Shown here: positions 1 through 64,000 of the stretch, piece by piece
Position numbering within the stretch: position 1 is the first letter of the stretch
How the letters are laid out: every line of letters begins with the position of its first letter
Assembly: GCF_000702545.1 (NCBI RefSeq)
Contig: NZ_JNIO01000002.1
Span: 682,001 to 746,000 of the forward strand
DNA from: Selenomonas sp. AB3002
Lineage (GTDB): Bacteria; Bacillota; Negativicutes; Selenomonadales; Selenomonadaceae
Direction of reading: 5' to 3'
DNA length: 64,000 nucleotides
The notes under the pieces: model-generated
Seen by the model: only the letters and a program-made list of their open reading frames with translations
Told to the model about the DNA's origin: nothing
The model's database searches: none
Program-made: the position numbers and the translations under genes

Positions 1-2087
1 ATGTCCTTGATGAGCCCCTGATCCGTGCAAGCAGCAAAGTTCTGCAAGGCTTCTACCAGGGAGGGTATTTCCGGCTCATACCAGTAGGATTTCCGGCCGC
101 TGCCGGTGTTGTTGCTCAGATGGGTGTCAGCCAGTTCCAGATGGTTAGCCACCAGGAATGCCGTTTTGTCATTGCAGAAATCTTTCATGCCACTGTTGGC
201 AGATACGATTACAGGAACCCTGGCCAACATGGCTTCTGCCACTGGAAGCCCAAAGCCTTCCCCCCTGGCCACCGAGACATAGCAACTGGCAGCCTTGTAC
301 AAACCATAAAGCTGCTCCTCCGGCAGATCGCGGTTAATCCACTCTACCTCCGGCGGATTGCCATATTGGCTGTTCAGTTCTGCCATGATTTCGTCCACTT
401 TGTTGTGGGGATTGGGGAAGGTCTTCAGCAGGAGACAGACATCATCATCACCAGTAAAGGCTTCATAATATCCCTTCAGCAGTACATCTACGCCCTTACG
501 GGGGAAGGCTGAGCTTATGTGCAGAAACACCGTCTTCTTTTTGCTCTCCAGACCGAAAGGCTTGATGTTTTCAAAGTCAGGGCACAGTTCCACACCATTG
601 CCAATAGTCCTGACGGGTATCTTGAGACCGCATTCAATCAATTTATCAGTAACATACCGAGCTGTTGTGCCTATGCCATCAATATATTTGTTAAAATCAT
701 TGATGTATGCTTCGGGAATAACGCTTTCTTCCCAGGCAAAGGCGTAAAAATTCAAGCCTCCATTGGCGTCATGTGCCCTGGGAGGATACATGTTACGGAT
801 TGTCACATCAGGATATTTCACATTGCGTGATTTCTTCCATAACTTCTCTGCCACCGGCTTATCCTTCAGGTCTTCTGCCCTGGGCGTATAATCACCAGGT
901 CCTTCGGTGCAGTATATTGATGCCTCAACCTTGTCATTCTCGTTGATGGCTTCTATAAGTTTGCGGTTCACAATGGCAAGGCTGTATGAGGTCTCGAACG
1001 GGCCCTGCATCTGCACATTAGGCTTGCGGGCACCACTGATTACATTGTCAATAGCCCTAAAGAGCACTTCTTCCGCATTGCTCTCCTGCAAGCGCTCTAT
1101 CGTCTGATGCTGATGTTTGATGAGTTTCTCTCTCAGCTCATCATTCTCCACAAGCTCATCTATCAGCGTACCAATGAAATCGTGATTCTTCTCATTCACC
1201 ACGATGCCTGAGCCACCTAAGGTTTCTGCTACCGCCCCTGCCCTGTAGGCTATCACGGGCACCCCCATGTGCATAGCCTCCAGAAGTGGCACCCCGAAGC
1301 CTTCGTGCTCGCTCATGCAAAGGAAAACATCAGCAGCCATATAATATGCCTTCAGGTCTTCCTCCGGCACCTTTCCCGGGAAAATGACAGCATCCTTCAC
1401 ACCAAAGGCTGCTGCCTCAGCACTGAGTTCCTCCATGTACTGGGGAGAACCCGGGGCTCCTACCAGAATCAGCTGGCTCTGGGAATTGTAGATATTATGG
1501 TATACAGAGAAACTTCTGATGACATCATCCTGCCTCTTGTTGCCTACTATCCGCCCTACAAAGATGATATTTGTCTTTCCCTCAAGAGTCTTCAGCAGGG
1601 TCTTATTCTCCCTGACTCTGTCGAACCTGTCTACAGATATGTTCACAGGCATGACATCAATCTGGTTGTCAAAGCCGGCCTTAATCATATCCCTGCGGTT
1701 ATAGTTGGAAGCGGCGATGTAATAATCCGCCACCCGGCTATATTCCTTCAGCTGTTCCAGGCCCTTCCGAATATATTTTTTGGTGTTTTCATCTTCAAAG
1801 AACTCTTCCGGGGTGATATTATGATATATCAGTATTTTCTTGTCCGGCAGGCTCTCTATCTTGTCGAAGGCATCCATCCCCATGGAATGGTGTACTATCA
1901 GAATATCATTGGGATTGCCTTCGTATGCAAAGATGCTTTTTATATCCCCTTCTACTTCAGATGACAAATGCTCGGCATATATCTCAGAATGAAAGCCTCG
2001 TTCCCTAAGCAACTTTTGCAACATCAGCATCTGATTGGTGATGGCATCCCCATAAGCCACCCCCGAATGGAATTGATTGATATTCAT
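1..2087 (-). CDS. two-domain GT4 glycosyltransferase, 3' end outside window
   Basis: About 695 residues are visible and the frame is still open at the window edge, so the C-terminus is missing. Two GT-B/GT4 modules follow each other. The first carries the motif EHEGFGVPLLEAM near residue 260, and the second carries GEGFGLPVAEAM near residue 605; these are the nucleotide-sugar binding Glu-rich motifs of the family. The start is ATG at 2087, preceded by AGAGGA about 10 nt upstream and only 2 nt after the stop of the upstream gene. It probably adds two successive sugars to the cell-surface polysaccharide made by this locus; family membership supports a retaining transferase, while the exact sugars are unknown. 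Fused transferases of this kind are known in O-antigen mannan synthesis, which fits ManC in the same cluster. Confidence 0.88.
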   Translation of the reverse strand, partial: MNINQFHSGVAYGDAITNQMLMLQKLLRERGFHSEIYAEHLSSEVEGDIKSIFAYEGNPNDILIVHHSMGMDAFDKIESLPDKKILIYHNITPEEFFEDENTKKYIRKGLEQLKEYSRVADYYIAASNYNRRDMIKAGFDNQIDVMPVNISVDRFDRVRENKTLLKTLEGKTNIIFVGRIVGNKRQDDVIRSFSVYHNIYNSQSQLILVGAPGSPQYMEELSAEAAAFGVKDAVIFPGKVPEEDLKAYYMAADVFLCMSEHEGFGVPLLEAMHMGVPVIAYRAGAVAETLGGSGIVVNEKNHDFIGTLIDELVENDELREKLIKHQHQTIERLQESNAEEVLFRAIDNVISGARKPNVQMQGPFETSYSLAIVNRKLIEAINENDKVEASIYCTEGPGDYTPRAEDLKDKPVAEKLWKKSRNVKYPDVTIRNMYPPRAHDANGGLNFYAFAWEESVIPEAYINDFNKYIDGIGTTARYVTDKLIECGLKIPVRTIGNGVELCPDFENIKPFGLESKKKTVFLHISSAFPRKGVDVLLKGYYEAFTGDDDVCLLLKTFPNPHNKVDEIMAELNSQYGNPPEVEWINRDLPEEQLYGLYKAASCYVSVARGEGFGLPVAEAMLARVPVIVSANSGMKDFCNDKTAFLVANHLELADTHLSNNTGSGRKSYWYEPEIPSLVEALQNFAACTDQGLIKD

Positions 2088-2089
2088 AA

Positions 2090-2494
2090 CTAAAACATCC
2101 TCTTTTGTTTTTCCATGGCAATAATTTTTTCCTGCAATCTGACAAGATTATCGACAGCCAGCACTGCATTCTTATTGAAGTTTGATACCTGTTCAAAATA
2201 TGGGTTCAGGAGCCACCTCAATAATTTGCGGACTACCTTTTTGCAGAATACTATCAGCCAGCCTATTTTTCTCCTGTGGGAAGTAATCGGCCATTCCCCG
2301 ATATTTGCACTACTCTTCATGAGGGCTGCATATCGCTTGCATAACGCCAGCTGCTCTGCCAGCTTCGTCACGCTGCCAATGTACCCCTCCCCCCCATCTC
2401 CGAGGTAAAGGCCCTTCTCTTCTGCTTTTGCCTCTATCCTGCTAATCAATTCATCCTTATCGGCAATCGAATTGCTGATATCTATAATCCCCAT
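2090..2494 (-). CDS. small membrane-associated protein of polysaccharide locus, unknown function
   Basis: A 134-residue protein that I cannot assign to a named family. An N-terminal helical, acidic part (to about residue 70) is followed by a basic stretch with SHRRKIGWLIVFCKKVVRKL near residues 72-91, then a hydrophobic/basic amphipathic segment and a C-terminal helical tail. The basic-hydrophobic segment could lie on the inner membrane face. I recall similar segments as parts of longer glycosyltransferase or methyltransferase polypeptides in Negativicutes surface-polysaccharide loci; here it is free-standing. GAGG lies about 10 nt before the ATG. It is packed 2 nt upstream of the GT4 gene and 64 nt downstream of the methyltransferase, so it is translated with them and may organise the enzymes at the membrane (inference). 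Confidence 0.6.
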   Translation of the reverse strand: MGIIDISNSIADKDELISRIEAKAEEKGLYLGDGGEGYIGSVTKLAEQLALCKRYAALMKSSANIGEWPITSHRRKIGWLIVFCKKVVRKLLRWLLNPYFEQVSNFNKNAVLAVDNLVRLQEKIIAMEKQKRMF

Positions 2495-2558
2495 TTGTTA
2501 AAAACCTCATTCTGTCAAATCACCCATCAAAACTTATGCAGACACGGGTCTGTTCGTT

Positions 2559-3665
2559 TCAGCCCCAGCGCCCCAGCATGATGTCAGGCCAGCGGCGGTC
2601 ATTGCTGGCATCCAGCTCGTCAGGATAGAAGGTCTCATCTTCCTTGAAGCTGTATTTTTCCTTGCTGATATAGGTGCATTCCATTGCGCCTGGCACTACC
2701 AGGCCATTGCACATCAGGTAGTGGGCACAGTTGTTGCCATGCACATGTACCAGCTGATGTGTTTCATTCAGGGTCTTCAGGGAAGCAGCGATATCCTGAT
2801 ACTTCTCCAGGGAATTCATGTCATGGAGCTCCAGCAGTATCTGGTCAAAGCAATTCAGGAAGCCTGCAGGCAGGTTCCTGAAAACCTCCCATTCTGCCCC
2901 CTCCACGTCCATCTTCAGTATCATGCCGCTCCTGCCCGTATGGCCATTGTCCTCCATAAGCTGCGGCAGGGTACGAAGCTCGGGGACAGCACTGTCATAG
3001 ACACCTGCTACCCCCGTCTTCTGCCAATGAAAATGTTGATTCTCCTCAGGCAGGCCTTCTATAGTGTGGTCATACATATATACATCTATACCACGTTCTG
3101 CCATATACTTGTCCCAGGAAACATCATCAGCAATACCAAAGCTGTAGGCTACCTTGCATGATTCAAAATCATCCAACATGATATAGCCACCATCTTCGCC
3201 ACGACCTGTCCTTATGAGCTGCTTGTCAACAGGACGCTTCGTATGCATCAATTCTCTAAGTCCTCTTATGCTACGGAACAGCTTTGATGAGCTTATATCC
3301 TCATATTTGGACATGGTTTCAGCCACCCACATGGCACGAAGGGACTCCAGTTTGCCCTCAGTGTTGGCCGTAGTCCAAAAGGTCTCATCCAGACGCTTGT
3401 CAACTGCCATAAGCTGATTGCGCAGGGACTCAATTTCTCGTAACATCTGCTTCTGCTGCTGTTCGAGTTTCTGGTCAATTTCCTGTTGCAGTTCGAGTTT
3501 CTGGTCAATTTCCTGTTGCAGTTCCTCCATACGATGGGTTTGATTCCTGTTACTGTCAGATATTTCATCAACCCTCGCCACCACATGCTCCAGATTCTGT
3601 CTCAGGGCATGAAAATAATTCGGCAGCAGAATCTGCTTCAATCTATGGAAAAAATCATTTTTCAT
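2559..3665 (-). CDS. FkbM-family methyltransferase with N-terminal coiled coil
   Basis: A 368-residue protein. The first about 130 residues are Gln/Glu/Lys-rich and predicted to be coiled coil; the C-terminal half (about residues 150-360) has the FkbM SAM-methyltransferase features, including DGGYIMLDD and the acidic MDVEGAEWEVF motif. FkbM enzymes O-methylate sugars or other hydroxyl groups. The ATG at 3665 is chosen because AGAGG sits 7 nt upstream; an in-frame start at 3686 would lie inside wzt. Next to Wzt/Wzm it is a good candidate for the enzyme that caps O-antigen chains, as methylating terminators do in ABC-exported mannans (inference). A perfect 30-bp tandem duplication lies in the coiled coil at 3461-3520. 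The acceptor is not known. Confidence 0.85.
   Translation of the reverse strand: MKNDFFHRLKQILLPNYFHALRQNLEHVVARVDEISDSNRNQTHRMEELQQEIDQKLELQQEIDQKLEQQQKQMLREIESLRNQLMAVDKRLDETFWTTANTEGKLESLRAMWVAETMSKYEDISSSKLFRSIRGLRELMHTKRPVDKQLIRTGRGEDGGYIMLDDFESCKVAYSFGIADDVSWDKYMAERGIDVYMYDHTIEGLPEENQHFHWQKTGVAGVYDSAVPELRTLPQLMEDNGHTGRSGMILKMDVEGAEWEVFRNLPAGFLNCFDQILLELHDMNSLEKYQDIAASLKTLNETHQLVHVHGNNCAHYLMCNGLVVPGAMECTYISKEKYSFKEDETFYPDELDASNDRRWPDIMLGRWG
3461..3520 (-). repeat. perfect 30-bp tandem duplication inside FkbM coiled coil
   Basis: Two identical adjacent 30-bp units (3461-3490 and 3491-3520) encode ELQQEIDQKL twice. The reading frame is kept. The third unit diverges after the first few bases. 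Identity at the DNA level suggests a recent slippage or recombination event. Confidence 0.95.
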
Positions 3666-3678
3666 AAATATACCTCTA

Positions 3679-4911
3679 TCAACCAACTATATCTATGCTG
3701 GCATTAAGATATGCTGCCCCTACGAATTCCAGGCCAGCAGGACGAACGATCTGGAAGATGACAGCCATATCACGCCACTCATAATTACTTTCAACATGGG
3801 TATCCCCGCTATGCAGAGCCACAGTAACGGAATAATTTCCCGGACCGATATTCATGGGGATAGAAAAAATGTACTTCCTGCGAGCGCCCTTTTCAATGGG
3901 ACGTCCCCCAAGTTGGCTGTCATAAGAATTAACCCCATAAACTGATTCCCCCAAAGTATTCTTAATCAGGATACCGCAGGACATATCCTGCAGGTTCTCC
4001 ATGGCTGCAGCCTCTATCGTCAGAGTTGCCTGCTCCCCAACGTTGAACATCTCAGCCACGCTTCCATCCCTGTTGCTCAGGACAATGTTTTCAATCACGG
4101 CCTGCCCATTGCCTGAAATAGTCCTGACACTGCCATCTTCCTGCTTTTCCTGCTGGATAGGCTCTCCATCATTGCCCCCCAGCATGGCATTGTAATAATC
4201 CATGATTTCCTGGGGCTGCCCGATTTTAAGAACTTCCCCATGGTCAAGCAGCACCGCCCTGTCGCAGACAGCCTGTATGGCGGTGGCATCATGGGATACC
4301 AATAACAGGGTAGTCCCCTCTTCACAGAACTCCTTTATCCTGCCAAAGCTCTTGTGCTGAAAATAGCTGTCACCCACGCTCAGAGCCTCATCCACGATAA
4401 GAATGTCCGGACGCTTCATGGTAGCCACAGAAAAAGCCAGCCGGACCTGCATGCCGCTGGAATAGGTCCTCACCGGTGCATCGATAGCAGCCCCGATTTC
4501 GGCAAAGGCCTCTATCTGTTCCATGCACTCGTTTATTTCCTCGATGGTATAACCAAGGAGCTGTCCTGACATATAGACATTCTGTCTGCCGGTAAAATCA
4601 CCGTGGAAGCCAAGCCCCAGCTCCAGCAGGGCCGATACCCGGCCATTGAAGCTTACGCTGCCAGTGGTTGGCACGGTGGTACCAGTAATTATCTTCAGCA
4701 GGGTGGACTTGCCAGCACCGTTCATGCCGATAATGCCAACAGCTTCCCCGGGGGCTACCTCGATATTTACATCTTTAAGCACCCATTTTTCCTCGTGTTT
4801 TTTCCCAACAAAGGGAAGCAACCACTCTTTCAGACGGTCATTGCGACGTGCATAAATCTTGTAACATTTCCCCACATGACAGATGCTGATGCTGTTAGTC
4901 TCCTTGCTCAT
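3679..4911 (-). CDS. wzt: O-antigen/polysaccharide ABC exporter ATPase (Wzt type)
   Basis: A 410-residue ATPase. Walker A GMNGAGKST lies at residues 62-70, the ABC signature SSGMQVRLAF at 151-160 and Walker B LIVDEA at 171-176. Residues from about 250 on form an added C-terminal domain of the Wzt_C type. In Wzt of ABC-dependent O-antigen systems this domain binds the modified non-reducing end of the finished polymer and so couples export to chain termination. The protein would act at the inner face of the cytoplasmic membrane with the permease, whose gene overlaps it by 4 bp (4908-4911). The extended C-terminus and the neighbouring methyltransferase fit together: the exporter would recognise the methyl-capped chain (inference). 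Confidence 0.95.
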   Translation of the reverse strand: MSKETNSISICHVGKCYKIYARRNDRLKEWLLPFVGKKHEEKWVLKDVNIEVAPGEAVGIIGMNGAGKSTLLKIITGTTVPTTGSVSFNGRVSALLELGLGFHGDFTGRQNVYMSGQLLGYTIEEINECMEQIEAFAEIGAAIDAPVRTYSSGMQVRLAFSVATMKRPDILIVDEALSVGDSYFQHKSFGRIKEFCEEGTTLLLVSHDATAIQAVCDRAVLLDHGEVLKIGQPQEIMDYYNAMLGGNDGEPIQQEKQEDGSVRTISGNGQAVIENIVLSNRDGSVAEMFNVGEQATLTIEAAAMENLQDMSCGILIKNTLGESVYGVNSYDSQLGGRPIEKGARRKYIFSIPMNIGPGNYSVTVALHSGDTHVESNYEWRDMAVIFQIVRPAGLEFVGAAYLNASIDIVG

Positions 4912-5696
4912 AGCTCATCCACCAACTCTCCTACATGTTTCTGATATATCTTCAGGGACCAGACACATAAAACCAATCCCAGGATGAGGACCACGCCAAG
5001 CCCCATATAATCAATATGCTGTCCGTAGACAAATATGTCCTGATAGCATTTTATAATGCGATACATGGGATTGAAGTCCAGCAGCCACCGCAGGGCTTCC
5101 GGAATAATTGCCACTGGATAGACCACCGGGGTAAACCAGAACCAGAACTGGGTGACAACCCCCAGCATCTGTCCCACATCACGGAAAAACACATTGAGCA
5201 CTGCCAGTCCCAGCCCCAGCCCCACAGTAAAGATTGACTGCACAAGCAACACAATGATTACTTCAGGAATGTGCATATAAGGGAATTTGCCTATAATGAT
5301 GAGGAAAATCCAAAAAAGCATGAAGCCGATGATGAAATTGGTGAAGGACGACAACACCGTGATAGTCGGCAGGCACACCCTGGGAAAAGAAACCTTTTTC
5401 ATCAGATTGGCGTTCTTGAAGAACACATTGACCAGATTCATGAGGGTCTCATTGAACAGATTCCAGGTCAGCACACCTGCACACAGGTAGATGCTGTAAG
5501 CAAACGGCACGCTTTCCATCCCCGCCATTTTGCTTTTCATGACTTCTGTAAAAACCAGCGTATAGACCAGGATCATGGCCAAAGGCTGAAAAACAGACCA
5601 CAATATACCCAAAATAGATCCTGTATATCGTTCCTGAAATTCCCGCTTTACGCAACTGTATATAAAATGTCTGTAGTGCCAAATGTTTTTTAGCAT
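4908..5696 (-). CDS. wzm: polysaccharide ABC exporter permease (Wzm type)
   Basis: A 262-residue membrane protein of the ABC-2 family with about six hydrophobic segments, beginning MLKNIWHYRHFIYSCVKREF; the amphipathic basic N-terminus and the QERYTGSILGILWSVFQP stretch are typical of Wzm/RfbA permeases. It forms the inner-membrane channel through which undecaprenyl-linked polymer is flipped, powered by Wzt. The ATG at 5696 is used because it overlaps the stop of the upstream glycosyltransferase by 7 bp; the frame is open further upstream to 5744 but that would lie within the neighbour. It ends in a 4-bp overlap with wzt, the usual pattern for a translationally coupled pair. Confidence 0.94.
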   Translation of the reverse strand: MLKNIWHYRHFIYSCVKREFQERYTGSILGILWSVFQPLAMILVYTLVFTEVMKSKMAGMESVPFAYSIYLCAGVLTWNLFNETLMNLVNVFFKNANLMKKVSFPRVCLPTITVLSSFTNFIIGFMLFWIFLIIIGKFPYMHIPEVIIVLLVQSIFTVGLGLGLAVLNVFFRDVGQMLGVVTQFWFWFTPVVYPVAIIPEALRWLLDFNPMYRIIKCYQDIFVYGQHIDYMGLGVVLILGLVLCVWSLKIYQKHVGELVDEL

Positions 5697-6772
5697 ATAA
5701 GTCCTACCATTCTTTCCATTATCTCTTTGGCTGTACGACCCCAATCATAGCGGCTGCACTGTATCAGGCCTTTTTCTGACAGGCTCTGCCGCAGAGAGGC
5801 ATCCTCTGTCAGTTTTGCCATGGCCGCTGCCATATCTTCTGTGTCATAAGGGTCAATATACAAGGCCCCCTCCCCCAATACTTCCGGCAGGGAGGCAGCC
5901 CTGGCCGCTATGACTGGCGTACCATATGACATGGCCTCCAAAGGAGGCAACCCGAACCCTTCGTAGAGGGATGGGCATACATACCCGACTGCACTCTTGT
6001 AGAGCCCGGCCAGTGTCTTATCGTCCACATAGCCGGTGAATATACAATCATCCTTTACTCCCAGTTCTGTCAGCCTTGCCTCCAGATTATCAACCCCTGT
6101 GAGAAAGCCATCCTTTTTTCCCACTATAAGCAGCCTGGGGGCTTTTTCTGTCCTACTGCGGAACAAGGCATATGCTTCCAGCAGGCGGGATATATTCTTA
6201 TGTGGTTTCACATTGCCCACGCATAGCAGGTATGGATAGGGCAATGCTGCATCACCACCTATATCTCTGAGGCTGGTTACGCCGATATATACCACCCCGA
6301 TAGAGGCCTGTGGAGCTACATAGCGCTCTATCTCCCGACGGCTGAATTCGGAGTCCGTGATTATCTGATCATAACATCTGCCCACAGCTTTTAACATAGC
6401 TTTGGCATAAAGCCTTTTGTGCAGGGCGAACTCGTGCTTCAGTGCCAGATGGCATACATCGTGGATGGTCACCATCTTTTTCCTGGCCTTCACAGGTAGC
6501 AAAGGAGCATCGTAGTGCATAGCCCAAAAAATGTCACATTCAGGAATCAAGCGGGGCAGTTCCAGCTGCGCCTGCAGGCTGTACATGCCTGCAGAGGAAT
6601 GGACTATCCCTGCCTTTCCCCGGCATCTTTGCATAAATTCTTCGCCAGGTGCGTCCGGCATGATCAGGGTAAACCTATGTTCCTTATAATCCAGCAGACG
6701 GGGAACGATTTCCCGAATACATCTGCCAATGCCAGAAGCAGCTTCGTAGCGGCAATCTATCACGATATGCAA
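5690..6772 (-). CDS. GT4 glycosyltransferase
   Basis: A 360-residue GT-B enzyme with a glycine-rich N-terminal SGIGRCIREIV motif near residue 14 and the C-terminal nucleotide-sugar motif YEGFGLPPLEAM near residue 280. It resembles the WbdB-like mannosyltransferases of polymannose O-antigen loci in general layout, but the sugar cannot be fixed from sequence alone. The start is TTG at 6772 with GGAG 8 nt upstream, 4 nt after the stop of the preceding gene. It overlaps the permease gene by 7 bp at its 3' end. It would act on the growing lipid-linked glycan at the cytoplasmic membrane. Confidence 0.9.
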   Translation of the reverse strand: MHIVIDCRYEAASGIGRCIREIVPRLLDYKEHRFTLIMPDAPGEEFMQRCRGKAGIVHSSAGMYSLQAQLELPRLIPECDIFWAMHYDAPLLPVKARKKMVTIHDVCHLALKHEFALHKRLYAKAMLKAVGRCYDQIITDSEFSRREIERYVAPQASIGVVYIGVTSLRDIGGDAALPYPYLLCVGNVKPHKNISRLLEAYALFRSRTEKAPRLLIVGKKDGFLTGVDNLEARLTELGVKDDCIFTGYVDDKTLAGLYKSAVGYVCPSLYEGFGLPPLEAMSYGTPVIAARAASLPEVLGEGALYIDPYDTEDMAAAMAKLTEDASLRQSLSEKGLIQCSRYDWGRTAKEIMERMVGLIC

Positions 6773-6776
6773 GATC

Positions 6777-7865
6777 TCAACTCCATTTGGCTACACATTC
6801 CCTCAGGCTGTTCCTGAACACCTCCGGAGCGAACCGCTCGGCGTTCTTCCGGCATTTGGCCGGAGCGATATTCTGATTCTCAAAGCTGCGCACAGCCTCC
6901 CTGATAGCCGCGGCGCTTTGCTCTGTAAAAAACATTCCCGTCTCTGCGGTAATTGTCTCCAGAGCCCCGCCTTTTCCATATGCAATGACCGGCGTACCAC
7001 AGGCCTGGGCTTCCACAGGGGTGATGCCGAAATCTTCTTCGGCGGCAAAGACAAACGCTCTGGCATGCTGCATTTTTTCTTTGAGCACTTCTGTTGGCTG
7101 ATAACCCAGCATTTCTATGTTGTTCCCTGCTATAGCCCTGATGCTCTCATATTCGGGGCCATCTCCAATGACTATCAGTTTCTTGTCTGGCATGCCATTG
7201 AAGGCTTCGACGATAAGTTTTACTCTTTTGTACGGCACCAGCCTTGAAGCTGTGAGGTAATAGTCCTCCTTCTCCTCACAACAGGTGAATCTGTCTACGT
7301 CCACCGGAGGATAGATGACCTGTGCCTCCCGTCCATAGACTTTCCTGATGCGTCTGGCTATAAAGCCAGAGTTGGCCAGGAAATGATCCACGCCATTGCC
7401 CGTACGTGTATCCCAGATTCGCATGTAATGAAGTAGCAACCTGGCTATCCAGCCTTTCAGCCCCCGGTCCAGTCCGGTTTCTCTCAGGTATTCATGAGTA
7501 AGATCCCAGGCATAGCGCATGGGAGAATGGACGTAGGAAATATGCAGCTGATCCGGCCCCGTCAGAACCCCCTTGGCTACACAATGGCTGCTGGAGATTA
7601 CCAGGTCATAGCCAGACAAATCCAGTTGCTCGATAGCCAGTGGCATCAGCGGCAGATATGATTTGTAATGCTTTCCTGCAACAGGCCACTTCTGCAGGAA
7701 AGTAGTATGGACTTTCTTGCCATGCAGCCAGCCGCGCTCCTCTTCCGGGAGGAAATCCACCACAGCGTACACATCAGCCTGGGGAAAGATTTCCAGGATT
7801 GCTTCCGCAACCCTTTCCGAACCAGCATAAGTGACCAGCCATTCACAGACCAGCGCCACTTTCAT
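6777..7865 (-). CDS. GT4 mannosyltransferase-like glycosyltransferase
   Basis: A 362-residue GT4 enzyme starting MKVALVCEWL, a beginning typical of WbdC/WbaZ-like mannosyltransferases. The ISYVHSPMRYAWD segment near residue 118 and the C-terminal EEDFGITPVEAQACGTPV motif near residue 270 support retaining GT4 chemistry with a GDP-sugar. The ATG at 7865 has AGGA 4 nt away; a TTG at 7892 in the same frame overlaps manC by 11 bp and is an alternative. Its position directly after manC, which makes GDP-mannose, supports mannose as substrate (inference). Confidence 0.9.
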   Translation of the reverse strand: MKVALVCEWLVTYAGSERVAEAILEIFPQADVYAVVDFLPEEERGWLHGKKVHTTFLQKWPVAGKHYKSYLPLMPLAIEQLDLSGYDLVISSSHCVAKGVLTGPDQLHISYVHSPMRYAWDLTHEYLRETGLDRGLKGWIARLLLHYMRIWDTRTGNGVDHFLANSGFIARRIRKVYGREAQVIYPPVDVDRFTCCEEKEDYYLTASRLVPYKRVKLIVEAFNGMPDKKLIVIGDGPEYESIRAIAGNNIEMLGYQPTEVLKEKMQHARAFVFAAEEDFGITPVEAQACGTPVIAYGKGGALETITAETGMFFTEQSAAAIREAVRSFENQNIAPAKCRKNAERFAPEVFRNSLRECVAKWS

Positions 7866-7881
7866 TTTCCTGTCCACCCTG

Positions 7882-9246
7882 TCAAAATTCAACTATATCA
7901 TCCTCACCCAGATAAGTACCGTTGCGGATTTCTATGATTTCCAAAGGAATCCTGCCTGGATTAGAAAGCTGGTAACGGGAGGTCTGGGGAATAAACACAG
8001 ATTCATTCTCATGAATCATGGAAGTTTTTTCATCACGCTGTACTTCAGCTGTACCAGAAAGAACAATAAAATGCTCTGTGCGGTGATAGTGCATGCGCAG
8101 AGGCAAGGTCTTGCCGGGCATGATGCGCAGTTTACGCATCACATAATTTTTCCCCTTGCCTAGAGAGGAAGACGTCCCCCAGTAATAATAGAGGGTGGTA
8201 TGCTCAGTAGCTTCCTTGCGGTGGTTCTTCTTGAGAGTCTCCACCACGTCCTTGACCTTCTGGGAGTTCCCCTTCTTGGTGGCCACAATGACGTCATCGG
8301 ACTCCACCAACAGCAAATCGTCTATGCCAATACCTGCAATGAGACGGTCATGACCGATAAGGAGTGAATCCTTGCAGTCGATGGTGATGCAGTCACCCTT
8401 GACCGCATTGCCATGCTTGTCCTTAGGCAGTATATCATACATGGCATCCCAGGAACCTATATCATTCCAGTAGCAGGAAAATGGCACCATGCGCACCTTC
8501 TTGCTGTTCTCTGCCACAGCATAGTCAATGGAGATGGAAGGCATGTCCTCAAATGTATCATGAACTTCCTGATAGCTATGCCCGTCAAGGAGTTTATGTA
8601 TCTCAGGCTGATAAGCAGCCAATTCGCCCATGATGCAGCCAAGATTGAAGGCAAACATGCCAGAGTTCCAATAATAGTTGCCGGCCGCAACATATTTCTC
8701 AGCCAATCCAAGATCCGGCTTCTCCTTGAAGGACTTTACCTGGAAACTGCCCTCAGTCTCTTCTCCTGCCTCTATATAACCGTAACCAGTTTCTGGATTG
8801 CGGGGCTTGATACCAAAGGTGACGAAAGCATTCTTCTCTGCTACAGCAGCCGCGCGAGAAATGCATTCAGAGAATTCTTCCTGTTGCTTGATAACATGAT
8901 CAGCAGCAGCAATTATCAAAACTTCCTCCTGACTGCAGCCGAGCTCACTTTCACAATACTTGGCTGCCAGCGCTATTGCCGGAGCCGTATTCTTGGCCAC
9001 TGGTTCCAGCACAATGTGCGCCTTGTCAGCATGACAAAGCTCCAGCTCATTCTGCACATGGTATTGATAGCTTTCATTGGTAACCAAAATGATGTCTTCT
9101 GCAGGCACCAAGGCCATAAACCTTTCCACGGTATGCACCAACAGCGACTTATCATCCTCCAAAGCCAAGAACTGTTTGGGATACGCCTTGCGGGAAAGAG
9201 GGAACAGCCTAGAGCCGCCACCGCCTGCCAATATGATGACCTTCAT
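7882..9246 (-). CDS. manC: mannose-1-phosphate guanylyltransferase/mannose-6-phosphate isomerase
   Basis: A 454-residue bifunctional type II enzyme. The N-terminal nucleotidyltransferase domain opens with ILAGGGGSRLFPLSR and PKQF, followed by FGIKPRNPETGYGYI near residue 140; the C-terminal cupin (about 345-454) carries the isomerase module with MHYHRTEHFIVLSGTAEV. It makes GDP-mannose from mannose-1-phosphate and interconverts mannose-6-phosphate and fructose-6-phosphate in the cytoplasm. It heads the transcription unit running to the window start, with its own promoter at 9306-9311 and AAAGGAG upstream of the ATG. Its presence implies that the polymer contains mannose or a GDP-mannose-derived sugar. 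Confidence 0.96.
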   Translation of the reverse strand: MKVIILAGGGGSRLFPLSRKAYPKQFLALEDDKSLLVHTVERFMALVPAEDIILVTNESYQYHVQNELELCHADKAHIVLEPVAKNTAPAIALAAKYCESELGCSQEEVLIIAAADHVIKQQEEFSECISRAAAVAEKNAFVTFGIKPRNPETGYGYIEAGEETEGSFQVKSFKEKPDLGLAEKYVAAGNYYWNSGMFAFNLGCIMGELAAYQPEIHKLLDGHSYQEVHDTFEDMPSISIDYAVAENSKKVRMVPFSCYWNDIGSWDAMYDILPKDKHGNAVKGDCITIDCKDSLLIGHDRLIAGIGIDDLLLVESDDVIVATKKGNSQKVKDVVETLKKNHRKEATEHTTLYYYWGTSSSLGKGKNYVMRKLRIMPGKTLPLRMHYHRTEHFIVLSGTAEVQRDEKTSMIHENESVFIPQTSRYQLSNPGRIPLEIIEIRNGTYLGEDDIVEF

Positions 9247-9305
9247 TACGATATAACACTCCTTTTACCAAGGATGGCAATTTCAACCACCCCAAAACTT
9301 TTTTT

Positions 9306-9311
9306 ATTATA
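9306..9311 (-). promoter_or_regulatory. -10 element upstream of manC
   Basis: Minus-strand TATAAT about 60 nt upstream of the manC start, followed by an A-rich leader. The -35 is poor (TGGCTA with a 17-nt spacer), so an activator may be needed. This would be the promoter for the O-antigen operon. Confidence 0.55.
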
Positions 9312-9384
9312 CCCCAAAACCAAGCACATAGCCAGCTTTCACCAATAAAACAAGTTCCGTAAAACACTGCCCCCCAATTGCTAT

Positions 9385-10857
9385 TTAGTATGCCCCACGA
9401 CCGCTTATTACTACCCTAATAGTCTTAAGCAGATACACTAAATCAATCCATACAGACCAGTTCCGCACATACCACGAATCCATACGCACCCGCTCAGCAT
9501 AAGTGGTATCGCTGCGACCGTTGACCTGCCACATACCTGTTATTCCGGGAGGCACCAGGGCAAAGTCACGGAAGTACTCACCGTACTTAATGATTTCCCT
9601 CCGCACAATGGGGCGTGGCCCCACTAAGCTCATTTCCCCTTTAAGTACATTAAGAAGCTGAGGCAGTTCATCAAGACTGGTCTTGCGGAGGAAACGCCCC
9701 ACCCTAGTGATACGGGGGTCCTCCTTCAGTTTAAAAGAGTCCTGCCATTCTTCCATAGCACTGGGATTTTCCAATAAGTACTCCCTTAATTTCTCCTCAG
9801 CATCCGGCACCATGGTGCGAAACTTATAACAGGGAAACACTTTTTTCTTTTGTCCAATGCGCAAATGAGCAAAAATGACTGGCCCAGGACTGTCGATATA
9901 TATGGCTAAAGCAATAACAATTCCCATCGGTAAAGCCACAATCATCCCCAACAGAGACACCAACAGGTCAAACCCTCTCTTCAAGGCACGGTTCCAGACC
10001 GAGGCTAGGTTGTTCCGCACCCCAATTACCAACATACTCTCGTCAACCAGGGAACTTACTTCCAAATTGCCCACAGGAAGACCTATAAAGTCTGGTACGA
10101 AGGATAGATGCTTCACATATGGCTGCAATCTATCGACCATAGTCAACATTTCCTCATTGGAAAGACCAGGAGCTGTAATTATCACATAATCAACAGCTGT
10201 TTCCTTAACAATACGCTCCACATCAACAAAGCCACCCAAAATAGGGTAGTCTCTCGCCAACTGCCTGGAAACAGGATGGTCATCTATAAAGCCGATTATT
10301 CTATAGCCGTAGCCAGCATCGTGACGGAAGGATTTCAATACTAGCTCCGCCGTTCTGCCTGCCCCCACAAAGAGCACGGGAATCTGCAACAGCCCATGAC
10401 TATTCAAAAAACGTTTGATGACATAACGGAAAGAAAGTATCAAGTTGAAGCTAAAAAACCAGGTAAATCCCACAAAAAGCCTGGATACCACCGCCGAGAC
10501 CTTGCCGAAATACATGAGCATTAGAATCATAAGGATGGAGTACAGCACGGCATAGAATACATTTCTGGCCAGTTGCCAGAAAGCCATAGTAGGTATATAG
10601 GTCCGCATAACATGCAAAAAGCACACAAAGATAGCGGGAACTATTATATAGAAGTAAATATTAGGTATATTAAAATCAGGACTGGGAAGCCCGGGCAGGA
10701 AACGTCGCAAAAACAAGGAAAATGTTTCCGAAAGTATCACTGCCAGATAATCCCCGCACATGAGCAACAACGGCAAAAGCGCATGAGAATGCCTCTCTCT
10801 GGAAGAAAGACGCATTTCCTGCGTATCTATCGTATCGTCAGTCTGCTTGCGCATCAT
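9385..10857 (-). CDS. wbaP: undecaprenyl-phosphate sugar phosphotransferase (WbaP-like)
   Basis: A 490-residue polyprenyl glycosylphosphotransferase. Four to five N-terminal membrane segments (to about residue 140) are followed by a Rossmann-like CoA-binding-type domain (about 145-260), another membrane segment near 285, and the C-terminal catalytic bac_transf domain with KFRTM and ELPQLLNVLKGEMSLVGPRP. It transfers a hexose-1-phosphate to undecaprenyl phosphate and so starts assembly of the surface polysaccharide. The full five-part architecture separates it from short PglC-like enzymes. It has its own promoter at 10902-10930 and lies 138 bp upstream of manC. The precise sugar (galactose or glucose) is not decidable from sequence. 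Confidence 0.92.
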   Translation of the reverse strand: MMRKQTDDTIDTQEMRLSSRERHSHALLPLLLMCGDYLAVILSETFSLFLRRFLPGLPSPDFNIPNIYFYIIVPAIFVCFLHVMRTYIPTMAFWQLARNVFYAVLYSILMILMLMYFGKVSAVVSRLFVGFTWFFSFNLILSFRYVIKRFLNSHGLLQIPVLFVGAGRTAELVLKSFRHDAGYGYRIIGFIDDHPVSRQLARDYPILGGFVDVERIVKETAVDYVIITAPGLSNEEMLTMVDRLQPYVKHLSFVPDFIGLPVGNLEVSSLVDESMLVIGVRNNLASVWNRALKRGFDLLVSLLGMIVALPMGIVIALAIYIDSPGPVIFAHLRIGQKKKVFPCYKFRTMVPDAEEKLREYLLENPSAMEEWQDSFKLKEDPRITRVGRFLRKTSLDELPQLLNVLKGEMSLVGPRPIVRREIIKYGEYFRDFALVPPGITGMWQVNGRSDTTYAERVRMDSWYVRNWSVWIDLVYLLKTIRVVISGRGAY

Positions 10858-10901
10858 TGTTCGCAGATTTCCTTTCTATCAAAACTACTATAGTCTATCA
10901 A

Positions 10902-10930
10902 AGTATAGCATAACTGGGTATCTAAAACAA
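10902..10930 (-). promoter_or_regulatory. promoter of wbaP-like gene
   Basis: On the minus strand TTGTTT (10925-10930) is separated by 17 nt from TATACT (10902-10907), with TG one base before the -10 (extended -10). It lies about 45 nt upstream of the start codon. Confidence 0.7.
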
Positions 10931-10931
10931 C

Positions 10932-10960
10932 GAAAAAGGCTTCAGCCGAAGCTGAAGCCT
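10932..10960 (-). terminator. terminator, copy of the tRNA-Ser terminator
   Basis: A perfect 10-bp stem (AGGCTTCAGC / GCTGAAGCCT) with a TTCG tetraloop, followed on the minus strand by TTTTT. It ends transcription coming from the 11-15.7 kb cluster. The same hairpin, with small changes, follows tRNA-Ser at 19548-19576 and occurs at 17611-17636. Confidence 0.85.
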
Positions 10961-10998
10961 GATGCCTGATGTTTCATAGTGGCGGAGTGGAAGGATTT
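10937..10998 (-). repeat. truncated copy of tRNA-Ser 3' end plus terminator
   Basis: The sequence from the terminator hairpin through TTTCATAGTGGCGGAGTGGA matches the repeats at 17611-17707 and 19551-19647, then breaks off after about 20 nt of the tRNA-Ser 3' end. It has an extra GATGCCT duplication. It directly joins the pseudogene fragment at 11001. Confidence 0.8.
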
Positions 10999-11000
10999 AC

Positions 11001-11102
11001 CTATCTGCAAGTCAATTCCAGTTTCTCGCCATAGGAGGCACTGCCATACTTCCAGACGGCAGTGATTCCCTGCTCCCTAAAATATGAAAGCCTTTTCTTC
11101 AT
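11001..11102 (-). pseudogene. 3' remnant of AAA-ATPase/PD-(D/E)XK gene
   Basis: A 33-codon open stretch ending in TAG. Its residues YFREQGITAVWKYGSASYG and KLELTCR align with the C-terminus of the complete protein at 17847-19520 (FREQGVDTVWKYGIAFYG, KLEMVCR). Nothing of the ATPase or nuclease core remains. It is fused to a truncated tRNA-Ser 3'-end repeat, so it marks a second, decayed insertion of the same gene family. Confidence 0.8.
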
Positions 11103-11117
11103 TAATCATTCAGGCCA

Positions 11118-12788
11118 CTATTTACGCTTAGAACGAAAGCAGGCTAGCAAAAAAGCAAACCAGGCTAAAAGGGAAAGGACATCCAGCACGTGCATCCATG
11201 GCATCCCCCTGTAAAATACCCTGACCTCGCCAGAGCCGCCGGGCAAATCAATTTGCAAACGATGATCGCCCTCTCGTTCTGTCACAGGCAGTTTCGCGCC
11301 TACCGCCGTTTCTGCTACATAACCGGGGTAGTAAAAGAGGGGCAGCACGACTTGCGTGGAAGTCCCGGCCCGATAAGAAAAGACCATGCTCACGCCAACC
11401 TTTTGCACGTCTGATACGCTAGCTCCCCCTGACTCTAAATCAGAAACGGACAGTGCCTCCCCCGCCCCATTGCGCAGCTCGGCGAATTGCATTCCCCTGT
11501 ACAGGTAATATGATGCAAAATCAGAGGGCAGCGACACGTCAGTCCGCTGGACAAAATCATGCACCCTATAGCGGTGCCCCGACCAATGATAAGACAGGTA
11601 ATAATTTGAATACACTCCGAAAATGGTCAGGCAGGCAAAGGCGAGAACCATAACCTTCCTACTCCCAGGCCGGGAATCCAGGAAGGCCGCAACCCCCATA
11701 GCACCGAACAGGCAAAAAATGGGGCTGCCGAATTTCATAATACGCTCCGGTATCTGAATTGCTGCAACGATATGTCCCACCACAGGCAAATCCGTCAAAA
11801 GATCCCACAGCAAGGGAAAGAAGGGCAGGACCAGGCTCAGTCCAGCAAAAAGCAACAGCCCCTTTTCCCAATCAGACAAGGCCGGAGCCATAGCTTTCAA
11901 GCAGGCGTGGCGTTGCCGTAGGTATAGCAAAAAAGCCAGAAGCAGAAGCGGCCCCAACAAAAACTGAACCCGCAAGACATCCCACCAGGTAAACATGAAG
12001 TTATTATATAGGTAAGGCTGCGAATGATTGACTGCCATCGTGACATAAAAATATAAAAAGGGACACCATACCCAGGCATTGAGCAGGGCGGTGAACCCCG
12101 CCGCCTTGCCCAGGGCCAGCAGACGGTCACTCTCCCGCAATTTTTGTCGACACAGGAGACAGGCAAAAAGAGAAAGAATCACTGTGTAGACGCTGGTCAA
12201 GATATGGGCGGTCAAGATGCCCGTAAAGCCCAGAGTGACCAAGGGCCATTTCCTGCTGTCTCCCCGAAGCACCGAGAAGACACCTGCCAAAACCAGGGGC
12301 AGGAATGCCGCCGCCGTAAACTCCCCTAAGCCAAAATCCAGGTAAAGCCAGGTCAGTCTGTGCCAGCAGACACTGTAAAGCGCTGCGCCTATAAGCCCGA
12401 TGCGCCAGGTACCTGCTAACACGCGAAAGGAATAGCAAGAGACAGCTGCAGTAAGGATATTTACGAACACCACATAAAAACGGGCTGCATCGTACACGGA
12501 AAGCCCCCATCGGCACAACAGGGCCGGCAGATAAAGCAATAAATCCGGGTAGAAAATTCCCTCCAGACTGCCATAGCCGTTGAACTGATAGCCATGCACC
12601 CGCACGGGGAACTGCCCTCCCTCAAGCCCCGCCGCAATCCCTGCGATGCGGTTCAAATGATAGAGCACATCCATCCCGTAAAGATTGTCGCTCAGGATAA
12701 CTGGCAAGGAGCAGACAGCCAGCACAAACACCAGCATAGCCGCCCAAAAGCCCGTATCCTCAACCCAAAAATTGCTTTTCATCCTCAT
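11118..12788 (-). CDS. polytopic membrane protein, PTPS-related/YfhO-like
   Basis: A 556-residue protein with about 10-12 hydrophobic segments and a C-terminal non-membrane part (about residues 400-530) before a last membrane helix. The N-terminal pattern DNLYGMDVLYHLNRIAGIA followed by a periplasmic loop resembles the 6-pyruvoyl-tetrahydropterin synthase-related membrane family, which is GT-C-like. It may transfer a polyprenyl-linked sugar in the periplasm. The ATG at 12788 is preceded by AAAGGA; a GTG at 12830 in frame would overlap the upstream gene. It is the last gene of a three-gene cluster with a GT2 enzyme, the arrangement of Gtr-type glycan modification sets (inference). Confidence 0.65.
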   Translation of the reverse strand: MRMKSNFWVEDTGFWAAMLVFVLAVCSLPVILSDNLYGMDVLYHLNRIAGIAAGLEGGQFPVRVHGYQFNGYGSLEGIFYPDLLLYLPALLCRWGLSVYDAARFYVVFVNILTAAVSCYSFRVLAGTWRIGLIGAALYSVCWHRLTWLYLDFGLGEFTAAAFLPLVLAGVFSVLRGDSRKWPLVTLGFTGILTAHILTSVYTVILSLFACLLCRQKLRESDRLLALGKAAGFTALLNAWVWCPFLYFYVTMAVNHSQPYLYNNFMFTWWDVLRVQFLLGPLLLLAFLLYLRQRHACLKAMAPALSDWEKGLLLFAGLSLVLPFFPLLWDLLTDLPVVGHIVAAIQIPERIMKFGSPIFCLFGAMGVAAFLDSRPGSRKVMVLAFACLTIFGVYSNYYLSYHWSGHRYRVHDFVQRTDVSLPSDFASYYLYRGMQFAELRNGAGEALSVSDLESGGASVSDVQKVGVSMVFSYRAGTSTQVVLPLFYYPGYVAETAVGAKLPVTEREGDHRLQIDLPGGSGEVRVFYRGMPWMHVLDVLSLLAWFAFLLACFRSKRK

Positions 12789-12826
12789 GCCATTTCCTTT
12801 CAAACCAATCCAGCGCCCAGCGGCAC

Positions 12827-13786
12827 TCACTGCAGGTACTCGTCAATTATGTAGCGTGGCCTATGCTTGCTTTCAAGATAAATCTTGCCAATATACTCCC
12901 CTATGACACCTAGAGACAGCAACACTAGCCCACCATTTGCCCATATCGAAACCACAATGCTAGTCCAACCAGCAATCGTGTCCCCCTGATACCACCTAAA
13001 GATAGACCAGAATAGCACAAACATAGATAAAAGGAATAGAGCCAGCCCCGCTTCTGCTATCAGCCTTATGGGACGCACTGTCAGAGAAGTAACTCCCTGC
13101 ACAGCAAAAGAGAGCATCTTGCCAAGAGGATAATGGCTTTCTCCTGCAACGCGCTCCTGCCTGTCATAGTAGACAATATCACTCTTGAATCCCACCATCG
13201 GTACAATTCCACGCAGAAAAAGATTTACTTCCGAAAACTCAGCCAATCCCTCCAGAGCCCTGCGGGAAAGCAAACGGTAGTCTGCATGATTATAAACGAT
13301 TTCTCCGCCTAGTATGTTGACCAACTTATAAAAACCCTCAGCTGTAAACTTCTTGAATGCCGTGTCTGTACTCCGCTTTTTCCTTACGCCGTACACTACA
13401 TCACAATCTTCCTCGCAATATTTGCGTACCATCTCATCTATGGCATCTATGTCATCCTGCAGGTCAGCATCCAAACTAATTACAATATCTGCCCTATCTT
13501 TAGCTGTCATCAGACCGGCCAGCAAGGCATTCTGATGCCCTTGGTTACGCGAAAGTGACACTCCCTGGATGCGTGCATCAGCATCGTGCAGGTTCCGTAT
13601 TATTTCCCACGTCTTATCTCTACTGCCATCATTTACCAACAATATACGGCTTTTAGGCGAGATTTTGTTTTTTTCTATCAACCCAGATAACTTATCCAGC
13701 AAGCGCCTTCCTGTCTCCAGTAAAACCTCTTGCTCATTATAGCAAGGAGAAACCAGATAAAGAACAGGGACAGTCTTTTCAGTCAT
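12827..13786 (-). CDS. GT2 polyprenyl-phosphate glycosyltransferase (GtrB/DPM1-like)
   Basis: A 319-residue enzyme: an N-terminal GT-A domain with SPCYNEQEVL near residue 13 and the ISLDADLQDD metal/nucleotide motif near residue 100, then two membrane helices near residues 225-290. This is the layout of GtrB and DPM-like transferases, which move glucose or another hexose from a nucleotide sugar to undecaprenyl phosphate on the cytoplasmic side. The donor lipid would be used by the two polytopic neighbours. The ATG at 13786 has AAGGTGAG just upstream and follows the stop of the preceding gene by 2 nt. Confidence 0.9.
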   Translation of the reverse strand: MTEKTVPVLYLVSPCYNEQEVLLETGRRLLDKLSGLIEKNKISPKSRILLVNDGSRDKTWEIIRNLHDADARIQGVSLSRNQGHQNALLAGLMTAKDRADIVISLDADLQDDIDAIDEMVRKYCEEDCDVVYGVRKKRSTDTAFKKFTAEGFYKLVNILGGEIVYNHADYRLLSRRALEGLAEFSEVNLFLRGIVPMVGFKSDIVYYDRQERVAGESHYPLGKMLSFAVQGVTSLTVRPIRLIAEAGLALFLLSMFVLFWSIFRWYQGDTIAGWTSIVVSIWANGGLVLLSLGVIGEYIGKIYLESKHRPRYIIDEYLQ

Positions 13787-13788
13787 GC

Positions 13789-15726
13789 TCACTCACCTTC
13801 CGAAATATGATAATGCTCTCGCTTGTATTTATCCAAGCGGTCATGGAACATGGCACGGCTATCTGGATAAATCTCGTCAAATTGCTCTTGCAACCAGTCT
13901 ATGTCATTCAACTGCCAGTCAGACATACGCTCGTATACCTTGACTTCAACGTCATAGCTTCCGTCTTTAAATGGGTGCAGCATATGTGTCCCAATCTGCA
14001 CAAATCTTCGACCTATAGGCGTATCATCGCAAACATCCGCTGCCAGCATTGATACTACTCTCTGGCCATCCGCTCGCAGATGCAGTTGTACCGGCATTGC
14101 AACTGCTACTATCCTCGCCTCCAGGAATTGAAGTGGAAAACCGTCACGTAAATCCACATCAGCTGTCTGCATGAGATTCGGTATTGCTGCAGACTCATAT
14201 GGAAAATGAGCGTAAGCCAAGGTCATCGAATTGTACATCCAACTAGACGCTACGAAATACACTTTTTTCTCTGTTCCAGCTAAATGGTTCAGATCCATAA
14301 TTAGCGAATCTATTTCCGCTAAATCAAATCTTTGCATTACCTTATATGCCCTTCCAACTTTGGCATCAGGATAGAACCCCATATATGCATGTGAAAACTG
14401 CACTGCTGACAGAATGAACAACACAAGCCATGCAACAATTCTGCCTGCAGGTGCCAATCGAGATACAAATCTCCCCCCCCCTAGCGCAATCAACCCAAGA
14501 ACAGGAAGCAGAATAGCTGAGAAATGCTGAACTCCCATCGCCTGTATGCGGCTCATGCCGCATACAGCCACACAGGCCCAAATGGCAAATCCCAGAACCC
14601 AAGGTCTCATTTCACGTTTACCACATGCATAGATGCCCCCTGCCACTGCCAGAAGAATGAGCAGGAGCCCCAAAAAGTCAATAGGTACCTCAAGCACATT
14701 TTTCATAAAGCCACTGCTATAGGCAGAATAGGCCACACTATAGTCCAGCGTATGGGCTGTTCTGTACACCTTCCATAAATAAACCGACATGATGCCTGCT
14801 GTCAGAAGAGCAAAAATAGCATACTCCTTAACCAGTACCCTAAGCCTCTGCCCCATACAATCTTGCTGCCAGGCGACATACAAAACATAAACGGCCGTAC
14901 CTGCAAGAAATCCCGCATACATGAATGTTGCTGAGCGTGCCATCAAAATAGCAAGAATAATCATTAGGCTGACAGCAAGGACACGCTTCCCCTCAAATCG
15001 ACTCCAATCTTTTGATATGATAAGCAACAAAAGCATTGCCTCCACCACGATTTGCCCGCCCTGACTAAACCCCAGCAAGGCCGGCATGGTCGCCAACGGA
15101 TATAAAAACAGCACTCCCAGCAACAAACCGCAAATGGGCACTTCAACCTTTGCCGTCTCTAACATCAGTGTTTTCAAGGCAGTGGCCACGAATACCAATG
15201 AAGGAAATATGACAATAATATATATTAGCATTGACATCGACACATAGCTATTTTGCCCCAGCAAATTCATTGGTACCGACATAAGCAAGGGCACAACATG
15301 TGTATAATCGGACATAAGGCTATGGCGAAATGTTCTAAAAAGGCTATGCGGGTCACAGAAAATTTTTTGGGAATACTCAAGTGCCGGTGCCCAAGTGCTT
15401 AGGTCATCCCATACATAAATGGTTTGATTCTGAGACAAAAGCCACCCAAAAAACATCGAGCTTCCCAAAAAGATAGACACTATGCCGATGCACGCTGGCA
15501 ACTTATTTTCGCTGCGCAAAAACTTATAGTCAACGAGTGAAGCAGCATAAGCCAGTGCCAGAACTATTGCGCCAGACACAGACAGCCACAGGAAAAAGCC
15601 TGTCATCGCCACAAACACAACTGGCAAATGCTCCTGTAATTTGCAACCTAATGCAGAAAGCCACAAGATGGCGCACCATACAATCACCCACCTTGTCCAA
15701 TAATTCTTTTTATTTAAAAATGACAT
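13789..15726 (-). CDS. large polytopic membrane protein, GT-C glycosyltransferase-like
   Basis: A 645-residue protein with about 12 membrane segments and a soluble C-terminal domain from about residue 470. An acidic pair in the first large periplasmic loop (VWDDLSTWAPAL near residue 126) is in the place where GT-C enzymes keep catalytic Asp residues. No closer family can be named. It is first in the three-gene cluster, with GGGGAGG before its ATG. Together with the GT2 enzyme it probably glycosylates a surface polymer or protein outside the membrane (inference). Confidence 0.6.
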   Translation of the reverse strand: MSFLNKKNYWTRWVIVWCAILWLSALGCKLQEHLPVVFVAMTGFFLWLSVSGAIVLALAYAASLVDYKFLRSENKLPACIGIVSIFLGSSMFFGWLLSQNQTIYVWDDLSTWAPALEYSQKIFCDPHSLFRTFRHSLMSDYTHVVPLLMSVPMNLLGQNSYVSMSMLIYIIVIFPSLVFVATALKTLMLETAKVEVPICGLLLGVLFLYPLATMPALLGFSQGGQIVVEAMLLLLIISKDWSRFEGKRVLAVSLMIILAILMARSATFMYAGFLAGTAVYVLYVAWQQDCMGQRLRVLVKEYAIFALLTAGIMSVYLWKVYRTAHTLDYSVAYSAYSSGFMKNVLEVPIDFLGLLLILLAVAGGIYACGKREMRPWVLGFAIWACVAVCGMSRIQAMGVQHFSAILLPVLGLIALGGGRFVSRLAPAGRIVAWLVLFILSAVQFSHAYMGFYPDAKVGRAYKVMQRFDLAEIDSLIMDLNHLAGTEKKVYFVASSWMYNSMTLAYAHFPYESAAIPNLMQTADVDLRDGFPLQFLEARIVAVAMPVQLHLRADGQRVVSMLAADVCDDTPIGRRFVQIGTHMLHPFKDGSYDVEVKVYERMSDWQLNDIDWLQEQFDEIYPDSRAMFHDRLDKYKREHYHISEGE

Positions 15727-15915
15727 TTATACCTCCCCTTCAATTACATATATGTAAATTAGAAAACTCAAAGCCTTCTATTTGTCTGACTTGAGTCATG
15801 GCACATTATTCAATGTGCCCCCATATTTTATGGCAAAATACTGCTGCGAATGAGTATCACCCATCTCAGTTTGATGGTTCACATGTACAATAGTACTTGA
15901 AAGAAGGTGAACATC

Positions 15916-17356
15916 ATGCTGAGATTGCCTGAAATCGGCTCCCACGCTGCCTATAAGCAGCTCCTCTCCCAACGCATTCACAACAGTCGCCTCAAGCGCT
16001 TCGACAATAAGAAGCGCAAACTGGCAGTCAAGCTCATGGCTCTTGACCTTTCACCGGTTGACGAGATCATGCGCCCCTTTTTACTCAGAGGAAGGTCGTC
16101 CTGCATGGCTGCCTTCCTCTATGCTGCGTTCCTACTTGCTTTCCATCTGGCTCAAGTCCACCTCTCTTGTTGATTGGGCTGAACGTCTGCGCTCTGATGA
16201 GTCTCTAGCCATACTGTCAGGCTTTTCACACGACCATACTCCATCATTCGGCGCTTTTTATGACTTCTTTCATCGCCTATGGCCAGGATGCAACAATTTC
16301 TTGCCTCACCTGCGCTACCGCAGAAAGAAACCGTCTAAAGGAAAGAGCAATGGCGAAAAGTCTCCGTCCTTCGACAAAGATAATGCTGCCACCGTCATCA
16401 AGTATTTTGATGGACACAGTGCCGGAGGCATCCTCATGACCAAGCTACACATCATCGGTAAAATCTATAGCAGGGTATTCCTGGCCAGTTCTATTCACAA
16501 AGATCTTCTGGATGTCAGGAAACTGGTTCTGGCCGGTGACGGCACTCCAGTGCAGGTTTCTAACCGTGAGCGCAGCCATTCGATGTGCGATTGCCATGAA
16601 AAGGGCATCGACAATTGCCACCATAAGCGCTGGTTTTCCCAACCAGATGCCAATTGGGGCTGGGATTCCTCCAGAAATTTCTTTTTCTATGGCTATAACC
16701 TCTATCTCTTCACGGATGCTAACTCCGGATTGCCTGTCTTCCCTATCCTGGAGCGTGCTTCCCGCCACGACCTTCCTGCCATGCTGCACGGACTTGCCTG
16801 CATCAAGACGTTCTTCGCAGACTGGAATATTTCCGCTTTGCTCCTTGATTCTGCACACGATGCAATCGCTGTGTACGAGATGTGCAACAAAACCGGCATT
16901 ACGCCCTTCATAGACTTGAACCCTCGTGGCACAAAACCAGCTGAGGACAAAGACTATGATGTGGGAAATGACGGTGTGCCAATCTGTTCCCTTGGGCTTC
17001 CCATGAAACCAGATGGCACTGATAAGAAACGGCACAGAGCCAAATATATTTGTCCGAAGACAAAATACGCTGAAAGACTATGCCTGTGCGACAAGCGCTG
17101 TACCAAATCCACCTATGGCCGTGTTGTGCATATAAGCCCGAAGGATAATCCACGGCTGTTCTGCGATCCTCAACGAGGTTCACCTCAATGGAAGCAAATC
17201 TACAACAAGCGCACAGCTGCCGAACGGGCCAACAAACGCATAAAGATCGACGGGCTGCTGGAAGAAGGACGCCATCACTCTTCCATGATGTGGTATATTC
17301 GGTTATTCGCCATAATATCCGTCATCCACGTAGATGCCTGGCGTAAGCGTGCTTGA
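15916..17356 (+). pseudogene. DDE transposase, split by a frame change
   Basis: Two overlapping frames make one transposase. The first, from ATG 15916 (AAGGTG upstream), runs through EIGSHAAYKQLLSQRI to DEIMRPF; the second continues from about 16080 with YSEEGRPAWLPSSML and runs to 17356. The switch is at CCCCTTTTTACT around 16072-16083, where one T must be skipped (+1). The protein has a DDE/IS4-IS5-like core with LLDSAHDAIAVYE, then a Cys-containing KYICPKTKYAERLCLCDKRC segment, and RTAAERANKRIKIDG near the end holding the catalytic Glu. The rest of the frame is intact, so this is either a recent single-base insertion or programmed +1 frameshifting. The IS family is not assigned. Confidence 0.75.
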
Positions 17357-17383
17357 ACCCTGAAAAAAATATTTTTTCAAGGG
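17352..17383 (+). terminator. A/T-rich hairpin after transposase
   Basis: A near-perfect palindrome (CCCTGAAAAAAAT / ATTTTTTCAAGGG) begins at the transposase stop. It probably ends the transposase transcript or blocks read-in. Confidence 0.5.
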
Positions 17384-17610
17384 CTGGTGTTTTCTGCGCC
17401 AATTTTCCCATACGCTTTCAAGCTACGGTATTCCAGCTTTGTGTAAAAGCATTTCCCATCACCTCAACACCAACAGCTACCCATTCTCATTTAGACTGTC
17501 GACTTTTCTAATTCACATATATCCATATTCTAGCACACAGGCAATACAACGTCTATCTTTCATATATACACAAAGAGTCGGGGAAGAGGCCCAAGTATCC
17601 GATATCAAAA

Positions 17611-17707
17611 AAAAGCTCCAGCCGAAGCTGAAGCCTGATGTTTCATAGTGGCGGAGTGGAGAGGATTCGAACCTCCGCACCAGTTACCCAGCCTAACGAT
17701 TTAGCAA
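17611..17707 (-). repeat. direct repeat of tRNA-Ser(GCT) 3' half and terminator (att-like)
   Basis: 97 bp that match 19551-19647 with only two mismatches, at a constant offset of 1940 bp. It covers the terminator hairpin and the tRNA-Ser sequence from the anticodon loop to the 3' CCA, then diverges. The 5' half of the tRNA is missing, so this is not a functional tRNA. Duplication of a tRNA 3' half is the usual footprint of a tyrosine-integrase element. The following 140 bp up to the ATPase stop hold no clear gene; a short minus-strand open stretch starting MKLHAAPALNALKSAPKR lies there and may be debris of the element. Confidence 0.85.
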
Positions 17708-17846
17708 TTCGGGAACCTAGGTTTTACGTGGTATCAGAGGTTCCTCTGAGCACGTTTTGGTGCCGATTTCAGGGCATTCAGAGCAGGTGCAGCATGTAGC
17801 TTCATTTCAAACTGCCCCCTCGTTGCCCCCCTCTCCAAGAGCTCGC

Positions 17847-19520
17847 CTATCTACAAACCATCTCCAGCTTCTTGCCGTAGAAGGCAATGCCATACTTCCA
17901 GACAGTATCAACCCCCTGCTCCCGGAACTCTGCCAGATAGTCCTTTTGTTCAATCTGTGCCAATGCCTCTTCAGCAGCCTTGGCCAGGTCAGCTTCACTA
18001 TCAGCCACCTTGAACTCCATGACCACGCCAGCCTGCCCCGGCTCATTTGGAAAAATCCCAAGGTCAAAGCGACCATAGCCGCTTTCACGGTTCGACTTGA
18101 CACGGTACTTGGGCAGGAACCATGCCGTCAGCCCTAGCAGGAAACCATGATAGAAGCTTTCCTTATTAGCAGTGTCATGGAAGCTGGCAATCTGTTCCAG
18201 ATATTTCTGTAGGCCGGTAGAAAACTTCTGCGCATCTCCATTGGCAATGGACATAAGAACCATGCGGAGGTCAGTACGCGACATCCTGCCACGATAGCGG
18301 TTCACCACTTCCTTGCGGTAGACCGTGGCAATCTCCCTGTTTGGGATAGCCAAGGTGCATATATGTTCTCCATCATCTAGCCGATTTTCTATAGCTTTCA
18401 GATACCCTGCTGTAAGCAGCATGGTATATAAGGCATCCTTGTTGGTATATATGTCAGAATACACCACAGCTTCATCCACTACTGCATCCACTGGTTCGCC
18501 ACTCAGCAAGGATAGCAGCTTTTCTTCATCAGATGCATCGGCATGTTCCATCATCTCGCCTATGATAGCATTGCCGGAAGTATTCAGCCAAAAGACCTGT
18601 GGCTGGCACCCCTGTTGGAAGTAGTTGATTACCGACCAAGGGTTGTACATTTCCTGCCCGGAAAAGGTGTAGCCATCATACCAGTGCCTTATTTCTTCAA
18701 CCCGGTCAGCGTGTCCCAGGCTTTCTGCCATGGTGCAAACTTCATCTTCCGTAAACCCCATGATATCGGCAAATCGCCCCTGTACAACGCTGGAGATTTC
18801 TAAATTATTCAACGAGCTGAAGATGGTCTCCTTGGCTATGCGCAGCACCCCTGTGATGATACCAAAGTCCAATGAGGCATTGGACTTGAAGGCTGCTCCC
18901 ATAAAGTTACGCATAAAGGAGACAACATCATCATGGAAGTGGTACTGCCACCCCTGCTGAACAGGAACATCATATTCATCCAACAAGATAACAGTCTTAT
19001 CCCCATAATATTGATACAGAAAAGACGATAAGGCACGAAGGCTGTCCTCCAGTTCCTCACGAGTAGCCTTCATATCATTAATCCGCTCATAATATTCTTT
19101 TTCAGCCTGTGTCAGCGGCGATCCGGACTCAGCAAGGAAAGGAAATGCTCTATAGGTTCTTGCCATGATGCGACCGATACGCTGAACCATGGACCCCATA
19201 TCCATCTGCTTCGCATCATTAAGTGTCAGAAAAATCACAGGGCGTCTCCCTTGCTCCGACATATACCTCCCGCCACCAGAAGCAATATCCGTCTCAGCAA
19301 ATAGCTTGCGGTTCTCCTCAGCATTCTCGTTTGTGAAGAAATAATAAAGCATACTCATGGTGAGCGTCTTGCCAAAGCGACGAGGCCGTGTGATAAGCGT
19401 AACCTTACTGCGTTCGTCCACCAACTCCTTGATGAATCTTGTCTTGTCAACGAAATAGCATTCTTCACGTAGCTGTCTGAAATCATCAACGCCCACAGGT
19501 ATCCTGCGATGTTTTGCCAT
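17847..19520 (-). CDS. AAA-ATPase-like protein with C-terminal PD-(D/E)XK nuclease domain
   Basis: A 557-residue protein. The N-terminal part is an AAA-ATPase_like domain (PF09820 type): RPRRFGKT P-loop near residue 48 and VILLDEYDVP Walker B near residue 165. The C-terminal part is a PD-(D/E)XK nuclease-superfamily domain with GRFDLGIF and VVMEFK near residues 480-505, so the D...ExK active site is intact. The start ATG at 19520 has GAGGTG upstream. Such proteins occur in many copies in anaerobe genomes; their role is unknown, with mobile-element or defence functions suggested. Here it is enclosed by tRNA-Ser 3'-end direct repeats, and a decayed relative lies at 11001. Confidence 0.88.
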   Translation of the reverse strand: MAKHRRIPVGVDDFRQLREECYFVDKTRFIKELVDERSKVTLITRPRRFGKTLTMSMLYYFFTNENAEENRKLFAETDIASGGGRYMSEQGRRPVIFLTLNDAKQMDMGSMVQRIGRIMARTYRAFPFLAESGSPLTQAEKEYYERINDMKATREELEDSLRALSSFLYQYYGDKTVILLDEYDVPVQQGWQYHFHDDVVSFMRNFMGAAFKSNASLDFGIITGVLRIAKETIFSSLNNLEISSVVQGRFADIMGFTEDEVCTMAESLGHADRVEEIRHWYDGYTFSGQEMYNPWSVINYFQQGCQPQVFWLNTSGNAIIGEMMEHADASDEEKLLSLLSGEPVDAVVDEAVVYSDIYTNKDALYTMLLTAGYLKAIENRLDDGEHICTLAIPNREIATVYRKEVVNRYRGRMSRTDLRMVLMSIANGDAQKFSTGLQKYLEQIASFHDTANKESFYHGFLLGLTAWFLPKYRVKSNRESGYGRFDLGIFPNEPGQAGVVMEFKVADSEADLAKAAEEALAQIEQKDYLAEFREQGVDTVWKYGIAFYGKKLEMVCR

Positions 19521-19547
19521 ATCACACACCTCGCAATTAAATAACAA

Positions 19548-19576
19548 GAAAAAGGCTCCAGCCAAAGCTGAAGCCT
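19548..19576 (-). terminator. terminator of rrn-tRNA operon
   Basis: A 10-bp stem AGGCTTCAGC / GCTGGAGCCT (one G-T pair) followed by TTTTTC on the minus strand, 12 nt after the tRNA-Ser CCA end. Confidence 0.85.
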
Positions 19577-19647
19577 GATGTTTCATAGTGGCGGAGTGGA
19601 GAGGATTCGAACCTCCGCACCAGTTACCCAGCCTAACGATTTAGCAA
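19551..19647 (-). repeat. direct repeat, tRNA-Ser copy of 97-bp att-like sequence
   Basis: Partner of 17611-17707 (95 of 97 identical). It spans the anticodon loop to the terminator of the complete tRNA-Ser gene. The two copies bound the ATPase/nuclease gene. Confidence 0.85.
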
Positions 19648-19679
19648 ACCGTCCTCTTAAGCCACTTGAGTACCACTCC
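19589..19679 (-). tRNA. tRNA-Ser(GCT)
   Basis: Ninety-one nt with acceptor stem GGAGTGG/CCACTCC, anticodon stem-loop ACGGT-TTGCTAA-ATCGT (anticodon GCT, reading AGC/AGU), a long class II variable arm, T loop TTCGAAT and encoded CCA. It is the last gene of the rRNA operon. Its 3' half is duplicated at 17611-17707. Confidence 0.95.
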
Positions 19680-19694
19680 GTTATGAAATTTAGA

Positions 19695-19770
<76 letters not shown>

Positions 19771-19775
19771 ATGAT

Positions 19776-19853
19776 ATGGGGCGACTTATGGGGGTCGAAC
19801 CCATGCATGCTGGAGCCACAATCCAGTGTGTTAACCACTTCACCAAAGCCGCC
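19776..19853 (-). tRNA. tRNA-His(GTG)
   Basis: Acceptor stem GCGGCTT/AAGTCGC with the extra 5' G(-1) opposite C73 that marks histidine tRNAs, anticodon loop TTGTGGC (anticodon GTG), T loop TTCGACC, encoded CCA. It follows 5S rRNA directly. Confidence 0.94.
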
Positions 19854-19860
19854 ATCAAAA

Positions 19861-19974
19861 CCAGCAGCTTCCTATCCTCCCAGCCCGTCTCCAGGCAAGT
19901 ACTTTCGGCCTCTAGATGCTTAACTACTGTGTTCGGAATGGGAACAGGTGGATCCATCTAGGCATCGCCACTGG
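19861..19974 (-). rRNA. rrf: 5S rRNA
   Basis: About 114 nt on the minus strand. It contains the conserved CCACCTGTTCCCATTCCGAA and GAACACAGTAGTTAAGC segments and complementary ends (CCAGTGGCGA...GCTGCTGG). It follows the 23S gene after a spacer of about 185 bp that contains a hairpin around AAAATTCACTTCGTGAATTTT. Confidence 0.93.
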
Positions 19975-20159
19975 ATATTCAGTTGAAAGATTGCTCTTTC
20001 AAAACTATACAGAAGAATAATTTGTATTGAACACTCTAGGCCTCTTGTGCTTTGCGAGCTAAGTTTTGTCGGATCGTAAAATTCACTTCGTGAATTTTGC
20101 ATAAGCGATTCGCTACGCTTTGCGCGTCGCTTCGCTCCTTCAAACCGTGCTCTCTGCTT

Positions 20160-23079
<2,920 letters not shown>

Positions 23080-23273
23080 AAAATAAGCAACTAAGTTCAT
23101 CTGTTTCAGATGTCTATGCTTTTGAATCCTAAAATGTTCGTTCAAACCAATTGTTACCTTGGTTGAAATTGATACATTTCATTCTTCTGTGTAGTTTTCA
23201 AAGATCAATTAGAAGGTGTTGTACCTTCAAAACTAGACAATGCAAAACCAGATGCTAACGACCTAGGAATAAT

Positions 23274-24842
<1,569 letters not shown>

Positions 24843-25059
24843 AGTATTGAAGAACTTAATCAAGCTCTCATTTGTTAAAGAAATTGCCGATTGCTATGTT
24901 GTTCATACCAATCGATGTTTTATTTCAAACCAAAAGGTTTGACTAACATCTGGCTTGAATCATGTTGCATGATTCATTTTGCATTGTTTAGTTTTCAAGG
25001 AACAACTTCGCCTCATCGTTATCAGAACCTTTAGGATGTTCTCGCGAATCAGCTTCTAT

Positions 25060-25088
25060 ATCATATCTCATTATCTTCATCCTGTCAA
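25060..25088 (-). promoter_or_regulatory. rRNA promoter P2
   Basis: Minus-strand TTGACA (25083-25088), 17-nt spacer, TATGAT (25060-25065). It lies about 220 nt upstream of the 16S gene. The 24843-25059 stretch between is the rRNA leader, with a TTCCTTGAAAACT boxA-like segment near 25000. Confidence 0.85.
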
Positions 25089-25176
25089 GAACTTTTTTAA
25101 ATTCTTTTTGATGTTTTTCTGAGATATCATCCCTTCAGCAGCTCCTTGTCGGTGCTGTCTGTCGGCGACTTGTATT

Positions 25177-25205
25177 ATAATACACGCCTTCAGTTCACCT
25201 GTCAA
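25177..25205 (-). promoter_or_regulatory. rRNA promoter P1
   Basis: Minus-strand TTGACA (25200-25205), 17-nt spacer, TATTAT (25177-25182). An A-rich tract (AAAAAAATCAAAAATAAG) lies just upstream, as expected for an UP element. With P2, about 117 bp downstream, it makes the tandem promoter pair usual for rRNA operons. Confidence 0.85.
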
Positions 25206-25321
25206 CACTTATTTTTGATTTTTTTATAAGGCCATTGTTCCAGTTTTGCCGAAGGCAAAACTTCCTCTTGGCCTTTCAACGAGGCGGGAGATATTAACTC
25301 GCCGCCTGTTAGTAAGTTACC

Positions 25322-25345
25322 GCCCCCACTTATAGAAGTGGGGGA
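25322..25345. repeat. 9-bp stem hairpin, possible IS200/IS605-type end remnant
   Basis: A perfect CCCCCACTT / AAGTGGGGG stem with an ATAG loop, between the rRNA promoters and the helicase terminator. It resembles the end hairpins of IS200/IS605 elements, but no transposase remains. The rest of 25206-25362 shows no gene. Confidence 0.35.
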
Positions 25346-25362
25346 CATCTTGTACTCGTTAT

Positions 25363-25389
25363 AAAAAAACCTTCCCCTTGAGGGGAAGG
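25363..25389 (-). terminator. terminator after helicase gene
   Basis: Eight-bp stem CCTTCCCC/GGGGAAGG with a four-base loop, followed on the minus strand by seven T. It lies 8 nt after the helicase stop. Confidence 0.92.
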
Positions 25390-25396
25390 CTTATAG

Positions 25397-28300
25397 TTAT
25401 GCTTCTTCCGTCTGCTGCCAGGAAGCCCTGATAGCCTCGGCACGTTCCGTGACCCGCTGCATCAGTCCCAGCCGCAAAGCGCTGGCAGGTTCTTTCTCTC
25501 CAGCCATTGGCTCTATGCCCATGGCCTGGAGATAACCTTGCAGCCTTGCCAGTACCTTGTCCGGGGCCGCGTACCATTCGCTGCCCCGCACCCGCAGGAA
25601 GGTCCAGCCCAGGCGCATGAGCACAGCCTGCTGGCGCTGTTCTTCCACAATCTCTTCATTTCCTGCATACCAGTGCTCGCCCTGGCAGTCGATAGCCACC
25701 AGCCTGCCCTTACCGGCCACCACCAGCCCCAGCTGACCGCTGCCGGTCTGCCAGTTGTTGTAAACTTCAAAGCCGGCCAATTCCAGCGCCCTGCCCACAG
25801 CAACTTCCAAGGAGCTGAGTTCCCGGGCGCTTTCCTGAGGCTTGGCAGCAGCATTTTCCCTGATGTATTCCAGGAGCCCCCGGCGCAGGTCATTTGACTT
25901 GAGGGATTCCAGCGACATGGAGTGCACTGCCCAGAGCTGGTCACGGCTGCGGCTGACGGCAACGTTATAGCGCTTCACATTGTCCGCCCCCCGGCCTTCC
26001 CCCAGGAGCCGCAGCTGTTCCTCCCCGGAAGCGCTGTCCACCAGCGAAAGGAAGATGACATCCCTTTCATCCCCCTGGAACTGGGCAGGACTGCCTGCGA
26101 TAAAGCCGCAGTCCTCCAGCGCGGTAATGCCGATTTTCTCCGCCGCCAGTTCCCGGATAAGACGTGACTGCTCCTCACCCAACAGGGAGATGGCGCCGAA
26201 GGTCTTGCCCTCGTACTCAGGCTGCTCCAGGCAGGCCGCCAGCAAGGACACGATTTCCTCTGCTTCGCAGGGATTCTTCTTGGTGCCCTCTTCCCTTTCC
26301 CCTGGCACCTGCCAGTCAATCAGAGGCATGAACGGAGAAGAAACACCTTCTCTGAGGGGACGGATGCGGCCATCATAGCAGAGCTTGTTGCTGTAGCCGA
26401 CGATTTCCGGCACAGAACGGAAGTGCTCGGAAAGCAGCCGGGCCTGGAAGTGCATCTGGGCCAGGTCATAAATAGAAGTATCAAGCGTATAGAGGGAAGC
26501 ATGGTCAATGACTCCCTCTATGGTGGCAGACTGCAGGGAGAGAATATCCTCTGCCTGCACGCCGATATCAGCCGGACTCACCTGCTGGTCATCACCCACG
26601 ATGATCACCCGCTTGCCGAAATACAGGAGGGGCAGGGACAGGATATCTGCCTGACTGGCCTCATCAATGATGATCAGGTCAAATTTAGGCGCATCAGCAG
26701 GCAGGTTCTGCCACACCCGGGAAAGGGGCATGATCCAGGCGGGCACCGCCCTCTGGGCCTCCAGCATGCAGGCTCTCGCCTCCCGCAGATGGCGGGCGGC
26801 ATACTTGCCCGTGCCCTTGCCCAGCTTCTTCACGGCCTTGCTCCAGCCCATAAGGCTGGCCTGCAGTCCCGTGCCCTCGACTTTCTCCAGCAGCTGATAC
26901 CAAGCCAGGGCCTCGGCCAGCTGGGTGGTGACTTCCTGCAGCTCTGCCGTCAGGTCCCTGACCTCGGCAGCCACCCGCGCCACATTCACCCTGGGGGCTG
27001 CATCCATTTCCATTTTCAGCTGCTCATAAGTCCAGGCCGCCACTGCCTCCTGCGGCGCCTCCAGTTTCAACCCCACCTGATTTTCCAGCTGCTCTGCCCA
27101 GTGTGGAGCGCTCTCTGCCAAACGGCCCAGCAGTTCCTGCCGCCTGCGGCAGCGCGGCTTGACTTCCTGATAGTGCCTGAGGCGGTTATAGGCTTCCTCG
27201 TAGAGGGCGCTGTCCCCTTTGGACACAGCTTTCCTGAGTTCCTCTGATACCTTGCCCGTGGCATCCTTCAGGATGTCCCAAAGCTTGTCCAGGGCTCTGT
27301 CTGAGCGGCGCTCCACGTAGGAAAGGTGCACCAGCTTCAACCAGCGGGGCAGGTCTTCCTGCAGCCAGTCCAGCTCCTTGTCCAGGGCAGTGGCAGGGGT
27401 CAGGAACTCCCCCTTGATGCAGATATTGTCCCAGATGATGCCCGCCTGCTCGCACTGGCGGCGAATTTCCAGCATAGTATCCTCCCGCCAGTCCAGCAGG
27501 GACTTGAACTCCTGCCAGCGGGCCTGGCAGAGGTCGTCCAGATCCTCCTCACCTGCCGCCATATCGTCATAGGAATCCATGCCCAAAGGCACCAGCAGCT
27601 GCTCCCACTCCCGGGAGAGCTGAGTTCTCGCCTCATGGAGGGACACGTACTGCATAGCCATCTGGCAGTCCAGACGGCTTCCCAGGGGCTTGCCATCTAT
27701 GAGAAAGCCCTGCTGTACCTTGGTGAGGTCTGAACGGCGCATCTTCGTCCACCAAGGCAGCTTGCCGCTGACGTCAAATATTTCCGCCAGCTCTGCCAAA
27801 GATTGAATCAGAGCCTTATCCAAAGGCAAATTCAAGGTGTACTTGAAGTCATGGCCAAAGAACATCTTGATATACTGGGATTTCAGCTGCTGCACCCGCT
27901 CGATATCACGGCCCAGCATCTCCCAGACTTCCCGGCGGGCACCACCCTGGCTGCCGGCCAGCACAGCGGCCCTGGCCCAGGGCACAGATAATCTTTTCAA
28001 GTCCAAAGAATCCAGATAGATCTGAGCCTGCTTCAGGAAATCCGGCACCAAATCCTCTCCCACCACCCGGCGGCCTTCGCAGAGGAGCTCCTCCTTGTGG
28101 TCGATGACTGCCTGGGGCAGTGCTGCCAAAAGCTCTTTCTCATTCCTGATGATCCGCTGCTCCCGCTCCAACAGCTCGCCGGCCCTGGCAGGGGGCAGCA
28201 GGGAGAACACATCCGGCAGTTCCTCCCTGAGCTCGCAGAGGCTTTCTGCGTCAAACTCGCTGTTCAGCAGGTAGAGTTCCTCCAGTTCATTCCTCTCCAA

Positions 28301-29908
28301 AGGGAAATCCCGCCCCCGCACCAAAGGCAGCGGCAGGCGCCCGGCCAGCTCCTCATGTATATGCAGATAATCTGCCATGCGGGAAAGGGACCAGGCCTTG
28401 CCCCCCAGGTTGAAGTAGTCACGCTTGGCTTCCAGCTGACGCACCTCTTCCAAAGTGCGGCGCTTGCCATTCAGTTTCTTCAGCACTGTATCACGGCGCT
28501 TGGAGAGGTCATCTGCTTTCTGGCGCATTTCCCCGGATGTTTCCCGGGACATCATCTCGCAGATGCCCGCCACGGACTTTTCCATATCCGCACGGGCTCC
28601 CTCCAGCAGGGAAACACAGAGGTTCTGCAGACCTTCCGGCAGCTTGTCCTTGAGCACTGACAGGGCCTTGCTGGTGGCAGAGGTCACCAGTACGTGCTGC
28701 CCCTGAGCCAGGAAATGCCCCAAAAGGTTGGCGATGGTATGGGTCTTGCCCGTGCCGGGAGGCCCCTGCACCACCACGGCAGGAGCCTGCTCTATCTCTC
28801 TGGCGATGGAGAGCTGCTCTGCGTTGGCAGGCTTGGTAAGCAGGATGTCTGCCGCCTCGCCCCTGGCATCAGAGAGCAGCTGTTCCCCTTCAGGCTCCGG
28901 CAGGATGACCTTGGTGGGTTTGAACTCTGGGTCCACGATTTCCAGCATGGCCTGGGGAATCTCGCCGCCCACCTCGATTTGTTCCGCAATGGCCGCAATG
29001 GCCTTGGACAGACCCGCATTATGGCGGCGCAGGTAGAGGCAGGGACGGGGATAGATCAGATACCAGTCCGTAGGCAGCAGCTCAAAGCGCTGAGCCGCCC
29101 AACGGCAGTTAGGCGTAAGAATGGGGGCCGTGCTGTCAAAGAACTCCTTGAGCTTCCCGGACAGGGGGTGGATGCCCTTCTCGTCCATCCAGGCAGCAAA
29201 CTCCCTGACTCCTTCCCCCTTGATGCCCGGCAGGTCCTGAAAGAGCTCAGTATAAAGCTCCGTGGCGCTCTCGCCGTCCACCACCTGCATCTTGCCCCGC
29301 TTGTCGTAGACAAGGCGCACTTTTTTCAGCAGCATGGGGTGCTCTATCTCTGTATCCAGGCCGTTCAGGAAGCAGGCATTGCCCACCACCAGTTCCAGCC
29401 CCTCAGGGTCCTGCCGCAGCCTGTCATAGAGGCCGTAGAGGGACATGAATAGCTTCTGGGTGCGGCTCTTTACCATTTCCCCAGCCCGCCAGAGACTCCT
29501 GTGGCGCTTCCAGTCCTCAAAGGCAGCCAGACGCACTCCGGAATCCACAAAGCGCTCGATGATTTCCCCCAGCCGCGGGTCGTTCCTGCTGCGCTCGTCC
29601 CGCACCTCGATTTCCGTCACCTCGAAGTTCTTCCAGTCAGGTGTCCTCACCCAGCCAATCAGGTCAAAGGGCAGCTCCGGACAGGGGGTAAACTCCGGCT
29701 TTTCCACCTCAAAAATCAGCCCCTCGGGAGCTCCGGGAGGCAGTTCATCTTCCGGGCTATAAAGATGAATACGCTTGGGATCCATGGGCAAGGAACCAAA
29801 TTCCAGACACCAGTCCTCATCCTGCAAGTTCTTCACGAGCTTCTGGCGCAGATTGCCCACCTGCCGCAAATAGTCCAGTAATTTCAGCATCTTCTTCTGA
29901 TTATCCAC
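25397..29908 (-). CDS. SF1 helicase with C-terminal REase_MTES_1575-like domain
   Basis: A 1503-residue protein. The first about 330 residues have no recognised domain. A UPF1/DNA2-like SF1 helicase follows: Walker A GPPGTGKTHT at 382-391, a long helical insertion (about 430-1060), LIIIDEASQADIL near 1080, VGDDQQVSP shortly after, and the late motifs AQFQGDERDVIFLSLV and NVAVSRSRDQLW. Residues from about 1370 form a restriction-endonuclease-like domain close to the MTES_1575 type. Its usual first acidic residue seems replaced (QLGLVV, where relatives have D) and ExC is DCQ, so nuclease activity is doubtful. The start is GTG at 29908 with AGGAG 9 nt upstream. It is a single-gene unit with its own terminator. 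A defence or DNA-repair role is possible (inference). Confidence 0.85.
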   Translation of the reverse strand: MDNQKKMLKLLDYLRQVGNLRQKLVKNLQDEDWCLEFGSLPMDPKRIHLYSPEDELPPGAPEGLIFEVEKPEFTPCPELPFDLIGWVRTPDWKNFEVTEIEVRDERSRNDPRLGEIIERFVDSGVRLAAFEDWKRHRSLWRAGEMVKSRTQKLFMSLYGLYDRLRQDPEGLELVVGNACFLNGLDTEIEHPMLLKKVRLVYDKRGKMQVVDGESATELYTELFQDLPGIKGEGVREFAAWMDEKGIHPLSGKLKEFFDSTAPILTPNCRWAAQRFELLPTDWYLIYPRPCLYLRRHNAGLSKAIAAIAEQIEVGGEIPQAMLEIVDPEFKPTKVILPEPEGEQLLSDARGEAADILLTKPANAEQLSIAREIEQAPAVVVQGPPGTGKTHTIANLLGHFLAQGQHVLVTSATSKALSVLKDKLPEGLQNLCVSLLEGARADMEKSVAGICEMMSRETSGEMRQKADDLSKRRDTVLKKLNGKRRTLEEVRQLEAKRDYFNLGGKAWSLSRMADYLHIHEELAGRLPLPLVRGRDFPLERNELEELYLLNSEFDAESLCELREELPDVFSLLPPARAGELLEREQRIIRNEKELLAALPQAVIDHKEELLCEGRRVVGEDLVPDFLKQAQIYLDSLDLKRLSVPWARAAVLAGSQGGARREVWEMLGRDIERVQQLKSQYIKMFFGHDFKYTLNLPLDKALIQSLAELAEIFDVSGKLPWWTKMRRSDLTKVQQGFLIDGKPLGSRLDCQMAMQYVSLHEARTQLSREWEQLLVPLGMDSYDDMAAGEEDLDDLCQARWQEFKSLLDWREDTMLEIRRQCEQAGIIWDNICIKGEFLTPATALDKELDWLQEDLPRWLKLVHLSYVERRSDRALDKLWDILKDATGKVSEELRKAVSKGDSALYEEAYNRLRHYQEVKPRCRRRQELLGRLAESAPHWAEQLENQVGLKLEAPQEAVAAWTYEQLKMEMDAAPRVNVARVAAEVRDLTAELQEVTTQLAEALAWYQLLEKVEGTGLQASLMGWSKAVKKLGKGTGKYAARHLREARACMLEAQRAVPAWIMPLSRVWQNLPADAPKFDLIIIDEASQADILSLPLLYFGKRVIIVGDDQQVSPADIGVQAEDILSLQSATIEGVIDHASLYTLDTSIYDLAQMHFQARLLSEHFRSVPEIVGYSNKLCYDGRIRPLREGVSSPFMPLIDWQVPGEREEGTKKNPCEAEEIVSLLAACLEQPEYEGKTFGAISLLGEEQSRLIRELAAEKIGITALEDCGFIAGSPAQFQGDERDVIFLSLVDSASGEEQLRLLGEGRGADNVKRYNVAVSRSRDQLWAVHSMSLESLKSNDLRRGLLEYIRENAAAKPQESARELSSLEVAVGRALELAGFEVYNNWQTGSGQLGLVVAGKGRLVAIDCQGEHWYAGNEEIVEEQRQQAVLMRLGWTFLRVRGSEWYAAPDKVLARLQGYLQAMGIEPMAGEKEPASALRLGLMQRVTERAEAIRASWQQTEEA

Positions 29909-29955
29909 AGCCTGCAGCTCCTTTTATGTATTAGAGTAGGTAAAATAGTACGTTT

Positions 29956-30083
29956 ACCTCCCCCGTTTACGGGGGAGGGGGACCGCGTCAGCGGTGGAAG
30001 GGGGGCCTCGAAGTCGCATTGCACGACCCCTAGCCCCCCTTCCGTCAGCCTACGGCTGCCACCTTCCCCGTAAACGGGGCAGG
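29956..30083. repeat. nested palindromic intergenic element, copy A
   Basis: The outer arms are CCCCCGTTTACGGGGG and CCCCGTAAACGGGG; the inner modules are GACCGCGTCAGCGGTGGAAG on the left and CTTCCGTCAGCCTACGGCTG on the right. Each module is itself a small hairpin. It lies between the helicase and the SIMPL gene. Related copies are at 30899-31087, 39344-39475 and 53972-54173. Confidence 0.8.
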
Positions 30084-30109
30084 CTTTATAAATCCCGCTT
30101 ACAAAGTAG

Positions 30110-30829
30110 TTACTCCGACAAGATAAACTCAATATGCACCGTAGCAGAAAGCTCCAGTTCTCCCGGAGAGACAGGCGTCTCCACTGCCATTTCATTATCT
30201 GCTTTGGCTGCTGCCAGCATGGACATGGAGTAGCTGCGGGTCATATAGCCGCTGTTCTCCTCTGACACCTGCCTAAGGCCCACAATCCTCTTGCCCAGGG
30301 CGCCGGCAATGACCTCAGCCTTGCTGCGGGCATCTGCCACAGCATTTTTCAGGGCCATCTGCTCCAGACGCTCGGGAGCCTGCAGGCCAAACTCCAGGGA
30401 ATCAACCTTGTTGGCTCCGGCATTCAAAGCCCGGTCAATAATCCTGCCCAGTTTGGAAAGGTCCTTCACCTCCACCCTGAGGGTGTTGGCAGCCGTATAT
30501 CCCTTGAGCTTGCGCTCGCCATTCTTATATTCATACTGGGGCTGCATGGAAATATTGGAGGTCCTGATATAGCGCTCCTCCACCCCCAGAGCCATCACCG
30601 CCTCAGTGACAGCCTGCATCTTCCGGGCATTCTCCGACTGCACCTCCTGGGCCGACCTGCCATCAGTAATCACACTGAGGCTAAGCCCCGCCTGATCAGG
30701 AGCCAATTTAGCCTGCCCAGCCCCCTGCACCGAAAGCCCCGGCCCTTCCATGGCAGAGACTGATTGCAATGGTGCTATTGCTAATAATACTGCTGCTAAT
30801 AAACTAAAAATAAATACTCGTTTTGTCAT
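30110..30829 (-). CDS. exported SIMPL-domain (DUF541) protein
   Basis: A 239-residue protein with a signal peptide (MTKRVFIFSLLAAVLLAIA... cleaved near SVSA) followed by a SIMPL domain through most of the length (YIRTSNISMQPQYEY near residue 90, VDSLEFGLQ near 140). Relatives include E. coli YggE, linked to oxidative-stress tolerance, but the biochemical role is unknown. The ATG at 30829 has GGAGATA in front; the frame extends upstream to 30874 but lacks a signal there. It acts in the envelope or outside the membrane. It is flanked on both sides by nested palindromic elements. Confidence 0.88.
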   Translation of the reverse strand: MTKRVFIFSLLAAVLLAIAPLQSVSAMEGPGLSVQGAGQAKLAPDQAGLSLSVITDGRSAQEVQSENARKMQAVTEAVMALGVEERYIRTSNISMQPQYEYKNGERKLKGYTAANTLRVEVKDLSKLGRIIDRALNAGANKVDSLEFGLQAPERLEQMALKNAVADARSKAEVIAGALGKRIVGLRQVSEENSGYMTRSYSMSMLAAAKADNEMAVETPVSPGELELSATVHIEFILSE

Positions 30830-30898
30830 TATCTCCACTCCATAACTTATACTTGCAAGCAGTAAATTTTCCATTTAGGAGAGCTACGTTTATAGCCA

Positions 30899-31087
30899 GC
30901 CTTACCTCCACCGCTTGCGGGGGGCGCGTAGCGCGGGAGCCCGGTGGGCTCCCTGGAGGTGGGACCACCGAAGGTGGTGGAAGGGGGAGACGATCAGTCG
31001 TCTATACCCTTCGAAGTCTCTTACCCTCCTCGCCCCTTCCACCGGCTACGCCGGTCCCCCTTCCCCGTTTCACGGGACAGGTAAGGC
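30899..31087. repeat. nested palindromic intergenic element, copy B
   Basis: It is bounded by a perfect 9-bp inverted repeat (GCCTTACCT at 30899, AGGTAAGGC at 31079) and contains GACCACCGAAGGTGGTGGAA and CCACCGGCTACGCCGGTCC modules. It fills most of the gap between the SIMPL gene and the GGDEF-EAL gene; no gene is seen in this gap. Confidence 0.82.
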
Positions 31088-31133
31088 CTACAATATACGT
31101 GGTAATTCTATAAATCAGCCATACCCAAAAGTA

Positions 31134-32861
31134 TCAGTGTGACTGCGGCGGCGAGCAAGGCTCCAGATACTTATCCCCCTTGAGGAACTTCTCCTCAAAA
31201 TTCTCCTCGCTCTCCGGATGCCCAAACAGATATCCCTGAATAGCATCTGCCTTGCACTTCTCCGTCAGCAGCTTGTATTCCTCAATATCCTCCACGCCTT
31301 CAATATAGGCCTCTATACCCATGCTGTGGCAGAGGGCCACCACATACTCCACCAGCTTCTTGTCAAAATCATTCTCCAGGATCTTCTTCACGAACTCCCT
31401 ATCAATCTTCACGATATCGCAGGAAAGATTCTTGAAGGAAGCCAGGGAAGAATAGCCCGTGCCGAAATCGTCCATGGCAATCTTGATGCCCGCCTGGCGG
31501 AAGGCGTCGAATTGCTGATTCACAAAACTCCAGTCCGCCACAATCTTGCTTTCCGTCAGCTCCAGTACGATGGCCTCCGTGGGCAGTTCATAGCGTTCCA
31601 GGCACTCCAAAGCGTATTTCTTGAAGGAAAGATCCTTCACCTGCTCATAGCTCATGTTCACGCTAATGCGGAAATTGGGGCGCACCTTGCGCCATTCCTT
31701 GCAGATTCGCACGGCTTCCCGGAAAATCCACTTGCCCACAGGCACAATCAGCTTGGTTTCTTCCAGAATGGGGATGAACTCCATAGGCGCTACCATGCGG
31801 CCCTTGGGATTCCTCCAGCGCAGAAGGGACTCTGCCCCGATAAGCTCCCTGTCACTGGCCCGCACCTGGGGCTGGAAGAAGAGGCTGAAGCCCTCGCAGT
31901 CATTTTCCACGCAGTCCCAGAGAGAATCCCGCATGGTAATGGAGCGCACCCAGCGATTGTACTGCTCCTTGCTGAAAAGGCAGTTGCGGTTCTTCCCCGC
32001 CTGCTTGGCCAGATCCATAGCGGCCTCGGCGTGCTTGTGCAGCACCAGATAGTCCTTCCCCCCCTGGGGATAGAGCACAGTGCCGGCAGAAACCGTATTG
32101 AAATACTGGCGGCCATCCACGGTATAGGGATGAGCCAGACAACCCTGAATAGTGGCAAAGAGCTCTGCCACATCCTTTTCTTCTGCCCCCGGGCAGACAA
32201 TGGCAAACTGATCCCCGTCCAGCTTGTAGAGGGTCTGTTCCTGTGGCAGCACGGCCTCTATCTGCCGTGCCACCTCTTTCAGCACCCTGTCTCCCACCAC
32301 CCGGTTGTGGGTTTCATTGATGATCTTGAAGTTGTCCAGACCAAAGACCAGTATGGCACCGCCTTCACCGGTGGACCGGTAGGAGGAAAGGGCAGACTTC
32401 ACCGCCCGCTCAAACTGGTATTTGTTCAGGAGGCCTGTGACCTCATCTGCCTGATTGCGCTGGGACAGCCTGGTCATGACCCCGGTGAAGATGCTGGGAC
32501 GTCCCTCCCGGTCAAGGCCAACACAGCCACGGCAACGTATCCACACATAGCCATCCTTGCGGCTCTTCACACGGTATTCCAGCAAATGTTCCCGTGACTT
32601 GTGCTGCAGGACTGTCTCGATGGATTTCCGATAGCTTTCCCGCTCCTCGGGGTGTATCAGCGCGAACCAGCAACGGTTGAAATCCTCCAGAATTTCCCCG
32701 GGCAGTTCAAAATCCTGCACCAGGTTCGGAGATACCATCATCATGTTTTCCTGCATATCTGCCAGAAAGAGGTAGTCGTCAGTGGTCCTTTTCAGCAGGT
32801 CAAAAAAGAACTTGAAGCGTTTTAGATTGGGGCTGAGCGGCAGCCTGTTCATTTTTCTCAT
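31134..32861 (-). CDS. PAS-GGDEF-EAL cyclic-di-GMP protein
   Basis: A 575-residue soluble protein: a PAS-like domain (about 15-130), a GGDEF domain (about 140-300) and an EAL domain (about 310-560). The GGDEF active site is changed to LDGDQF, so cyclase activity is unlikely; it may bind GTP. In the EAL domain, ESLLRW replaces EALLRW, but NMSYEQ, ELTES, DDFGTGYSS and KIDREF are present, so phosphodiesterase activity is plausible. It would lower cyclic-di-GMP in response to the PAS signal and could affect motility or adhesion, both of which are encoded in this window. The ATG at 32861 is 8 nt after AGGA; ATG codons at 32870 and 32867 are too close to it. Confidence 0.9.
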   Translation of the reverse strand: MRKMNRLPLSPNLKRFKFFFDLLKRTTDDYLFLADMQENMMMVSPNLVQDFELPGEILEDFNRCWFALIHPEERESYRKSIETVLQHKSREHLLEYRVKSRKDGYVWIRCRGCVGLDREGRPSIFTGVMTRLSQRNQADEVTGLLNKYQFERAVKSALSSYRSTGEGGAILVFGLDNFKIINETHNRVVGDRVLKEVARQIEAVLPQEQTLYKLDGDQFAIVCPGAEEKDVAELFATIQGCLAHPYTVDGRQYFNTVSAGTVLYPQGGKDYLVLHKHAEAAMDLAKQAGKNRNCLFSKEQYNRWVRSITMRDSLWDCVENDCEGFSLFFQPQVRASDRELIGAESLLRWRNPKGRMVAPMEFIPILEETKLIVPVGKWIFREAVRICKEWRKVRPNFRISVNMSYEQVKDLSFKKYALECLERYELPTEAIVLELTESKIVADWSFVNQQFDAFRQAGIKIAMDDFGTGYSSLASFKNLSCDIVKIDREFVKKILENDFDKKLVEYVVALCHSMGIEAYIEGVEDIEEYKLLTEKCKADAIQGYLFGHPESEENFEEKFLKGDKYLEPCSPPQSH

Positions 32862-32941
32862 GGTCATCATCCTACTATTCTCTATAGTTGCAGCTTTTTA
32901 ATACATTCAAGGCCGGCCCTCCTTTCTCCTGCCTGAAAAAG

Positions 32942-32972
32942 AAAAAACCCGCTCCTTATAAAGAAGCGGGTT
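32942..32972 (-). terminator. terminator of fumarase-fumarate reductase operon
   Basis: The minus strand reads AACCCGCTTC...GAGCGGGTT followed by TTTTTTC, about 20 nt after the frdB stop. Confidence 0.9.
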
Positions 32973-32992
32973 CATTATGCAAGGAATAAGCC

Positions 32993-33745
32993 TTAGTGGT
33001 TGAAGATATTCTTCAGGGCCTGCTTGTTCACATCGCGGTTCAGCTGAGCAAGGTAAGTGGTCAGCTTGATCTGCTTGGGGCAGACCTCCACGCAGTTCTG
33101 GCTGTTGCCGCAGCTGGTGATGCCGCCCTTCTCCATCAGGGCGTTCAGGCGCTTCGGAGCGTCGAACTTTCCGAGGGGATGCAGGTTGAAGAGGTAAGCC
33201 TGTACCGTAGGAGCAGGTCCGATGAAGTCGGACTGGGGTCCCACATTGGGGCAGGCCTCCAGGCAGCAGCCGCAGGTCATGCAGTGAGAGATCTCATAAG
33301 CAGTCTGTGCGGTGTAGGGGTTCTGGATGGGAGCGTCCTTGACGTCCCAGCTGCCGTCCACTTCCACCCAGCCCTGGATCTTCTTGAGGCTCTCGAACAT
33401 GACGGAGCGGTCAATGAGAAGGTCGCGGATAACCGGGAAGGTACGGGCCGGTGCCAGATGGATGGGCTGCTGCAGGTTGTCCACCAGGGAGCAGCAAGCC
33501 TGACGGGGAATGCCGTTGATGACCATCATGCAGGCGCCGCAGACTTTCTCCAGGCAGTTGCACTCCCAGACTACGGGAGCTACGCGCTTGCCGTCAACGG
33601 TGACGGGGTTCTTCTGGATTTCCATGAGTGCGGCCACCATGTTGAGGCCGGGGCGGTATGGTACATCGAATTCCTGGGTATACGGCGCGCTTTCCGGGCC
33701 GTCCTGGCGCTCGATGATGAGTCTGACCATTTTCTGTTCTGCCAT
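32993..33745 (-). CDS. frdB: fumarate reductase/succinate dehydrogenase iron-sulfur subunit
   Basis: A 250-residue protein. The plant-type [2Fe-2S] motif is C64-x4-C69-x2-C72-x11-C84; the bacterial ferredoxin part has CMTCGCCLEACP and CGNSQNCVEVCPK for the [4Fe-4S] and [3Fe-4S] clusters. It passes electrons from the membrane cytochrome b to the FrdA flavin at the cytoplasmic face. AAGGAGGA precedes the ATG. It is the last gene of the operon, separated from frdA by a 187-bp gap holding a structured palindrome, which is unusual for such a tightly coupled pair. Confidence 0.96.
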   Translation of the reverse strand: MAEQKMVRLIIERQDGPESAPYTQEFDVPYRPGLNMVAALMEIQKNPVTVDGKRVAPVVWECNCLEKVCGACMMVINGIPRQACCSLVDNLQQPIHLAPARTFPVIRDLLIDRSVMFESLKKIQGWVEVDGSWDVKDAPIQNPYTAQTAYEISHCMTCGCCLEACPNVGPQSDFIGPAPTVQAYLFNLHPLGKFDAPKRLNALMEKGGITSCGNSQNCVEVCPKQIKLTTYLAQLNRDVNKQALKNIFNH

Positions 33746-33778
33746 TTCTTATAATCCTCCTTCGAGCAGAGGCTGATG

Positions 33779-33921
33779 CTGACCGGATTCGCCGCCAGCC
33801 TGACGGCTATTTTTCCGCCTTACTGCGTCAACGCTCCTCCGCATAGCAACCGCTATGCGTCGTCGTGTTTCCTTGTCAGGCAAAAAAATATCTCGTCATA
33901 CTGGCTGGCTCACTCGGTCAG
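33779..33921. repeat. 143-bp multi-branched palindrome between frdA and frdB
   Basis: The outer arms are CTGACCG/CGGTCAG and GCCAGCC/GGCTGGC; the next level is TTTTTGCC/GGCGGAAAAA; the centre is GCATAGC-GGTT-GCTATGC. It is unrelated in sequence to the GGGGGACC-type elements of this window. It lies within the frd transcript, so it would fold in the mRNA. It has the features of a non-autonomous palindromic (MITE-like) insertion. Confidence 0.75.
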
Positions 33922-33932
33922 TATCAACCTTC

Positions 33933-35762
33933 TTATTCTTTCTTAGCCACAGCGTAGTTACGGGCACGGGGCTTGATAAGGGAATGATCGAATTCCATGT
34001 AGGAAACCTGGGGCTCCTCGGTCTTCGGATCATAGTCCACGATGGTGGTCTTCATGAAGCGCTCATCGTCGCGGCCCATGAAGACCAGCTCGCCCTGCTC
34101 GTCGGTCTGACGGTTGCCATTCGCATCCAGGACAATCTTGGCATGTGCGCCGCGGGACTCGTCACGGCAACGGGCACCCTTGGTGACCACCATAGCATAG
34201 AGGATCATGTTGCGGAGCTGGCGCACGAACATAGCTTCCTGGTTAGCCCAGTTGCCATGGTCGGTGACACCGATGTTATCCCAGCGCTTGAGGATTTCCT
34301 TGAGCTCCTTGAGGCACTGGTCAAGGCCGATGTTGTCGCGCTCGATGGACACGTACTTGTACATGATCTCGCCCATCTCATGATGGAGCTTGTGAGCGTT
34401 CTCAGGGCCGTTCATGTTGCGGATCTTGTCGAACTCAGCTACGCACTCCTTGCGGGCTGCTTCCATCTCTGCCTCGGTGAGGGGATCACCCAGCTCGCCA
34501 CTGCGGGCCCAGCGCAGAGCCTCGGGGCCGGAAACAGTGCCGGAGTAGGTAGCGGACAGCAGGGAGTTTGCGCCCAGACGGTTTGCACCGTGATACTGGT
34601 AGTCGCACTCGCCGGAGGCCATGAGGCCGGGGATATTCGTATGATGCAGGCGGTCTACCCAGATGCCGCCCATGGAATAGTGGACGGAGGGGAAGATCTC
34701 CATAGGCACATCAGCCGGGCTCTTGCCCACGAAGTCAGTGTACATCTCCAGGATGCCGCCCAGCTTGCGCTCGAGGTAGTCACGATCGATATGGGAGAGG
34801 TCGAGATACACGCGGTTCGGCTCATGCATGCCGAGACCCATGTGGACGCAGACCTTGTAGATGGCACGGGATGCCACGTCGCGGGGCACCAGGTTGCCGT
34901 AAGCCGGATACATATCCTCCAGGAAGTACCAGCGCTCTTTCTCGCCGGTCTCCGGGTTGTCACGCCATACCCAGACACGTCCGCCCTCACCGCGGCAAGC
35001 CTCGGACATAAGACGGTTCTTGTCGGGGCCGGGGATAGCCGTGGGATGGATCTGGATAAACTCAGGGTTGGCCAGATGTGCGCCATCCTTATACACAGAG
35101 GTCACAGCGGAGCCGTTGCAGATAGTGGAAGCGGTGCAGCGTCCGAACACCATGCCCGGGCCGCCGGTAGCCAGGATGACCACGTCAGCCGGGAAAGCCA
35201 CGATCTCGTTGGAGTTCATGTTCTGCGCCACGATGCCGCGGACAACACCCTGCTTGTTCTTGATGACCTTGATGAATTCCCAGAACTCATACTTGGTCAC
35301 CTTGCCCTTGACTTCCCAATGACGGACCTGCTCGTCCAGAGCATAGAGAAGCTGCTGGCCCGTGGTGGAGCCAGCGAAGCAGGTGCGCTTGTTCTTCTGG
35401 CCGCCGAAGTTACGGAGGTCAAGCACGCCCTCGGGAGTGCGGGTGAAGGGCACGCCCATGCGGTCAAACATCTTGATGAGCTTCGGAGCTGCCTCAACCA
35501 TGCCCTTGACAGCCAGCTGGTCAGCCAGGAAGTCGCCGCCGTAAACCGTATCATCGAAGTGCTCGTAGATGCTGTCATGCTCGCCCTTAGTGTCCATGCA
35601 GGCGTTGATGCCGCCCTGAGCGCAGAGGGAGTGGGAACGCTTCACGGGGCAGTAGGAGAACAGGTCTACCTTGCCGCCGCCTTCGCAGATTTTCATGGTA
35701 GCCATAAGGCCGGACAGACCGCCGCCTACGACTATGATTTTATTTTCAGGTGCTTTAGCCAT
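33933..35762 (-). CDS. frdA: fumarate reductase/succinate dehydrogenase flavoprotein subunit
   Basis: A 609-residue flavoprotein. VVGGGLSGL at 11-19 binds the FAD ADP part, and H44 in KRSHSLCAQGG is the expected site of covalent FAD attachment. The catalytic segment HPTAIPG lies near residue 242 and the substrate-binding RGEGGRVW near residue 263. It reduces fumarate to succinate (or the reverse) in the cytoplasm. Fermentative succinate/propionate metabolism and the upstream fumarase genes make the reductive direction likely. It is placed after the cytochrome b gene with a 12-nt gap and AAAGGAG before the start. Confidence 0.97.
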   Translation of the reverse strand: MAKAPENKIIVVGGGLSGLMATMKICEGGGKVDLFSYCPVKRSHSLCAQGGINACMDTKGEHDSIYEHFDDTVYGGDFLADQLAVKGMVEAAPKLIKMFDRMGVPFTRTPEGVLDLRNFGGQKNKRTCFAGSTTGQQLLYALDEQVRHWEVKGKVTKYEFWEFIKVIKNKQGVVRGIVAQNMNSNEIVAFPADVVILATGGPGMVFGRCTASTICNGSAVTSVYKDGAHLANPEFIQIHPTAIPGPDKNRLMSEACRGEGGRVWVWRDNPETGEKERWYFLEDMYPAYGNLVPRDVASRAIYKVCVHMGLGMHEPNRVYLDLSHIDRDYLERKLGGILEMYTDFVGKSPADVPMEIFPSVHYSMGGIWVDRLHHTNIPGLMASGECDYQYHGANRLGANSLLSATYSGTVSGPEALRWARSGELGDPLTEAEMEAARKECVAEFDKIRNMNGPENAHKLHHEMGEIMYKYVSIERDNIGLDQCLKELKEILKRWDNIGVTDHGNWANQEAMFVRQLRNMILYAMVVTKGARCRDESRGAHAKIVLDANGNRQTDEQGELVFMGRDDERFMKTTIVDYDPKTEEPQVSYMEFDHSLIKPRARNYAVAKKE

Positions 35763-35774
35763 TGATATTCTCCT

Positions 35775-36401
35775 TTACATCACGAAATAGCTGCCCATGA
35801 ATGCCAGAGTCACGAGGCACAGAGCCGCGCAGAGGCACATGCTGAGAGCACCGATCACATTCTGGATGCGGGGACCCTTGGCGATGCCCCAGGTCATGCA
35901 GAAGGTGGTGATGCCGTTGCAGAAGTGGAAGATAGCAGCGAACATGCCGATGATGTAGAGAACTGCCACGATGGGGCTGCCGGTGAAGTAGCTCTGGAGG
36001 AGCTCATAAGAAATAGGCGTGCCCGTGATGCCCTTGGTGAAGACACGGAGATAGAACACGTGCCAGATCAGGAAGACCACCAGGAACCAGGCCGTCCAGC
36101 GCTGGAAGGCGAACTGCCAGTTGCGGATGTAGCCCATGCGGCCAGGGTTGTTGTTGGCCTGCAGGCAGATGTAGATGCCGTACAGGGCATGGAAAAGCAG
36201 GGGCACGGCGATAGCGCCGATTTCAATGCCCAGGAAAATAGGATGGGGAATGAGCTCCATCATAGCAAGAGCGCCATTCAAGGCTTTCGGACCGCCCAGA
36301 GCCATCGAGTTGGTGAAAATGTGCTCGAAGATGACTCCGCCAAGCACCAGCAAACCAACTATGGAGTGCAGGCGGCGCAGATAAAAAGTAGTGTGAAACA
36401 T
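35775..36401 (-). CDS. frdC: fumarate reductase/succinate dehydrogenase cytochrome b subunit
   Basis: A 208-residue membrane protein with five hydrophobic helices and several His residues suited to bind two haems b (RRLHSIVG, FEHIF, LFHALYGIY, WHVFY, FHFCNGI). This is the single-subunit, di-haem type of membrane anchor (B. subtilis/Wolinella type). It links menaquinol oxidation to fumarate reduction. The ATG at 36401 has TAGGAGGTACAG upstream; the longer frame to 36452 has no signal. It is between fumarase beta and frdA. Confidence 0.95.
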   Translation of the reverse strand: MFHTTFYLRRLHSIVGLLVLGGVIFEHIFTNSMALGGPKALNGALAMMELIPHPIFLGIEIGAIAVPLLFHALYGIYICLQANNNPGRMGYIRNWQFAFQRWTAWFLVVFLIWHVFYLRVFTKGITGTPISYELLQSYFTGSPIVAVLYIIGMFAAIFHFCNGITTFCMTWGIAKGPRIQNVIGALSMCLCAALCLVTLAFMGSYFVM

Positions 36402-36511
36402 TCTGTACCTCCTAAATATAATTATGCCAAGGCGCCACCTCCGGCGCCCCACCGCTCACAGAGGAACGGTCAGGCACCGGCAGGGACACCGCTTACACCA
36501 GTTCAGATGTC

Positions 36512-37078
36512 TCAATAACCCTTCAGGGTACGATACTTGGCCTGATTGGTCTCATAGAGGCTATTGCCCTCGCAGTCGATGACCACGATGGCAGGGAAAT
36601 CCTCTACCGTCAGGCGGGCTACGGCCTCAGGGCCCAGCTCCGGATAGGCCAGCACTTCGTACTTCTTCACAGACTTGGCGATAAGGGCTGCTGCGCCGCC
36701 TACGGCAGCGAAGTAGGTCACGCCGTTCTTCTTCATGGACTCAATGACTTCCTTGGAACGGGAGCCCTTGCCGATCATGCCCTTGATGCCCTGATCCAGC
36801 ATAGTGGGAGTGTAGGCATCCATGCGGCCGGAAGTGGTGGGACCGCAGGAACCGATGGGGTCACCCGGCTTGGCCGGCGTAGGTCCGAGATAGTAAACCA
36901 TCTGGTCCTTCCAGTCCACGGGCAGCTCCTCCCCACGGGCCAGAGCCTCGGTCATGGCCTTGTGGGCTGCGTCGCGGGCAGCGATGATGGTGCCGGAAAT
37001 CAGCACAGCATCACCAGCTTTGAGCTTCCTGGACATTTCCTCTGTAAACGGAGTCTGTATGCGAATCTGTTCTGCCAT
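36512..37078 (-). CDS. class I fumarate hydratase beta subunit
   Basis: A 188-residue protein of the Fe-S hydro-lyase C-terminal family. Features include YYLGPTPAKPGDPIGSCGPT near residue 68, GKGSRSKE near 103 and a Rossmann-like C-terminal part. With the alpha subunit, 18 nt upstream, it forms the oxygen-sensitive class I enzyme that dehydrates malate to fumarate. The close relative tartrate dehydratase cannot be excluded from sequence alone, but the location before frdCAB supports fumarase. Confidence 0.92.
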   Translation of the reverse strand: MAEQIRIQTPFTEEMSRKLKAGDAVLISGTIIAARDAAHKAMTEALARGEELPVDWKDQMVYYLGPTPAKPGDPIGSCGPTTSGRMDAYTPTMLDQGIKGMIGKGSRSKEVIESMKKNGVTYFAAVGGAAALIAKSVKKYEVLAYPELGPEAVARLTVEDFPAIVVIDCEGNSLYETNQAKYRTLKGY

Positions 37079-37096
37079 TATTATTCCTCCCGTTCC

Positions 37097-37939
37097 TCAA
37101 AGTACCTTGTGGCTGTGGCGCATAGCATGGCAGCAGATGGTCACTGCCACCGGCAGGCCTGCGATGTGAGTGGGGCCCCACTCGATGTTCACAGCCAGAG
37201 CGGAAGTGGTGCCGCCCAGCTGGGGGCCGATGCCCGTCTGGTTGATGAGCTCCAGAAGCTCCTCTTCCAGCTTGGCATACTCAGGCATGGGGTTGCGCTG
37301 GTCGATGGAACGGGTGAGTGCCTTCTTGGACAGGAGGGCTGCACGGTCCATGGTGCCGCCGATGCCGATGCCTACCACCATGGGCGGGCAGGGGTTCATG
37401 CTGGCATGGAGGATGATGTCCATGACAGCCTTCTTTACGCCTTCCACGCCGTCAGCAGGTACCAGCATCTTCACGCCGGACTTGTTCTCAGAGCCGAAGC
37501 CCTTGGGAGCAACAGTGATCTCCAGCTTGTCACCGGGCACAATCTCGGTGTAGATGACACCAGGCGTATTATTCTGAGTGTTCTTGCGGTTGAAGAGAGG
37601 CTCTGCCACCACTGATTTTCTGAGATAGCCCTCGGTATAGCCCTTGGCGATACCCTCGTTGATGGCATCCTCCAGATTGCCGCCAGTGATATGCAGGTCC
37701 TGTCCTACCTTCAGGAAGACAATGGTCATGCCCGTATCCTGGCAGTAGGGCCTGTCTTCTGCCCTTGCAATCTCTGCATTGCGGATGATCTGGTCCAGCA
37801 CATTCTGGCCTACGGGAGATTTCTCAGTCTCGCGACCGCGCTTGAGGCCTTCATAGACATCCTGGGGCAGGTAGTAGGCTGCTTCCTTGCACATCTGTGC
37901 GACGGTTTCAGTGATTTGTTTTGCGTCCAATTCTCGCAA
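37097..37939 (-). CDS. class I fumarate hydratase alpha subunit
   Basis: A 280-residue protein. The three cysteines expected to hold the [4Fe-4S] cluster are seen in DRPYCQDTG, NPCPPMVVG and TICCHAMRH. The start is taken as TTG at 37939, because GGGAGGG lies 7 nt upstream and homologues begin MRELDA; an ATG at 37954 overlaps the Shine-Dalgarno region. It is the first gene of the fumarase-fumarate reductase operon, with a near-consensus promoter at 37984-38012. The operon makes succinate from malate in the reductive branch that ends in propionate. Confidence 0.93.
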   Translation of the reverse strand: MRELDAKQITETVAQMCKEAAYYLPQDVYEGLKRGRETEKSPVGQNVLDQIIRNAEIARAEDRPYCQDTGMTIVFLKVGQDLHITGGNLEDAINEGIAKGYTEGYLRKSVVAEPLFNRKNTQNNTPGVIYTEIVPGDKLEITVAPKGFGSENKSGVKMLVPADGVEGVKKAVMDIILHASMNPCPPMVVGIGIGGTMDRAALLSKKALTRSIDQRNPMPEYAKLEEELLELINQTGIGPQLGGTTSALAVNIEWGPTHIAGLPVAVTICCHAMRHSHKVL

Positions 37940-37983
37940 AGTAATCCCTCCCATAAATACAACTTATCACACATCCGTGCTCC

Positions 37984-38012
37984 ATAATAGCACATTTTAT
38001 CCTTGTTTTCAA
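37984..38012 (-). promoter_or_regulatory. promoter of fumarase-frd operon
   Basis: TTGAAA (38007-38012), 17-nt spacer, TATTAT (37984-37989) on the minus strand, about 45 nt upstream of the fumarase alpha start. Confidence 0.85.
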
Positions 38013-38033
38013 GCAATTCACAAATGCGAGAAG

Positions 38034-38084
38034 CCCGCGAAAATACTGAAGCGGATTCACTTTTCCGCTTCCCTTTACGCGGGT
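38034..38084. other. two-level hairpin upstream of fum promoter
   Basis: CCCGCG...CGCGGG encloses AAGCGGA...TTCCGCTT. It could end the preceding rph-rdgB-yfcE transcript although no T-run follows, or act as a regulatory structure. No gene is present in 37955-38184. Confidence 0.4.
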
Positions 38085-38184
38085 GGGATGGCACAGGTAT
38101 GCGATACTTACCACATCACCTGCTTATTCTATTTCAACCTGGGAAAATCCTGCTTTATGAGGAGTATTTTTTAAGAAACTGCTC

Positions 38185-38703
38185 TCAGTAAAGCATGCTG
38201 GCATCTGTATCTTCAAGGCGGAGCAGCCTTACCTGGGGCTCCCTGCCCTTCTCCAATTCCAACAACATGAAAGAACCGTAGGAATCATCCCGCGGCCGGC
38301 CGATGCTGCCCGGATTAAGGATGGTGAGGCGGTCACTGCCTGCCGGGCTGATATCTGCGATATGGGTATGACCGTAGACAGCAATGTCCGCTCCCATATT
38401 GAGAGCATTTTCCGCCAGAATCTCCGTACCATAGCGCACCCCGTGCTCATGGCCGTGGGTGAGCATGATATGGAATCCTTCCAGTACCACCATCAAATCC
38501 TCCGGGTCCTTGCTGTGAGGCCAGTCCCCATTGCCGGCTACCTTGTAGACTTTCTTGCCGGAAGCCATCTCAAGGTATTCCGCATCCACCACAAAATCCC
38601 CGGCATGAAGCCAGCATTCCACTTCATTTATCCCCGGCATGGCCAGCATCATATCAATGGCGGCGGTATTGCCGTGGCTGTCGCTTACCAGTCCTATGAT
38701 CAT
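38185..38703 (-). CDS. YfcE/MJ0936-type metallophosphoesterase
   Basis: A 172-residue phosphoesterase with the metal motifs SDSHGN (residues 7-12), HAGD near 33, AGNGDW near 58, THGHEHG near 80 and GHTH near 101. Enzymes of this family cleave phosphodiesters with Mn2+; the physiological substrate is usually unknown. The start overlaps the end of rdgB by 4 bp, so both are co-translated. It ends the rph-rdgB unit. Confidence 0.92.
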   Translation of the reverse strand: MIIGLVSDSHGNTAAIDMMLAMPGINEVECWLHAGDFVVDAEYLEMASGKKVYKVAGNGDWPHSKDPEDLMVVLEGFHIMLTHGHEHGVRYGTEILAENALNMGADIAVYGHTHIADISPAGSDRLTILNPGSIGRPRDDSYGSFMLLELEKGREPQVRLLRLEDTDASMLY

Positions 38704-39305
38704 AAGACACTTTCCTCCAGCATTTTCTTCAGCTTTTCCATAGCCCGGGCCCGGTGGCTGATGGTGCCCTTCTCCTCCAAAGTCAGCTCTGCCATGGTGC
38801 GCCCGGAAAGCTCCCCTTCCGTCACATAGAAGTAGGGGTCATAGCCAAAGCCATTCTCTCCCCTGCAGGGCTCCTTCACCACACCTTCGCAGCTGCCGGA
38901 AGCTGTGAGCTCCGCCCCGTCAAGGCCGGCAAAGGCAAGCACGCAGCGGTAGGCAGCCCTGGACTCAGTCACACCTTTGGCCGCCAGCTCTGCCAGAAGC
39001 TTTGCATTGTTGGCCTCATCGTCCCCGTGATGGCCGCAGAAGCGGGCCGAATGCACCCCGGGGGCGCCCCCCAAAGCCTCTACCTCAAGTCCCGAATCGT
39101 CCGCCATGGCAGCGCAGCCAGTTTTCTCACGATAGTAACGGGCCTTTAGAAGAGAATTCGCCTCAAAGGTCGTTCCATCCTCTATTGGTTCGGGAATTTC
39201 CGGGAAATCTTTCAGGGAAAGTATTTCTACGGGCAAATCCTGAAGCATTTCGCGCATTTCGCGCAGCTTGCCCTGATTGCCTGTAGCCATAAGTATCTTA
39301 ATCAC
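38700..39305 (-). CDS. rdgB: XTP/dITP pyrophosphatase (HAM1/RdgB)
   Basis: A 201-residue protein with ATGNQGKLREM near the start, ADDSGLEVEALGGAPGVHSAR near residue 68 and GENGFGYDPYF near residue 148. It removes non-canonical purine nucleotides (ITP, XTP) from the pool. GTG at 39305 is preferred over TTG at 39308 because GGAGG is 6 nt away. rph upstream and the phosphoesterase downstream form the usual Firmicute grouping. Confidence 0.95.
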   Translation of the reverse strand: MIKILMATGNQGKLREMREMLQDLPVEILSLKDFPEIPEPIEDGTTFEANSLLKARYYREKTGCAAMADDSGLEVEALGGAPGVHSARFCGHHGDDEANNAKLLAELAAKGVTESRAAYRCVLAFAGLDGAELTASGSCEGVVKEPCRGENGFGYDPYFYVTEGELSGRTMAELTLEEKGTISHRARAMEKLKKMLEESVL

Positions 39306-39343
39306 CAAAATCCTCCTTCGATAGCAGGAACATTAATCGCCGA

Positions 39344-39475
39344 CCTTACCTGCCCCGTGAAACGGGGAAGGGGGACCGCCGCTAGGCGGTGGAAGGGGCG
39401 GAGGTAACGTTACGGCTTCGATTCCCCCTTCCACCGGCTTCGCCGGTCCCCCTCCCCCGCAAGCGGTGGAGGTAA
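39344..39475. repeat. nested palindromic intergenic element, copy C
   Basis: It starts ACCTTACCTGCCCCGTGAAA and ends GCGGTGGAGGTAAC. The modules are GACCGCCGCTAGGCGGTGGAA and CCACCGGCTTCGCCGGTCC. It occupies the rph-rdgB gap and would be transcribed between the two genes. Confidence 0.82.
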
Positions 39476-39478
39476 CAT

Positions 39479-40225
39479 CTACCCTTCACGTCCTACCAGC
39501 CAAACCAGTTCCCCCCCAAGCACATCTTTCTGATAGGAAATCAATTCGCGGCAGCCTTTCTCTCCCAGGGCCAGCAGCTCGTTCAGCTCCTCATGGGTGA
39601 AGGGTCTGCCCTCACCGGTGCCCTGCACCTCCACGAAGCGGCCTTCCCCTGTCATGACCACGTTCATATCTACAATGGCCTGGGAATCCTCCTCATAGCA
39701 GAGGTCCAGGATAGGCTCCCCCTCATGGCTCACGCCTACGCTGATGGCGGAGACGAAATCCTTCACCGGGAAGATGCCCCCTTTCTGATAGAAGGTGGAG
39801 CAGGCCTCCACCAAAGCCACGAAAGCTCCGGTAATGGAAGCGGTGCGGGTGCCGCCATCTGCCTGTATCACATCGCAGTCAATCATGATAGTGCGCTCGC
39901 CCAGGGCCTTGGTGTCCACCACAGAGCGCAGGGCACGGCCTATGAGGCGCTGTATCTCCTGGGTGCGGCCGGACTGCTTTCCCTTGGTGGCCTCACGAGG
40001 ACTGCGGGTGCCCGTGGCACTGGGCAGCAGTGAATACTCTGCCGTGATCCAGCCCTCACCGGTGCCCTTCATGAAGAAAGGCACGCGGTCCTCAATGCTG
40101 GCAGCACAGATGACCTTGGTATTGCCCATCTCTATGAGCACCGAGCCAGCAGGGTATTTCTGAAAGCGGCGTTCCATGCGGTAGTGACGCAGATCACCCG
40201 CACCGCGCCTGTCTGTTCTAGGCAT
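39479..40225 (-). CDS. rph: ribonuclease PH
   Basis: A 248-residue phosphorolytic exoribonuclease with [20 protein letters not shown] near residue 68, GRALRSVVD near 94 and [19 protein letters not shown] near 117. It trims tRNA 3' ends using phosphate. AAAAGGAG precedes the ATG. It leads the rph-rdgB-yfcE group. Confidence 0.97.
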
Positions 40226-40246
40226 ATAGTTCTCCTTTTGTAATAT

Positions 40247-40272
40247 GAAAATAAGGGACTTGCGTCCCTTAT
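40247..40272 (-). terminator. hairpin after CofE-like gene
   Basis: TAAGGGAC-GCAA-GTCCCTTA followed by TTTTC on the minus strand, about 16 nt after the stop. The T-run is short. Confidence 0.7.
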
Positions 40273-40288
40273 CATATAAAAGCCTGAC

Positions 40289-40951
40289 TCAGCTATTCTT
40301 CTCCTGATACTGTCTGTAATTCTTGATAATGCAGATAGGTGTCTTCTGGGAAGCGTTGCCGAAGGGATTGTCTATGAGCAGCTGAGCTGCCAACTCACCC
40401 TTTACATTGGAGGACACGCCTACCACGCGGGAACGCTTCAAATCATTGACATCTGCTATCATAGCGCCGAAGCAACCCAGGCGGTCCTTCATCTTCTGGG
40501 CCATGCCATAAGGGTCCCCAGGACCGTAGACAATGCACTTGTCGAAGGGAGGCATGGTGCCCGTCACATCGTCAATCATAGCCGTCTGCTCCCCGCCCCA
40601 CTTGTAGAACAGGCCGGACTGGCCAAAAATCTTGCCAACGAAGCCTGCGAACAGCGCAAAGGCCACACGCCACTTGCCCTCCACATTCATGAGGCTCTGC
40701 ATGCCGTGGGGGCTGGCCAGGCTGCCGTAATCGGGAATGAAGCGGCAGCAAAGCTGTGCCAGACAGGAAATCTCCAAATCCTCCGGACGCACATAGCGGC
40801 CCTGGGTGATGGCTACCACGCTCTCGGCGCTGCAGACCAGATCATCGGGACCAATCTTCCCTTCAGTATAATGCTCAATAGCTTCAATAATATCGTCCTT
40901 GTCTGTCAGGATGCGGGTGGGCACCGGGATCAGTTCAAGTTCTTCTGCCAT
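40289..40951 (-). CDS. CofE-like (F420:gamma-glutamyl ligase family) protein
   Basis: A 220-residue protein of the coenzyme F420-0:L-glutamate ligase fold: an N-terminal PVPTRILTDKDDI stretch, DDLVCSAESVVAITQGR near residue 38 and GPGDPYGMAQKMKDRLG near 145. No F420 biosynthesis gene is seen and Negativicutes are not known to make F420, so the real substrate of the peptide-bond-forming activity is open. AAGGAGGA precedes the ATG. It lies 13 nt after the unknown 181-residue gene and its own terminator ends the unit. Confidence 0.8.
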   Translation of the reverse strand: MAEELELIPVPTRILTDKDDIIEAIEHYTEGKIGPDDLVCSAESVVAITQGRYVRPEDLEISCLAQLCCRFIPDYGSLASPHGMQSLMNVEGKWRVAFALFAGFVGKIFGQSGLFYKWGGEQTAMIDDVTGTMPPFDKCIVYGPGDPYGMAQKMKDRLGCFGAMIADVNDLKRSRVVGVSSNVKGELAAQLLIDNPFGNASQKTPICIIKNYRQYQEKNS

Positions 40952-40964
40952 TTCCGTGTCCTCC

Positions 40965-41510
40965 TTAATCCTTCACCAATGTCACGCCTGCCAGCCGGGC
41001 AATTTCCTCAGCGGTAATTTCCAGGCGCACCTTCTTGTATTTCCAGGGTGTACGGCCCGTCTCCATCCAGATGAAGTCCACGCCGATGTCCACCATGTGT
41101 GCCAGGGCTTCCTCCAGGCTAAGGCCCTTGCGGGGGCTCAGGGCAATCTTGGCCCAGATATCCAGCTTGTCCGGCGCCTCGCCCTTGCGCTGGATAAGCA
41201 CAGCCTCGAAGTAATCATCCTCGCGTGGTGCCCCCTCCAACTCAGCCTTGCCCCGTGCATCAATGCCGTCATACTGCTCATAAGGCAGTTGTGGACGCGC
41301 GATGGCATCCATGATTGTGGCACACTGCTTGCCCTCATTGGCAAAGACCAGCCTCTTCTTCAGCACCAGTTTGTTCTCATCTTTGCTGTCCAGCTCCCAG
41401 GCTGCCCCGGTGTGGACCTTGACATTCTCCTTGCCTTCCACAGCCAGAAAAAGCTGCACAAAGACCACAGCCAGAACTATCAGGCCGAGAATTACATACA
41501 AAACCGTCAA
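40965..41510 (-). CDS. membrane-anchored protein of unknown function
   Basis: A 181-residue protein with one N-terminal membrane helix (residues 2-24) and a soluble domain that I do not recognise. The soluble part ends with a helix reading ITAEEIARLAGV. The start is TTG at 41510; GGGAGGA lies 8 nt upstream and covers the end of the thioesterase gene, so translation is coupled. A CofE-like gene follows. With no recognised family, the role is unknown; most of it would sit on one side of the membrane as a single-pass anchor. Confidence 0.75.
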   Translation of the reverse strand: MTVLYVILGLIVLAVVFVQLFLAVEGKENVKVHTGAAWELDSKDENKLVLKKRLVFANEGKQCATIMDAIARPQLPYEQYDGIDARGKAELEGAPREDDYFEAVLIQRKGEAPDKLDIWAKIALSPRKGLSLEEALAHMVDIGVDFIWMETGRTPWKYKKVRLEITAEEIARLAGVTLVKD

Positions 41511-41513
41511 AAC

Positions 41514-41942
41514 TTATTCCTCCCTAGCTTCCTCATCTTCCATCGCCCGCTGAAAGATTTCAAAATACTTGTCGGGCAGGCGGGTGATTTTTCCCGTATC
41601 CCTGTGGGTGAAGACATTCTGTGAATGCCCGGTAACCAACACCTCGCCTGTGCTTTTCCGCAGGATGCGGTAAGCAAAGGCCATCTTGGCCTTGGTAAGT
41701 GCAGTTGCCTTGGTCTCGATGATGAGCACATCATCAAAACGCCCCGGAGAAAGATACTTGGCATCAATCTTGGTAATGGGGAACACATAGCCGTCATCCA
41801 TCATATCGTCCAAAGTCAGGTCATAATGGCGCAAATACGCCACCCTGCCAATCTCGAACCAGCGGATATAGTTGGCATGATGTACCACCGCCATGGCGTC
41901 AGTATCAAAGAAATTAACCTTGTATTCAACAGAAACAGCCAA
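41514..41942 (-). CDS. YbgC-like acyl-CoA thioesterase
   Basis: About 142 residues of hot-dog fold. The motif FFDTDAMAVVHHANYIRWFE near the start contains the catalytic Asp and the following HxxNY of the 4-hydroxybenzoyl-CoA thioesterase class. It hydrolyses an acyl-CoA thioester in the cytoplasm; the acyl chain is unknown. GGGGAGG is only one base from ATG 41948 but 7 nt from TTG 41942, which is therefore the likelier start. It is upstream of the membrane protein and CofE-like genes. Confidence 0.88.
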   Translation of the reverse strand: MAVSVEYKVNFFDTDAMAVVHHANYIRWFEIGRVAYLRHYDLTLDDMMDDGYVFPITKIDAKYLSPGRFDDVLIIETKATALTKAKMAFAYRILRKSTGEVLVTGHSQNVFTHRDTGKITRLPDKYFEIFQRAMEDEEAREE

Positions 41943-41997
41943 AGCCATACCTCCCCGAGAAACAACATATATAATTTAGACCAAATGACATTTAAAG

Positions 41998-42780
41998 TCA
42001 AGTTAAGGCATACATCCGGCCCAGCCGCTGCAAGTAGCTCTCCAGCCGGTGCAGTTCTTCCTTATCCTGCACCCGGCGGCCTGAATAGTAATACTCAGTG
42101 GAAGGAGCATTTTTCTCCAAAAGGTTCCTCTCCTTCAAGCGGCGGATAAGCTCCCGCACTGTGCCCCCGTTGCCATCCACCAGAGAGACATTCCCCGGCA
42201 GTATCTCGCGGAAGGTGTCCTTGAAATAATTGAAATGCGTGCAGCCAAGCACCAGCGAAGAATACTGGGAAAAGTCATAGACAGAAAGCTCTCTTGCCAG
42301 ATAATCCAGCACCGCCTGAGAATTGAACTCCTGACTTTCTGCATACTCCACCAGCCGGGGCAGGGGGTGCAGGTCCACCAGATGCTGCTTGTCCACATGC
42401 TCAATGAGGACCTTCATCTTGTTGCCCTTCACAGTGACGGGGGTGGCCACCACCAGCACCCTGTGCTCCCCGTCCATGTCCAGCGCCTTCTTGGCAGCAG
42501 GCTCCATGCCGATGATGGGCAGGTCATAACGCCTGCGCATCTCCGTCACCGCTGCACTGGTGGCGGTGTTGCAGGCCACCACGATGGCCTTGACCCCCTT
42601 GCCCACCAGGAAGTCAAAAGCATCTGCCACCAGCGCCTGCACTTCCTCTTTGGACTTGGTGCCATAGGGCACATTATCTTCATCCGCAAAGAAGACGAAC
42701 TCTTCCTGCGGCAGGGCCTTGCGGGCCTCATAAAGAACAGAAAGGCCGCCAATGCCGGAATCAAAGACTGCGATTTTCAT
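41998..42780 (-). CDS. murI: glutamate racemase
   Basis: A 260-residue enzyme beginning MKIAVFDSGIGGLSVL. The two catalytic cysteines are in ACNTATSAAV (near residue 72) and LGCTHFNYF (near residue 185). It makes D-glutamate for peptidoglycan. The ATG at 42780 has TGGAGG upstream; the longer frame to 42819 has no Shine-Dalgarno. The IS607-type element is inserted 127 bp upstream of its start. Confidence 0.96.
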   Translation of the reverse strand: MKIAVFDSGIGGLSVLYEARKALPQEEFVFFADEDNVPYGTKSKEEVQALVADAFDFLVGKGVKAIVVACNTATSAAVTEMRRRYDLPIIGMEPAAKKALDMDGEHRVLVVATPVTVKGNKMKVLIEHVDKQHLVDLHPLPRLVEYAESQEFNSQAVLDYLARELSVYDFSQYSSLVLGCTHFNYFKDTFREILPGNVSLVDGNGGTVRELIRRLKERNLLEKNAPSTEYYYSGRRVQDKEELHRLESYLQRLGRMYALT

Positions 42781-42906
42781 GAAAAACCTCCATGCTATGT
42801 TTATAATCAAACTTAACAAATAATGTTAAAGTCTTTAATAAACTTTATTGCTCATTAACTACTCTCGACAAACCAAGTAAGGGCATGCCCTCACCAAGCA
42901 AGCGGT

Positions 42907-44169
42907 CTACGCAGCAACTACTACAACTGGACGTAGCACTACGCCCTCTATCCCGTCTGCCGAAACATTCGGGAATACTTTCCTCAAAATCTGGAACGCA
43001 CCATTGACATCAGCGTTTATCAGTCTGCCATCGTTTGCCTTAAAAAGCCCACGATGAACTCGTCTGCTCTTGTCGTAGTTTTCCTTGACTGGCTCTTCTC
43101 CATCCAGGAATGATGTACCGCTCGTATAGCTCTCCTCAGTGAGGACGACTGCTATGCCTTTCTCTTTAGCCTTGTACTCTATCATCTGGATTAGCCGTGC
43201 AAAGGGCAGCTGGACAAAATGCTGGTTCACTCGTTTGGACAGGCCGCTTTCCTGCTTCCATTCTTTATTCTTTCCTATGACAATAGTTGAGATGTCCTGC
43301 CGGACACACTCCTCGATTATCCGTTTGCTTGCCTTGTGCATGTAATCGTCTATGCGGCGGTTCCTTTTGGCGGTCAGTCCGTTGATTCGTGCCGAAGAAT
43401 ATCTGCCAGAGGTCATCATACAGACGCTTTTCCAGTGGGCAAGCTCTTTATTATAGAACTGGTTTGCAGATTTGGGAACTTTGCCGTTTACAATTAACGG
43501 TGCAGCACCCGTATTAGTTGCCATTGTCAGTAGGTTGTCCACGCCGATGTCAATGCCCGCATATCTGCCGTTGTCCTCCACTTGCGGCATGGTCTTTATA
43601 GTATAGACAATTTCCATGACAATGTATGCACCGTGGGGGATGAACCTTACCTGCTGGAAGGTATCAAACTTCCTGCCATCATCTCGATTATTGACAAATT
43701 CTGGCTTAACTTTGAAACCATTGAATGTTTTAGGGAAACGAATCTCGCCATTCTCCAGCTTGCAGTTCTGGTTTGTCATAACAAGGATGAATTTGCCGTC
43801 TTTCTCTTTGTATTTGGGCAGCTTGGGCCGACCAAGGTATTTTTCTTTGTGCTGTTTCCAGTCTTTGATAGCAGTAAAGAAAGAATTCCAGTTCTTATCC
43901 AGCAAGCGTAGCACCTGCTGGGCAGACTGGGCTGTTGGCATGGCTCTGTAGTCGGGATATTCCAAATCCTGCTTTAGAACTTGGTCAAGCTCCTTGTACC
44001 TGGTCCAATATTCATCTTTGATGAACCTGCTGCGGACAAGATAGTTGCCGTGATTATAAAGGTTCTTGGCCTTGTGGCAGAAATCTCCAATCATGGAAAA
44101 CCAAGGGGAGGATGAGCGAATGAAGTGCTTCTCTGCTCTGGTCAGCGAGTCATCAGCCTTCTTCGACAT
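42907..44169 (-). CDS. tnpB: TnpB RNA-guided nuclease, zinc-ribbon-less type
   Basis: A 420-residue protein. The split RuvC core is intact: D207 in GIDIGVDN, E346 in LTEESYTS and D387 in NADVNGA. The segment between 350 and 385, which in classic TnpB holds the four zinc-binding cysteines, contains no cysteine and reads RRVHRGLFK instead. TnpB proteins are nucleases guided by an RNA made from the 3' end of the element; they favour retention of the transposon. The ATG at 44169 has GGAGG 9 nt upstream inside tnpA; the two genes overlap by 17 bp. C-terminus ends in a run of valines. Confidence 0.92.
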   Translation of the reverse strand: MSKKADDSLTRAEKHFIRSSSPWFSMIGDFCHKAKNLYNHGNYLVRSRFIKDEYWTRYKELDQVLKQDLEYPDYRAMPTAQSAQQVLRLLDKNWNSFFTAIKDWKQHKEKYLGRPKLPKYKEKDGKFILVMTNQNCKLENGEIRFPKTFNGFKVKPEFVNNRDDGRKFDTFQQVRFIPHGAYIVMEIVYTIKTMPQVEDNGRYAGIDIGVDNLLTMATNTGAAPLIVNGKVPKSANQFYNKELAHWKSVCMMTSGRYSSARINGLTAKRNRRIDDYMHKASKRIIEECVRQDISTIVIGKNKEWKQESGLSKRVNQHFVQLPFARLIQMIEYKAKEKGIAVVLTEESYTSGTSFLDGEEPVKENYDKSRRVHRGLFKANDGRLINADVNGAFQILRKVFPNVSADGIEGVVLRPVVVVAA

Positions 44170-44755
44170 CGTCAATCGCCTCCTTGATTTTCTTGAGCCT
44201 CCGGCGGCTGGAATACAACTTCATGGAGTAGCAGTGCAGGAGGTTCACAATTTCTTCAAAGACCTCCTGGGTGTCCAGTTCCACGGAGCCAACCTCGCTC
44301 ATGACCACTATTTCACAGTTGTACTTCTGAAACAAATGATGGAAAAGTCCAAATCCTACACGGGAGAGTCTGTCCTTATAAGTAACGACCACTCTCTCCA
44401 CATGCCCTTCCAGCACTTCATCCAGCATCTCAAAAAAGTCTTTACGCTTTTCAAAGCTGATTCCACTGGCAATGTCGGAATATATGCCTGAAATGGTGTA
44501 GCCATTGGAAAAGCAGAACTGCTTCAGGAGAGAAATCTGATTCTCTAGGTCTGGCTTCTGCTTGGTTGTTGATACGCGGGCATAAATAAAAGTTTTCCGC
44601 TTCATGTCCTTGTTCAGAAAGCCGTATACATCTTCTTCGTTGTAGTCGTATCGCTTATTGGGCAGGACGGTCACTCGGATTATGCCAGTTTTGACATACT
44701 TGGTAAGTGTAGGACGTGTTATTCCAAGAACACGAAGCACATCTTTGGCTAACAT
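44153..44755 (-). CDS. tnpA: IS607 serine recombinase TnpA
   Basis: A 200-residue protein: an N-terminal MerR-like helix-turn-helix (residues 1-50), then a resolvase domain with catalytic Ser62 in YARVSTTKQ and the KDRLSRVGF arginine motif near residue 128. It moves the element by serine-recombinase strand exchange with little target specificity. AAGGAGGA precedes the start. Full length and intact, so the element may still be active. Confidence 0.94.
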   Translation of the reverse strand: MLAKDVLRVLGITRPTLTKYVKTGIIRVTVLPNKRYDYNEEDVYGFLNKDMKRKTFIYARVSTTKQKPDLENQISLLKQFCFSNGYTISGIYSDIASGISFEKRKDFFEMLDEVLEGHVERVVVTYKDRLSRVGFGLFHHLFQKYNCEIVVMSEVGSVELDTQEVFEEIVNLLHCYSMKLYSSRRRLKKIKEAIDDVEEG

Positions 44756-44830
44756 GGTACAATCCTCCTTCTTTGACTTGATTATACCATATGTTATATA
44801 AAATATAAATCAGAAATTTAACATTTTTAA

Positions 44831-45132
44831 TAAATAACTACACTATATAATTTGGAAGCAGTTTACTTACTAACAACCCGTTAAGTATAACTCAAATCAG
44901 TGTTATTTGCCATAGCAAAATACATTCTCTTAATAGGAAGGAAGTCAAAGCAGCTTGATTGCTATTGTTCAAGCCGCCAATCCCTTTCATACACTTTACA
45001 TCAATTTTTAATCAAAAGTTAATTGCCCTTTAAAACTCCTCTAAGGACCGCCCTTTATAATAAAATCATCGTCAGCAAGGCGATAGTCGTGATAGGCGCC
45101 CCAAAGGCGCAGGAAACAAAAGGAGGAGTTAT
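44831..45132. other. A/T-rich intergenic region with -10 and 5' hairpin
   Basis: No gene is seen between the IS607 element and the Lys/Asp-repeat gene. A TATAAT at 45056-45061 on the plus strand lacks a clear -35. A GCGCC-CCAAA-GGCGC hairpin lies in the leader just before the Shine-Dalgarno. Confidence 0.5.
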
Positions 45133-45600
45133 ATGTTCGATCTCAAAAAATTCACCGCAATGGCTGCCATAGGTGCATTCGCCTTCAGCGCAGCAGCCAC
45201 CACTTACGCAGCAGTTCCCCAGCAGAAGGAGCTCCCCAAGGCCGAGCAGCCGGCTCCCCAGCTGAAGCAGGACCAGAAAGACAAGCTGGGCGCCAGGGAA
45301 GATGTCATCCAGATTGACCAGATGGGTGACTATGACGGCAAAGACCAGAAAGATATAAAGGACGTCAAAGACGCTAAAGATGTCAAGGATGTGGATGTCA
45401 AAGACATCAAAGACGCCAAGGACGTAAAGGAAGCTAAGGGTGCCAAAGACGTCAAGGATGCCAAGGGCCAGCAGGCCAGGACCCCTGACGTGAAGGTAAT
45501 CCCCGTGCCCCAGGACAAGAAGACTGCTGAGGCAAAGGATGCCGGCCAGAAGGCAGCTCCTCAGGACAGCCAGAAGGTCACCCAGCCTGAGCATAAGTAA
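45133..45600 (+). CDS. small exported Lys/Asp-repeat protein, unknown function
   Basis: A 155-residue protein. A signal peptide (MFDLKKFTAMAAIGAFAFSA, cleavage after TYA near residue 26) is followed by a polar, highly charged chain. Residues about 68-113 are short repeats of the KD-V-KD-A type (e.g. KDVKDAKDVKDVDVKDIKDA). No aromatic or Cys residues stand out after the signal, so the mature protein is probably disordered. Preceded by AGGAGGAG and followed by a strong terminator, it is a separate plus-strand transcript. Possible roles include binding of cations, DNA or cell-wall polymers; none is shown. Confidence 0.85.
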   Translation: MFDLKKFTAMAAIGAFAFSAAATTYAAVPQQKELPKAEQPAPQLKQDQKDKLGAREDVIQIDQMGDYDGKDQKDIKDVKDAKDVKDVDVKDIKDAKDVKEAKGAKDVKDAKGQQARTPDVKVIPVPQDKKTAEAKDAGQKAAPQDSQKVTQPEHK

Positions 45601-45664
45601 GGCACAACTCCCCACAGGTGCAACACACCAACTTCATCATACTACAACAACCACAGCGAAACGC

Positions 45665-45700
45665 GAAACAGGCCGTGCAGGAAACTGCGCGGCCTGTTTC
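45665..45700 (+). terminator. terminator of Lys/Asp-repeat gene
   Basis: GAAACAGGCC...GGCCTGTTTC with an inner GCAG-GAAA-CTGC stem; the T-run after it is short. Confidence 0.7.
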
Positions 45701-45722
45701 ATTCATGAATACAAAAAACGAA

Positions 45723-45746
45723 GCCTCCGGAAGTCCGGAGGCTTTT
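45723..45746. terminator. bidirectional terminator
   Basis: GCCTCCGGA/TCCGGAGGC. On the minus strand a T-rich run follows (after tRNA-Arg); on the plus strand TTTT follows. Confidence 0.8.
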
Positions 45747-45755
45747 GATTGCAAA

Positions 45756-45832
45756 TGGTGCGACTGGGGCGATTCGAACGCCCGACCCTTCGCTTAGGAG
45801 GCGAATGCTCTATCCAGCTGAGCTACAACCGC
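45756..45832 (-). tRNA. tRNA-Arg(CCT)
   Basis: Seventy-seven nt with acceptor stem GCGGTTG/CAGTCGC, D arm AGCTCAGCTGGATAGAGC, anticodon loop CTCCTAA (CCT, reading AGG), T loop TTCGAAT and encoded CCA. Confidence 0.95.
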
Positions 45833-45902
45833 ATACAAGATATTTTAACATATATGTGTTGGTTATTCAAGGAAAATTTACGCTTATCCTATACGTTACC
45901 TC

Positions 45903-45930
45903 CTTGCTTTTTCTTTGTCGCAAAGAAAAA
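45903..45930. repeat. T-rich/A-rich palindrome
   Basis: CTTTTTCTTTG-TCG-CAAAGAAAAAG. It lies between tRNA-Arg and the BASS terminator; its role is unknown. Confidence 0.5.
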
Positions 45931-45934
45931 GTAA

Positions 45935-45984
45935 CAAAAAGAAAACGCGGACTGAAATCACATCGTGTGATTTCCGCGTCCGCG
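45935..45984 (-). terminator. terminator of BASS transporter gene
   Basis: The minus strand shows a long stem, CGCGGACGCGGAAATCACA / TGTGATTTCAGTCCGCG, followed by TTTTCTTTTTG. A second GGGGCCC-type hairpin is just upstream. Confidence 0.8.
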
Positions 45985-46028
45985 GGGCCCATCCAGGGGC
46001 CCAATTTATAGTTTCAATTGTCTTTTAG

Positions 46029-47000
46029 TTAGCTTATGGAAGCCACTGCTGCTTCTGTTTTTTCGTCGCGGCGGACAAACCAGCCGGCCAGCAGGGTGCC
46101 GGAGATGGAGTGCCAGGCGCAGGACACGGCGCAGGCCAGAGCTGCGTGGGGGTAGATGGCGAAGTGGGCTACGGCAAGACCAGTGGCAAGACCGGCGTTC
46201 TGCATGCCTACCTCAATGGACAGAGTGCGGCGTTTGGCTTCGTTCATGCCTGTAAAGCGGCCCACGAAGTAGCCCAGGAAATACCCCACAGCATTGTGAG
46301 CCAGCACCGCCAGGAAGATAACTATGCCGGCAGTGAAGAAGTTGCTGCCCTGCAGGGCAATGACACCGCCCACGATGAGGGCCAGTCCAATAACAGCCAC
46401 AGAAGGCATCACCTGGCGCACATCATCCATGGTACGGGTCTGGCCATAGCGATAATTCAGCAGGAAGCCCAGGAGCACCGGAGCAATGACCGCTTCCACG
46501 ATAGTCAGGAACATGCCTGCTGCCGGTACTTCAATGCGTTCCCCCGCAAGGAGAAGCACCATGGCAGGCGTCATGAGAGGTGCCAAAAGAGTGGATGCAG
46601 TGGTCATGCCCACAGACAGGGGCACATCCCCTTTGCAGAGGAAACTCATGATGTTGGAAGAAATGCCACCGGGGCAGCACCCCACCAGTATGAGGCCCAC
46701 GGCAATCTCATCTGAAAGCCCCAGGCTCTTGGACAGGAAATATGCCGAGAAGGGCATGATGAGATACTGGGCTGCGGCTCCGATGAAGATATCCAGAGGA
46801 CGGGAAGCCAGCACCTTGAAATCCTTCGCAGTGAGGGTCAGCCCCATGCTGAACATGATAATGAAGAGAATAATAATCTGGCTCTGCCCTTTCACCCAGC
46901 CAAACATCTGCGGCACGAAGAAGGCAATAATGGCTGCAATAATGACGAAAGCCGCCGTGTGCGATGCCAAAAATTGCGCTGCCTGTTTCATTCTCTCCAT
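46029..47000 (-). CDS. bile acid:sodium symporter family (BASS) transporter
   Basis: A 323-residue membrane protein with about nine to ten helices. Motifs include FSMGLTLTAKDF near residue 52, LVGCCPGGISSNIMSFLCKGD near 108 and EVGMQNAGLATGLA near 265, the crossover motifs of the BASS fold. BASS proteins take up bile acids, pyruvate, pantoate or other organic anions with Na+; the substrate here cannot be told. The ATG at 47000 has GGAGGG 7 nt upstream; the longer frame lies inside the promoter region. Monocistronic, with promoter at 47061-47089 and its own terminator. Confidence 0.92.
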   Translation of the reverse strand: MERMKQAAQFLASHTAAFVIIAAIIAFFVPQMFGWVKGQSQIIILFIIMFSMGLTLTAKDFKVLASRPLDIFIGAAAQYLIMPFSAYFLSKSLGLSDEIAVGLILVGCCPGGISSNIMSFLCKGDVPLSVGMTTASTLLAPLMTPAMVLLLAGERIEVPAAGMFLTIVEAVIAPVLLGFLLNYRYGQTRTMDDVRQVMPSVAVIGLALIVGGVIALQGSNFFTAGIVIFLAVLAHNAVGYFLGYFVGRFTGMNEAKRRTLSIEVGMQNAGLATGLAVAHFAIYPHAALACAVSCAWHSISGTLLAGWFVRRDEKTEAAVASIS

Positions 47001-47060
47001 AATAAATCCCTCCAAAATGTTTTTCATACACGGACAGATATTTATCCGACGATGTTTTGT

Positions 47061-47089
47061 ATGATACACCCCACGTGTAACTTTGTCAA
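47061..47089 (-). promoter_or_regulatory. promoter of BASS gene
   Basis: TTGACA (47084-47089), 17-nt spacer, TATCAT (47061-47066) on the minus strand, about 60 nt before the start codon. Confidence 0.82.
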
Positions 47090-47122
47090 GTTCTGAAGCA
47101 GAAGATATTTGTGTTCATACAT

Positions 47123-47146
47123 GAAAAAGGAGGCCTTGCGGCCTCC
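47123..47146 (-). terminator. terminator of chemotaxis receptor gene
   Basis: GGAGGCC-GCAA-GGCCTCC followed by TTTTTC on the minus strand, 18 nt after the receptor stop. Confidence 0.9.
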
Positions 47147-47163
47147 CCTGACTGTAATCAATA

Positions 47164-49212
47164 TCAAAGTTTGAACTTCTGCACCTCTGCCTGCAGATCC
47201 GTGGCCATCTTGGCCAGGCTGCGGCTGGCGTTGGCGATTTCCTGCACGGAAGCGCTCTGCTCTTCCGTAGCGGCAGATACCGTCTGAGACTCCTCAGCGG
47301 CGCTGCGGCTGGCGGCATCGATGGTGCGCACATGGCCCACAATCTCTTCGCCATTCCTGGCCATACCGGTGATATCCGTGCTGATTTCCTGAATCTGGCC
47401 GGAGACATTCTCCACCAGCTCGATGATCTTGCGGAAGGAATCTCCCATGGAAATGATGTTGGCGGCGCCTTTCTGCACCTCGGCGTTGCCCGCTTCCATG
47501 CCACTGATGGCATTGTCGATATCGCTGCCCACAGCTTTCAAGAGATCTGCAATCTGCTGGGCTGCCTCACGGGAGGACTCAGCCAGCTTGCGGACTTCCT
47601 CTGCCACCACCGCAAAGCCCCGGCCCTGCTCACCTGCTCTTGCGGCCTCAATGGCTGCATTCAGGGACAGGAGGTTGGTCTGCTCGGCAATGCCGGTGAT
47701 GGTCTCAACGATTGCCACAATTTCCGAAGACCTTTCGCCCAAAGCCTTCACCACTTTCATGGACTCCAGACTGCTGGCCTCGATATGCTTGATCTGGGTG
47801 ATGGCTTCCTCCAGGGTCCTGCCGCCGTCCCGGGCAATCTCTGCTGCCTGACGGCCTTCGCCAGCGGCGGCGCTTGCCTCGCCGGACACTGTCTGGATGG
47901 TACCGCTGAGGCGCTCGATAGCCTCGGTGGTGGAGCTTACAGCTCCCAGCTGCTCGTTGGTGCCCTGAGCCACCCGCACAATGGAATTGGCCACCTGATC
48001 AGAGGCCTGGGCGGACTGCTCAGTGGTAGCATTGAGCTCCTCTGAGGAAGCAGCCAGATTCTGGGAGAAATCATGAACAGAGCGCATGACCTTGGCCACG
48101 CTCTGGCGCATATCACGCACCGCCTGAGCCAGGATGCCCAATTCATTTTCCACTACGACCTTGGCAGGACGGTCTTCAAAGTTGCCGGAAGCCAGCAGCT
48201 TCAGCTCATCCACCATAGCCCCCAGGGGTGCCATGACCTTGTTCACCGTCATGACAATGCCCAGGGAAATGACCACCAAAATGATAATGGACAGGCCTGC
48301 CACAATCTTCAGCAGGCTGTAAACAGGCGCAAAAAGCTCAGACTCATAGGCGACGGCTGCCATGCTCCAGCCCGTGGCCTTCACGGGAGCATAGAAGGCA
48401 ATCATATTCTCCCCGTCTGCCCGGGTGAACTTCAGCCAGCCTTCTTCTCCCGCAGTCATCTTCTGGCCCAGCTCTCTCAGAGCCGGATCCTTTTCATCGG
48501 TGATTTTCTCCTTCATGATGGCTTCTTCATTGGGATTGACGATATAAGTGCCATCCTGTGCCACCAGATAGCTGTAGCCCTGGCTGCCAATCTTAAAGGC
48601 CCCCACCTTCTCCCGGGCGGCATCCACATAAACAGCTGCCAGCACCATGGCCACATTCTGGCCGGAAGGATTCTTGGCCAGAGCGATAGAGTTCACTATG
48701 ATCTTGCCAGTAGCCTGGGAAATGACAGGAGGCGCCATAAAGGAGTCCTTCTCCCCCTTCATGGTTTCCTTGTACCAGGCCTTGTCGGCATTGTGCATTT
48801 CCTTGTAGCCAGCCTTGGTCCAGCCATGCAGCAGGCCGGAACCGTCAAAGGGCCCCCAGCTGACGCTGTCGTAGACGCCAGGATAGATTTTCTCCATCAG
48901 TTTCAGGCGCAGCTCATTGTTGGCAATAAGCTCTGCCTGAGTTGCAGGCAGCCCCCTGGCTGCCAGAGAATTGGCCGTCATCTGGGTTTCCAGCATGCGG
49001 GCCGCCATCCAGTCAGAGACACCATCCGCCACTTCGGCGGTAGTCTTCTCGGAGCCGGCCACCAGCTGTTCCTCAAAGGCAGAACTGGTGTACTTGAAAA
49101 TAATGCCTGAAAGTAGCAGGAGACCAACTATGACCACCGGCAGCACGAAAGCCAGGATTTCGGCCTTCACTGTCTTTGGTCCTCCTATGGATTTCACGTT
49201 GATTCCAGCCAT
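47164..49212 (-). CDS. methyl-accepting chemotaxis protein with dCache sensor
   Basis: A 682-residue receptor: first membrane helix at about 17-40, a double-Cache type periplasmic sensor (about 45-295; [36 protein letters not shown]), second helix near 305-325, HAMP, then the signalling domain with the conserved hairpin tip [20 protein letters not shown] near residue 515. Cache sensors of this type often bind amino acids or organic acids; the ligand is unknown. The ATG at 49212 follows GGGAGGG. It would couple to CheA/CheW and steer the flagellum encoded nearby. Only the flagellin of the motility set is in this window. Confidence 0.95.
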
Positions 49213-49306
49213 AGAAACACCCTCCCTCTCAATAATCTCCAATGCCTGTACTATTCGAAATCCCTTGGGGAAATACCTGCTGGAATAAATATTAATTTTT
49301 CTGCGC

Positions 49307-50173
49307 TCACACATTCCCCAGATGCACATATCGCAAATGCTTTTCCGCTATTCCCTGTAAGCGCACCAACGTTTCTACGGGAGTGGCAGGCTCATGCAAA
49401 TGGAACCGTGGGAAATAGCGGGACAGGTGCAGAGGAATTTCCGGAGAAAGAGAAGCCAGCCACTCTGCCTCCCTTTCCATTTCCTCCGGGCTGTCATTGT
49501 GCCCCGGTATCACCAGCGTCGTGACCTCCACATGGCATCCTGCCTCATGAGCGGCGCGTATATTCGTGCGCACCAGCTCAAAGTCTCCCCTCACCCACTG
49601 GTAAAATTCCGGCGTAAAGCCCTTGAGGTCGATATTCAAGGCATCTACCAGCGGCAGGAGCCTCCCCAAGGGCCCTGTGGAAAGCGTCCCATTTGTCACC
49701 AGCACGACTTTCAGCCCCGCCTCTTTCAACAGCCTTGCACTGTCCCGCACATATTCGTAATTCATCAAAGGCTCATTATAGGTGAAGGCCACGCCAATAT
49801 TCCCATGCCTCTCCTGCGTATCCAAAGCCAGCTCTACCAAGTCCTCCGGCGGCAGCCGATAAACTCTCAGCCCCGCCCCCTCATCCTCATAGCAAAGGTC
49901 AGTCTCCCCCGCCTGGGAAATGCTGTAGTTCTGACAGAAAGGACAGGCCAGATTGCACCCAAAGCTGCCCACGGAAAGAATCCGACTGCCGGGATAAAAG
50001 TGGTAAAGGGGCTTCTTCTCTATAGGGTCCAAGGCCACCGAAGTCAGCAGACCATAAGAAAGCGAAGCCAGCCGCCCTCCACGATTCCCCCGGGCCCTGC
50101 AAAAGCCCGTGTCGCCATCTGACAGCTGGCAGGCGTGGTGGCAGAGGCGGCAGGTGAGTTTATTATCAAGCAT
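49307..50173 (-). CDS. amrS: AmmeMemoRadiSam-type radical SAM protein
   Basis: A 288-residue radical SAM enzyme with C73-x3-C77-x2-C80 ([11 protein letters not shown]) and additional N-terminal cysteines at 8, 11, 15 and 25. The order and the FTYNEPL motif match AmrS/PflA-like proteins of the AmmeMemoRadiSam group. The catalysed reaction is unknown; partners MEMO and AMMECR1 are not adjacent here. TAGGAGG precedes the start. It ends 94 bp upstream of the chemotaxis receptor and stands alone. Confidence 0.88.
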
Positions 50174-50279
50174 GGTGCATCCTCCTACAGACCTAATGAC
50201 AAATTCAGTAAATTATGATAACATTAGACCACGAATATATACGCAAACTTCCACCATTGAAGTAAGGGAGGCGAATACA

Positions 50280-50528
50280 ATGATTCCCCGTATAAAATAT
50301 CTGCAACCCTGCGAAGACTTTACGCTACATGTAATTTTTGACGACGGGAAAGATGTCATATACGATGTGAAGGATGACATAAATACACTTCCCACATATC
50401 GCCCGTTGATGACTGAGTATGGCCTTTTCAAAAATGTGCATTTAGATGAAAGTCGCACCTGCGTATATTGGAGCGAAGATATCGACCTGCCAAGTGATGC
50501 CATATATGAATATGGAGCATCTTGCTGA
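50280..50528 (+). CDS. DUF2442 protein
   Basis: An 82-residue protein starting MIPRIKYLQPCEDFTLHV, with GLFKNVHLDESRTCVYW near residue 50 and an acidic tail: the DUF2442 pattern. These small proteins are often paired with DUF4160 proteins in toxin-antitoxin-like pairs; no DUF4160 gene is next to this one. AGGGAGG precedes the ATG; a longer frame from 50109 overlaps amrS and lacks a Shine-Dalgarno. It is followed by its own terminator. Confidence 0.85.
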   Translation: MIPRIKYLQPCEDFTLHVIFDDGKDVIYDVKDDINTLPTYRPLMTEYGLFKNVHLDESRTCVYWSEDIDLPSDAIYEYGASC

Positions 50529-50537
50529 ACAAACATG

Positions 50538-50561
50538 GCCACCCGTCCAGGGTGGCTTTTC
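50538..50561 (+). terminator. terminator of DUF2442 gene
   Basis: GCCACCC-GTCCA-GGGTGGC followed by TTTTC. Confidence 0.85.
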
Positions 50562-50679
50562 TTATCCCCTCACGACTCCCGCAGTATTCCAGCCTCCTGG
50601 TGGCTGTCACAGTAATAGGTGAGTTGAAAACATAAGAAAGCGAAACCAGCCGCCCCCCACAGTACTGCTTTTATCCTTG

Positions 50680-51408
50680 CTATTGCAGCCCTTGTTGCTT
50701 CCGCATCAATTCGTGCATATAATGCACCACTCCCAGCCAGTTATCCGGATGGATCATGTCCAAGTGCTGCTTGTCGTGACGGCGGGCCAGGTAGAATTCC
50801 AGCAGGCGAGGATAGTTGCTCAGGGCAGACTCCTTCACATACAGCAGGATATTCTGCTTGTATTCCACCTTTATCTCATTCTCTCCCCAAATCTGCGGAC
50901 GGATGCAATCCAGGCAGACGTAGTTTTCATCTGCAAAGAACTTGGCCCAGTAAGACTGCCATTGCTCGTTGATATGGTTCGTGCCCCCCTGCAGGGGCAC
51001 GGCAGCGGAAAAGAAAACCATATCGGAAAGGGCAGTCAAATCATGGATAAAAGTAGGAGCACGTTTGGCAGAAAGGTGCTCCGCCACTTCCAGGCTCACA
51101 GCCAGGTCGAAGCGCTGACCACCATTGGTGATGGATTCATTTTCCAAGTCGGCCTCGAAGAATTCTTCCTTGTCGATATAGAGCATATCCTTTTGGACAT
51201 AGGAACCATCCACCCCCGCTACTTCTGCCCCATGCTGTTTGAACACAGACAGCCATGTGCCCAGACCGCAGCCAACGTCTACTACTGTCTTTGGCTTTGG
51301 AATATAGTTGAAGAGTACAGGTATTGTCAGTTCTGCTGAGCGATAGGAACCGTCCTTTTGAGCACGATAAAAGTTTTCATCATAAGGAGTATTATCCACT
51401 GGAATCAT
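50680..51408 (-). CDS. class I SAM methyltransferase
   Basis: A 242-residue enzyme with VVDVGCGLGTW near residue 41 (SAM-binding motif I), an acidic residue in AGVDGSY (motif II) and DLAVSLEVAEHL near residue 100. The substrate is unknown. It is the last gene of a GT8-GT8-methyltransferase group downstream of flagellin, so methylation of a glycan attached to flagellin or to the surface is a reasonable guess (inference). AGAGG is close to the ATG. Confidence 0.88.
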   Translation of the reverse strand: MIPVDNTPYDENFYRAQKDGSYRSAELTIPVLFNYIPKPKTVVDVGCGLGTWLSVFKQHGAEVAGVDGSYVQKDMLYIDKEEFFEADLENESITNGGQRFDLAVSLEVAEHLSAKRAPTFIHDLTALSDMVFFSAAVPLQGGTNHINEQWQSYWAKFFADENYVCLDCIRPQIWGENEIKVEYKQNILLYVKESALSNYPRLLEFYLARRHDKQHLDMIHPDNWLGVVHYMHELMRKQQGLQ

Positions 51409-51445
51409 CGTCCTCTCTTAAGTCACATAAATTTAGGAGCATCCT

Positions 51446-52633
51446 TCAAGCCTCTCGCAAAATCTTCGCATCCTGCCCACCATCACGATAGAGGAATATA
51501 TTGCCGTTCATAAAGTGAACACCTTCGATACAGCCACACTCTTCCAAGTGTTTTTTTATATTCTCAAATGCTTCCGGCTTGATAAAGAAAAGAAGTATTT
51601 CATCTGGCTCTAAGCGCAATCCCTGTTTATCAAACTCCTTCAAAGTGAGGAACTTCTCCTTATCTTTCAACATCATCATTTTAGTGAGTTTCTCTTTTTC
51701 AGATTCTTCACTTACAACAACACGATGCATACCGGCAATAAAGTTAGCATAGCCAAGCAGCAATGAACGACTAGACTGATGTATATGCCGAGCTATATTA
51801 GCTAAAAAATCCGCATTGCACCAAGGTGTCTTAGCAAGATGCTCCAAAAACAGACGATGGAAATTATTTACTGCATCTATGGCATAGCGCTGTCCGGCAT
51901 AGTGATAGATGCGTTCCTCCACATTCTCCCGCCTATCAGCAAATTCCTGCATTACCAGCGTATTGTATTTCTCTGGCAATATACGGCAATCCTTGCCAAA
52001 GAAATAATTCAGCACATCCTGATCCAAATAGTCCACCAATTTCTTCTTACGGAGGAATTTCAGGCCACGCTCCAAAACATTTTCTTCTTTTCTAAACTTT
52101 TCCAAATCAAGCAATAATACACCTGCATTAAAATACCGCTCTTCAGGATAAAGGCCTCTTTTTACCATCACACTGTAATGTTCCTGCTGTATGATTGTAT
52201 CAGGGGCGGCAGCCAATCCATTTTTACCCGTTTCTTCCTCCCAAAGCTCCTTTATATCCATATTAACAATTGTATCACCATCAAGATAAATTACCCTGTC
52301 AACTCGCTCCAAAGCTTCACCTATTAAAAGACGATACCACGTAGCCAAGCTGACCCCTGGCTTCAAATGCTGTTTCAGCCATTCAAAATCATCTTTCAGA
52401 TCTGCGAAACGTTTTTTATACAGTCTCTCGAAATCATAAAACACTATCTGCTGACCATAATCCCGCACCATCTGCATCAAATAACGACGATTATCAGTCG
52501 AAAGAGTATAGTCATGCAAAAAGTGCACCGTCACCCATTCCTTGGTATGCTCAAATATGGAACATATAGATGCTCCAACAAACTTGGTATATGTCCCTTT
52601 TTTATCTGAAACTGCATAGCAAACATGTATCAT
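51446..52633 (-). CDS. GT8 glycosyltransferase
   Basis: A 395-residue retaining transferase of the GT8 family: MIHVCYAVSDKKGTYTKF at the start, YLDGDTIVNMD with the metal-binding DxD near residue 102, FNAGVLLLDLEKF near 153 and the YHYAG segment near 245. The extra C-terminal about 110 residues are not part of the GT8 core and are shared with the neighbour. GT8 enzymes of this type add glucose or galactose. The ATG at 52633 follows AGGTGG. It starts 12 nt after the neighbouring GT8 stop. Confidence 0.9.
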   Translation of the reverse strand: MIHVCYAVSDKKGTYTKFVGASICSIFEHTKEWVTVHFLHDYTLSTDNRRYLMQMVRDYGQQIVFYDFERLYKKRFADLKDDFEWLKQHLKPGVSLATWYRLLIGEALERVDRVIYLDGDTIVNMDIKELWEEETGKNGLAAAPDTIIQQEHYSVMVKRGLYPEERYFNAGVLLLDLEKFRKEENVLERGLKFLRKKKLVDYLDQDVLNYFFGKDCRILPEKYNTLVMQEFADRRENVEERIYHYAGQRYAIDAVNNFHRLFLEHLAKTPWCNADFLANIARHIHQSSRSLLLGYANFIAGMHRVVVSEESEKEKLTKMMMLKDKEKFLTLKEFDKQGLRLEPDEILLFFIKPEAFENIKKHLEECGCIEGVHFMNGNIFLYRDGGQDAKILREA

Positions 52634-52644
52634 CTTCAGCCACC

Positions 52645-53895
52645 TCACATAACAAGGAAGATTCGATACTCGTCTAATAGTCTGGTAGGATGAGGAATGA
52701 TAATGGACTTGCCATCAATATAATCTTCCCATTCCTTCCAGCCTGCCTCATCTAATTTTACCTTCAATTCTGGGAAGCTGTTCATAAAAAACACATAAAT
52801 ATGTGTTCCCAATTCGTATGGAAGATTCAAACCTTTCTTCCAGCCATCATCCATAGCCAAATATGGTTCTTCATCAGACAGCATAAACATCTCCCGAAGC
52901 TGCTTCTCATCTTTCTTTGGCCCCACAAAAACCCGTTTACTCCTGGCCCAGGCCGCTGAAGCCTTACGATTTCTCTCAACACACTTATTCAGTTCACCTG
53001 CCAAAATATTCCTGGTGACAGCGTAGCTCTTGCAAATAAATTCAGCATCACACCAAGGGGTTTTGACGAAAGCTTCATAAAAAATTCTATCACGCGGCTC
53101 TTCATAATTATACCTTAAAGTGCGCCCCATATAGTGATAGATACCTTCTACAGGTTCCGGGCTCCCCCACTCCCTGTCCCAGGATTGAAGAATATTATAA
53201 TTCCAAGGAAGATGTAGGAAATCTCTAGCAAAGAAATAGTTCAAAATATCCTGATCGAAGAAGCGACATTCTTCCTCGTGCTGCACAATGAACCGCAGTC
53301 CCGGCAGAAGAATTTCCCCCATATTACGCATCTTCTCCAAGTCCATAATCAGTACACCAGAGTTGAAGCAGGTATCAAAATCCGTCCAGCTGTTTTTGAA
53401 CAGATAGAGTTTTTCGTCAATTGACCTGTCTATCTGCTTCTGATAATGCTCCATCAATGTACGCTCAGTCACAGCCCCCAAAGGGTTGCCATCAAGAAAA
53501 ACCTCCCAGAACTTTCTGATATCCATGTTGACAATGGTATCAGCATCAAGATAAATAAGACGTTTCACATCTTGGGGCAACAAAATAGGGGCCAAAAGAC
53601 GATATAGCGCTGCTGGGGTGTAGTAATCCGTATCTACAGCTCGCTTAAAGATTTCTCTGGCCTCAGCCAATAGATCCTTGCATTCCTCTGCTACGTTGTA
53701 AAAGAAAATCTGCTGGCCATAAGTACGAGTCAGTTCGACAAAGTAATTGCGGTTCTTTTCCGTAAGGGTATCGTCATGCAAAAGATGTATGGTAACCCAG
53801 GAATCCGTGCGCTCAAAAAGGGAGCACATAGAAGCGCCAATATATTTGCTATATGTACCGTTCTTATCCGTCATAGCATAGGAGACATGCACCAT
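52645..53895 (-). CDS. GT8 glycosyltransferase, paralogue
   Basis: A 416-residue paralogue of the gene after it: MVHVSYAMTDKNGTYSKY, YLDADTIVNMD with the DxD near residue 128, FNSGVLIMDLEKM near 185 and YHYMG near 267. The C-terminal region (about 300-416), which is absent from the GT8 core, resembles that of its neighbour. The ATG at 53895 has GGGAGG 8 nt upstream; a start at 53928 is possible. The order flagellin - GT8 - GT8 - methyltransferase suggests glycosylation of flagellin (inference). Confidence 0.9.
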   Translation of the reverse strand: MVHVSYAMTDKNGTYSKYIGASMCSLFERTDSWVTIHLLHDDTLTEKNRNYFVELTRTYGQQIFFYNVAEECKDLLAEAREIFKRAVDTDYYTPAALYRLLAPILLPQDVKRLIYLDADTIVNMDIRKFWEVFLDGNPLGAVTERTLMEHYQKQIDRSIDEKLYLFKNSWTDFDTCFNSGVLIMDLEKMRNMGEILLPGLRFIVQHEEECRFFDQDILNYFFARDFLHLPWNYNILQSWDREWGSPEPVEGIYHYMGRTLRYNYEEPRDRIFYEAFVKTPWCDAEFICKSYAVTRNILAGELNKCVERNRKASAAWARSKRVFVGPKKDEKQLREMFMLSDEEPYLAMDDGWKKGLNLPYELGTHIYVFFMNSFPELKVKLDEAGWKEWEDYIDGKSIIIPHPTRLLDEYRIFLVM

Positions 53896-53971
53896 CCGCG
53901 CATCCTCCCCAATCCGCTTGCGATTCATTATCCCACCCCGCTTTTAGTAATCAAACACAGCTTCACGATTT

Positions 53972-54173
53972 AGCCTCCCCCGTTTACGGGGGAGACTTCT
54001 CTAATAGTATAATACGCCATAAAACAAGAAAAGCCTCCCTTTGTATGGAGACTTTTCTTGCTAAATATTTACTTATCCGATGACTCGCACCCCTTCCACC
54101 ACCTTTGGCGGTCCCCCTCCAAGGAGTCCACCGGACTCCCGCGCTACGCGCCCCCCGTAAACGGGGGGAGGCT
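53972..54173. repeat. nested palindromic intergenic element, copy D, interrupted by a terminator
   Basis: The left arm CCCCCGTTTACGGGGGAG (53975-53992) and the right arm (about 54088-54173, CCACCTTTGGCGG, then GTCCACCGGACTC, then CCCCGTAAACGGGG) are separated by a terminator hairpin. It fills the gap between flagellin and the GT8 genes, in which no gene is seen. Confidence 0.7.
54026..54059 (-). terminator. flagellin terminator
   Basis: AAGAAAAGTCTCC / GGGAGGCTTTTCTT stem (one mismatch) with a TTGTTTT run after it on the minus strand. Confidence 0.8.
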
Positions 54174-54199
54174 GGGTTACGAAACATCACAAATCCTTC

Positions 54200-56029
54200 T
54201 TACTGCAACAGGCTCAGCACGCTGGAGCTGGACTGATTGGCTTGGGCCAGCATACTTTGGGCGGCTTGCAGGAGGACGTTATTCTTGGTGTACTCGGTCA
54301 TTTCCTTGGCCATGTCTGCATCACGAATGGTAGATTCGGAGGCTTGGACATTCTGACTGGAGAGAACGAGATTTGCTGAAGTCATTTCCAGGCGAGCTTG
54401 GACAGCACCAATATCAGTCTGCTGGTCGAGAGCTTTCTGCAAAGCATTGTCCAGCACGTTGATAGCAGCATTCGCATTCTTCTGGGTTGCAACGCTGATG
54501 GTTTCACCCGTAGAAGCTTTCAACCCCAAAGCCTCGGTGCGCATATCCGTAAGACCTATGCGAATGGACTGATTCGCCTTGGTGCCTACCTGGAGGGTGA
54601 TGGCATTGTCATTGGATTTATTGACCGCCCTCACGGATTCGTTAAAATCATCCAGCACGGCGTTGACGGACTTCTTTACCTGGCCCTTCGAATCCTTCAC
54701 ACTGAACGTGATGCCGGAAATCTGGAATCTGGTACCAGCAGAACCAGAAGTGATGGTGATGGCCTTCTCACGGTTAGCGGTGTAAACCGTGTCACCAGAC
54801 GCAGCCTTGCCTACTACGTCGCTGGCATCTACGCTTAGCTTATAAGGTATCAACTCGCCTACGGCCTCGCCAAGAGTGGAAGCAGCGGTGGAAAGGGCTA
54901 CGGAAAGAACTGTAGAAGCTGAACTGTACGCGGAATTCCTTACTGTAGCCGCCGAAGATATGCTGGAAGACATAACCGCAGAAGCCGATGCCTCTGTTGA
55001 TGAGTATGCGCTCACAGCAGATGCATACACTGCAGATGCTGAATTATAGTTTGCATTGTATGTAGATCCACCAGTAGGCGATGCTGCCCAGTTCAAAATA
55101 TCAGTAATACTCGCATTTGGATTTTGACTATGCCACACCGAATAAGCCGAGTCGTACAACGAATTGTTAGTAGACATAGCAGCATATGCAGAATTCATCG
55201 TACTCACCGTATTCTGCACGACACCATTGTAGGTAGACGATGCATTGGCAACAGACGAGGCGTACGTACTACCAGCTTGACTATACGAAGAAGAATAAAT
55301 CGAATTAGCCTGCGCTTTGGACGAATCATACACGCTATAAGCCGAAGCCGCCGCGGGACTATTCCTAGTATACGGCTCACTAGCCTCAATCAATGCACTG
55401 TCCAATGTGGTATTTTTATCAATATCAATATCCACACTATAATTGCGCCCTTGAATGACATAAGAAATTGTCAGCGTATCAGTGGTCTGAATATTGAGCC
55501 TCTCACCATTGCGGTTCTGCAGATCTATCAGCTTGGTAGCGCCATTGGTGTCCTCATGCAGGCTCTGATTGGTCATAGACGTCTTGGTCGCCGACCCCTT
55601 AGCCATCTTGCTGCCGTCCACCAGCGTCTTCCCATTGTAGGTGATAAGTGCATTATCATCAATCTGGTCTATGGACTGGTCAAGTTCCTTCTGGATGGCA
55701 GCGCGGTCGGAATCTGTGTTGCTATCGTTGGCGGCATTGATAGCCTTTTCCTTCATGGTCTTGAGGATATCCACGGTGGAGCTTACCGCACCCTCTGCCA
55801 CTTTCATCATACTCTGGCCATTCTGCGCATTCTGGTCCGCCTGGTCCAGAGAGCGCACCATGACCCTCATGCGTTCAGAAATGGCGTAGCCCGAGGCGTC
55901 ATCTGCGGCAGAGTTTATCTTCATGCCGCTGGAGACCTTCTTCAGGCTTTTCGCCAGCGCGGCGGAGTTCGCGTTCAATGTGTTGAGCGTGTTCACCGCC
56001 GACATGTTGTTCTTTACAACCATTGCCAT
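54200..56029 (-). CDS. fliC: flagellin with hendecad-repeat variable domain
   Basis: A 609-residue flagellin. The conserved ends are clear: N-terminal AMVVKNNMSAVNTLNTLN and SSGMKINSAADDASGYAISE, C-terminal MAKEMTEYTKNNVLLQAAQ and LAQANQSSSSVLSLLQ. The middle carries an insertion of about 155 residues (232-387) rich in Ser, Ala and Tyr. It is built of 11-residue units such as SVYDSSKAQAN, SIYSSSYSQAG, STYASSVANAS and STYNGVVQNTV, with a break around HSQNPNASITDILNWAAS. Hendecads favour right-handed coiled coils, and the many Ser/Thr are possible O-glycan sites. The ATG at 56029 lies 10 nt after GGAGG. A sigma-28-type promoter lies 160 nt upstream. It forms the filament outside the cell. Confidence 0.95.
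   Translation of the reverse strand: MAMVVKNNMSAVNTLNTLNANSAALAKSLKKVSSGMKINSAADDASGYAISERMRVMVRSLDQADQNAQNGQSMMKVAEGAVSSTVDILKTMKEKAINAANDSNTDSDRAAIQKELDQSIDQIDDNALITYNGKTLVDGSKMAKGSATKTSMTNQSLHEDTNGATKLIDLQNRNGERLNIQTTDTLTISYVIQGRNYSVDIDIDKNTTLDSALIEASEPYTRNSPAAASAYSVYDSSKAQANSIYSSSYSQAGSTYASSVANASSTYNGVVQNTVSTMNSAYAAMSTNNSLYDSAYSVWHSQNPNASITDILNWAASPTGGSTYNANYNSASAVYASAVSAYSSTEASASAVMSSSISSAATVRNSAYSSASTVLSVALSTAASTLGEAVGELIPYKLSVDASDVVGKAASGDTVYTANREKAITITSGSAGTRFQISGITFSVKDSKGQVKKSVNAVLDDFNESVRAVNKSNDNAITLQVGTKANQSIRIGLTDMRTEALGLKASTGETISVATQKNANAAINVLDNALQKALDQQTDIGAVQARLEMTSANLVLSSQNVQASESTIRDADMAKEMTEYTKNNVLLQAAQSMLAQANQSSSSVLSLLQ
54869..55336 (-). repeat. 11-residue repeat tract in flagellin
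   Basis: About 13 imperfect units of 33 bp each, coding for Ser/Ala/Tyr-rich hendecads. The DNA units are diverged, so the tract is probably not newly expanded. An about 25-residue linker interrupts it. Confidence 0.8.
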
Positions 56030-56191
56030 TGTTGACACATCCTCCCTGGTGGGCAGCCACAGGGCCGCCTAGTCAAACATTCTCAGTGGCCCCGGCCCTG
56101 CTGTCCCTGCGGACCCGAGGCTCATGCAGCCTTGCCCTTAAAGGGCGGTGGAAGCCCCGCCGCCCTTATCTGACATATATTTCTATCCTAT

Positions 56192-56217
56192 ATATCGTAA
56201 GTTTTTGGGATTTCTTA
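56192..56217 (-). promoter_or_regulatory. sigma-28/sigma-D-type flagellin promoter
   Basis: TAAG (56214-56217), 15-nt spacer, ACGATAT (56192-56198) on the minus strand. This fits the TAAA-N15-CCGATAT consensus. The leader (about 160 nt) has a GGGCGG/CCGCCC hairpin near 56130-56165. Confidence 0.8.
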
Positions 56218-56252
56218 AGAGGGAGGAGAAAAATTTCTCAAATATATTTTGC

Positions 56253-56282
56253 TTGACGGTCAGAGAACAAATGATTCATAAT
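56253..56282 (+). promoter_or_regulatory. promoter of 33-residue ORF
   Basis: TTGACG (56253-56258), 18-nt spacer, CATAAT (56277-56282) on the plus strand, about 55 nt before the ORF. Confidence 0.65.
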
Positions 56283-56336
56283 ATAATCGTTGCCCAAAGC
56301 CTCTTTGGAGCCCCTTATGGGAGGGAGGTGTGTTGT

Positions 56337-56438
56337 ATGTTTTCTCGCGACTTTGTGCTGGCGGTCATGGCGAGCGTAGTTGCCTACTACCTCGTCAAGT
56401 GCTTAGACCTTGCCATCACGTTAATCATGGGTAGCTAA
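56337..56438 (+). CDS. 33-residue hydrophobic peptide, unknown
   Basis: A short protein with MFSRDF at its start, one membrane helix (FVLAVMASVVAYYLVK) and a short second hydrophobic stretch. GGGAGGAGGTG-like Shine-Dalgarno (GGGAGGGAGGTG) lies just before the ATG. It has its own promoter and a strong terminator, so it is likely a real gene. The architecture resembles small peptides known as a class of Firmicute membrane miniproteins and type I toxins, but no antitoxin RNA was identified. Function unknown. Confidence 0.7.
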   Translation: MFSRDFVLAVMASVVAYYLVKCLDLAITLIMGS

Positions 56439-56469
56439 GCCCGGTCCGGCATAGCCGTAAGTATGCAAG

Positions 56470-56509
56470 AAGCCCCCGGTTGGAGTAGCAGTCCTTCCGG
56501 GGGCTTCCT
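56470..56509. terminator. terminator of 33-residue ORF, possibly shared with TrkH
   Basis: GAAGCCCCCGG...CCGGGGGCTTC with a long loop. The stem is symmetrical and could stop the TrkH transcript from the other side as well. Confidence 0.75.
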
Positions 56510-56604
56510 GTTTGTGTTTATATGTTTCCTCGCGTTTGCCTAAGACAAGTATAGCATAGTCAGATTTGAAATTCAATAGCAAAGGGCCCGCAGGCAGACA
56601 CTCC

Positions 56605-58056
56605 TCACCAATACCTCTCCCCTCTCCAAAAGTTGGGCCGGAGCATGACCAGCAAGGTCAGTATCTCCAGCCTCCCCAGAAGCATAAAGACGCAGAGGGT
56701 CACCTTGGCGAAGTCCGATAGTCCCGCATACGTCTGTGTTGCCCCGATAACCCCGAAGCCGGGGCCTACGTTGCCCAGGGTGGCCACGGCTATGCCGAAG
56801 GAGTCGAAGGTGCCTATACCGTCCCAGGTCATGAAGAGTGTGCAGAGGGCCAGGCACACCATGTAAAGGAAGAAATACTGACCGATGCGCAGCACCTGGG
56901 TTTCGTCGACTCTCGCGCTTCCCAGCCGCACAGGGGTTACTCGCCGGGGGGAGAGTTTCTGATGGACGATATTCCAGGTGCTCTTGAACAGCACCACCAT
57001 CCTGGCCACCTTGAGGCCGCTGGCGGTGGAGCCGCCGCAGCCCCCCACGATCATCAGTAGGATCAGCAGGCCCTTGGTGAACTCCGGCCACAGGTCGAAG
57101 TCCGTGGACACAAAACCCGTAGTAGCCACAGAGCTGACCTGGAAGGTGGACAAGCGCAGGGCATAGCCCGGAGTATAGCCCAGCTCCATCATCAGCACCA
57201 GAGCTATGAGGACGGAACAGCCCGCCAGCCAGCACACATAAGCACGGAACTCCGTGTCCCGCCAGAGTAGGTGCAGGCCCTTGTGCCAGGCCCGGTAGTA
57301 AAGGCCGAAACTGCCTCCCGCCACCGCCATGAAAAAGGCCATCCAGCCCTCCAGCCACACGCTGTCAAAGTGCATGGCGCTGTCATCATAGGAGGAAAAG
57401 CCGCCCCCAGCCACGGTAGCCATAGCATGGACCAGGGATTGGAAAAGGTCCAGGCCGCCTATCAGGTAAAGGCAGGCCGCCGCCCCTGTAAAAGATATAT
57501 AAATGATGAAAAGTGCTTTCGTCATATCCCGCAGCTTGGGCAGCACACGGTCATCAGTAGGCCCCGCACCCTCGGCGCGGTACATATTCACCGTGCTTGC
57601 CCCTGCCTGGGGGAGAAGCGCGATAAAGATGACGATGATACCCAGGCCCCCCAGCCAGTTGGTCATGGCTCGCCATAAAAGAATGCTCTGGGGCAGGTCA
57701 GCCAGGCTGGTGAAGGTAGTGGCTCCCGTGGTGGTGAAGCCGGAAATGCTTTCAAAGAAGGCATCCAAAGGATTCAGATACCCGCCGCTGACATAGGGAA
57801 GCATCCCCAGAAAGGTAGTCACCACCCAGGCCAGCCCCGTGATGGCAATGCCCTCCTTGAGGGTCAGCTTTTCCGCTGCAATCTTTGTGCGGGAACGCAG
57901 CACCAGGGCCACGGTGCCCGCAAGGACGGAAGCCATCAGGAAGCTCACCACATTGTGGTCACGGTTGTACCAGGCAATGGCCATGGGGAATAATAAGACG
58001 ACTGCCTCCGCGAAGATCATGCGGCTGAGGACGTAGAAGATTATTTGTTGTTTCAA
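56605..58056 (-). CDS. trkH: TrkH-family potassium uptake subunit
   Basis: A 483-residue membrane protein of the SKT family. Four pore segments are seen: TTTGATTF near residue 90, AGGGFSSYD near 220, ATTGFVSTD near 310 and TLGNVGPGFG near 420; each has the filter glycine. GCGGSTASGLKVAR near 345 is the intramembrane loop. It takes up K+ under control of the TrkA ring. It starts 2 nt after the stop of the second TrkH gene, so the three genes trkA-trkH-trkH are an operon. Confidence 0.94.
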   Translation of the reverse strand: MKQQIIFYVLSRMIFAEAVVLLFPMAIAWYNRDHNVVSFLMASVLAGTVALVLRSRTKIAAEKLTLKEGIAITGLAWVVTTFLGMLPYVSGGYLNPLDAFFESISGFTTTGATTFTSLADLPQSILLWRAMTNWLGGLGIIVIFIALLPQAGASTVNMYRAEGAGPTDDRVLPKLRDMTKALFIIYISFTGAAACLYLIGGLDLFQSLVHAMATVAGGGFSSYDDSAMHFDSVWLEGWMAFFMAVAGGSFGLYYRAWHKGLHLLWRDTEFRAYVCWLAGCSVLIALVLMMELGYTPGYALRLSTFQVSSVATTGFVSTDFDLWPEFTKGLLILLMIVGGCGGSTASGLKVARMVVLFKSTWNIVHQKLSPRRVTPVRLGSARVDETQVLRIGQYFFLYMVCLALCTLFMTWDGIGTFDSFGIAVATLGNVGPGFGVIGATQTYAGLSDFAKVTLCVFMLLGRLEILTLLVMLRPNFWRGERYW

Positions 58057-58057
58057 A

Positions 58058-59512
58058 TTACCACTTCTCCCTCATGGATTCTACCGTAAACCCAGCCAGC
58101 AAGATAAACGAAAACACCTCTATCCGCCCCATTATCATCAGGAGAGCCATCAGGAGCTGGCTCCAGCCTGGCAGCGCCGCCGCCCCGGGGCCGCCGTAGA
58201 GAAGGGCCGCTGAGCTGTTGCTGGTAAGGCAGGCTGCGGCATAGCCTGCTGACTGCAGGAGACTGATGCCGGAGATAGAAAGCAGCAGGGCAAACAGAGC
58301 GAAGGTCACCATGTAGAGAAAGAAAAAGGACAGGATGCGTCCCACCACTTTTTCCTCCACGGCCAGGCCGTCCAGCTTCACCACCGGCACCATATTGGGG
58401 TGCAGTGAATTCTTCAGGCCTGCATCCAGCAGGCGGTTCAGCACCAGCAGGCGCACCATCTTGAGGCCACCCGTGGGGGAGCCCATGCACCCCCCGGCAA
58501 AGCACACCATCAGCAGCACATATTTTTCAAAGCCCGGCCACTCCCAGAAAGGATTCACAGCCAGCCCCGAAGTGGAGATGAAGGAAAGCACCTGGAAAAA
58601 ACCAACCTTCAAAGCCTCGCCAGGCTTGAACATGCCTGTGCCGCTGAGGTTCACCACAATCAAAGTCGTTGCCCCCAAAAGCACCAGCAGGAAAAACTGC
58701 AGTTCCGTATCATGCACCAGCATCCTGAGGCTGCGCCGCTTCCAGCTTTTCCATAAGAGCAGGAGGTTCAGGCTTCCCAAAAACATCACTGTCCCCGCTG
58801 CCATCCAGACAGAATTGGGCATATTGCTGAAGTCCAAAGTCCAGGCATCAGCTCCGGAGGAAATGGTCAGCATGGCCGTGACAAGAGAACGGCCGAAAGA
58901 CAGCCCCGCCAGGTAATAGGCCAGCACTGCCAAAGCTGTCAAAAGCCCGTACACCGCCGCCCCCTGGCGGATAGACGTCCGCATCCTCTGCCAGATGGGG
59001 CTGAAAGATATCATCTGCCGGGCTGACAAAGTCACGCCAAAGCAGCCGCTGACCTGGGGCATGACCGTGACCAGTATCACCACGAAGCCAAAGCCCCCCA
59101 GCCAGCTCATGATGGCATGCCAGAGCAGGAGGGACCAGGGCCAGCCCTCACGGGTGGCAGTGACGGCAGGCAGCCCCGTAGTGGTGAGGGCCGAGATGCT
59201 TTCCAAAAAAGCCGCCGGGATGCTATGGGTTATTCCCGAAAGCAAGAAGGGCATCATGCCCAAAATCCCCAGGAAAAACCACACTATCACCATGAACATG
59301 GCCCCTTCTTTCAGGGACATCTGCCCCCTGCGCTCCCGCCTGCGGGCCCTGAGGGCAAATTCCCAGGCCGCCGCTGCCGCAAGGAAACCCGTGATGAAGA
59401 TCGCCCCCGCCGGCTCCCACTCCTTGAGCCTGCAGGCCAGCAAAAAGGGCAGGATAAGTGCAAAGAAAAAAATCTGGCTCATGCGGCTCATAAGATGCCA
59501 GAAAAGTTCCAT
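58058..59512 (-). CDS. TrkH paralogue with altered pore 4
   Basis: A 484-residue SKT-family membrane protein. Pore segments are TTTGLPAV (near 95), ISSGADAW (near 217), STSGLAVNP (near 318) and, in the fourth position, TSNSSAALLYG in place of GNVGPG. The fourth filter glycine is therefore lost. The intramembrane loop is conserved as GCMGSPTGGLKMVR. It may form a heteromeric or non-selective channel or be a regulator of the neighbouring TrkH. It lies between trkA and the canonical trkH, spaced 17 and 1 nt. Confidence 0.88.
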   Translation of the reverse strand: MELFWHLMSRMSQIFFFALILPFLLACRLKEWEPAGAIFITGFLAAAAAWEFALRARRRERRGQMSLKEGAMFMVIVWFFLGILGMMPFLLSGITHSIPAAFLESISALTTTGLPAVTATREGWPWSLLLWHAIMSWLGGFGFVVILVTVMPQVSGCFGVTLSARQMISFSPIWQRMRTSIRQGAAVYGLLTALAVLAYYLAGLSFGRSLVTAMLTISSGADAWTLDFSNMPNSVWMAAGTVMFLGSLNLLLLWKSWKRRSLRMLVHDTELQFFLLVLLGATTLIVVNLSGTGMFKPGEALKVGFFQVLSFISTSGLAVNPFWEWPGFEKYVLLMVCFAGGCMGSPTGGLKMVRLLVLNRLLDAGLKNSLHPNMVPVVKLDGLAVEEKVVGRILSFFFLYMVTFALFALLLSISGISLLQSAGYAAACLTSNSSAALLYGGPGAAALPGWSQLLMALLMIMGRIEVFSFILLAGFTVESMREKW

Positions 59513-59529
59513 GTTCCCCCTCCCCTCTG

Positions 59530-60873
59530 CTATTTAAAATACTTCATGACCTCTTGGGCAAACTTCGTCTGTATAAAGAGTATCACCCTGTCCCCGGGCT
59601 GCAGTATGGTATGGCCATTCGGAATGCTGGCTTCTTCGCTCCGCACATAGGCACACACCAGGCATTCTTTAGGCAGGCTGGCCTTCATCAGGGGTTTGCC
59701 CGCCACCGGGGCGCCGGGCTGCACAATGACCTCCACTGCCTCTGCCTTGGCACCTTCGAGAAGCGACACAGACACCACGCCGCCTCGCCTGGCAAAGGCC
59801 AACACCTCGCTGGCTGACAGCAACCGTGAGGAAAGGGCTATATCCACGCCCACTTTCTCCATCAGCTCGATATATTCATTGCGGGACACCTTCACCACCG
59901 TGCGGGTCTTGTTGCCGGACAGGTGCCTTGCCAGCAGCGCCATCATCAGGTTCAGCTTGTCATCCTCAGTCAAGCACACCATCACATCTGCATCCTGCAC
60001 ACCTTCCTCAGTGAGGAGGTCCAGATCCGTGCCATCTCCGCATATAGCCATGCCTTTATTCATATGGGAAGCCACCATGCGACAGCGCTCCCTGTCCTGA
60101 TCAATGATCTTCACCTCTACTCCCTGCTTGTCGAAGGACTCTGCCAGGAGGCGCCCGGTGCGGCCTGCGCCGATGATCATGACCCGGTGGAGCTTGCGGG
60201 CATTGCGCTGCACGAAGTTCAGACTGAATTTCTCTATTTCTTCGGGAATGCCGATGAAGTAGGCATTGTCATGGGGCTGCAGGCTGTCATCGCCATGGGG
60301 GATGATCATGCGGTGATCGCGGAAAATCATGCCCGCCAGCACCCCGGGGGGCAGTTTTATATCCTTGAACTTCACATTGGCAAATTTGGACTTCCTTGGC
60401 ACCTTCGTCTCGAAAAGGCGTATCTTGCCGCTGGCAAAATCTTCCACATCCAGGGCCGCCGGGGTCATGAGGATGCGGTTGATTTCGTTTGCCGTAATCT
60501 GCTCCGGATTCAGGATAAGGTCAATATCGAAGTTTTCCTTGAGATAGTCCTTGCCCTCGCTGACGAACTGCATATCCCGGATGCGGGCCACCGTATGGGT
60601 GATGCCGTGCTTCTTGGCCAGGATGCAGGCCACCATATTCACCTCGTCAGAAGCGGTGACGGCAATGAGGATATCCGCCCCCTTCACATCCGGGTCAGCC
60701 ATGGTGACAGGGCTGGCACCGCTCGCCGCGATAGTCAGCACATCCAGCGTGTTCTTCACCGCCTCCAGCTGGGCCTCATCCACATCTATGACCACTACTT
60801 CAAACTGTTCCTTAGAAAGCAATTCGGCAATGCTATAGCCCAGCTTGCCCGCGCCAACCACCACAATACGCAT
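59530..60873 (-). CDS. trkA: Trk potassium system regulatory subunit
   Basis: A 447-residue protein with two RCK modules. N-terminal Rossmann part MRIVVVGAGKLGYSIAELL with an acidic residue at VVIDVDE, a TrkA_C domain (about 140-220), then a second Rossmann part VMIIGAGRTGRLLAE near 232 and a second TrkA_C domain to the end. It binds NAD(H)/ATP and gates TrkH at the cytoplasmic face. First gene in the operon. GGGAGG lies just upstream of ATG 60873. Confidence 0.96.
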   Translation of the reverse strand: MRIVVVGAGKLGYSIAELLSKEQFEVVVIDVDEAQLEAVKNTLDVLTIAASGASPVTMADPDVKGADILIAVTASDEVNMVACILAKKHGITHTVARIRDMQFVSEGKDYLKENFDIDLILNPEQITANEINRILMTPAALDVEDFASGKIRLFETKVPRKSKFANVKFKDIKLPPGVLAGMIFRDHRMIIPHGDDSLQPHDNAYFIGIPEEIEKFSLNFVQRNARKLHRVMIIGAGRTGRLLAESFDKQGVEVKIIDQDRERCRMVASHMNKGMAICGDGTDLDLLTEEGVQDADVMVCLTEDDKLNLMMALLARHLSGNKTRTVVKVSRNEYIELMEKVGVDIALSSRLLSASEVLAFARRGGVVSVSLLEGAKAEAVEVIVQPGAPVAGKPLMKASLPKECLVCAYVRSEEASIPNGHTILQPGDRVILFIQTKFAQEVMKYFK

Positions 60874-60907
60874 GACTTACCCTCCCATTTCTCCAATGAT
60901 GTAGTAT

Positions 60908-60937
60908 ATTATACCCTAATTTACAGGAAATTTACAG
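60908..60937 (-). promoter_or_regulatory. trkA promoter with direct repeat in -35 region
   Basis: TATAAT (60908-60913) on the minus strand. The usual -35 place is held by CTGTAAATT repeated twice with an 11-bp period (60918-60926 and 60929-60937), one turn of the helix. No good -35 exists, so the repeat may be an activator site. Confidence 0.6.
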
Positions 60938-60941
60938 ATAA

Positions 60942-60969
60942 GAAAAAGCCCTCCCCAATGGGGAGGGCT
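60942..60969 (-). terminator. terminator of exoprotein gene
   Basis: AGCCCTCCCC-ATT-GGGGAGGGCT followed by TTTTTC on the minus strand, 17 nt after the stop. Confidence 0.92.
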
Positions 60970-60985
60970 AGGATTACCACTCTAT

Positions 60986-63900
60986 TTAATTGTTCTTCTG
61001 CTCAAAGTGCGTATACACGCCATCCAGGTCATCCAGGGTAATGCCCATTTCAGTAAAAGCAGCGAAGAGTGCCTGGGTTTCGACTTCCACATTCTTTTTC
61101 CCATCTCCTGCTGCCAGGATGCCTGCGGAAGTTTTATCCGTAGGATAGATGTCTAAGGTTGAGCCATTGTAGGTGAGGAAGAACCTGGCACTGCCGTTGG
61201 ATGTGGCCAGTTCCTTTTCATACTCACGGTACTGGTTTTTGTTTTTCTCCTGGTCAGGCTCCGGCAGGACTTTGGCCGTAGGCTCCATCTTCACCTTATC
61301 CGGAGTGACGGTGACATCATAGGTACCGTAGAGCGCCACCTTGCCATGCTTCACATTGAATACCGGCAACTCGGCAGTCTGCAAACCCAATACCCTGTCA
61401 GCGCTGGCATCCTGCCCCTTCTGAGCTTCCACAATTGAGGCGGAGCCGGAGAGGGGGGTGGTAGTAAGGGAAGTCAGCAAGGGCTTCACGGCGGGGATTA
61501 TGGGGTCGGAGGGAGAGGTGATGATGTTCTCCGTGATTACCACCGTTGCAGGAGTAATCGGCGTACTAGTACGCGCAGGACGAACATGAGTCGGCTCGGG
61601 CTGCGGCTCAGGCTCGGGCTGCGGCTCGGGCTCGGGCTGCGGCTCAGGCTCGGGCTGCGGCTCGGGCTCAGGCTGCGGCTCGGGCTGCGGCTCAGGCTGC
61701 GGCTCAGGCTGCGGCTCGGGCTCGGGCTGCGGCTCGGGCTGCGGCTCAAGCTCGGGCTGCGGCTCGGGCTCAGGCTGCGGCTCGGGCTGCGGCTCAGGCT
61801 CGGGCTGCGGCTCAGGTTCGGGCTGCGGCTCGGGCTGCGGCTCAGGCTCGGGCTGCGGCTCAGGTTCGGGCTGCGGCTCGGGCTCGGGCTGCGGCTCGGG
61901 CTGCGGCTCAGGTTCGGGCTGCGGCTCAGGCTCGGGCTGCGGCTCGGGCTGCGGCTCAGGTTCGGGCTGCGGCTCGGGCTGCGGCTCAGGTTCGGGCTGC
62001 GGCTCAGGCTCGGGCTGCGGCTCGGACTGCGGCTCAGGCTCGGGCTGCGGCTCCGGTTCGGGCTGCGGCTCAGGCTCGGGCTGTGGCTCAGGCTGCGGCT
62101 CAGGTTCGGGCTGCGGCCCAGGCTCGGGCTGCGGCTCGGGCTGCGGCTCAGGTTCGGGCTGCGGCTCAGGTTCGGGCTGCGGCTCCGGCTCAGGCTGCGG
62201 CTCAGGCTCAGGCTGCGGCTCAGGCTCGGGCTGCGGCTCGGGCTCGGGCTGCGGCTCAGGTTCGGGCTGCGGCTCCGGTTCGGGCTGCGGCTCGGGCTGC
62301 GGCTCAGGTTCGGGCTGCGGCTCAGGTTCGGGCTGCGGCTGCGGCTCGGGCTGCGGCTCGGGCTGCGGCTCAGGCTCAGGCTCGGGCTGCGGCTCAGGCT
62401 CAGGCTCGGGCTGCGGCTCAGGCTCAGGCTGCGGCTCAGGCTCAGGCTGCGGCTCAGGTTCGGGCTGCGGCTCCGGTTCGGGCTGCGGCTCGGGCTCGGG
62501 CTGCGGCTCGGGCTGCGGCTCAGGTTCGGGCTGCGGCTCAGGTTCGGGCTGCGGCTCAGGCTCAGGCTGCGGCTCGGGCTCGGGCTCAGGCTCAGGCTCG
62601 GGCTGCGGCTCAGGCTGCGGCTCAGGCTCAGGCTCGGGCTGCGGCTCAGGCTGCGGCTCGGGCTGCGGCTCAGGCTCAGGCTGCGGCTCAGGTTCGGGCT
62701 GCGGCTCAGGTTCGGGCTGCGGCTCAGGCTCAGGCTGCGGCTCCGGTTCGGGCTGCGGCTCAGGTTCGGGCTGCGGCTCAGGTTCGGGCTGCGGCTCAGG
62801 TTCGGGCTGCGGCTCAGGCTCAGGCTGCGGCTCCGGTTCGGGCTGCGGCTCAGGTTCGGGCTGCGGCTCAGGCTCGGATTCAGGCTTAGATTTCACCTTC
62901 AAACTGCTGTGTACCATCTCATTCACATACCCAGGTGCAATCTCAGTATCTACAATGCTTTTATCCCCATCGTAAACAACATTGATATAATGCGTACCAG
63001 CGGTTTTTTCGCCTTCTGCATAAGCGTCAGAGTCAGTGTCAACCTTAGCCAGCTTCTCCTTCACATCTAGCCTATCCTCTGTGAAGAGTACATTGATTCC
63101 CTCCTCATTCACCTGCCCATCCTTGAAATTGCCGGTGAACTTGCCCTCCAGCTCATTTTCCACTGTATAACCAACTTTGGCCACAGTTTCATTGTATTCA
63201 TATTCATCCTTATCCGGCTGGTTCGCTTTGAATGTAAGGGTGGGGCGATATTTGAAGATATAGCGGTTGCCTTCCGCATATGTGCTGGACTTGCCGTTCC
63301 AGCCCCATACAGCATATTTTTCGCTGTCGAGATCGCCGAAATCGTCCTCGTAGGGCGTGTTTGAGTAAACCTTCCAGTGGCTGTTGCTATCTTCGCCCAA
63401 ATTCATGACATACTGGCCAGCCTTGTTCTCAAACTTCTCCTGAGCAAAGATTTCTATGGCACTGTCCGTATTTTTTGCCTCAGAGGTCAGCGTGCCCCCC
63501 AGGGTAACATTCTCGCCCCCCAAGTGAATCAAATTGCCTGCCTTAACAGCGCTGGCCTTCACATCGCCCATGGCATCTACATGCACATCATTAGCTGCAT
63601 TGACAGTATCATTCAGGCTTACCTTGCCAGAGGCATCAACAACGACATTTTCCAGCAGCCTGTCATAGCCTACCGTGCCACCCAGCTCCACATCCTTGCC
63701 CTTAATCTCCAGCGAGGTATTAGTTAGTTTCTTCTCCACGATATAGTGGGAATCTTGCTTTTTGGTATCCCCTACGTCATTCCACTGAGAATAAAGGATG
63801 TTCTTGCTGCCCAAATGGGTGTCATAGTTGATGGCCAAGGCCATCTGCGTGCCGGTGCCATTGGCGCCGTCCTGTCCATTATCGGCATCAGGCTGGCGCG

Positions 63901-64000
63901 GTGCGAAATTGGTGTAGTACTTCGTGTCATTCACGCCGGTTGCTACATCATCGCCGTGCTCTTTGAACCAATCACTATGCGCCCTTCCCTTTTCACTGGT
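60986..64000 (-). CDS. large exoprotein (TpsA/haemagglutinin-like), 5' end outside window
   Basis: About 1004 residues are visible and the frame is open at the window end; the GTG at 63934 is internal. The N-side visible part has beta-solenoid-like repeats ([35 protein letters not shown]) and [19 protein letters not shown], followed by a MBG-like domain ([18 protein letters not shown]). A tract of about 430 residues of [10 protein letters not shown] units (61592-62885) then separates this from a C-terminal domain of about 200 residues. This layout is that of two-partner secretion exoproteins and haemagglutinin-like adhesins of Negativicutes. It would be outside the cell, with the Pro/Glu-rich rod as a spacer. 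The TpsB partner is not in the window. Confidence 0.85.
61592..62885 (-). repeat. Pro-Glu-Pro-Gln tandem repeat tract
   Basis: About 1.3 kb of mixed 12-bp (PEPQ) and 18-bp (PEPEPQ) units. The codons are GAG/GAA for Glu, CCG/CCA/CCT for Pro and CAG/CAA rarely; the 12-bp unit is GGCTCNGGCTGC on the plus strand. Length variation by slippage or recombination is likely, always in frame. Confidence 0.95.

Follow-up and report, generated by a model that had tools for sequence, protein, structure and literature searches.

A DUF1703 gene in the window (the 64,000-nucleotide stretch of DNA analyzed here, from Selenomonas sp. AB3002 of the rumen Selenomonas ruminantium group) lies between two direct repeats that are probably the attL and attR ends of a tyrosine-recombinase element, which would by now have been stripped to this single cargo gene. 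A repeat search placed the distal copy at 17609-17707 and the proximal copy at 19549-19647 (both minus strand); the copies are 99 nt long, 98% identical, and 1940 nt apart from start to start, in good agreement with the original prediction of 97-bp repeats matching at 95 of 97 positions. Chance can be excluded as their source, since the runner-up direct repeat in the 10-kb region measures 26 nt at 73% identity. As had also been predicted, each copy comprises the anticodon-to-CCA half of tRNA-Ser(GCT) together with its terminator, and the tRNA itself is whole: ARAGORN calls a single intact tRNA-Ser(GCT) (19589-19679, minus strand) at the proximal copy, which would be the regenerated target on the attL side, and calls no tRNA at the distal copy, which starts within the anticodon loop, has no 5' half, and would form the attR side. 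An intact tRNA accompanied by a displaced 3' fragment in direct repeat is characteristic of tRNA-integrated genomic islands, and the window contains this pair. ORF 17847-19520 (minus strand) is the sole gene between the repeats and no integrase gene was found among the ORFs of this interval, both of which had been foreseen. Because the integrase is absent, we class the locus as a remnant rather than as a complete island.

The cargo gene encodes a 557-aa protein that had been described as an AAA-ATPase/PD-(D/E)XK protein, a description that its domain matches uphold: both PF09820 (AAA-ATPase_like; 8.5e-43, 146.9 bits vs. a gathering score of 26.1) and PF08011 (PDDEXK_9; 1.8e-17, 63.6 bits vs. 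a gathering score of 25.5) score above threshold, and the Walker A (RPRRFGK), Walker B (DEYD), and nuclease (D-x(n)-EFK) motifs are all intact. Relative to its orthologue in the congener G001, 64 codons differ synonymously and 27 nonsynonymously, so the gene is seemingly maintained and appears to be under purifying selection. DUF1703 is also amplified in this genome, with 23 matches at 16 places when fragments are counted. PADLOC yielded no defense model, and a sequence search of the PDB returned no match.

Outside the genus, the DUF1703 gene most similar to that of the window (78% at the amino acid level) resides in G126 (contig C448, locus L084), and its surroundings suggest how the window locus may once have been organized. 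Directly upstream of the G126 gene is the C-terminus of a phage integrase (PF00589, 8e-16), while downstream of its stop are 31 nt, GGGGGGCAACGAGGGGGCAGTTTGAAATGAA, identical to the G-rich repeat block of the window (17801-17831, minus strand). These are followed at nearly the window spacing (a single 1-nt gap) by CCGAATTGCTAAAT and then by a diverged tRNA-Ser-like 3' half. In the window, CCGAATTGCTAAAT occupies 17699-17712 (minus strand) and, from this comparison, would comprise the att core in the anticodon loop with the adjoining flank CCGAA. As CCGAA is not tRNA sequence, the window and G126 have in common an element-derived flank beside this core. With up to two mismatches allowed, 22 nt of the repeat block occur once in the window genome and once in G126, and in no other of the 189 family genomes. 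On contig C72 of the congener G003, the gene next to a complete tyrosine integrase (392 aa, PF00589, 3.7e-28) is a PF09820+PF08011 gene interrupted by one in-frame stop; beyond it come GCCCCCCCAATTGCCCCCC and then the 3' end of tRNA-Arg(TCT). Several relatives (L330, L339, and L340) have an integrase and then tRNA-Arg with no DUF1703, some of them with a similar C-rich repeat. From the common order of integrase, DUF1703, and attachment site in G126 and G003, DUF1703 is an accessory gene carried between the integrase and the attachment site, a position that it holds in at least two elements at different tRNAs. The form and place of the G-rich and C-rich repeats are those of putative arm-type integrase sites. 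The peptide RGATRGQFEMK, read past the DUF1703 stop, had also been considered as an integrase tail, and this reading was dropped, as the peptide is absent from related integrases and the G-rich repeats better fit an arm-type site. Neither the DNA of the att region nor this peptide matched phages, and IMG/VR contained no match for the att block, the G126 integrase, or the DUF1703 protein.

Comparison with related genomes indicates that at least two insertions, the 1.9-kb unit among them, have accumulated at this tRNA-Ser. A third, decayed tRNA-Ser 3' end with its terminator is located at 10926-10997 (minus strand); it begins in the T-arm and has small indels. Approximately 5 nt from it is the stop of a second DUF1703 gene, of which the last 33 codons survive (11004-11102, minus strand; 61% to residues 525-557 of the intact protein). 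The space from the distal repeat to this third fragment is filled by three surface-polysaccharide-type genes (11118-15726, minus strand), which are absent from this site in the congener G002 and are probably the cargo of the older insertion, and by an insertion sequence (15748-17522, plus strand) that arrived later. The latter has 22-nt terminal inverted repeats (91%) and an IS1182-like transposase (16043-17356), and it stands before glycosyltransferase genes. In G002, the same rRNA-tRNA cluster ends in tRNA-Ser and a terminator with a sugar transferase gene directly next, the counterpart of the window gene beyond the third tRNA fragment, and the alignment with the window restarts at 10997, inside that fragment (79% over 1625 nt). 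It follows that 10998 to ~19600, or ~8.6 kb, was inserted in at least two steps. An empty tRNA-Ser site had been suggested as a check on the integration model, and G002 provides one for the entire stacked insertion; no genome lacking just the 1.9-kb unit was found among the relatives compared. A sugar transferase likewise follows tRNA-Ser in G003, other genes follow it in G004 and G005, and none of these three genomes has DUF1703 at this place. The repeats and gene of the original prediction are as described; the third tRNA-Ser fragment at 10926-10997, the att-like sequence at 17699-17831, and the 8.6-kb stack had been missed.

The same DUF1703 gene (94% nt identity) also follows tRNA-Ser in G001, where there is no second tRNA copy and where the gene after DUF1703 is the one found directly after tRNA-Ser in G004. 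The gene without the second repeat, in an arrangement indicative of simple local tRNA duplication, had been named beforehand as evidence against integration, and only the first half of that description applies: the gene does stand at the tRNA without a second copy, which favors the idea that the tRNA-Ser 3' end was simply duplicated in place, on either side of a gene already there, but G001 has no tRNA duplication whatever, which points to loss of the distal end or a separate transfer instead. As G126 also has a tRNA-Ser-like half behind the gene at the same spacing, and as the third fragment and the empty G002 site require insertions, we consider local duplication highly improbable. G001 bears on another scenario as well. 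CIMEs are att-flanked derivatives of ICEs or IMEs without an integrase, and the window unit could be a live cassette of this type, excised and moved in trans by the integrase of a related element. Its attL-cargo-attR anatomy, the mere 2% divergence of its repeats, the stacking of insertions at one tRNA, and the 94% nucleotide identity to the G001 gene are all in keeping with such a cassette; however, the attL side has no repeat block and the matching integrase type was not found in this genome at E 1e-15, which leaves a live cassette quite improbable.

Given its att flank and repeat block, and the order of integrase, DUF1703, and attachment site in its relatives, we regard an attL-cargo-attR remnant as the likeliest identity of the window unit. 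In the simplest history, a tyrosine-recombinase element would have integrated at the anticodon loop of tRNA-Ser(GCT), its own 3' half restoring the tRNA, and the G-rich block at 17801-17831 would be where its integrase binds. A deletion that began beside the tRNA and stopped where DUF1703 starts may have removed the integrase, so that attL and attR now enclose DUF1703 and the repeat block. At 10926-10997 would be the end of an older element that used the same tRNA-Ser, it too with a DUF1703 remnant at its end. In G001, the distal end would have been lost, either within the lineage or in a transfer. DUF1703 itself may be of use to the element, conceivably in a selfish or defensive role as a nuclease. 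Integration at a tRNA 3' end and the survival of cargo from a larger element, both as originally proposed, gain support from the G002 site that is empty of the whole stack, from the att flank and block in common with G126 and its integrase fragment, and from the arrangement at the G003 tRNA-Arg. The idea of a minimal mobile unit finds no support, because the unit has nothing known to recombine the repeats. Several observations do count against a remnant: the window has no integrase, the G126 integrase ORF is itself a fragment on a contig without the other end of the element, the Ser-type att block occurs in two genomes only, and the attL side has no repeat block.

A different origin of the repeats is suggested by DUF1703 loci elsewhere. 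Our survey took in 109 loci of the family, another 39 that come for the most part from the wider phylum, and 16 in plasmid and phage records of Clostridia, Bacteroidota, and Fusobacteriota. Duplicated protein-gene ends (ilvA, tadA, and hsdR) enclose approximately 4% of 153 DUF1703 loci. In G002, the last 151 nt of ilvA are duplicated around DUF1703 (91%), as are 94 nt of tadA in G004, where the distal copy has decayed, 42 nt of a gene for an outer-membrane-like protein in G180, and 41 nt of a gene ending TGTFEINRMNVSVY in G561, where every change is synonymous. On the Cetobacterium somerae plasmid NZ_CP092521 (L360), DUF1703 is located between hsdS and hsdR, and 71 nt of the hsdR start are duplicated upstream of it (92%); hsdS and hsdR are annotated, and the other gene names were read from translations. 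The ptsI and guaA terminators are also duplicated around DUF1703 copies, and repeats consisting of a terminator only (L007, L008, and L139, with one control gene likewise) are weaker evidence because terminators may resemble each other. Few bases separate DUF1703 from either copy in the duplicated-end loci; at ilvA and hsdR it almost abuts both, and an integrase site would not fit. Since these loci have no integrase, nor space for a repeat block, a repeat-forming process of DUF1703's own is conceivable in the window too. DUF1703 would then be mobile itself, a homing-like nuclease that cuts at gene ends, with repair copying in both the gene and the end of its target. The target would thereby remain whole, the tRNA-Ser repeat would be one case among others, and no integrase would have taken part.

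Two comparisons of the surveyed loci argue for such autonomy. With the upstream copy ending ≤100 nt from the DUF1703 start and the downstream copy starting ≤200 nt from its stop, matched flanks (E ≤ 1e-5) were found at 8 of 109 loci, two of which are tandem DUF1703 pairs, vs. 7 of 11,772 mismatched pairs, most of these 7 being tandem or orthologous loci. With tandem arrays left out, duplicated ends surround 6 of 153 DUF1703 genes vs. 1 of 229 control genes from the same loci (P = 0.018), a modest excess, with small numbers and with loci from related genomes that are not fully independent. The ilvA copies count for an autonomous DUF1703 as well, because 13 of their 14 differences fall at third codon positions (P = 6e-6) and 12 of 13 changed codons are synonymous, a bias suggesting divergence in separate genomes at a time when each end was still functional; the proximal and displaced copies are both within the range of five congeners. 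In the window, 5 nt lie between the end of the older DUF1703 remnant and the tRNA fragment beside it, which also agrees with autonomy. Nevertheless, the window and G126 have a repeat block and core flank typical of an integrase attachment site, integrases adjoin DUF1703 in both G126 and G003, duplicated ends occur at a few percent of loci only, and cleavage by DUF1703 is hypothetical. For the window repeats, an autonomous DUF1703 is thus an unlikely source. For the family at large, we would tentatively entertain the possibility that DUF1703 proteins are bacterial single-gene mobile elements, inserting at gene ends, carrying or creating a copy of the target end, and leaving the target whole; tRNA genes, ilvA, tadA, hsdR, and perhaps integrase genes would be their speculative targets. 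DUF1703 may travel on integrase elements whose targets are gene ends and which afterwards lose their other parts, or it may move by itself, with a copy of its target's end, and have landed beside integrases as well. A search for common targets among diverged DUF1703 genes matched only orthologous or tandem pairs, and a protein-level search for duplicated C-termini gave low-complexity-frame noise beneath its top matches.

Several other arrangements were observed among the surveyed loci. At L253 (G004, contig C80), the ptsI 3' end and terminator stand in tandem with no DUF1703 between them and with another ATPase as the next gene, perhaps the scar of a lost DUF1703 unit. At L258 (G003, contig C240), some DUF1703 copies are intact and others carry internal deletions; fragments resembling the ptsI 3' end or promoter accompany them, and G003's own ptsI resides on another contig. 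At the ilvA insertion (L118; G002, contig C37), a Cas9-like gene starts ~370 nt past the DUF1703 stop, Fic-family genes are beside or near DUF1703 on four plasmids (L360, L361, L363, and L365), and DUF1703 alternates with RHS-core proteins and small hypothetical genes on Persicobacter psychrovividus pPP8 (L357). Tandem arrays of 2-3 DUF1703 genes are frequent (L126, L157, L174, L179, L197, L309, and L355).

The window locus would document an integrase-free island remnant of a kind that island finders requiring an integrase would miss, and its relatives show that, in elements at tRNA-Ser and tRNA-Arg, the place between the integrase and the attachment site is taken by a large, uncharacterized family of ATPase-nucleases. 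The survey of other loci offers a testable signature for how this family may spread, namely gene ends duplicated around DUF1703, with one clear case diverged at synonymous sites. If true, single-gene mobility would account for the size and divergence of DUF1703 families in bacteria of the rumen and gut.

NTPase-nuclease transposons were reportedly described by Zhang et al. in 2016. A review of that work (PMC5289972) links NTPase-REase proteins with transposable elements, so mobility may have been claimed before. The assignment of DUF1703 is due to Knizewski et al. (PMC1913061), and its expansion in Cardinium has been described (PMC6387759); the available portions of these papers agree with our genes in architecture, motifs, and the many diverged paralogs per genome, and make no mention of a position between integrase and attachment site or of the duplicated gene ends of some copies. 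The closest likeness to the duplicated ends is found in the mORFs of fungal mitochondria, such as those at Allomyces and Glomus atp6, in which an endonuclease gene lies amid two 3'-end copies and moves with a copy of its target's end (PMC3630166). An endonuclease gene between duplicated target ends is, in form, also what the window has, as do ilvA, tadA, and others, and the ilvA copies of G002 resemble mORFs in differing mostly at synonymous sites. Unlike mORFs, DUF1703 is bacterial, has another nuclease fold plus an ATPase, and its cleavage is hypothetical, and the likeness fits the other DUF1703 loci rather than clearly the window. Both tRNA-gene islands and integrase-free att-flanked derivatives are already known kinds, as far as outlined in PMC4383910 and in the IME review PMC5704250, from which the terms CIME, ICE, and IME are taken. 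The window unit would resemble CIMEs in its attL-cargo-attR order without an integrase and in accretion at one site, and differs in having a single gene and an arm-like block on the attR side only, the attL side being bare. Compared with the Islander-type tRNA islands (PMC4383910), it has one cargo gene and no integrase, while a tRNA restored on one side with its 3' fragment displaced to the opposite side, the stacking at one tRNA, the att-like block, and the integrase in relatives are all features in common.

Follow-up and report, generated by a model that had tools for sequence, protein, structure and literature searches.

A Selenomonas flagellin with a predicted serine-lined hendecad hairpin in its variable domain and adjacent GT8 glycosyltransferase genes

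Few protein regions are known to vary as much as the outer domains of flagellins, whose role is in many cases unclear. In flagellins of the FliC type, the Flagellin_N and Flagellin_C ends enclose a variable middle (D2/D3); for solved outer domains, the accessible parts of PMC8931119 mention beta-sheets. Here, we analysed a window of 64,000 nucleotides of Selenomonas sp. AB3002 (contig NZ_JNIO01000002.1, positions 682,001 to 746,000; plain coordinates below refer to this window). It encodes a flagellin that has the same two ends and a variable middle, and paralogues in the same genome have other middles. It differs from FliC-type flagellins in the middle, where it has a predicted helical hairpin built of 11-residue repeats and lined with serine. 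In our literature search, with most subscription journals outside its scope, we found no paper that combines hendecads with flagellin, and no hendecad or serine-lined coiled-coil flagellin domain, including in the accessible parts of PMC8931119, PMC12445082, PMC8306008 and PMC7018530. The protein is a flagellin whose outer domain differs from those described in the literature examined.

Coiled-coil stalks of the NadA type are intermolecular trimers. Hendecad (undecad) coiled coils, for example that of Neisseria NadA, have in common with our protein an 11-residue period and hydrophobic residues at every third to fourth position (PMC6191539, accessible parts). In contrast to NadA, a single chain is predicted to double back on itself in the flagellin rod, and the outer surface of the rod carries Ser and Thr rather than charged residues. 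Ala-rich helices with an 11-residue repeat are also found in the Maxi type I antifreeze protein of the winter flounder, which is eukaryotic and ice-binding; its structure (4ke2) was found by Foldseek with E = 0.35 and a TM-score of 0.45, that is, below significance, and we see no sign of a relation.

Serine-rich repeat adhesins have accessory GT8 enzymes. Like the rod flagellin, these adhesins are surface proteins rich in serine and encoded next to GT8 genes, the substrate of the GT8 enzymes next to the flagellin being putative; to our knowledge, the adhesin repeats are neither hendecad helices nor located on flagella. Flagellin glycosylation islands are known in other bacteria, and they resemble our locus in that glycosyltransferases and a methyltransferase lie beside a flagellin gene. 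Unlike in these islands, we found no Maf-type gene in our genome, and one of the GT8 genes (GT8a) co-occurs with the serine-rich rod. The length of such a rod can change in steps of 11 residues, and its surface chemistry is seemingly tied to one linked enzyme. This would make the rod flagellin a simple testable system for the role of surface sugars on the filament, a question that the natural contrast between GT8-bearing and GT8-lacking relatives of a single genus opens to direct testing.

The flagellin gene, its 11-residue tract and the predicted fold

The flagellin gene occupies 54200..56038 (-), as defined by its open reading frame and Pfam matches. It encodes 612 residues from a GTG codon or 609 residues from the ATG at 56029; for the flagellins of the relatives the ATG start was used, as in the 609-residue version. 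Pfam identified both terminal domains of a flagellin, namely the N-terminal D0/D1 part (Flagellin_N, PF00669, residues 8-144, 55607..56017 (-), E = 6.6e-34) and the C-terminal D0/D1 part (Flagellin_C, PF00700, residues 527-611, 54206..54460 (-), E = 8.3e-21). Upstream of the gene, the alignment and the sequence define a promoter, TTAAG ... CGATAT (56191..56218 (-)), which we take to be of the flagellar sigma-28-like type and in which CGATAT is kept in all 12 orthologues. The ends conserved with the paralogues and this promoter suggest that the product assembles into the filament.

A preliminary description of this DNA had placed about 13 units of 11 residues at 54869-55336 (residues 235-390) and had seen them as a replacement of the usual variable domain. 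We delimited the Ser/Ala/Tyr tract by autocorrelation at lag 11 to 167 residues (residues 229-395, 54854..55354 (-)). The period is real: identity at lag 11 is 0.301 compared with 0.137 in shuffled sequences (z = 6.5; none of 2000 shuffles was as high), a second peak is seen at lag 22 (z = 3.7), and six control stretches from the same protein and two relatives are flat at lag 11 (z from -0.67 to 0.93). The shuffles and the control stretches of the same proteins rule out a chance repeat caused by low complexity. The tract consists of 26.3% Ser, 7.8% Thr, 20.4% Ala and 8.4% Tyr, with 4.8% charged residues. In the first arm, Tyr recurs at a fixed position of the unit, as proposed, through the initial four units and less regularly beyond them. 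Furthermore, the flanking parts of the variable domain are common with the paralogues, so that the tract was inserted into this domain instead of replacing it.

At the DNA level, Tandem Repeats Finder reported no 33-base repeat at the tract in the window, which argues that the repeat is maintained at the protein level; a DNA satellite was therefore rejected as the origin of the tract. In the orthologue from genome G149, the same program found a 33-base tandem repeat within the first arm (L026:1555-1644, 2.7 copies, 85% matches). Units can thus arise by duplication, and this one may well be a recent case.

We predicted the structure of residues 221-400 with AlphaFold2, using an alignment of three sequences, namely the tract and its counterparts from the loci L030 (Selenomonas sp. 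ND2010) and L031 (S. ruminantium Z108). The resulting model (mean pLDDT 87.6, pTM 0.67) has two long helices (residues 8-85 and 104-174 of the fragment) with a short helix between them, and no globular beta domain appeared. The first arm is a predicted helix of 78 residues (55124..55357 (-)), also present in the full-length model, and the second arm a predicted helix of 71 residues (54857..55069 (-)); the tip of the hairpin (55070..55123 (-)) is non-repeated and comprises the short helix as well as the prolines of the tract. What had been described as a single rod of 13 units is therefore better described as two arms, the second folded back along the first: the repeat stands, with about 6-7 units in the first arm and about 6 in the second, and the single run is broken by a non-repeated tip of about 18 residues. 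The model of the full-length protein is poor (mean pLDDT 55.1); the two helices recur in it (225-302 and 319-393), flanked on either side by beta strands (166-202 and 424-456).

Note that AlphaFold2 may favour helices in Ala-rich sequences. We analysed the spacing of hydrophobic residues (VILMFYW) in the first and last 70 residues of each tract, where a hendecad corresponds to a period of 3.667 and a heptad to 3.5. Pooled over the 12 orthologues, the period peaks at 3.65 in the first arm and at 3.66 in the second, that is, hydrophobic residues return every 11/3 residues along the helix. Individually, the signal at 3.667 reaches p < 0.05 in the first arm of 9 and in the second arm of 11 of the 12 orthologues. 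Proline is found at 0.44-0.59 of the tract length in most of the 12 orthologues; the tracts of G001 and G005 have none, and the exceptions are one Pro in G153 (at 0.25) and two in G003 (at 0.29 and 0.76). Helical packing of the hendecad type, as it had been proposed, is borne out by the predicted hairpin, by the periods in both arms and by the Pro residues mostly found at the tip. In summary, an alpha-helical hairpin is a well supported fold for the tract, predicted by modelling and backed by sequence periodicity.

Insertions and deletions among the orthologues could be a further sign of an antiparallel hairpin. In G005, 11 residues are missing in each arm, in the multiple as well as in the pairwise alignment. 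In G001, 11 residues are missing in the first arm in both alignments; in the second arm the multiple alignment alone gives 11, and the pairwise one gives -5 and -4. In the remaining orthologues, the indels differ from 11 residues in length and mostly lie close to the tip, and we regard the paired deletions of 11 residues as suggestive only.

Among known structures, VIA-align found long helical hairpins (Smc arms, the cytoplasmic domain of chemoreceptors and YscO) that cover most of the model with Z of 9-11, a range common for long helices in general. Foldseek gave no match to the tract model at E of 0.001 or better, 4ke2 and SH3BP5 being high-ranking entries below significance, and the best sequence relative of the tract in the PDB had E = 0.15. 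Absence from such lists is not evidence of a new fold.

Next, we asked how residues are distributed between the inner and outer faces of the helices. The faces were set from VILMFWA only, each residue was left out of its own test, and z values were obtained from 60 shuffles. In the ten orthologues that have a GT8 gene nearby, Ser accounts for 9.7% of inner and 29.7% of outer positions (z = 6.3), Ser and Thr together for 17.8% and 43.2% (z = 7.3), and charged residues for 6.9% and 11.4% (z = 2.2). Tyr shows the opposite distribution, accounting for 13.0% of inner and 1.7% of outer positions (z = -5.8), and it stays on the inner side if the face is set from VILMFW (14.6% vs 1.9%). Glycogenin-like glycosylation of Tyr had been considered since the enzymes belong to GT8; it is disfavoured, as a Tyr on the buried core face is unlikely to be a sugar site.

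In two further orthologues, G002 and G003 taken together, Ser drops to 1.2% inside and 7.3% outside, and charged residues reach 19.3% inside and 26.8% outside. In G003 alone, charged residues make up 20% of outer and 29% of inner positions, which means a less clear separation of its two faces. Over the whole tract, Ser amounts to 5.4% in G002 and 2.8% in G003 compared with 13-26% in the ten Ser-rich rods, and charged residues to 23.4% and 26.6% compared with 5-15%. The composition of the flanks does not differ between orthologues with and without GT8a.

Relatives and neighbouring glycosyltransferase genes

A search with the tract gave matches at E of 0.01 in 10 of 189 genomes of the family, one of them (G075) weak. 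A profile of nine rows (A1) finds 11 of the 189 genomes at 1e-4 and, across the class, 11 of 380 genomes, confined to 2 of 102 genera; the orthologous flagellin of G002 is missed by this profile. Sought in other flagellins, the rod is thus present as an insert in 12 orthologues from two Selenomonadaceae genera. Ten are Ser-rich (our own genome G000 as well as G001, G005, G148, G149, G153, G156, G162, G163 and G166), and two are charged (G002 and G003). The strongest signal is at lag 11 for 10 of the 12; in G001, lag 7 has z = 3.81 and lag 11 has z = 3.78, and in G005 the signal at lag 11 is weak (z = 1.75, p = 0.062). In a tree built from the flanks, G002 and G003 are nested beside the GT8-bearing G001 (98/95). 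The contrast between GT8 and charge therefore represents one evolutionary switch and not ten independent cases.

A phage origin of the flagellin was rejected. A tblastn search of phages with the whole protein gave 11 records, in all of which identity stayed under 60% and coverage of the query under 80%. In viral contigs there are five flagellin loci, and the tract is absent from the three whose open reading frames were read (L032, L033 and L036).

Three genes lie downstream of the flagellin. The first, which adjoins it, encodes the GT8 glycosyltransferase GT8a (427 residues, 52645..53928 (-); assigned by the Pfam domain Glyco_transf_8, neighbourhood and distribution), followed by a second GT8 enzyme, GT8b (400 residues, 51446..52648 (-); Pfam and neighbourhood), and by a methyltransferase (242 residues, 50680..51408 (-); Pfam), which shares 52% identity with a methyltransferase of the main flagellin and glycosyltransferase cluster in this genome. 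An orthologue of GT8a stands beside the flagellin in all ten Ser-rich loci, as seen from open reading frames in the window and from tblastn for the other nine. These nine are 72-89% identical to it and located 0.1-0.6 kb away in eight cases and 1.4 kb away in G166. The G149 orthologue of GT8a is split between two reading frames (L044:5347-6623) and the rod is still Ser-rich; the split may be due to a frameshift, to an error in sequencing or to phase variation of the gene.

Across the 189 family genomes, GT8a scores at least 512 bits in ten genomes and at most 329 bits in all others, and these ten are exactly the genomes with a Ser-rich rod. A glycosyltransferase gene is thus both adjacent to the flagellin and inherited together with it. 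G002, which is 99% complete, has no GT8a match at 1e-10, and on its contig of 213,690 bases other genes occupy the place after the flagellin. G003 has one partial match with 31% identity; its genome is fragmented and the contig reaches about 285 bases beyond the flagellin gene, so the missing neighbour is partly a question of assembly.

Other enzymes could also act on flagellins. The Maf-type flagellin glycosyltransferase (PF01973) had no match in G000 and was present in 3 of 13 genomes searched. As Maf is one route among several, its absence is compatible with glycosylation by other enzymes. GT41-type (OGT-like) enzymes were found in all 13 genomes, including those without GT8a. They can therefore not be the distinguishing factor, and genomes that lack GT8a may still glycosylate their flagellins.

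In the main flagellar cluster of our genome, three tandem flagellins are followed, at C2:527.5-537.3 kb, by GT8 genes, a methyltransferase, a GT41-type and a GT9-type enzyme; on their other side are fliD and a flgL-like gene. This arrangement ties GT8 and the methyltransferase to flagella. Since the GT8 genes of this cluster adjoin three flagellins without a rod, GT8 is not limited to rod-bearing flagellins and may decorate another part.

Readings of the rod

In the reading that we prefer, the tract would be a helical hairpin whose two helices comprise some 12-13 eleven-residue units in all. The helices would pack via a face of Ala, Tyr and aliphatic residues, be joined by the tip and stand out from the variable domain of a flagellin that forms part of the filament. 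The outward face is lined with Ser and Thr and has few charges, and the adjacent GT8 enzymes and methyltransferase would build O-linked sugars on these Ser and Thr, possibly after initiation by a GT41-type enzyme. With 1.5 A per residue of helix, the filament would bear a brush of sugar-bearing rods of about 11 nm. Masking or spacing of the filament surface would be the likely benefit, resistance to proteases or phages being further candidates. That GT8 enzymes of this kind occur only in relatives with a Ser-rich rod suggests such a sugar-bearing coat on the propeller. The earlier guess of glycosylated rods has in this way gained support from the adjacent and co-distributed GT8 genes, with the rods now folded back; this support is genetic and amounts effectively to one evolutionary switch. 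A surface coiled-coil rod that serves as a scaffold for O-glycans on a flagellin seems to us, on balance, probable. We are more tentative, with a probability of about 0.42, about the complete reading, in which filaments of some Selenomonadaceae are coated with intramolecular hendecad coiled-coil hairpins that expose to the solvent a regular array of Ser and Thr, O-glycosylated by a dedicated GT8 pair and methyltransferase, and in which the rod survives loss of the enzymes with its surface rewritten in charge, so that sugar and charge would be interchangeable for keeping the rod soluble.

The helical hairpin could also be bare, its Ser and Ala forming a neutral coat of low adhesion or low antigenicity, with the GT8 enzymes acting elsewhere on the flagellin or on another polymer. 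The GT8 genes beside the rod-less flagellins would fit this, as would G149, where a Ser-rich rod persists with a split GT8a; the exact match between GT8a and the ten Ser-rich rods, its absence where the face is charged and the restriction of the composition shift to the rod, with unchanged flanks, make it rather doubtful. Alternatively, the rods of neighbouring subunits could associate in bundles and make up an outer sheath round the filament core, with the hendecad face between subunits. Outer domains of another, unrelated type form such sheaths in certain enteric and soil bacteria, and the reading would be compatible with glycosylation. Long hydrophobic stripes with Tyr and Ala are what one would expect of it, and dimerising outer domains are known on filaments (accessible parts of PMC8931119), but a single chain of the model already has two helices that can pair with each other, and we consider the sheath unlikely. 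Finally, the tract could be of low complexity, disordered or beta-forming, and the helices an artefact of Ala and Ser, for which the shallow alignment behind the model leaves some room. The hydrophobic period shared by both arms and the mostly central Pro residues speak against it, and so do G002 and G003, which keep the 11-residue period (z = 4.54 and 3.12) in a charged, less repetitive-looking sequence; we therefore hold it to be very improbable.

Other flagellins and the leader

Several other flagellins were seen along the way. The three tandem flagellins of the main cluster are paralogues of the rod flagellin located at C2:537-542 kb; in the matching stretches they share 59-72% identity with it, and their middles are shorter and different. 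A flagellin of 648 residues (L011:294-2237, C7:175-177 kb of our genome), in which Pfam names only the flagellin ends, has the stretches HELTHAVMG and then EGAAELVHG in its variable domain. HExxH-type motifs in this domain are described for proteolytic flagellins, the flagellinolysins (PMC5595980, accessible parts). A scan of the flagellin at 54200..56038 found no HExxH metalloprotease motif, which sets it apart from the flagellinolysins. Flagellins of about 1000 residues with large variable domains are encoded at L013 and L014 (C2:499-502 kb and C8:2096-2100 kb), and in L030 and L031 such a flagellin directly adjoins the rod flagellin on its upstream side. GT41 genes give up to 16 matches per genome, where one gene can give two, and some lie in frames of 1100-2000 residues; many are found at G002:C42:25-45 kb, there near a flagellin, and in similar places in relatives.

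In the leader, no Rfam family matched at the gathering score, and with a fold z of -1.28 a riboswitch was rejected. The leader (56030-56200 (-)) spans about 160 bases from the sigma-28-like promoter to the start codon. It contains a GC-rich hairpin, GGGCGG...CCGCCC, followed by TTT, which recurs in several orthologues and, judging from its sequence, could be an attenuator or a stabiliser. Elsewhere in the window, a complete rRNA operon with tRNAs is located at 19592-24842 (-).
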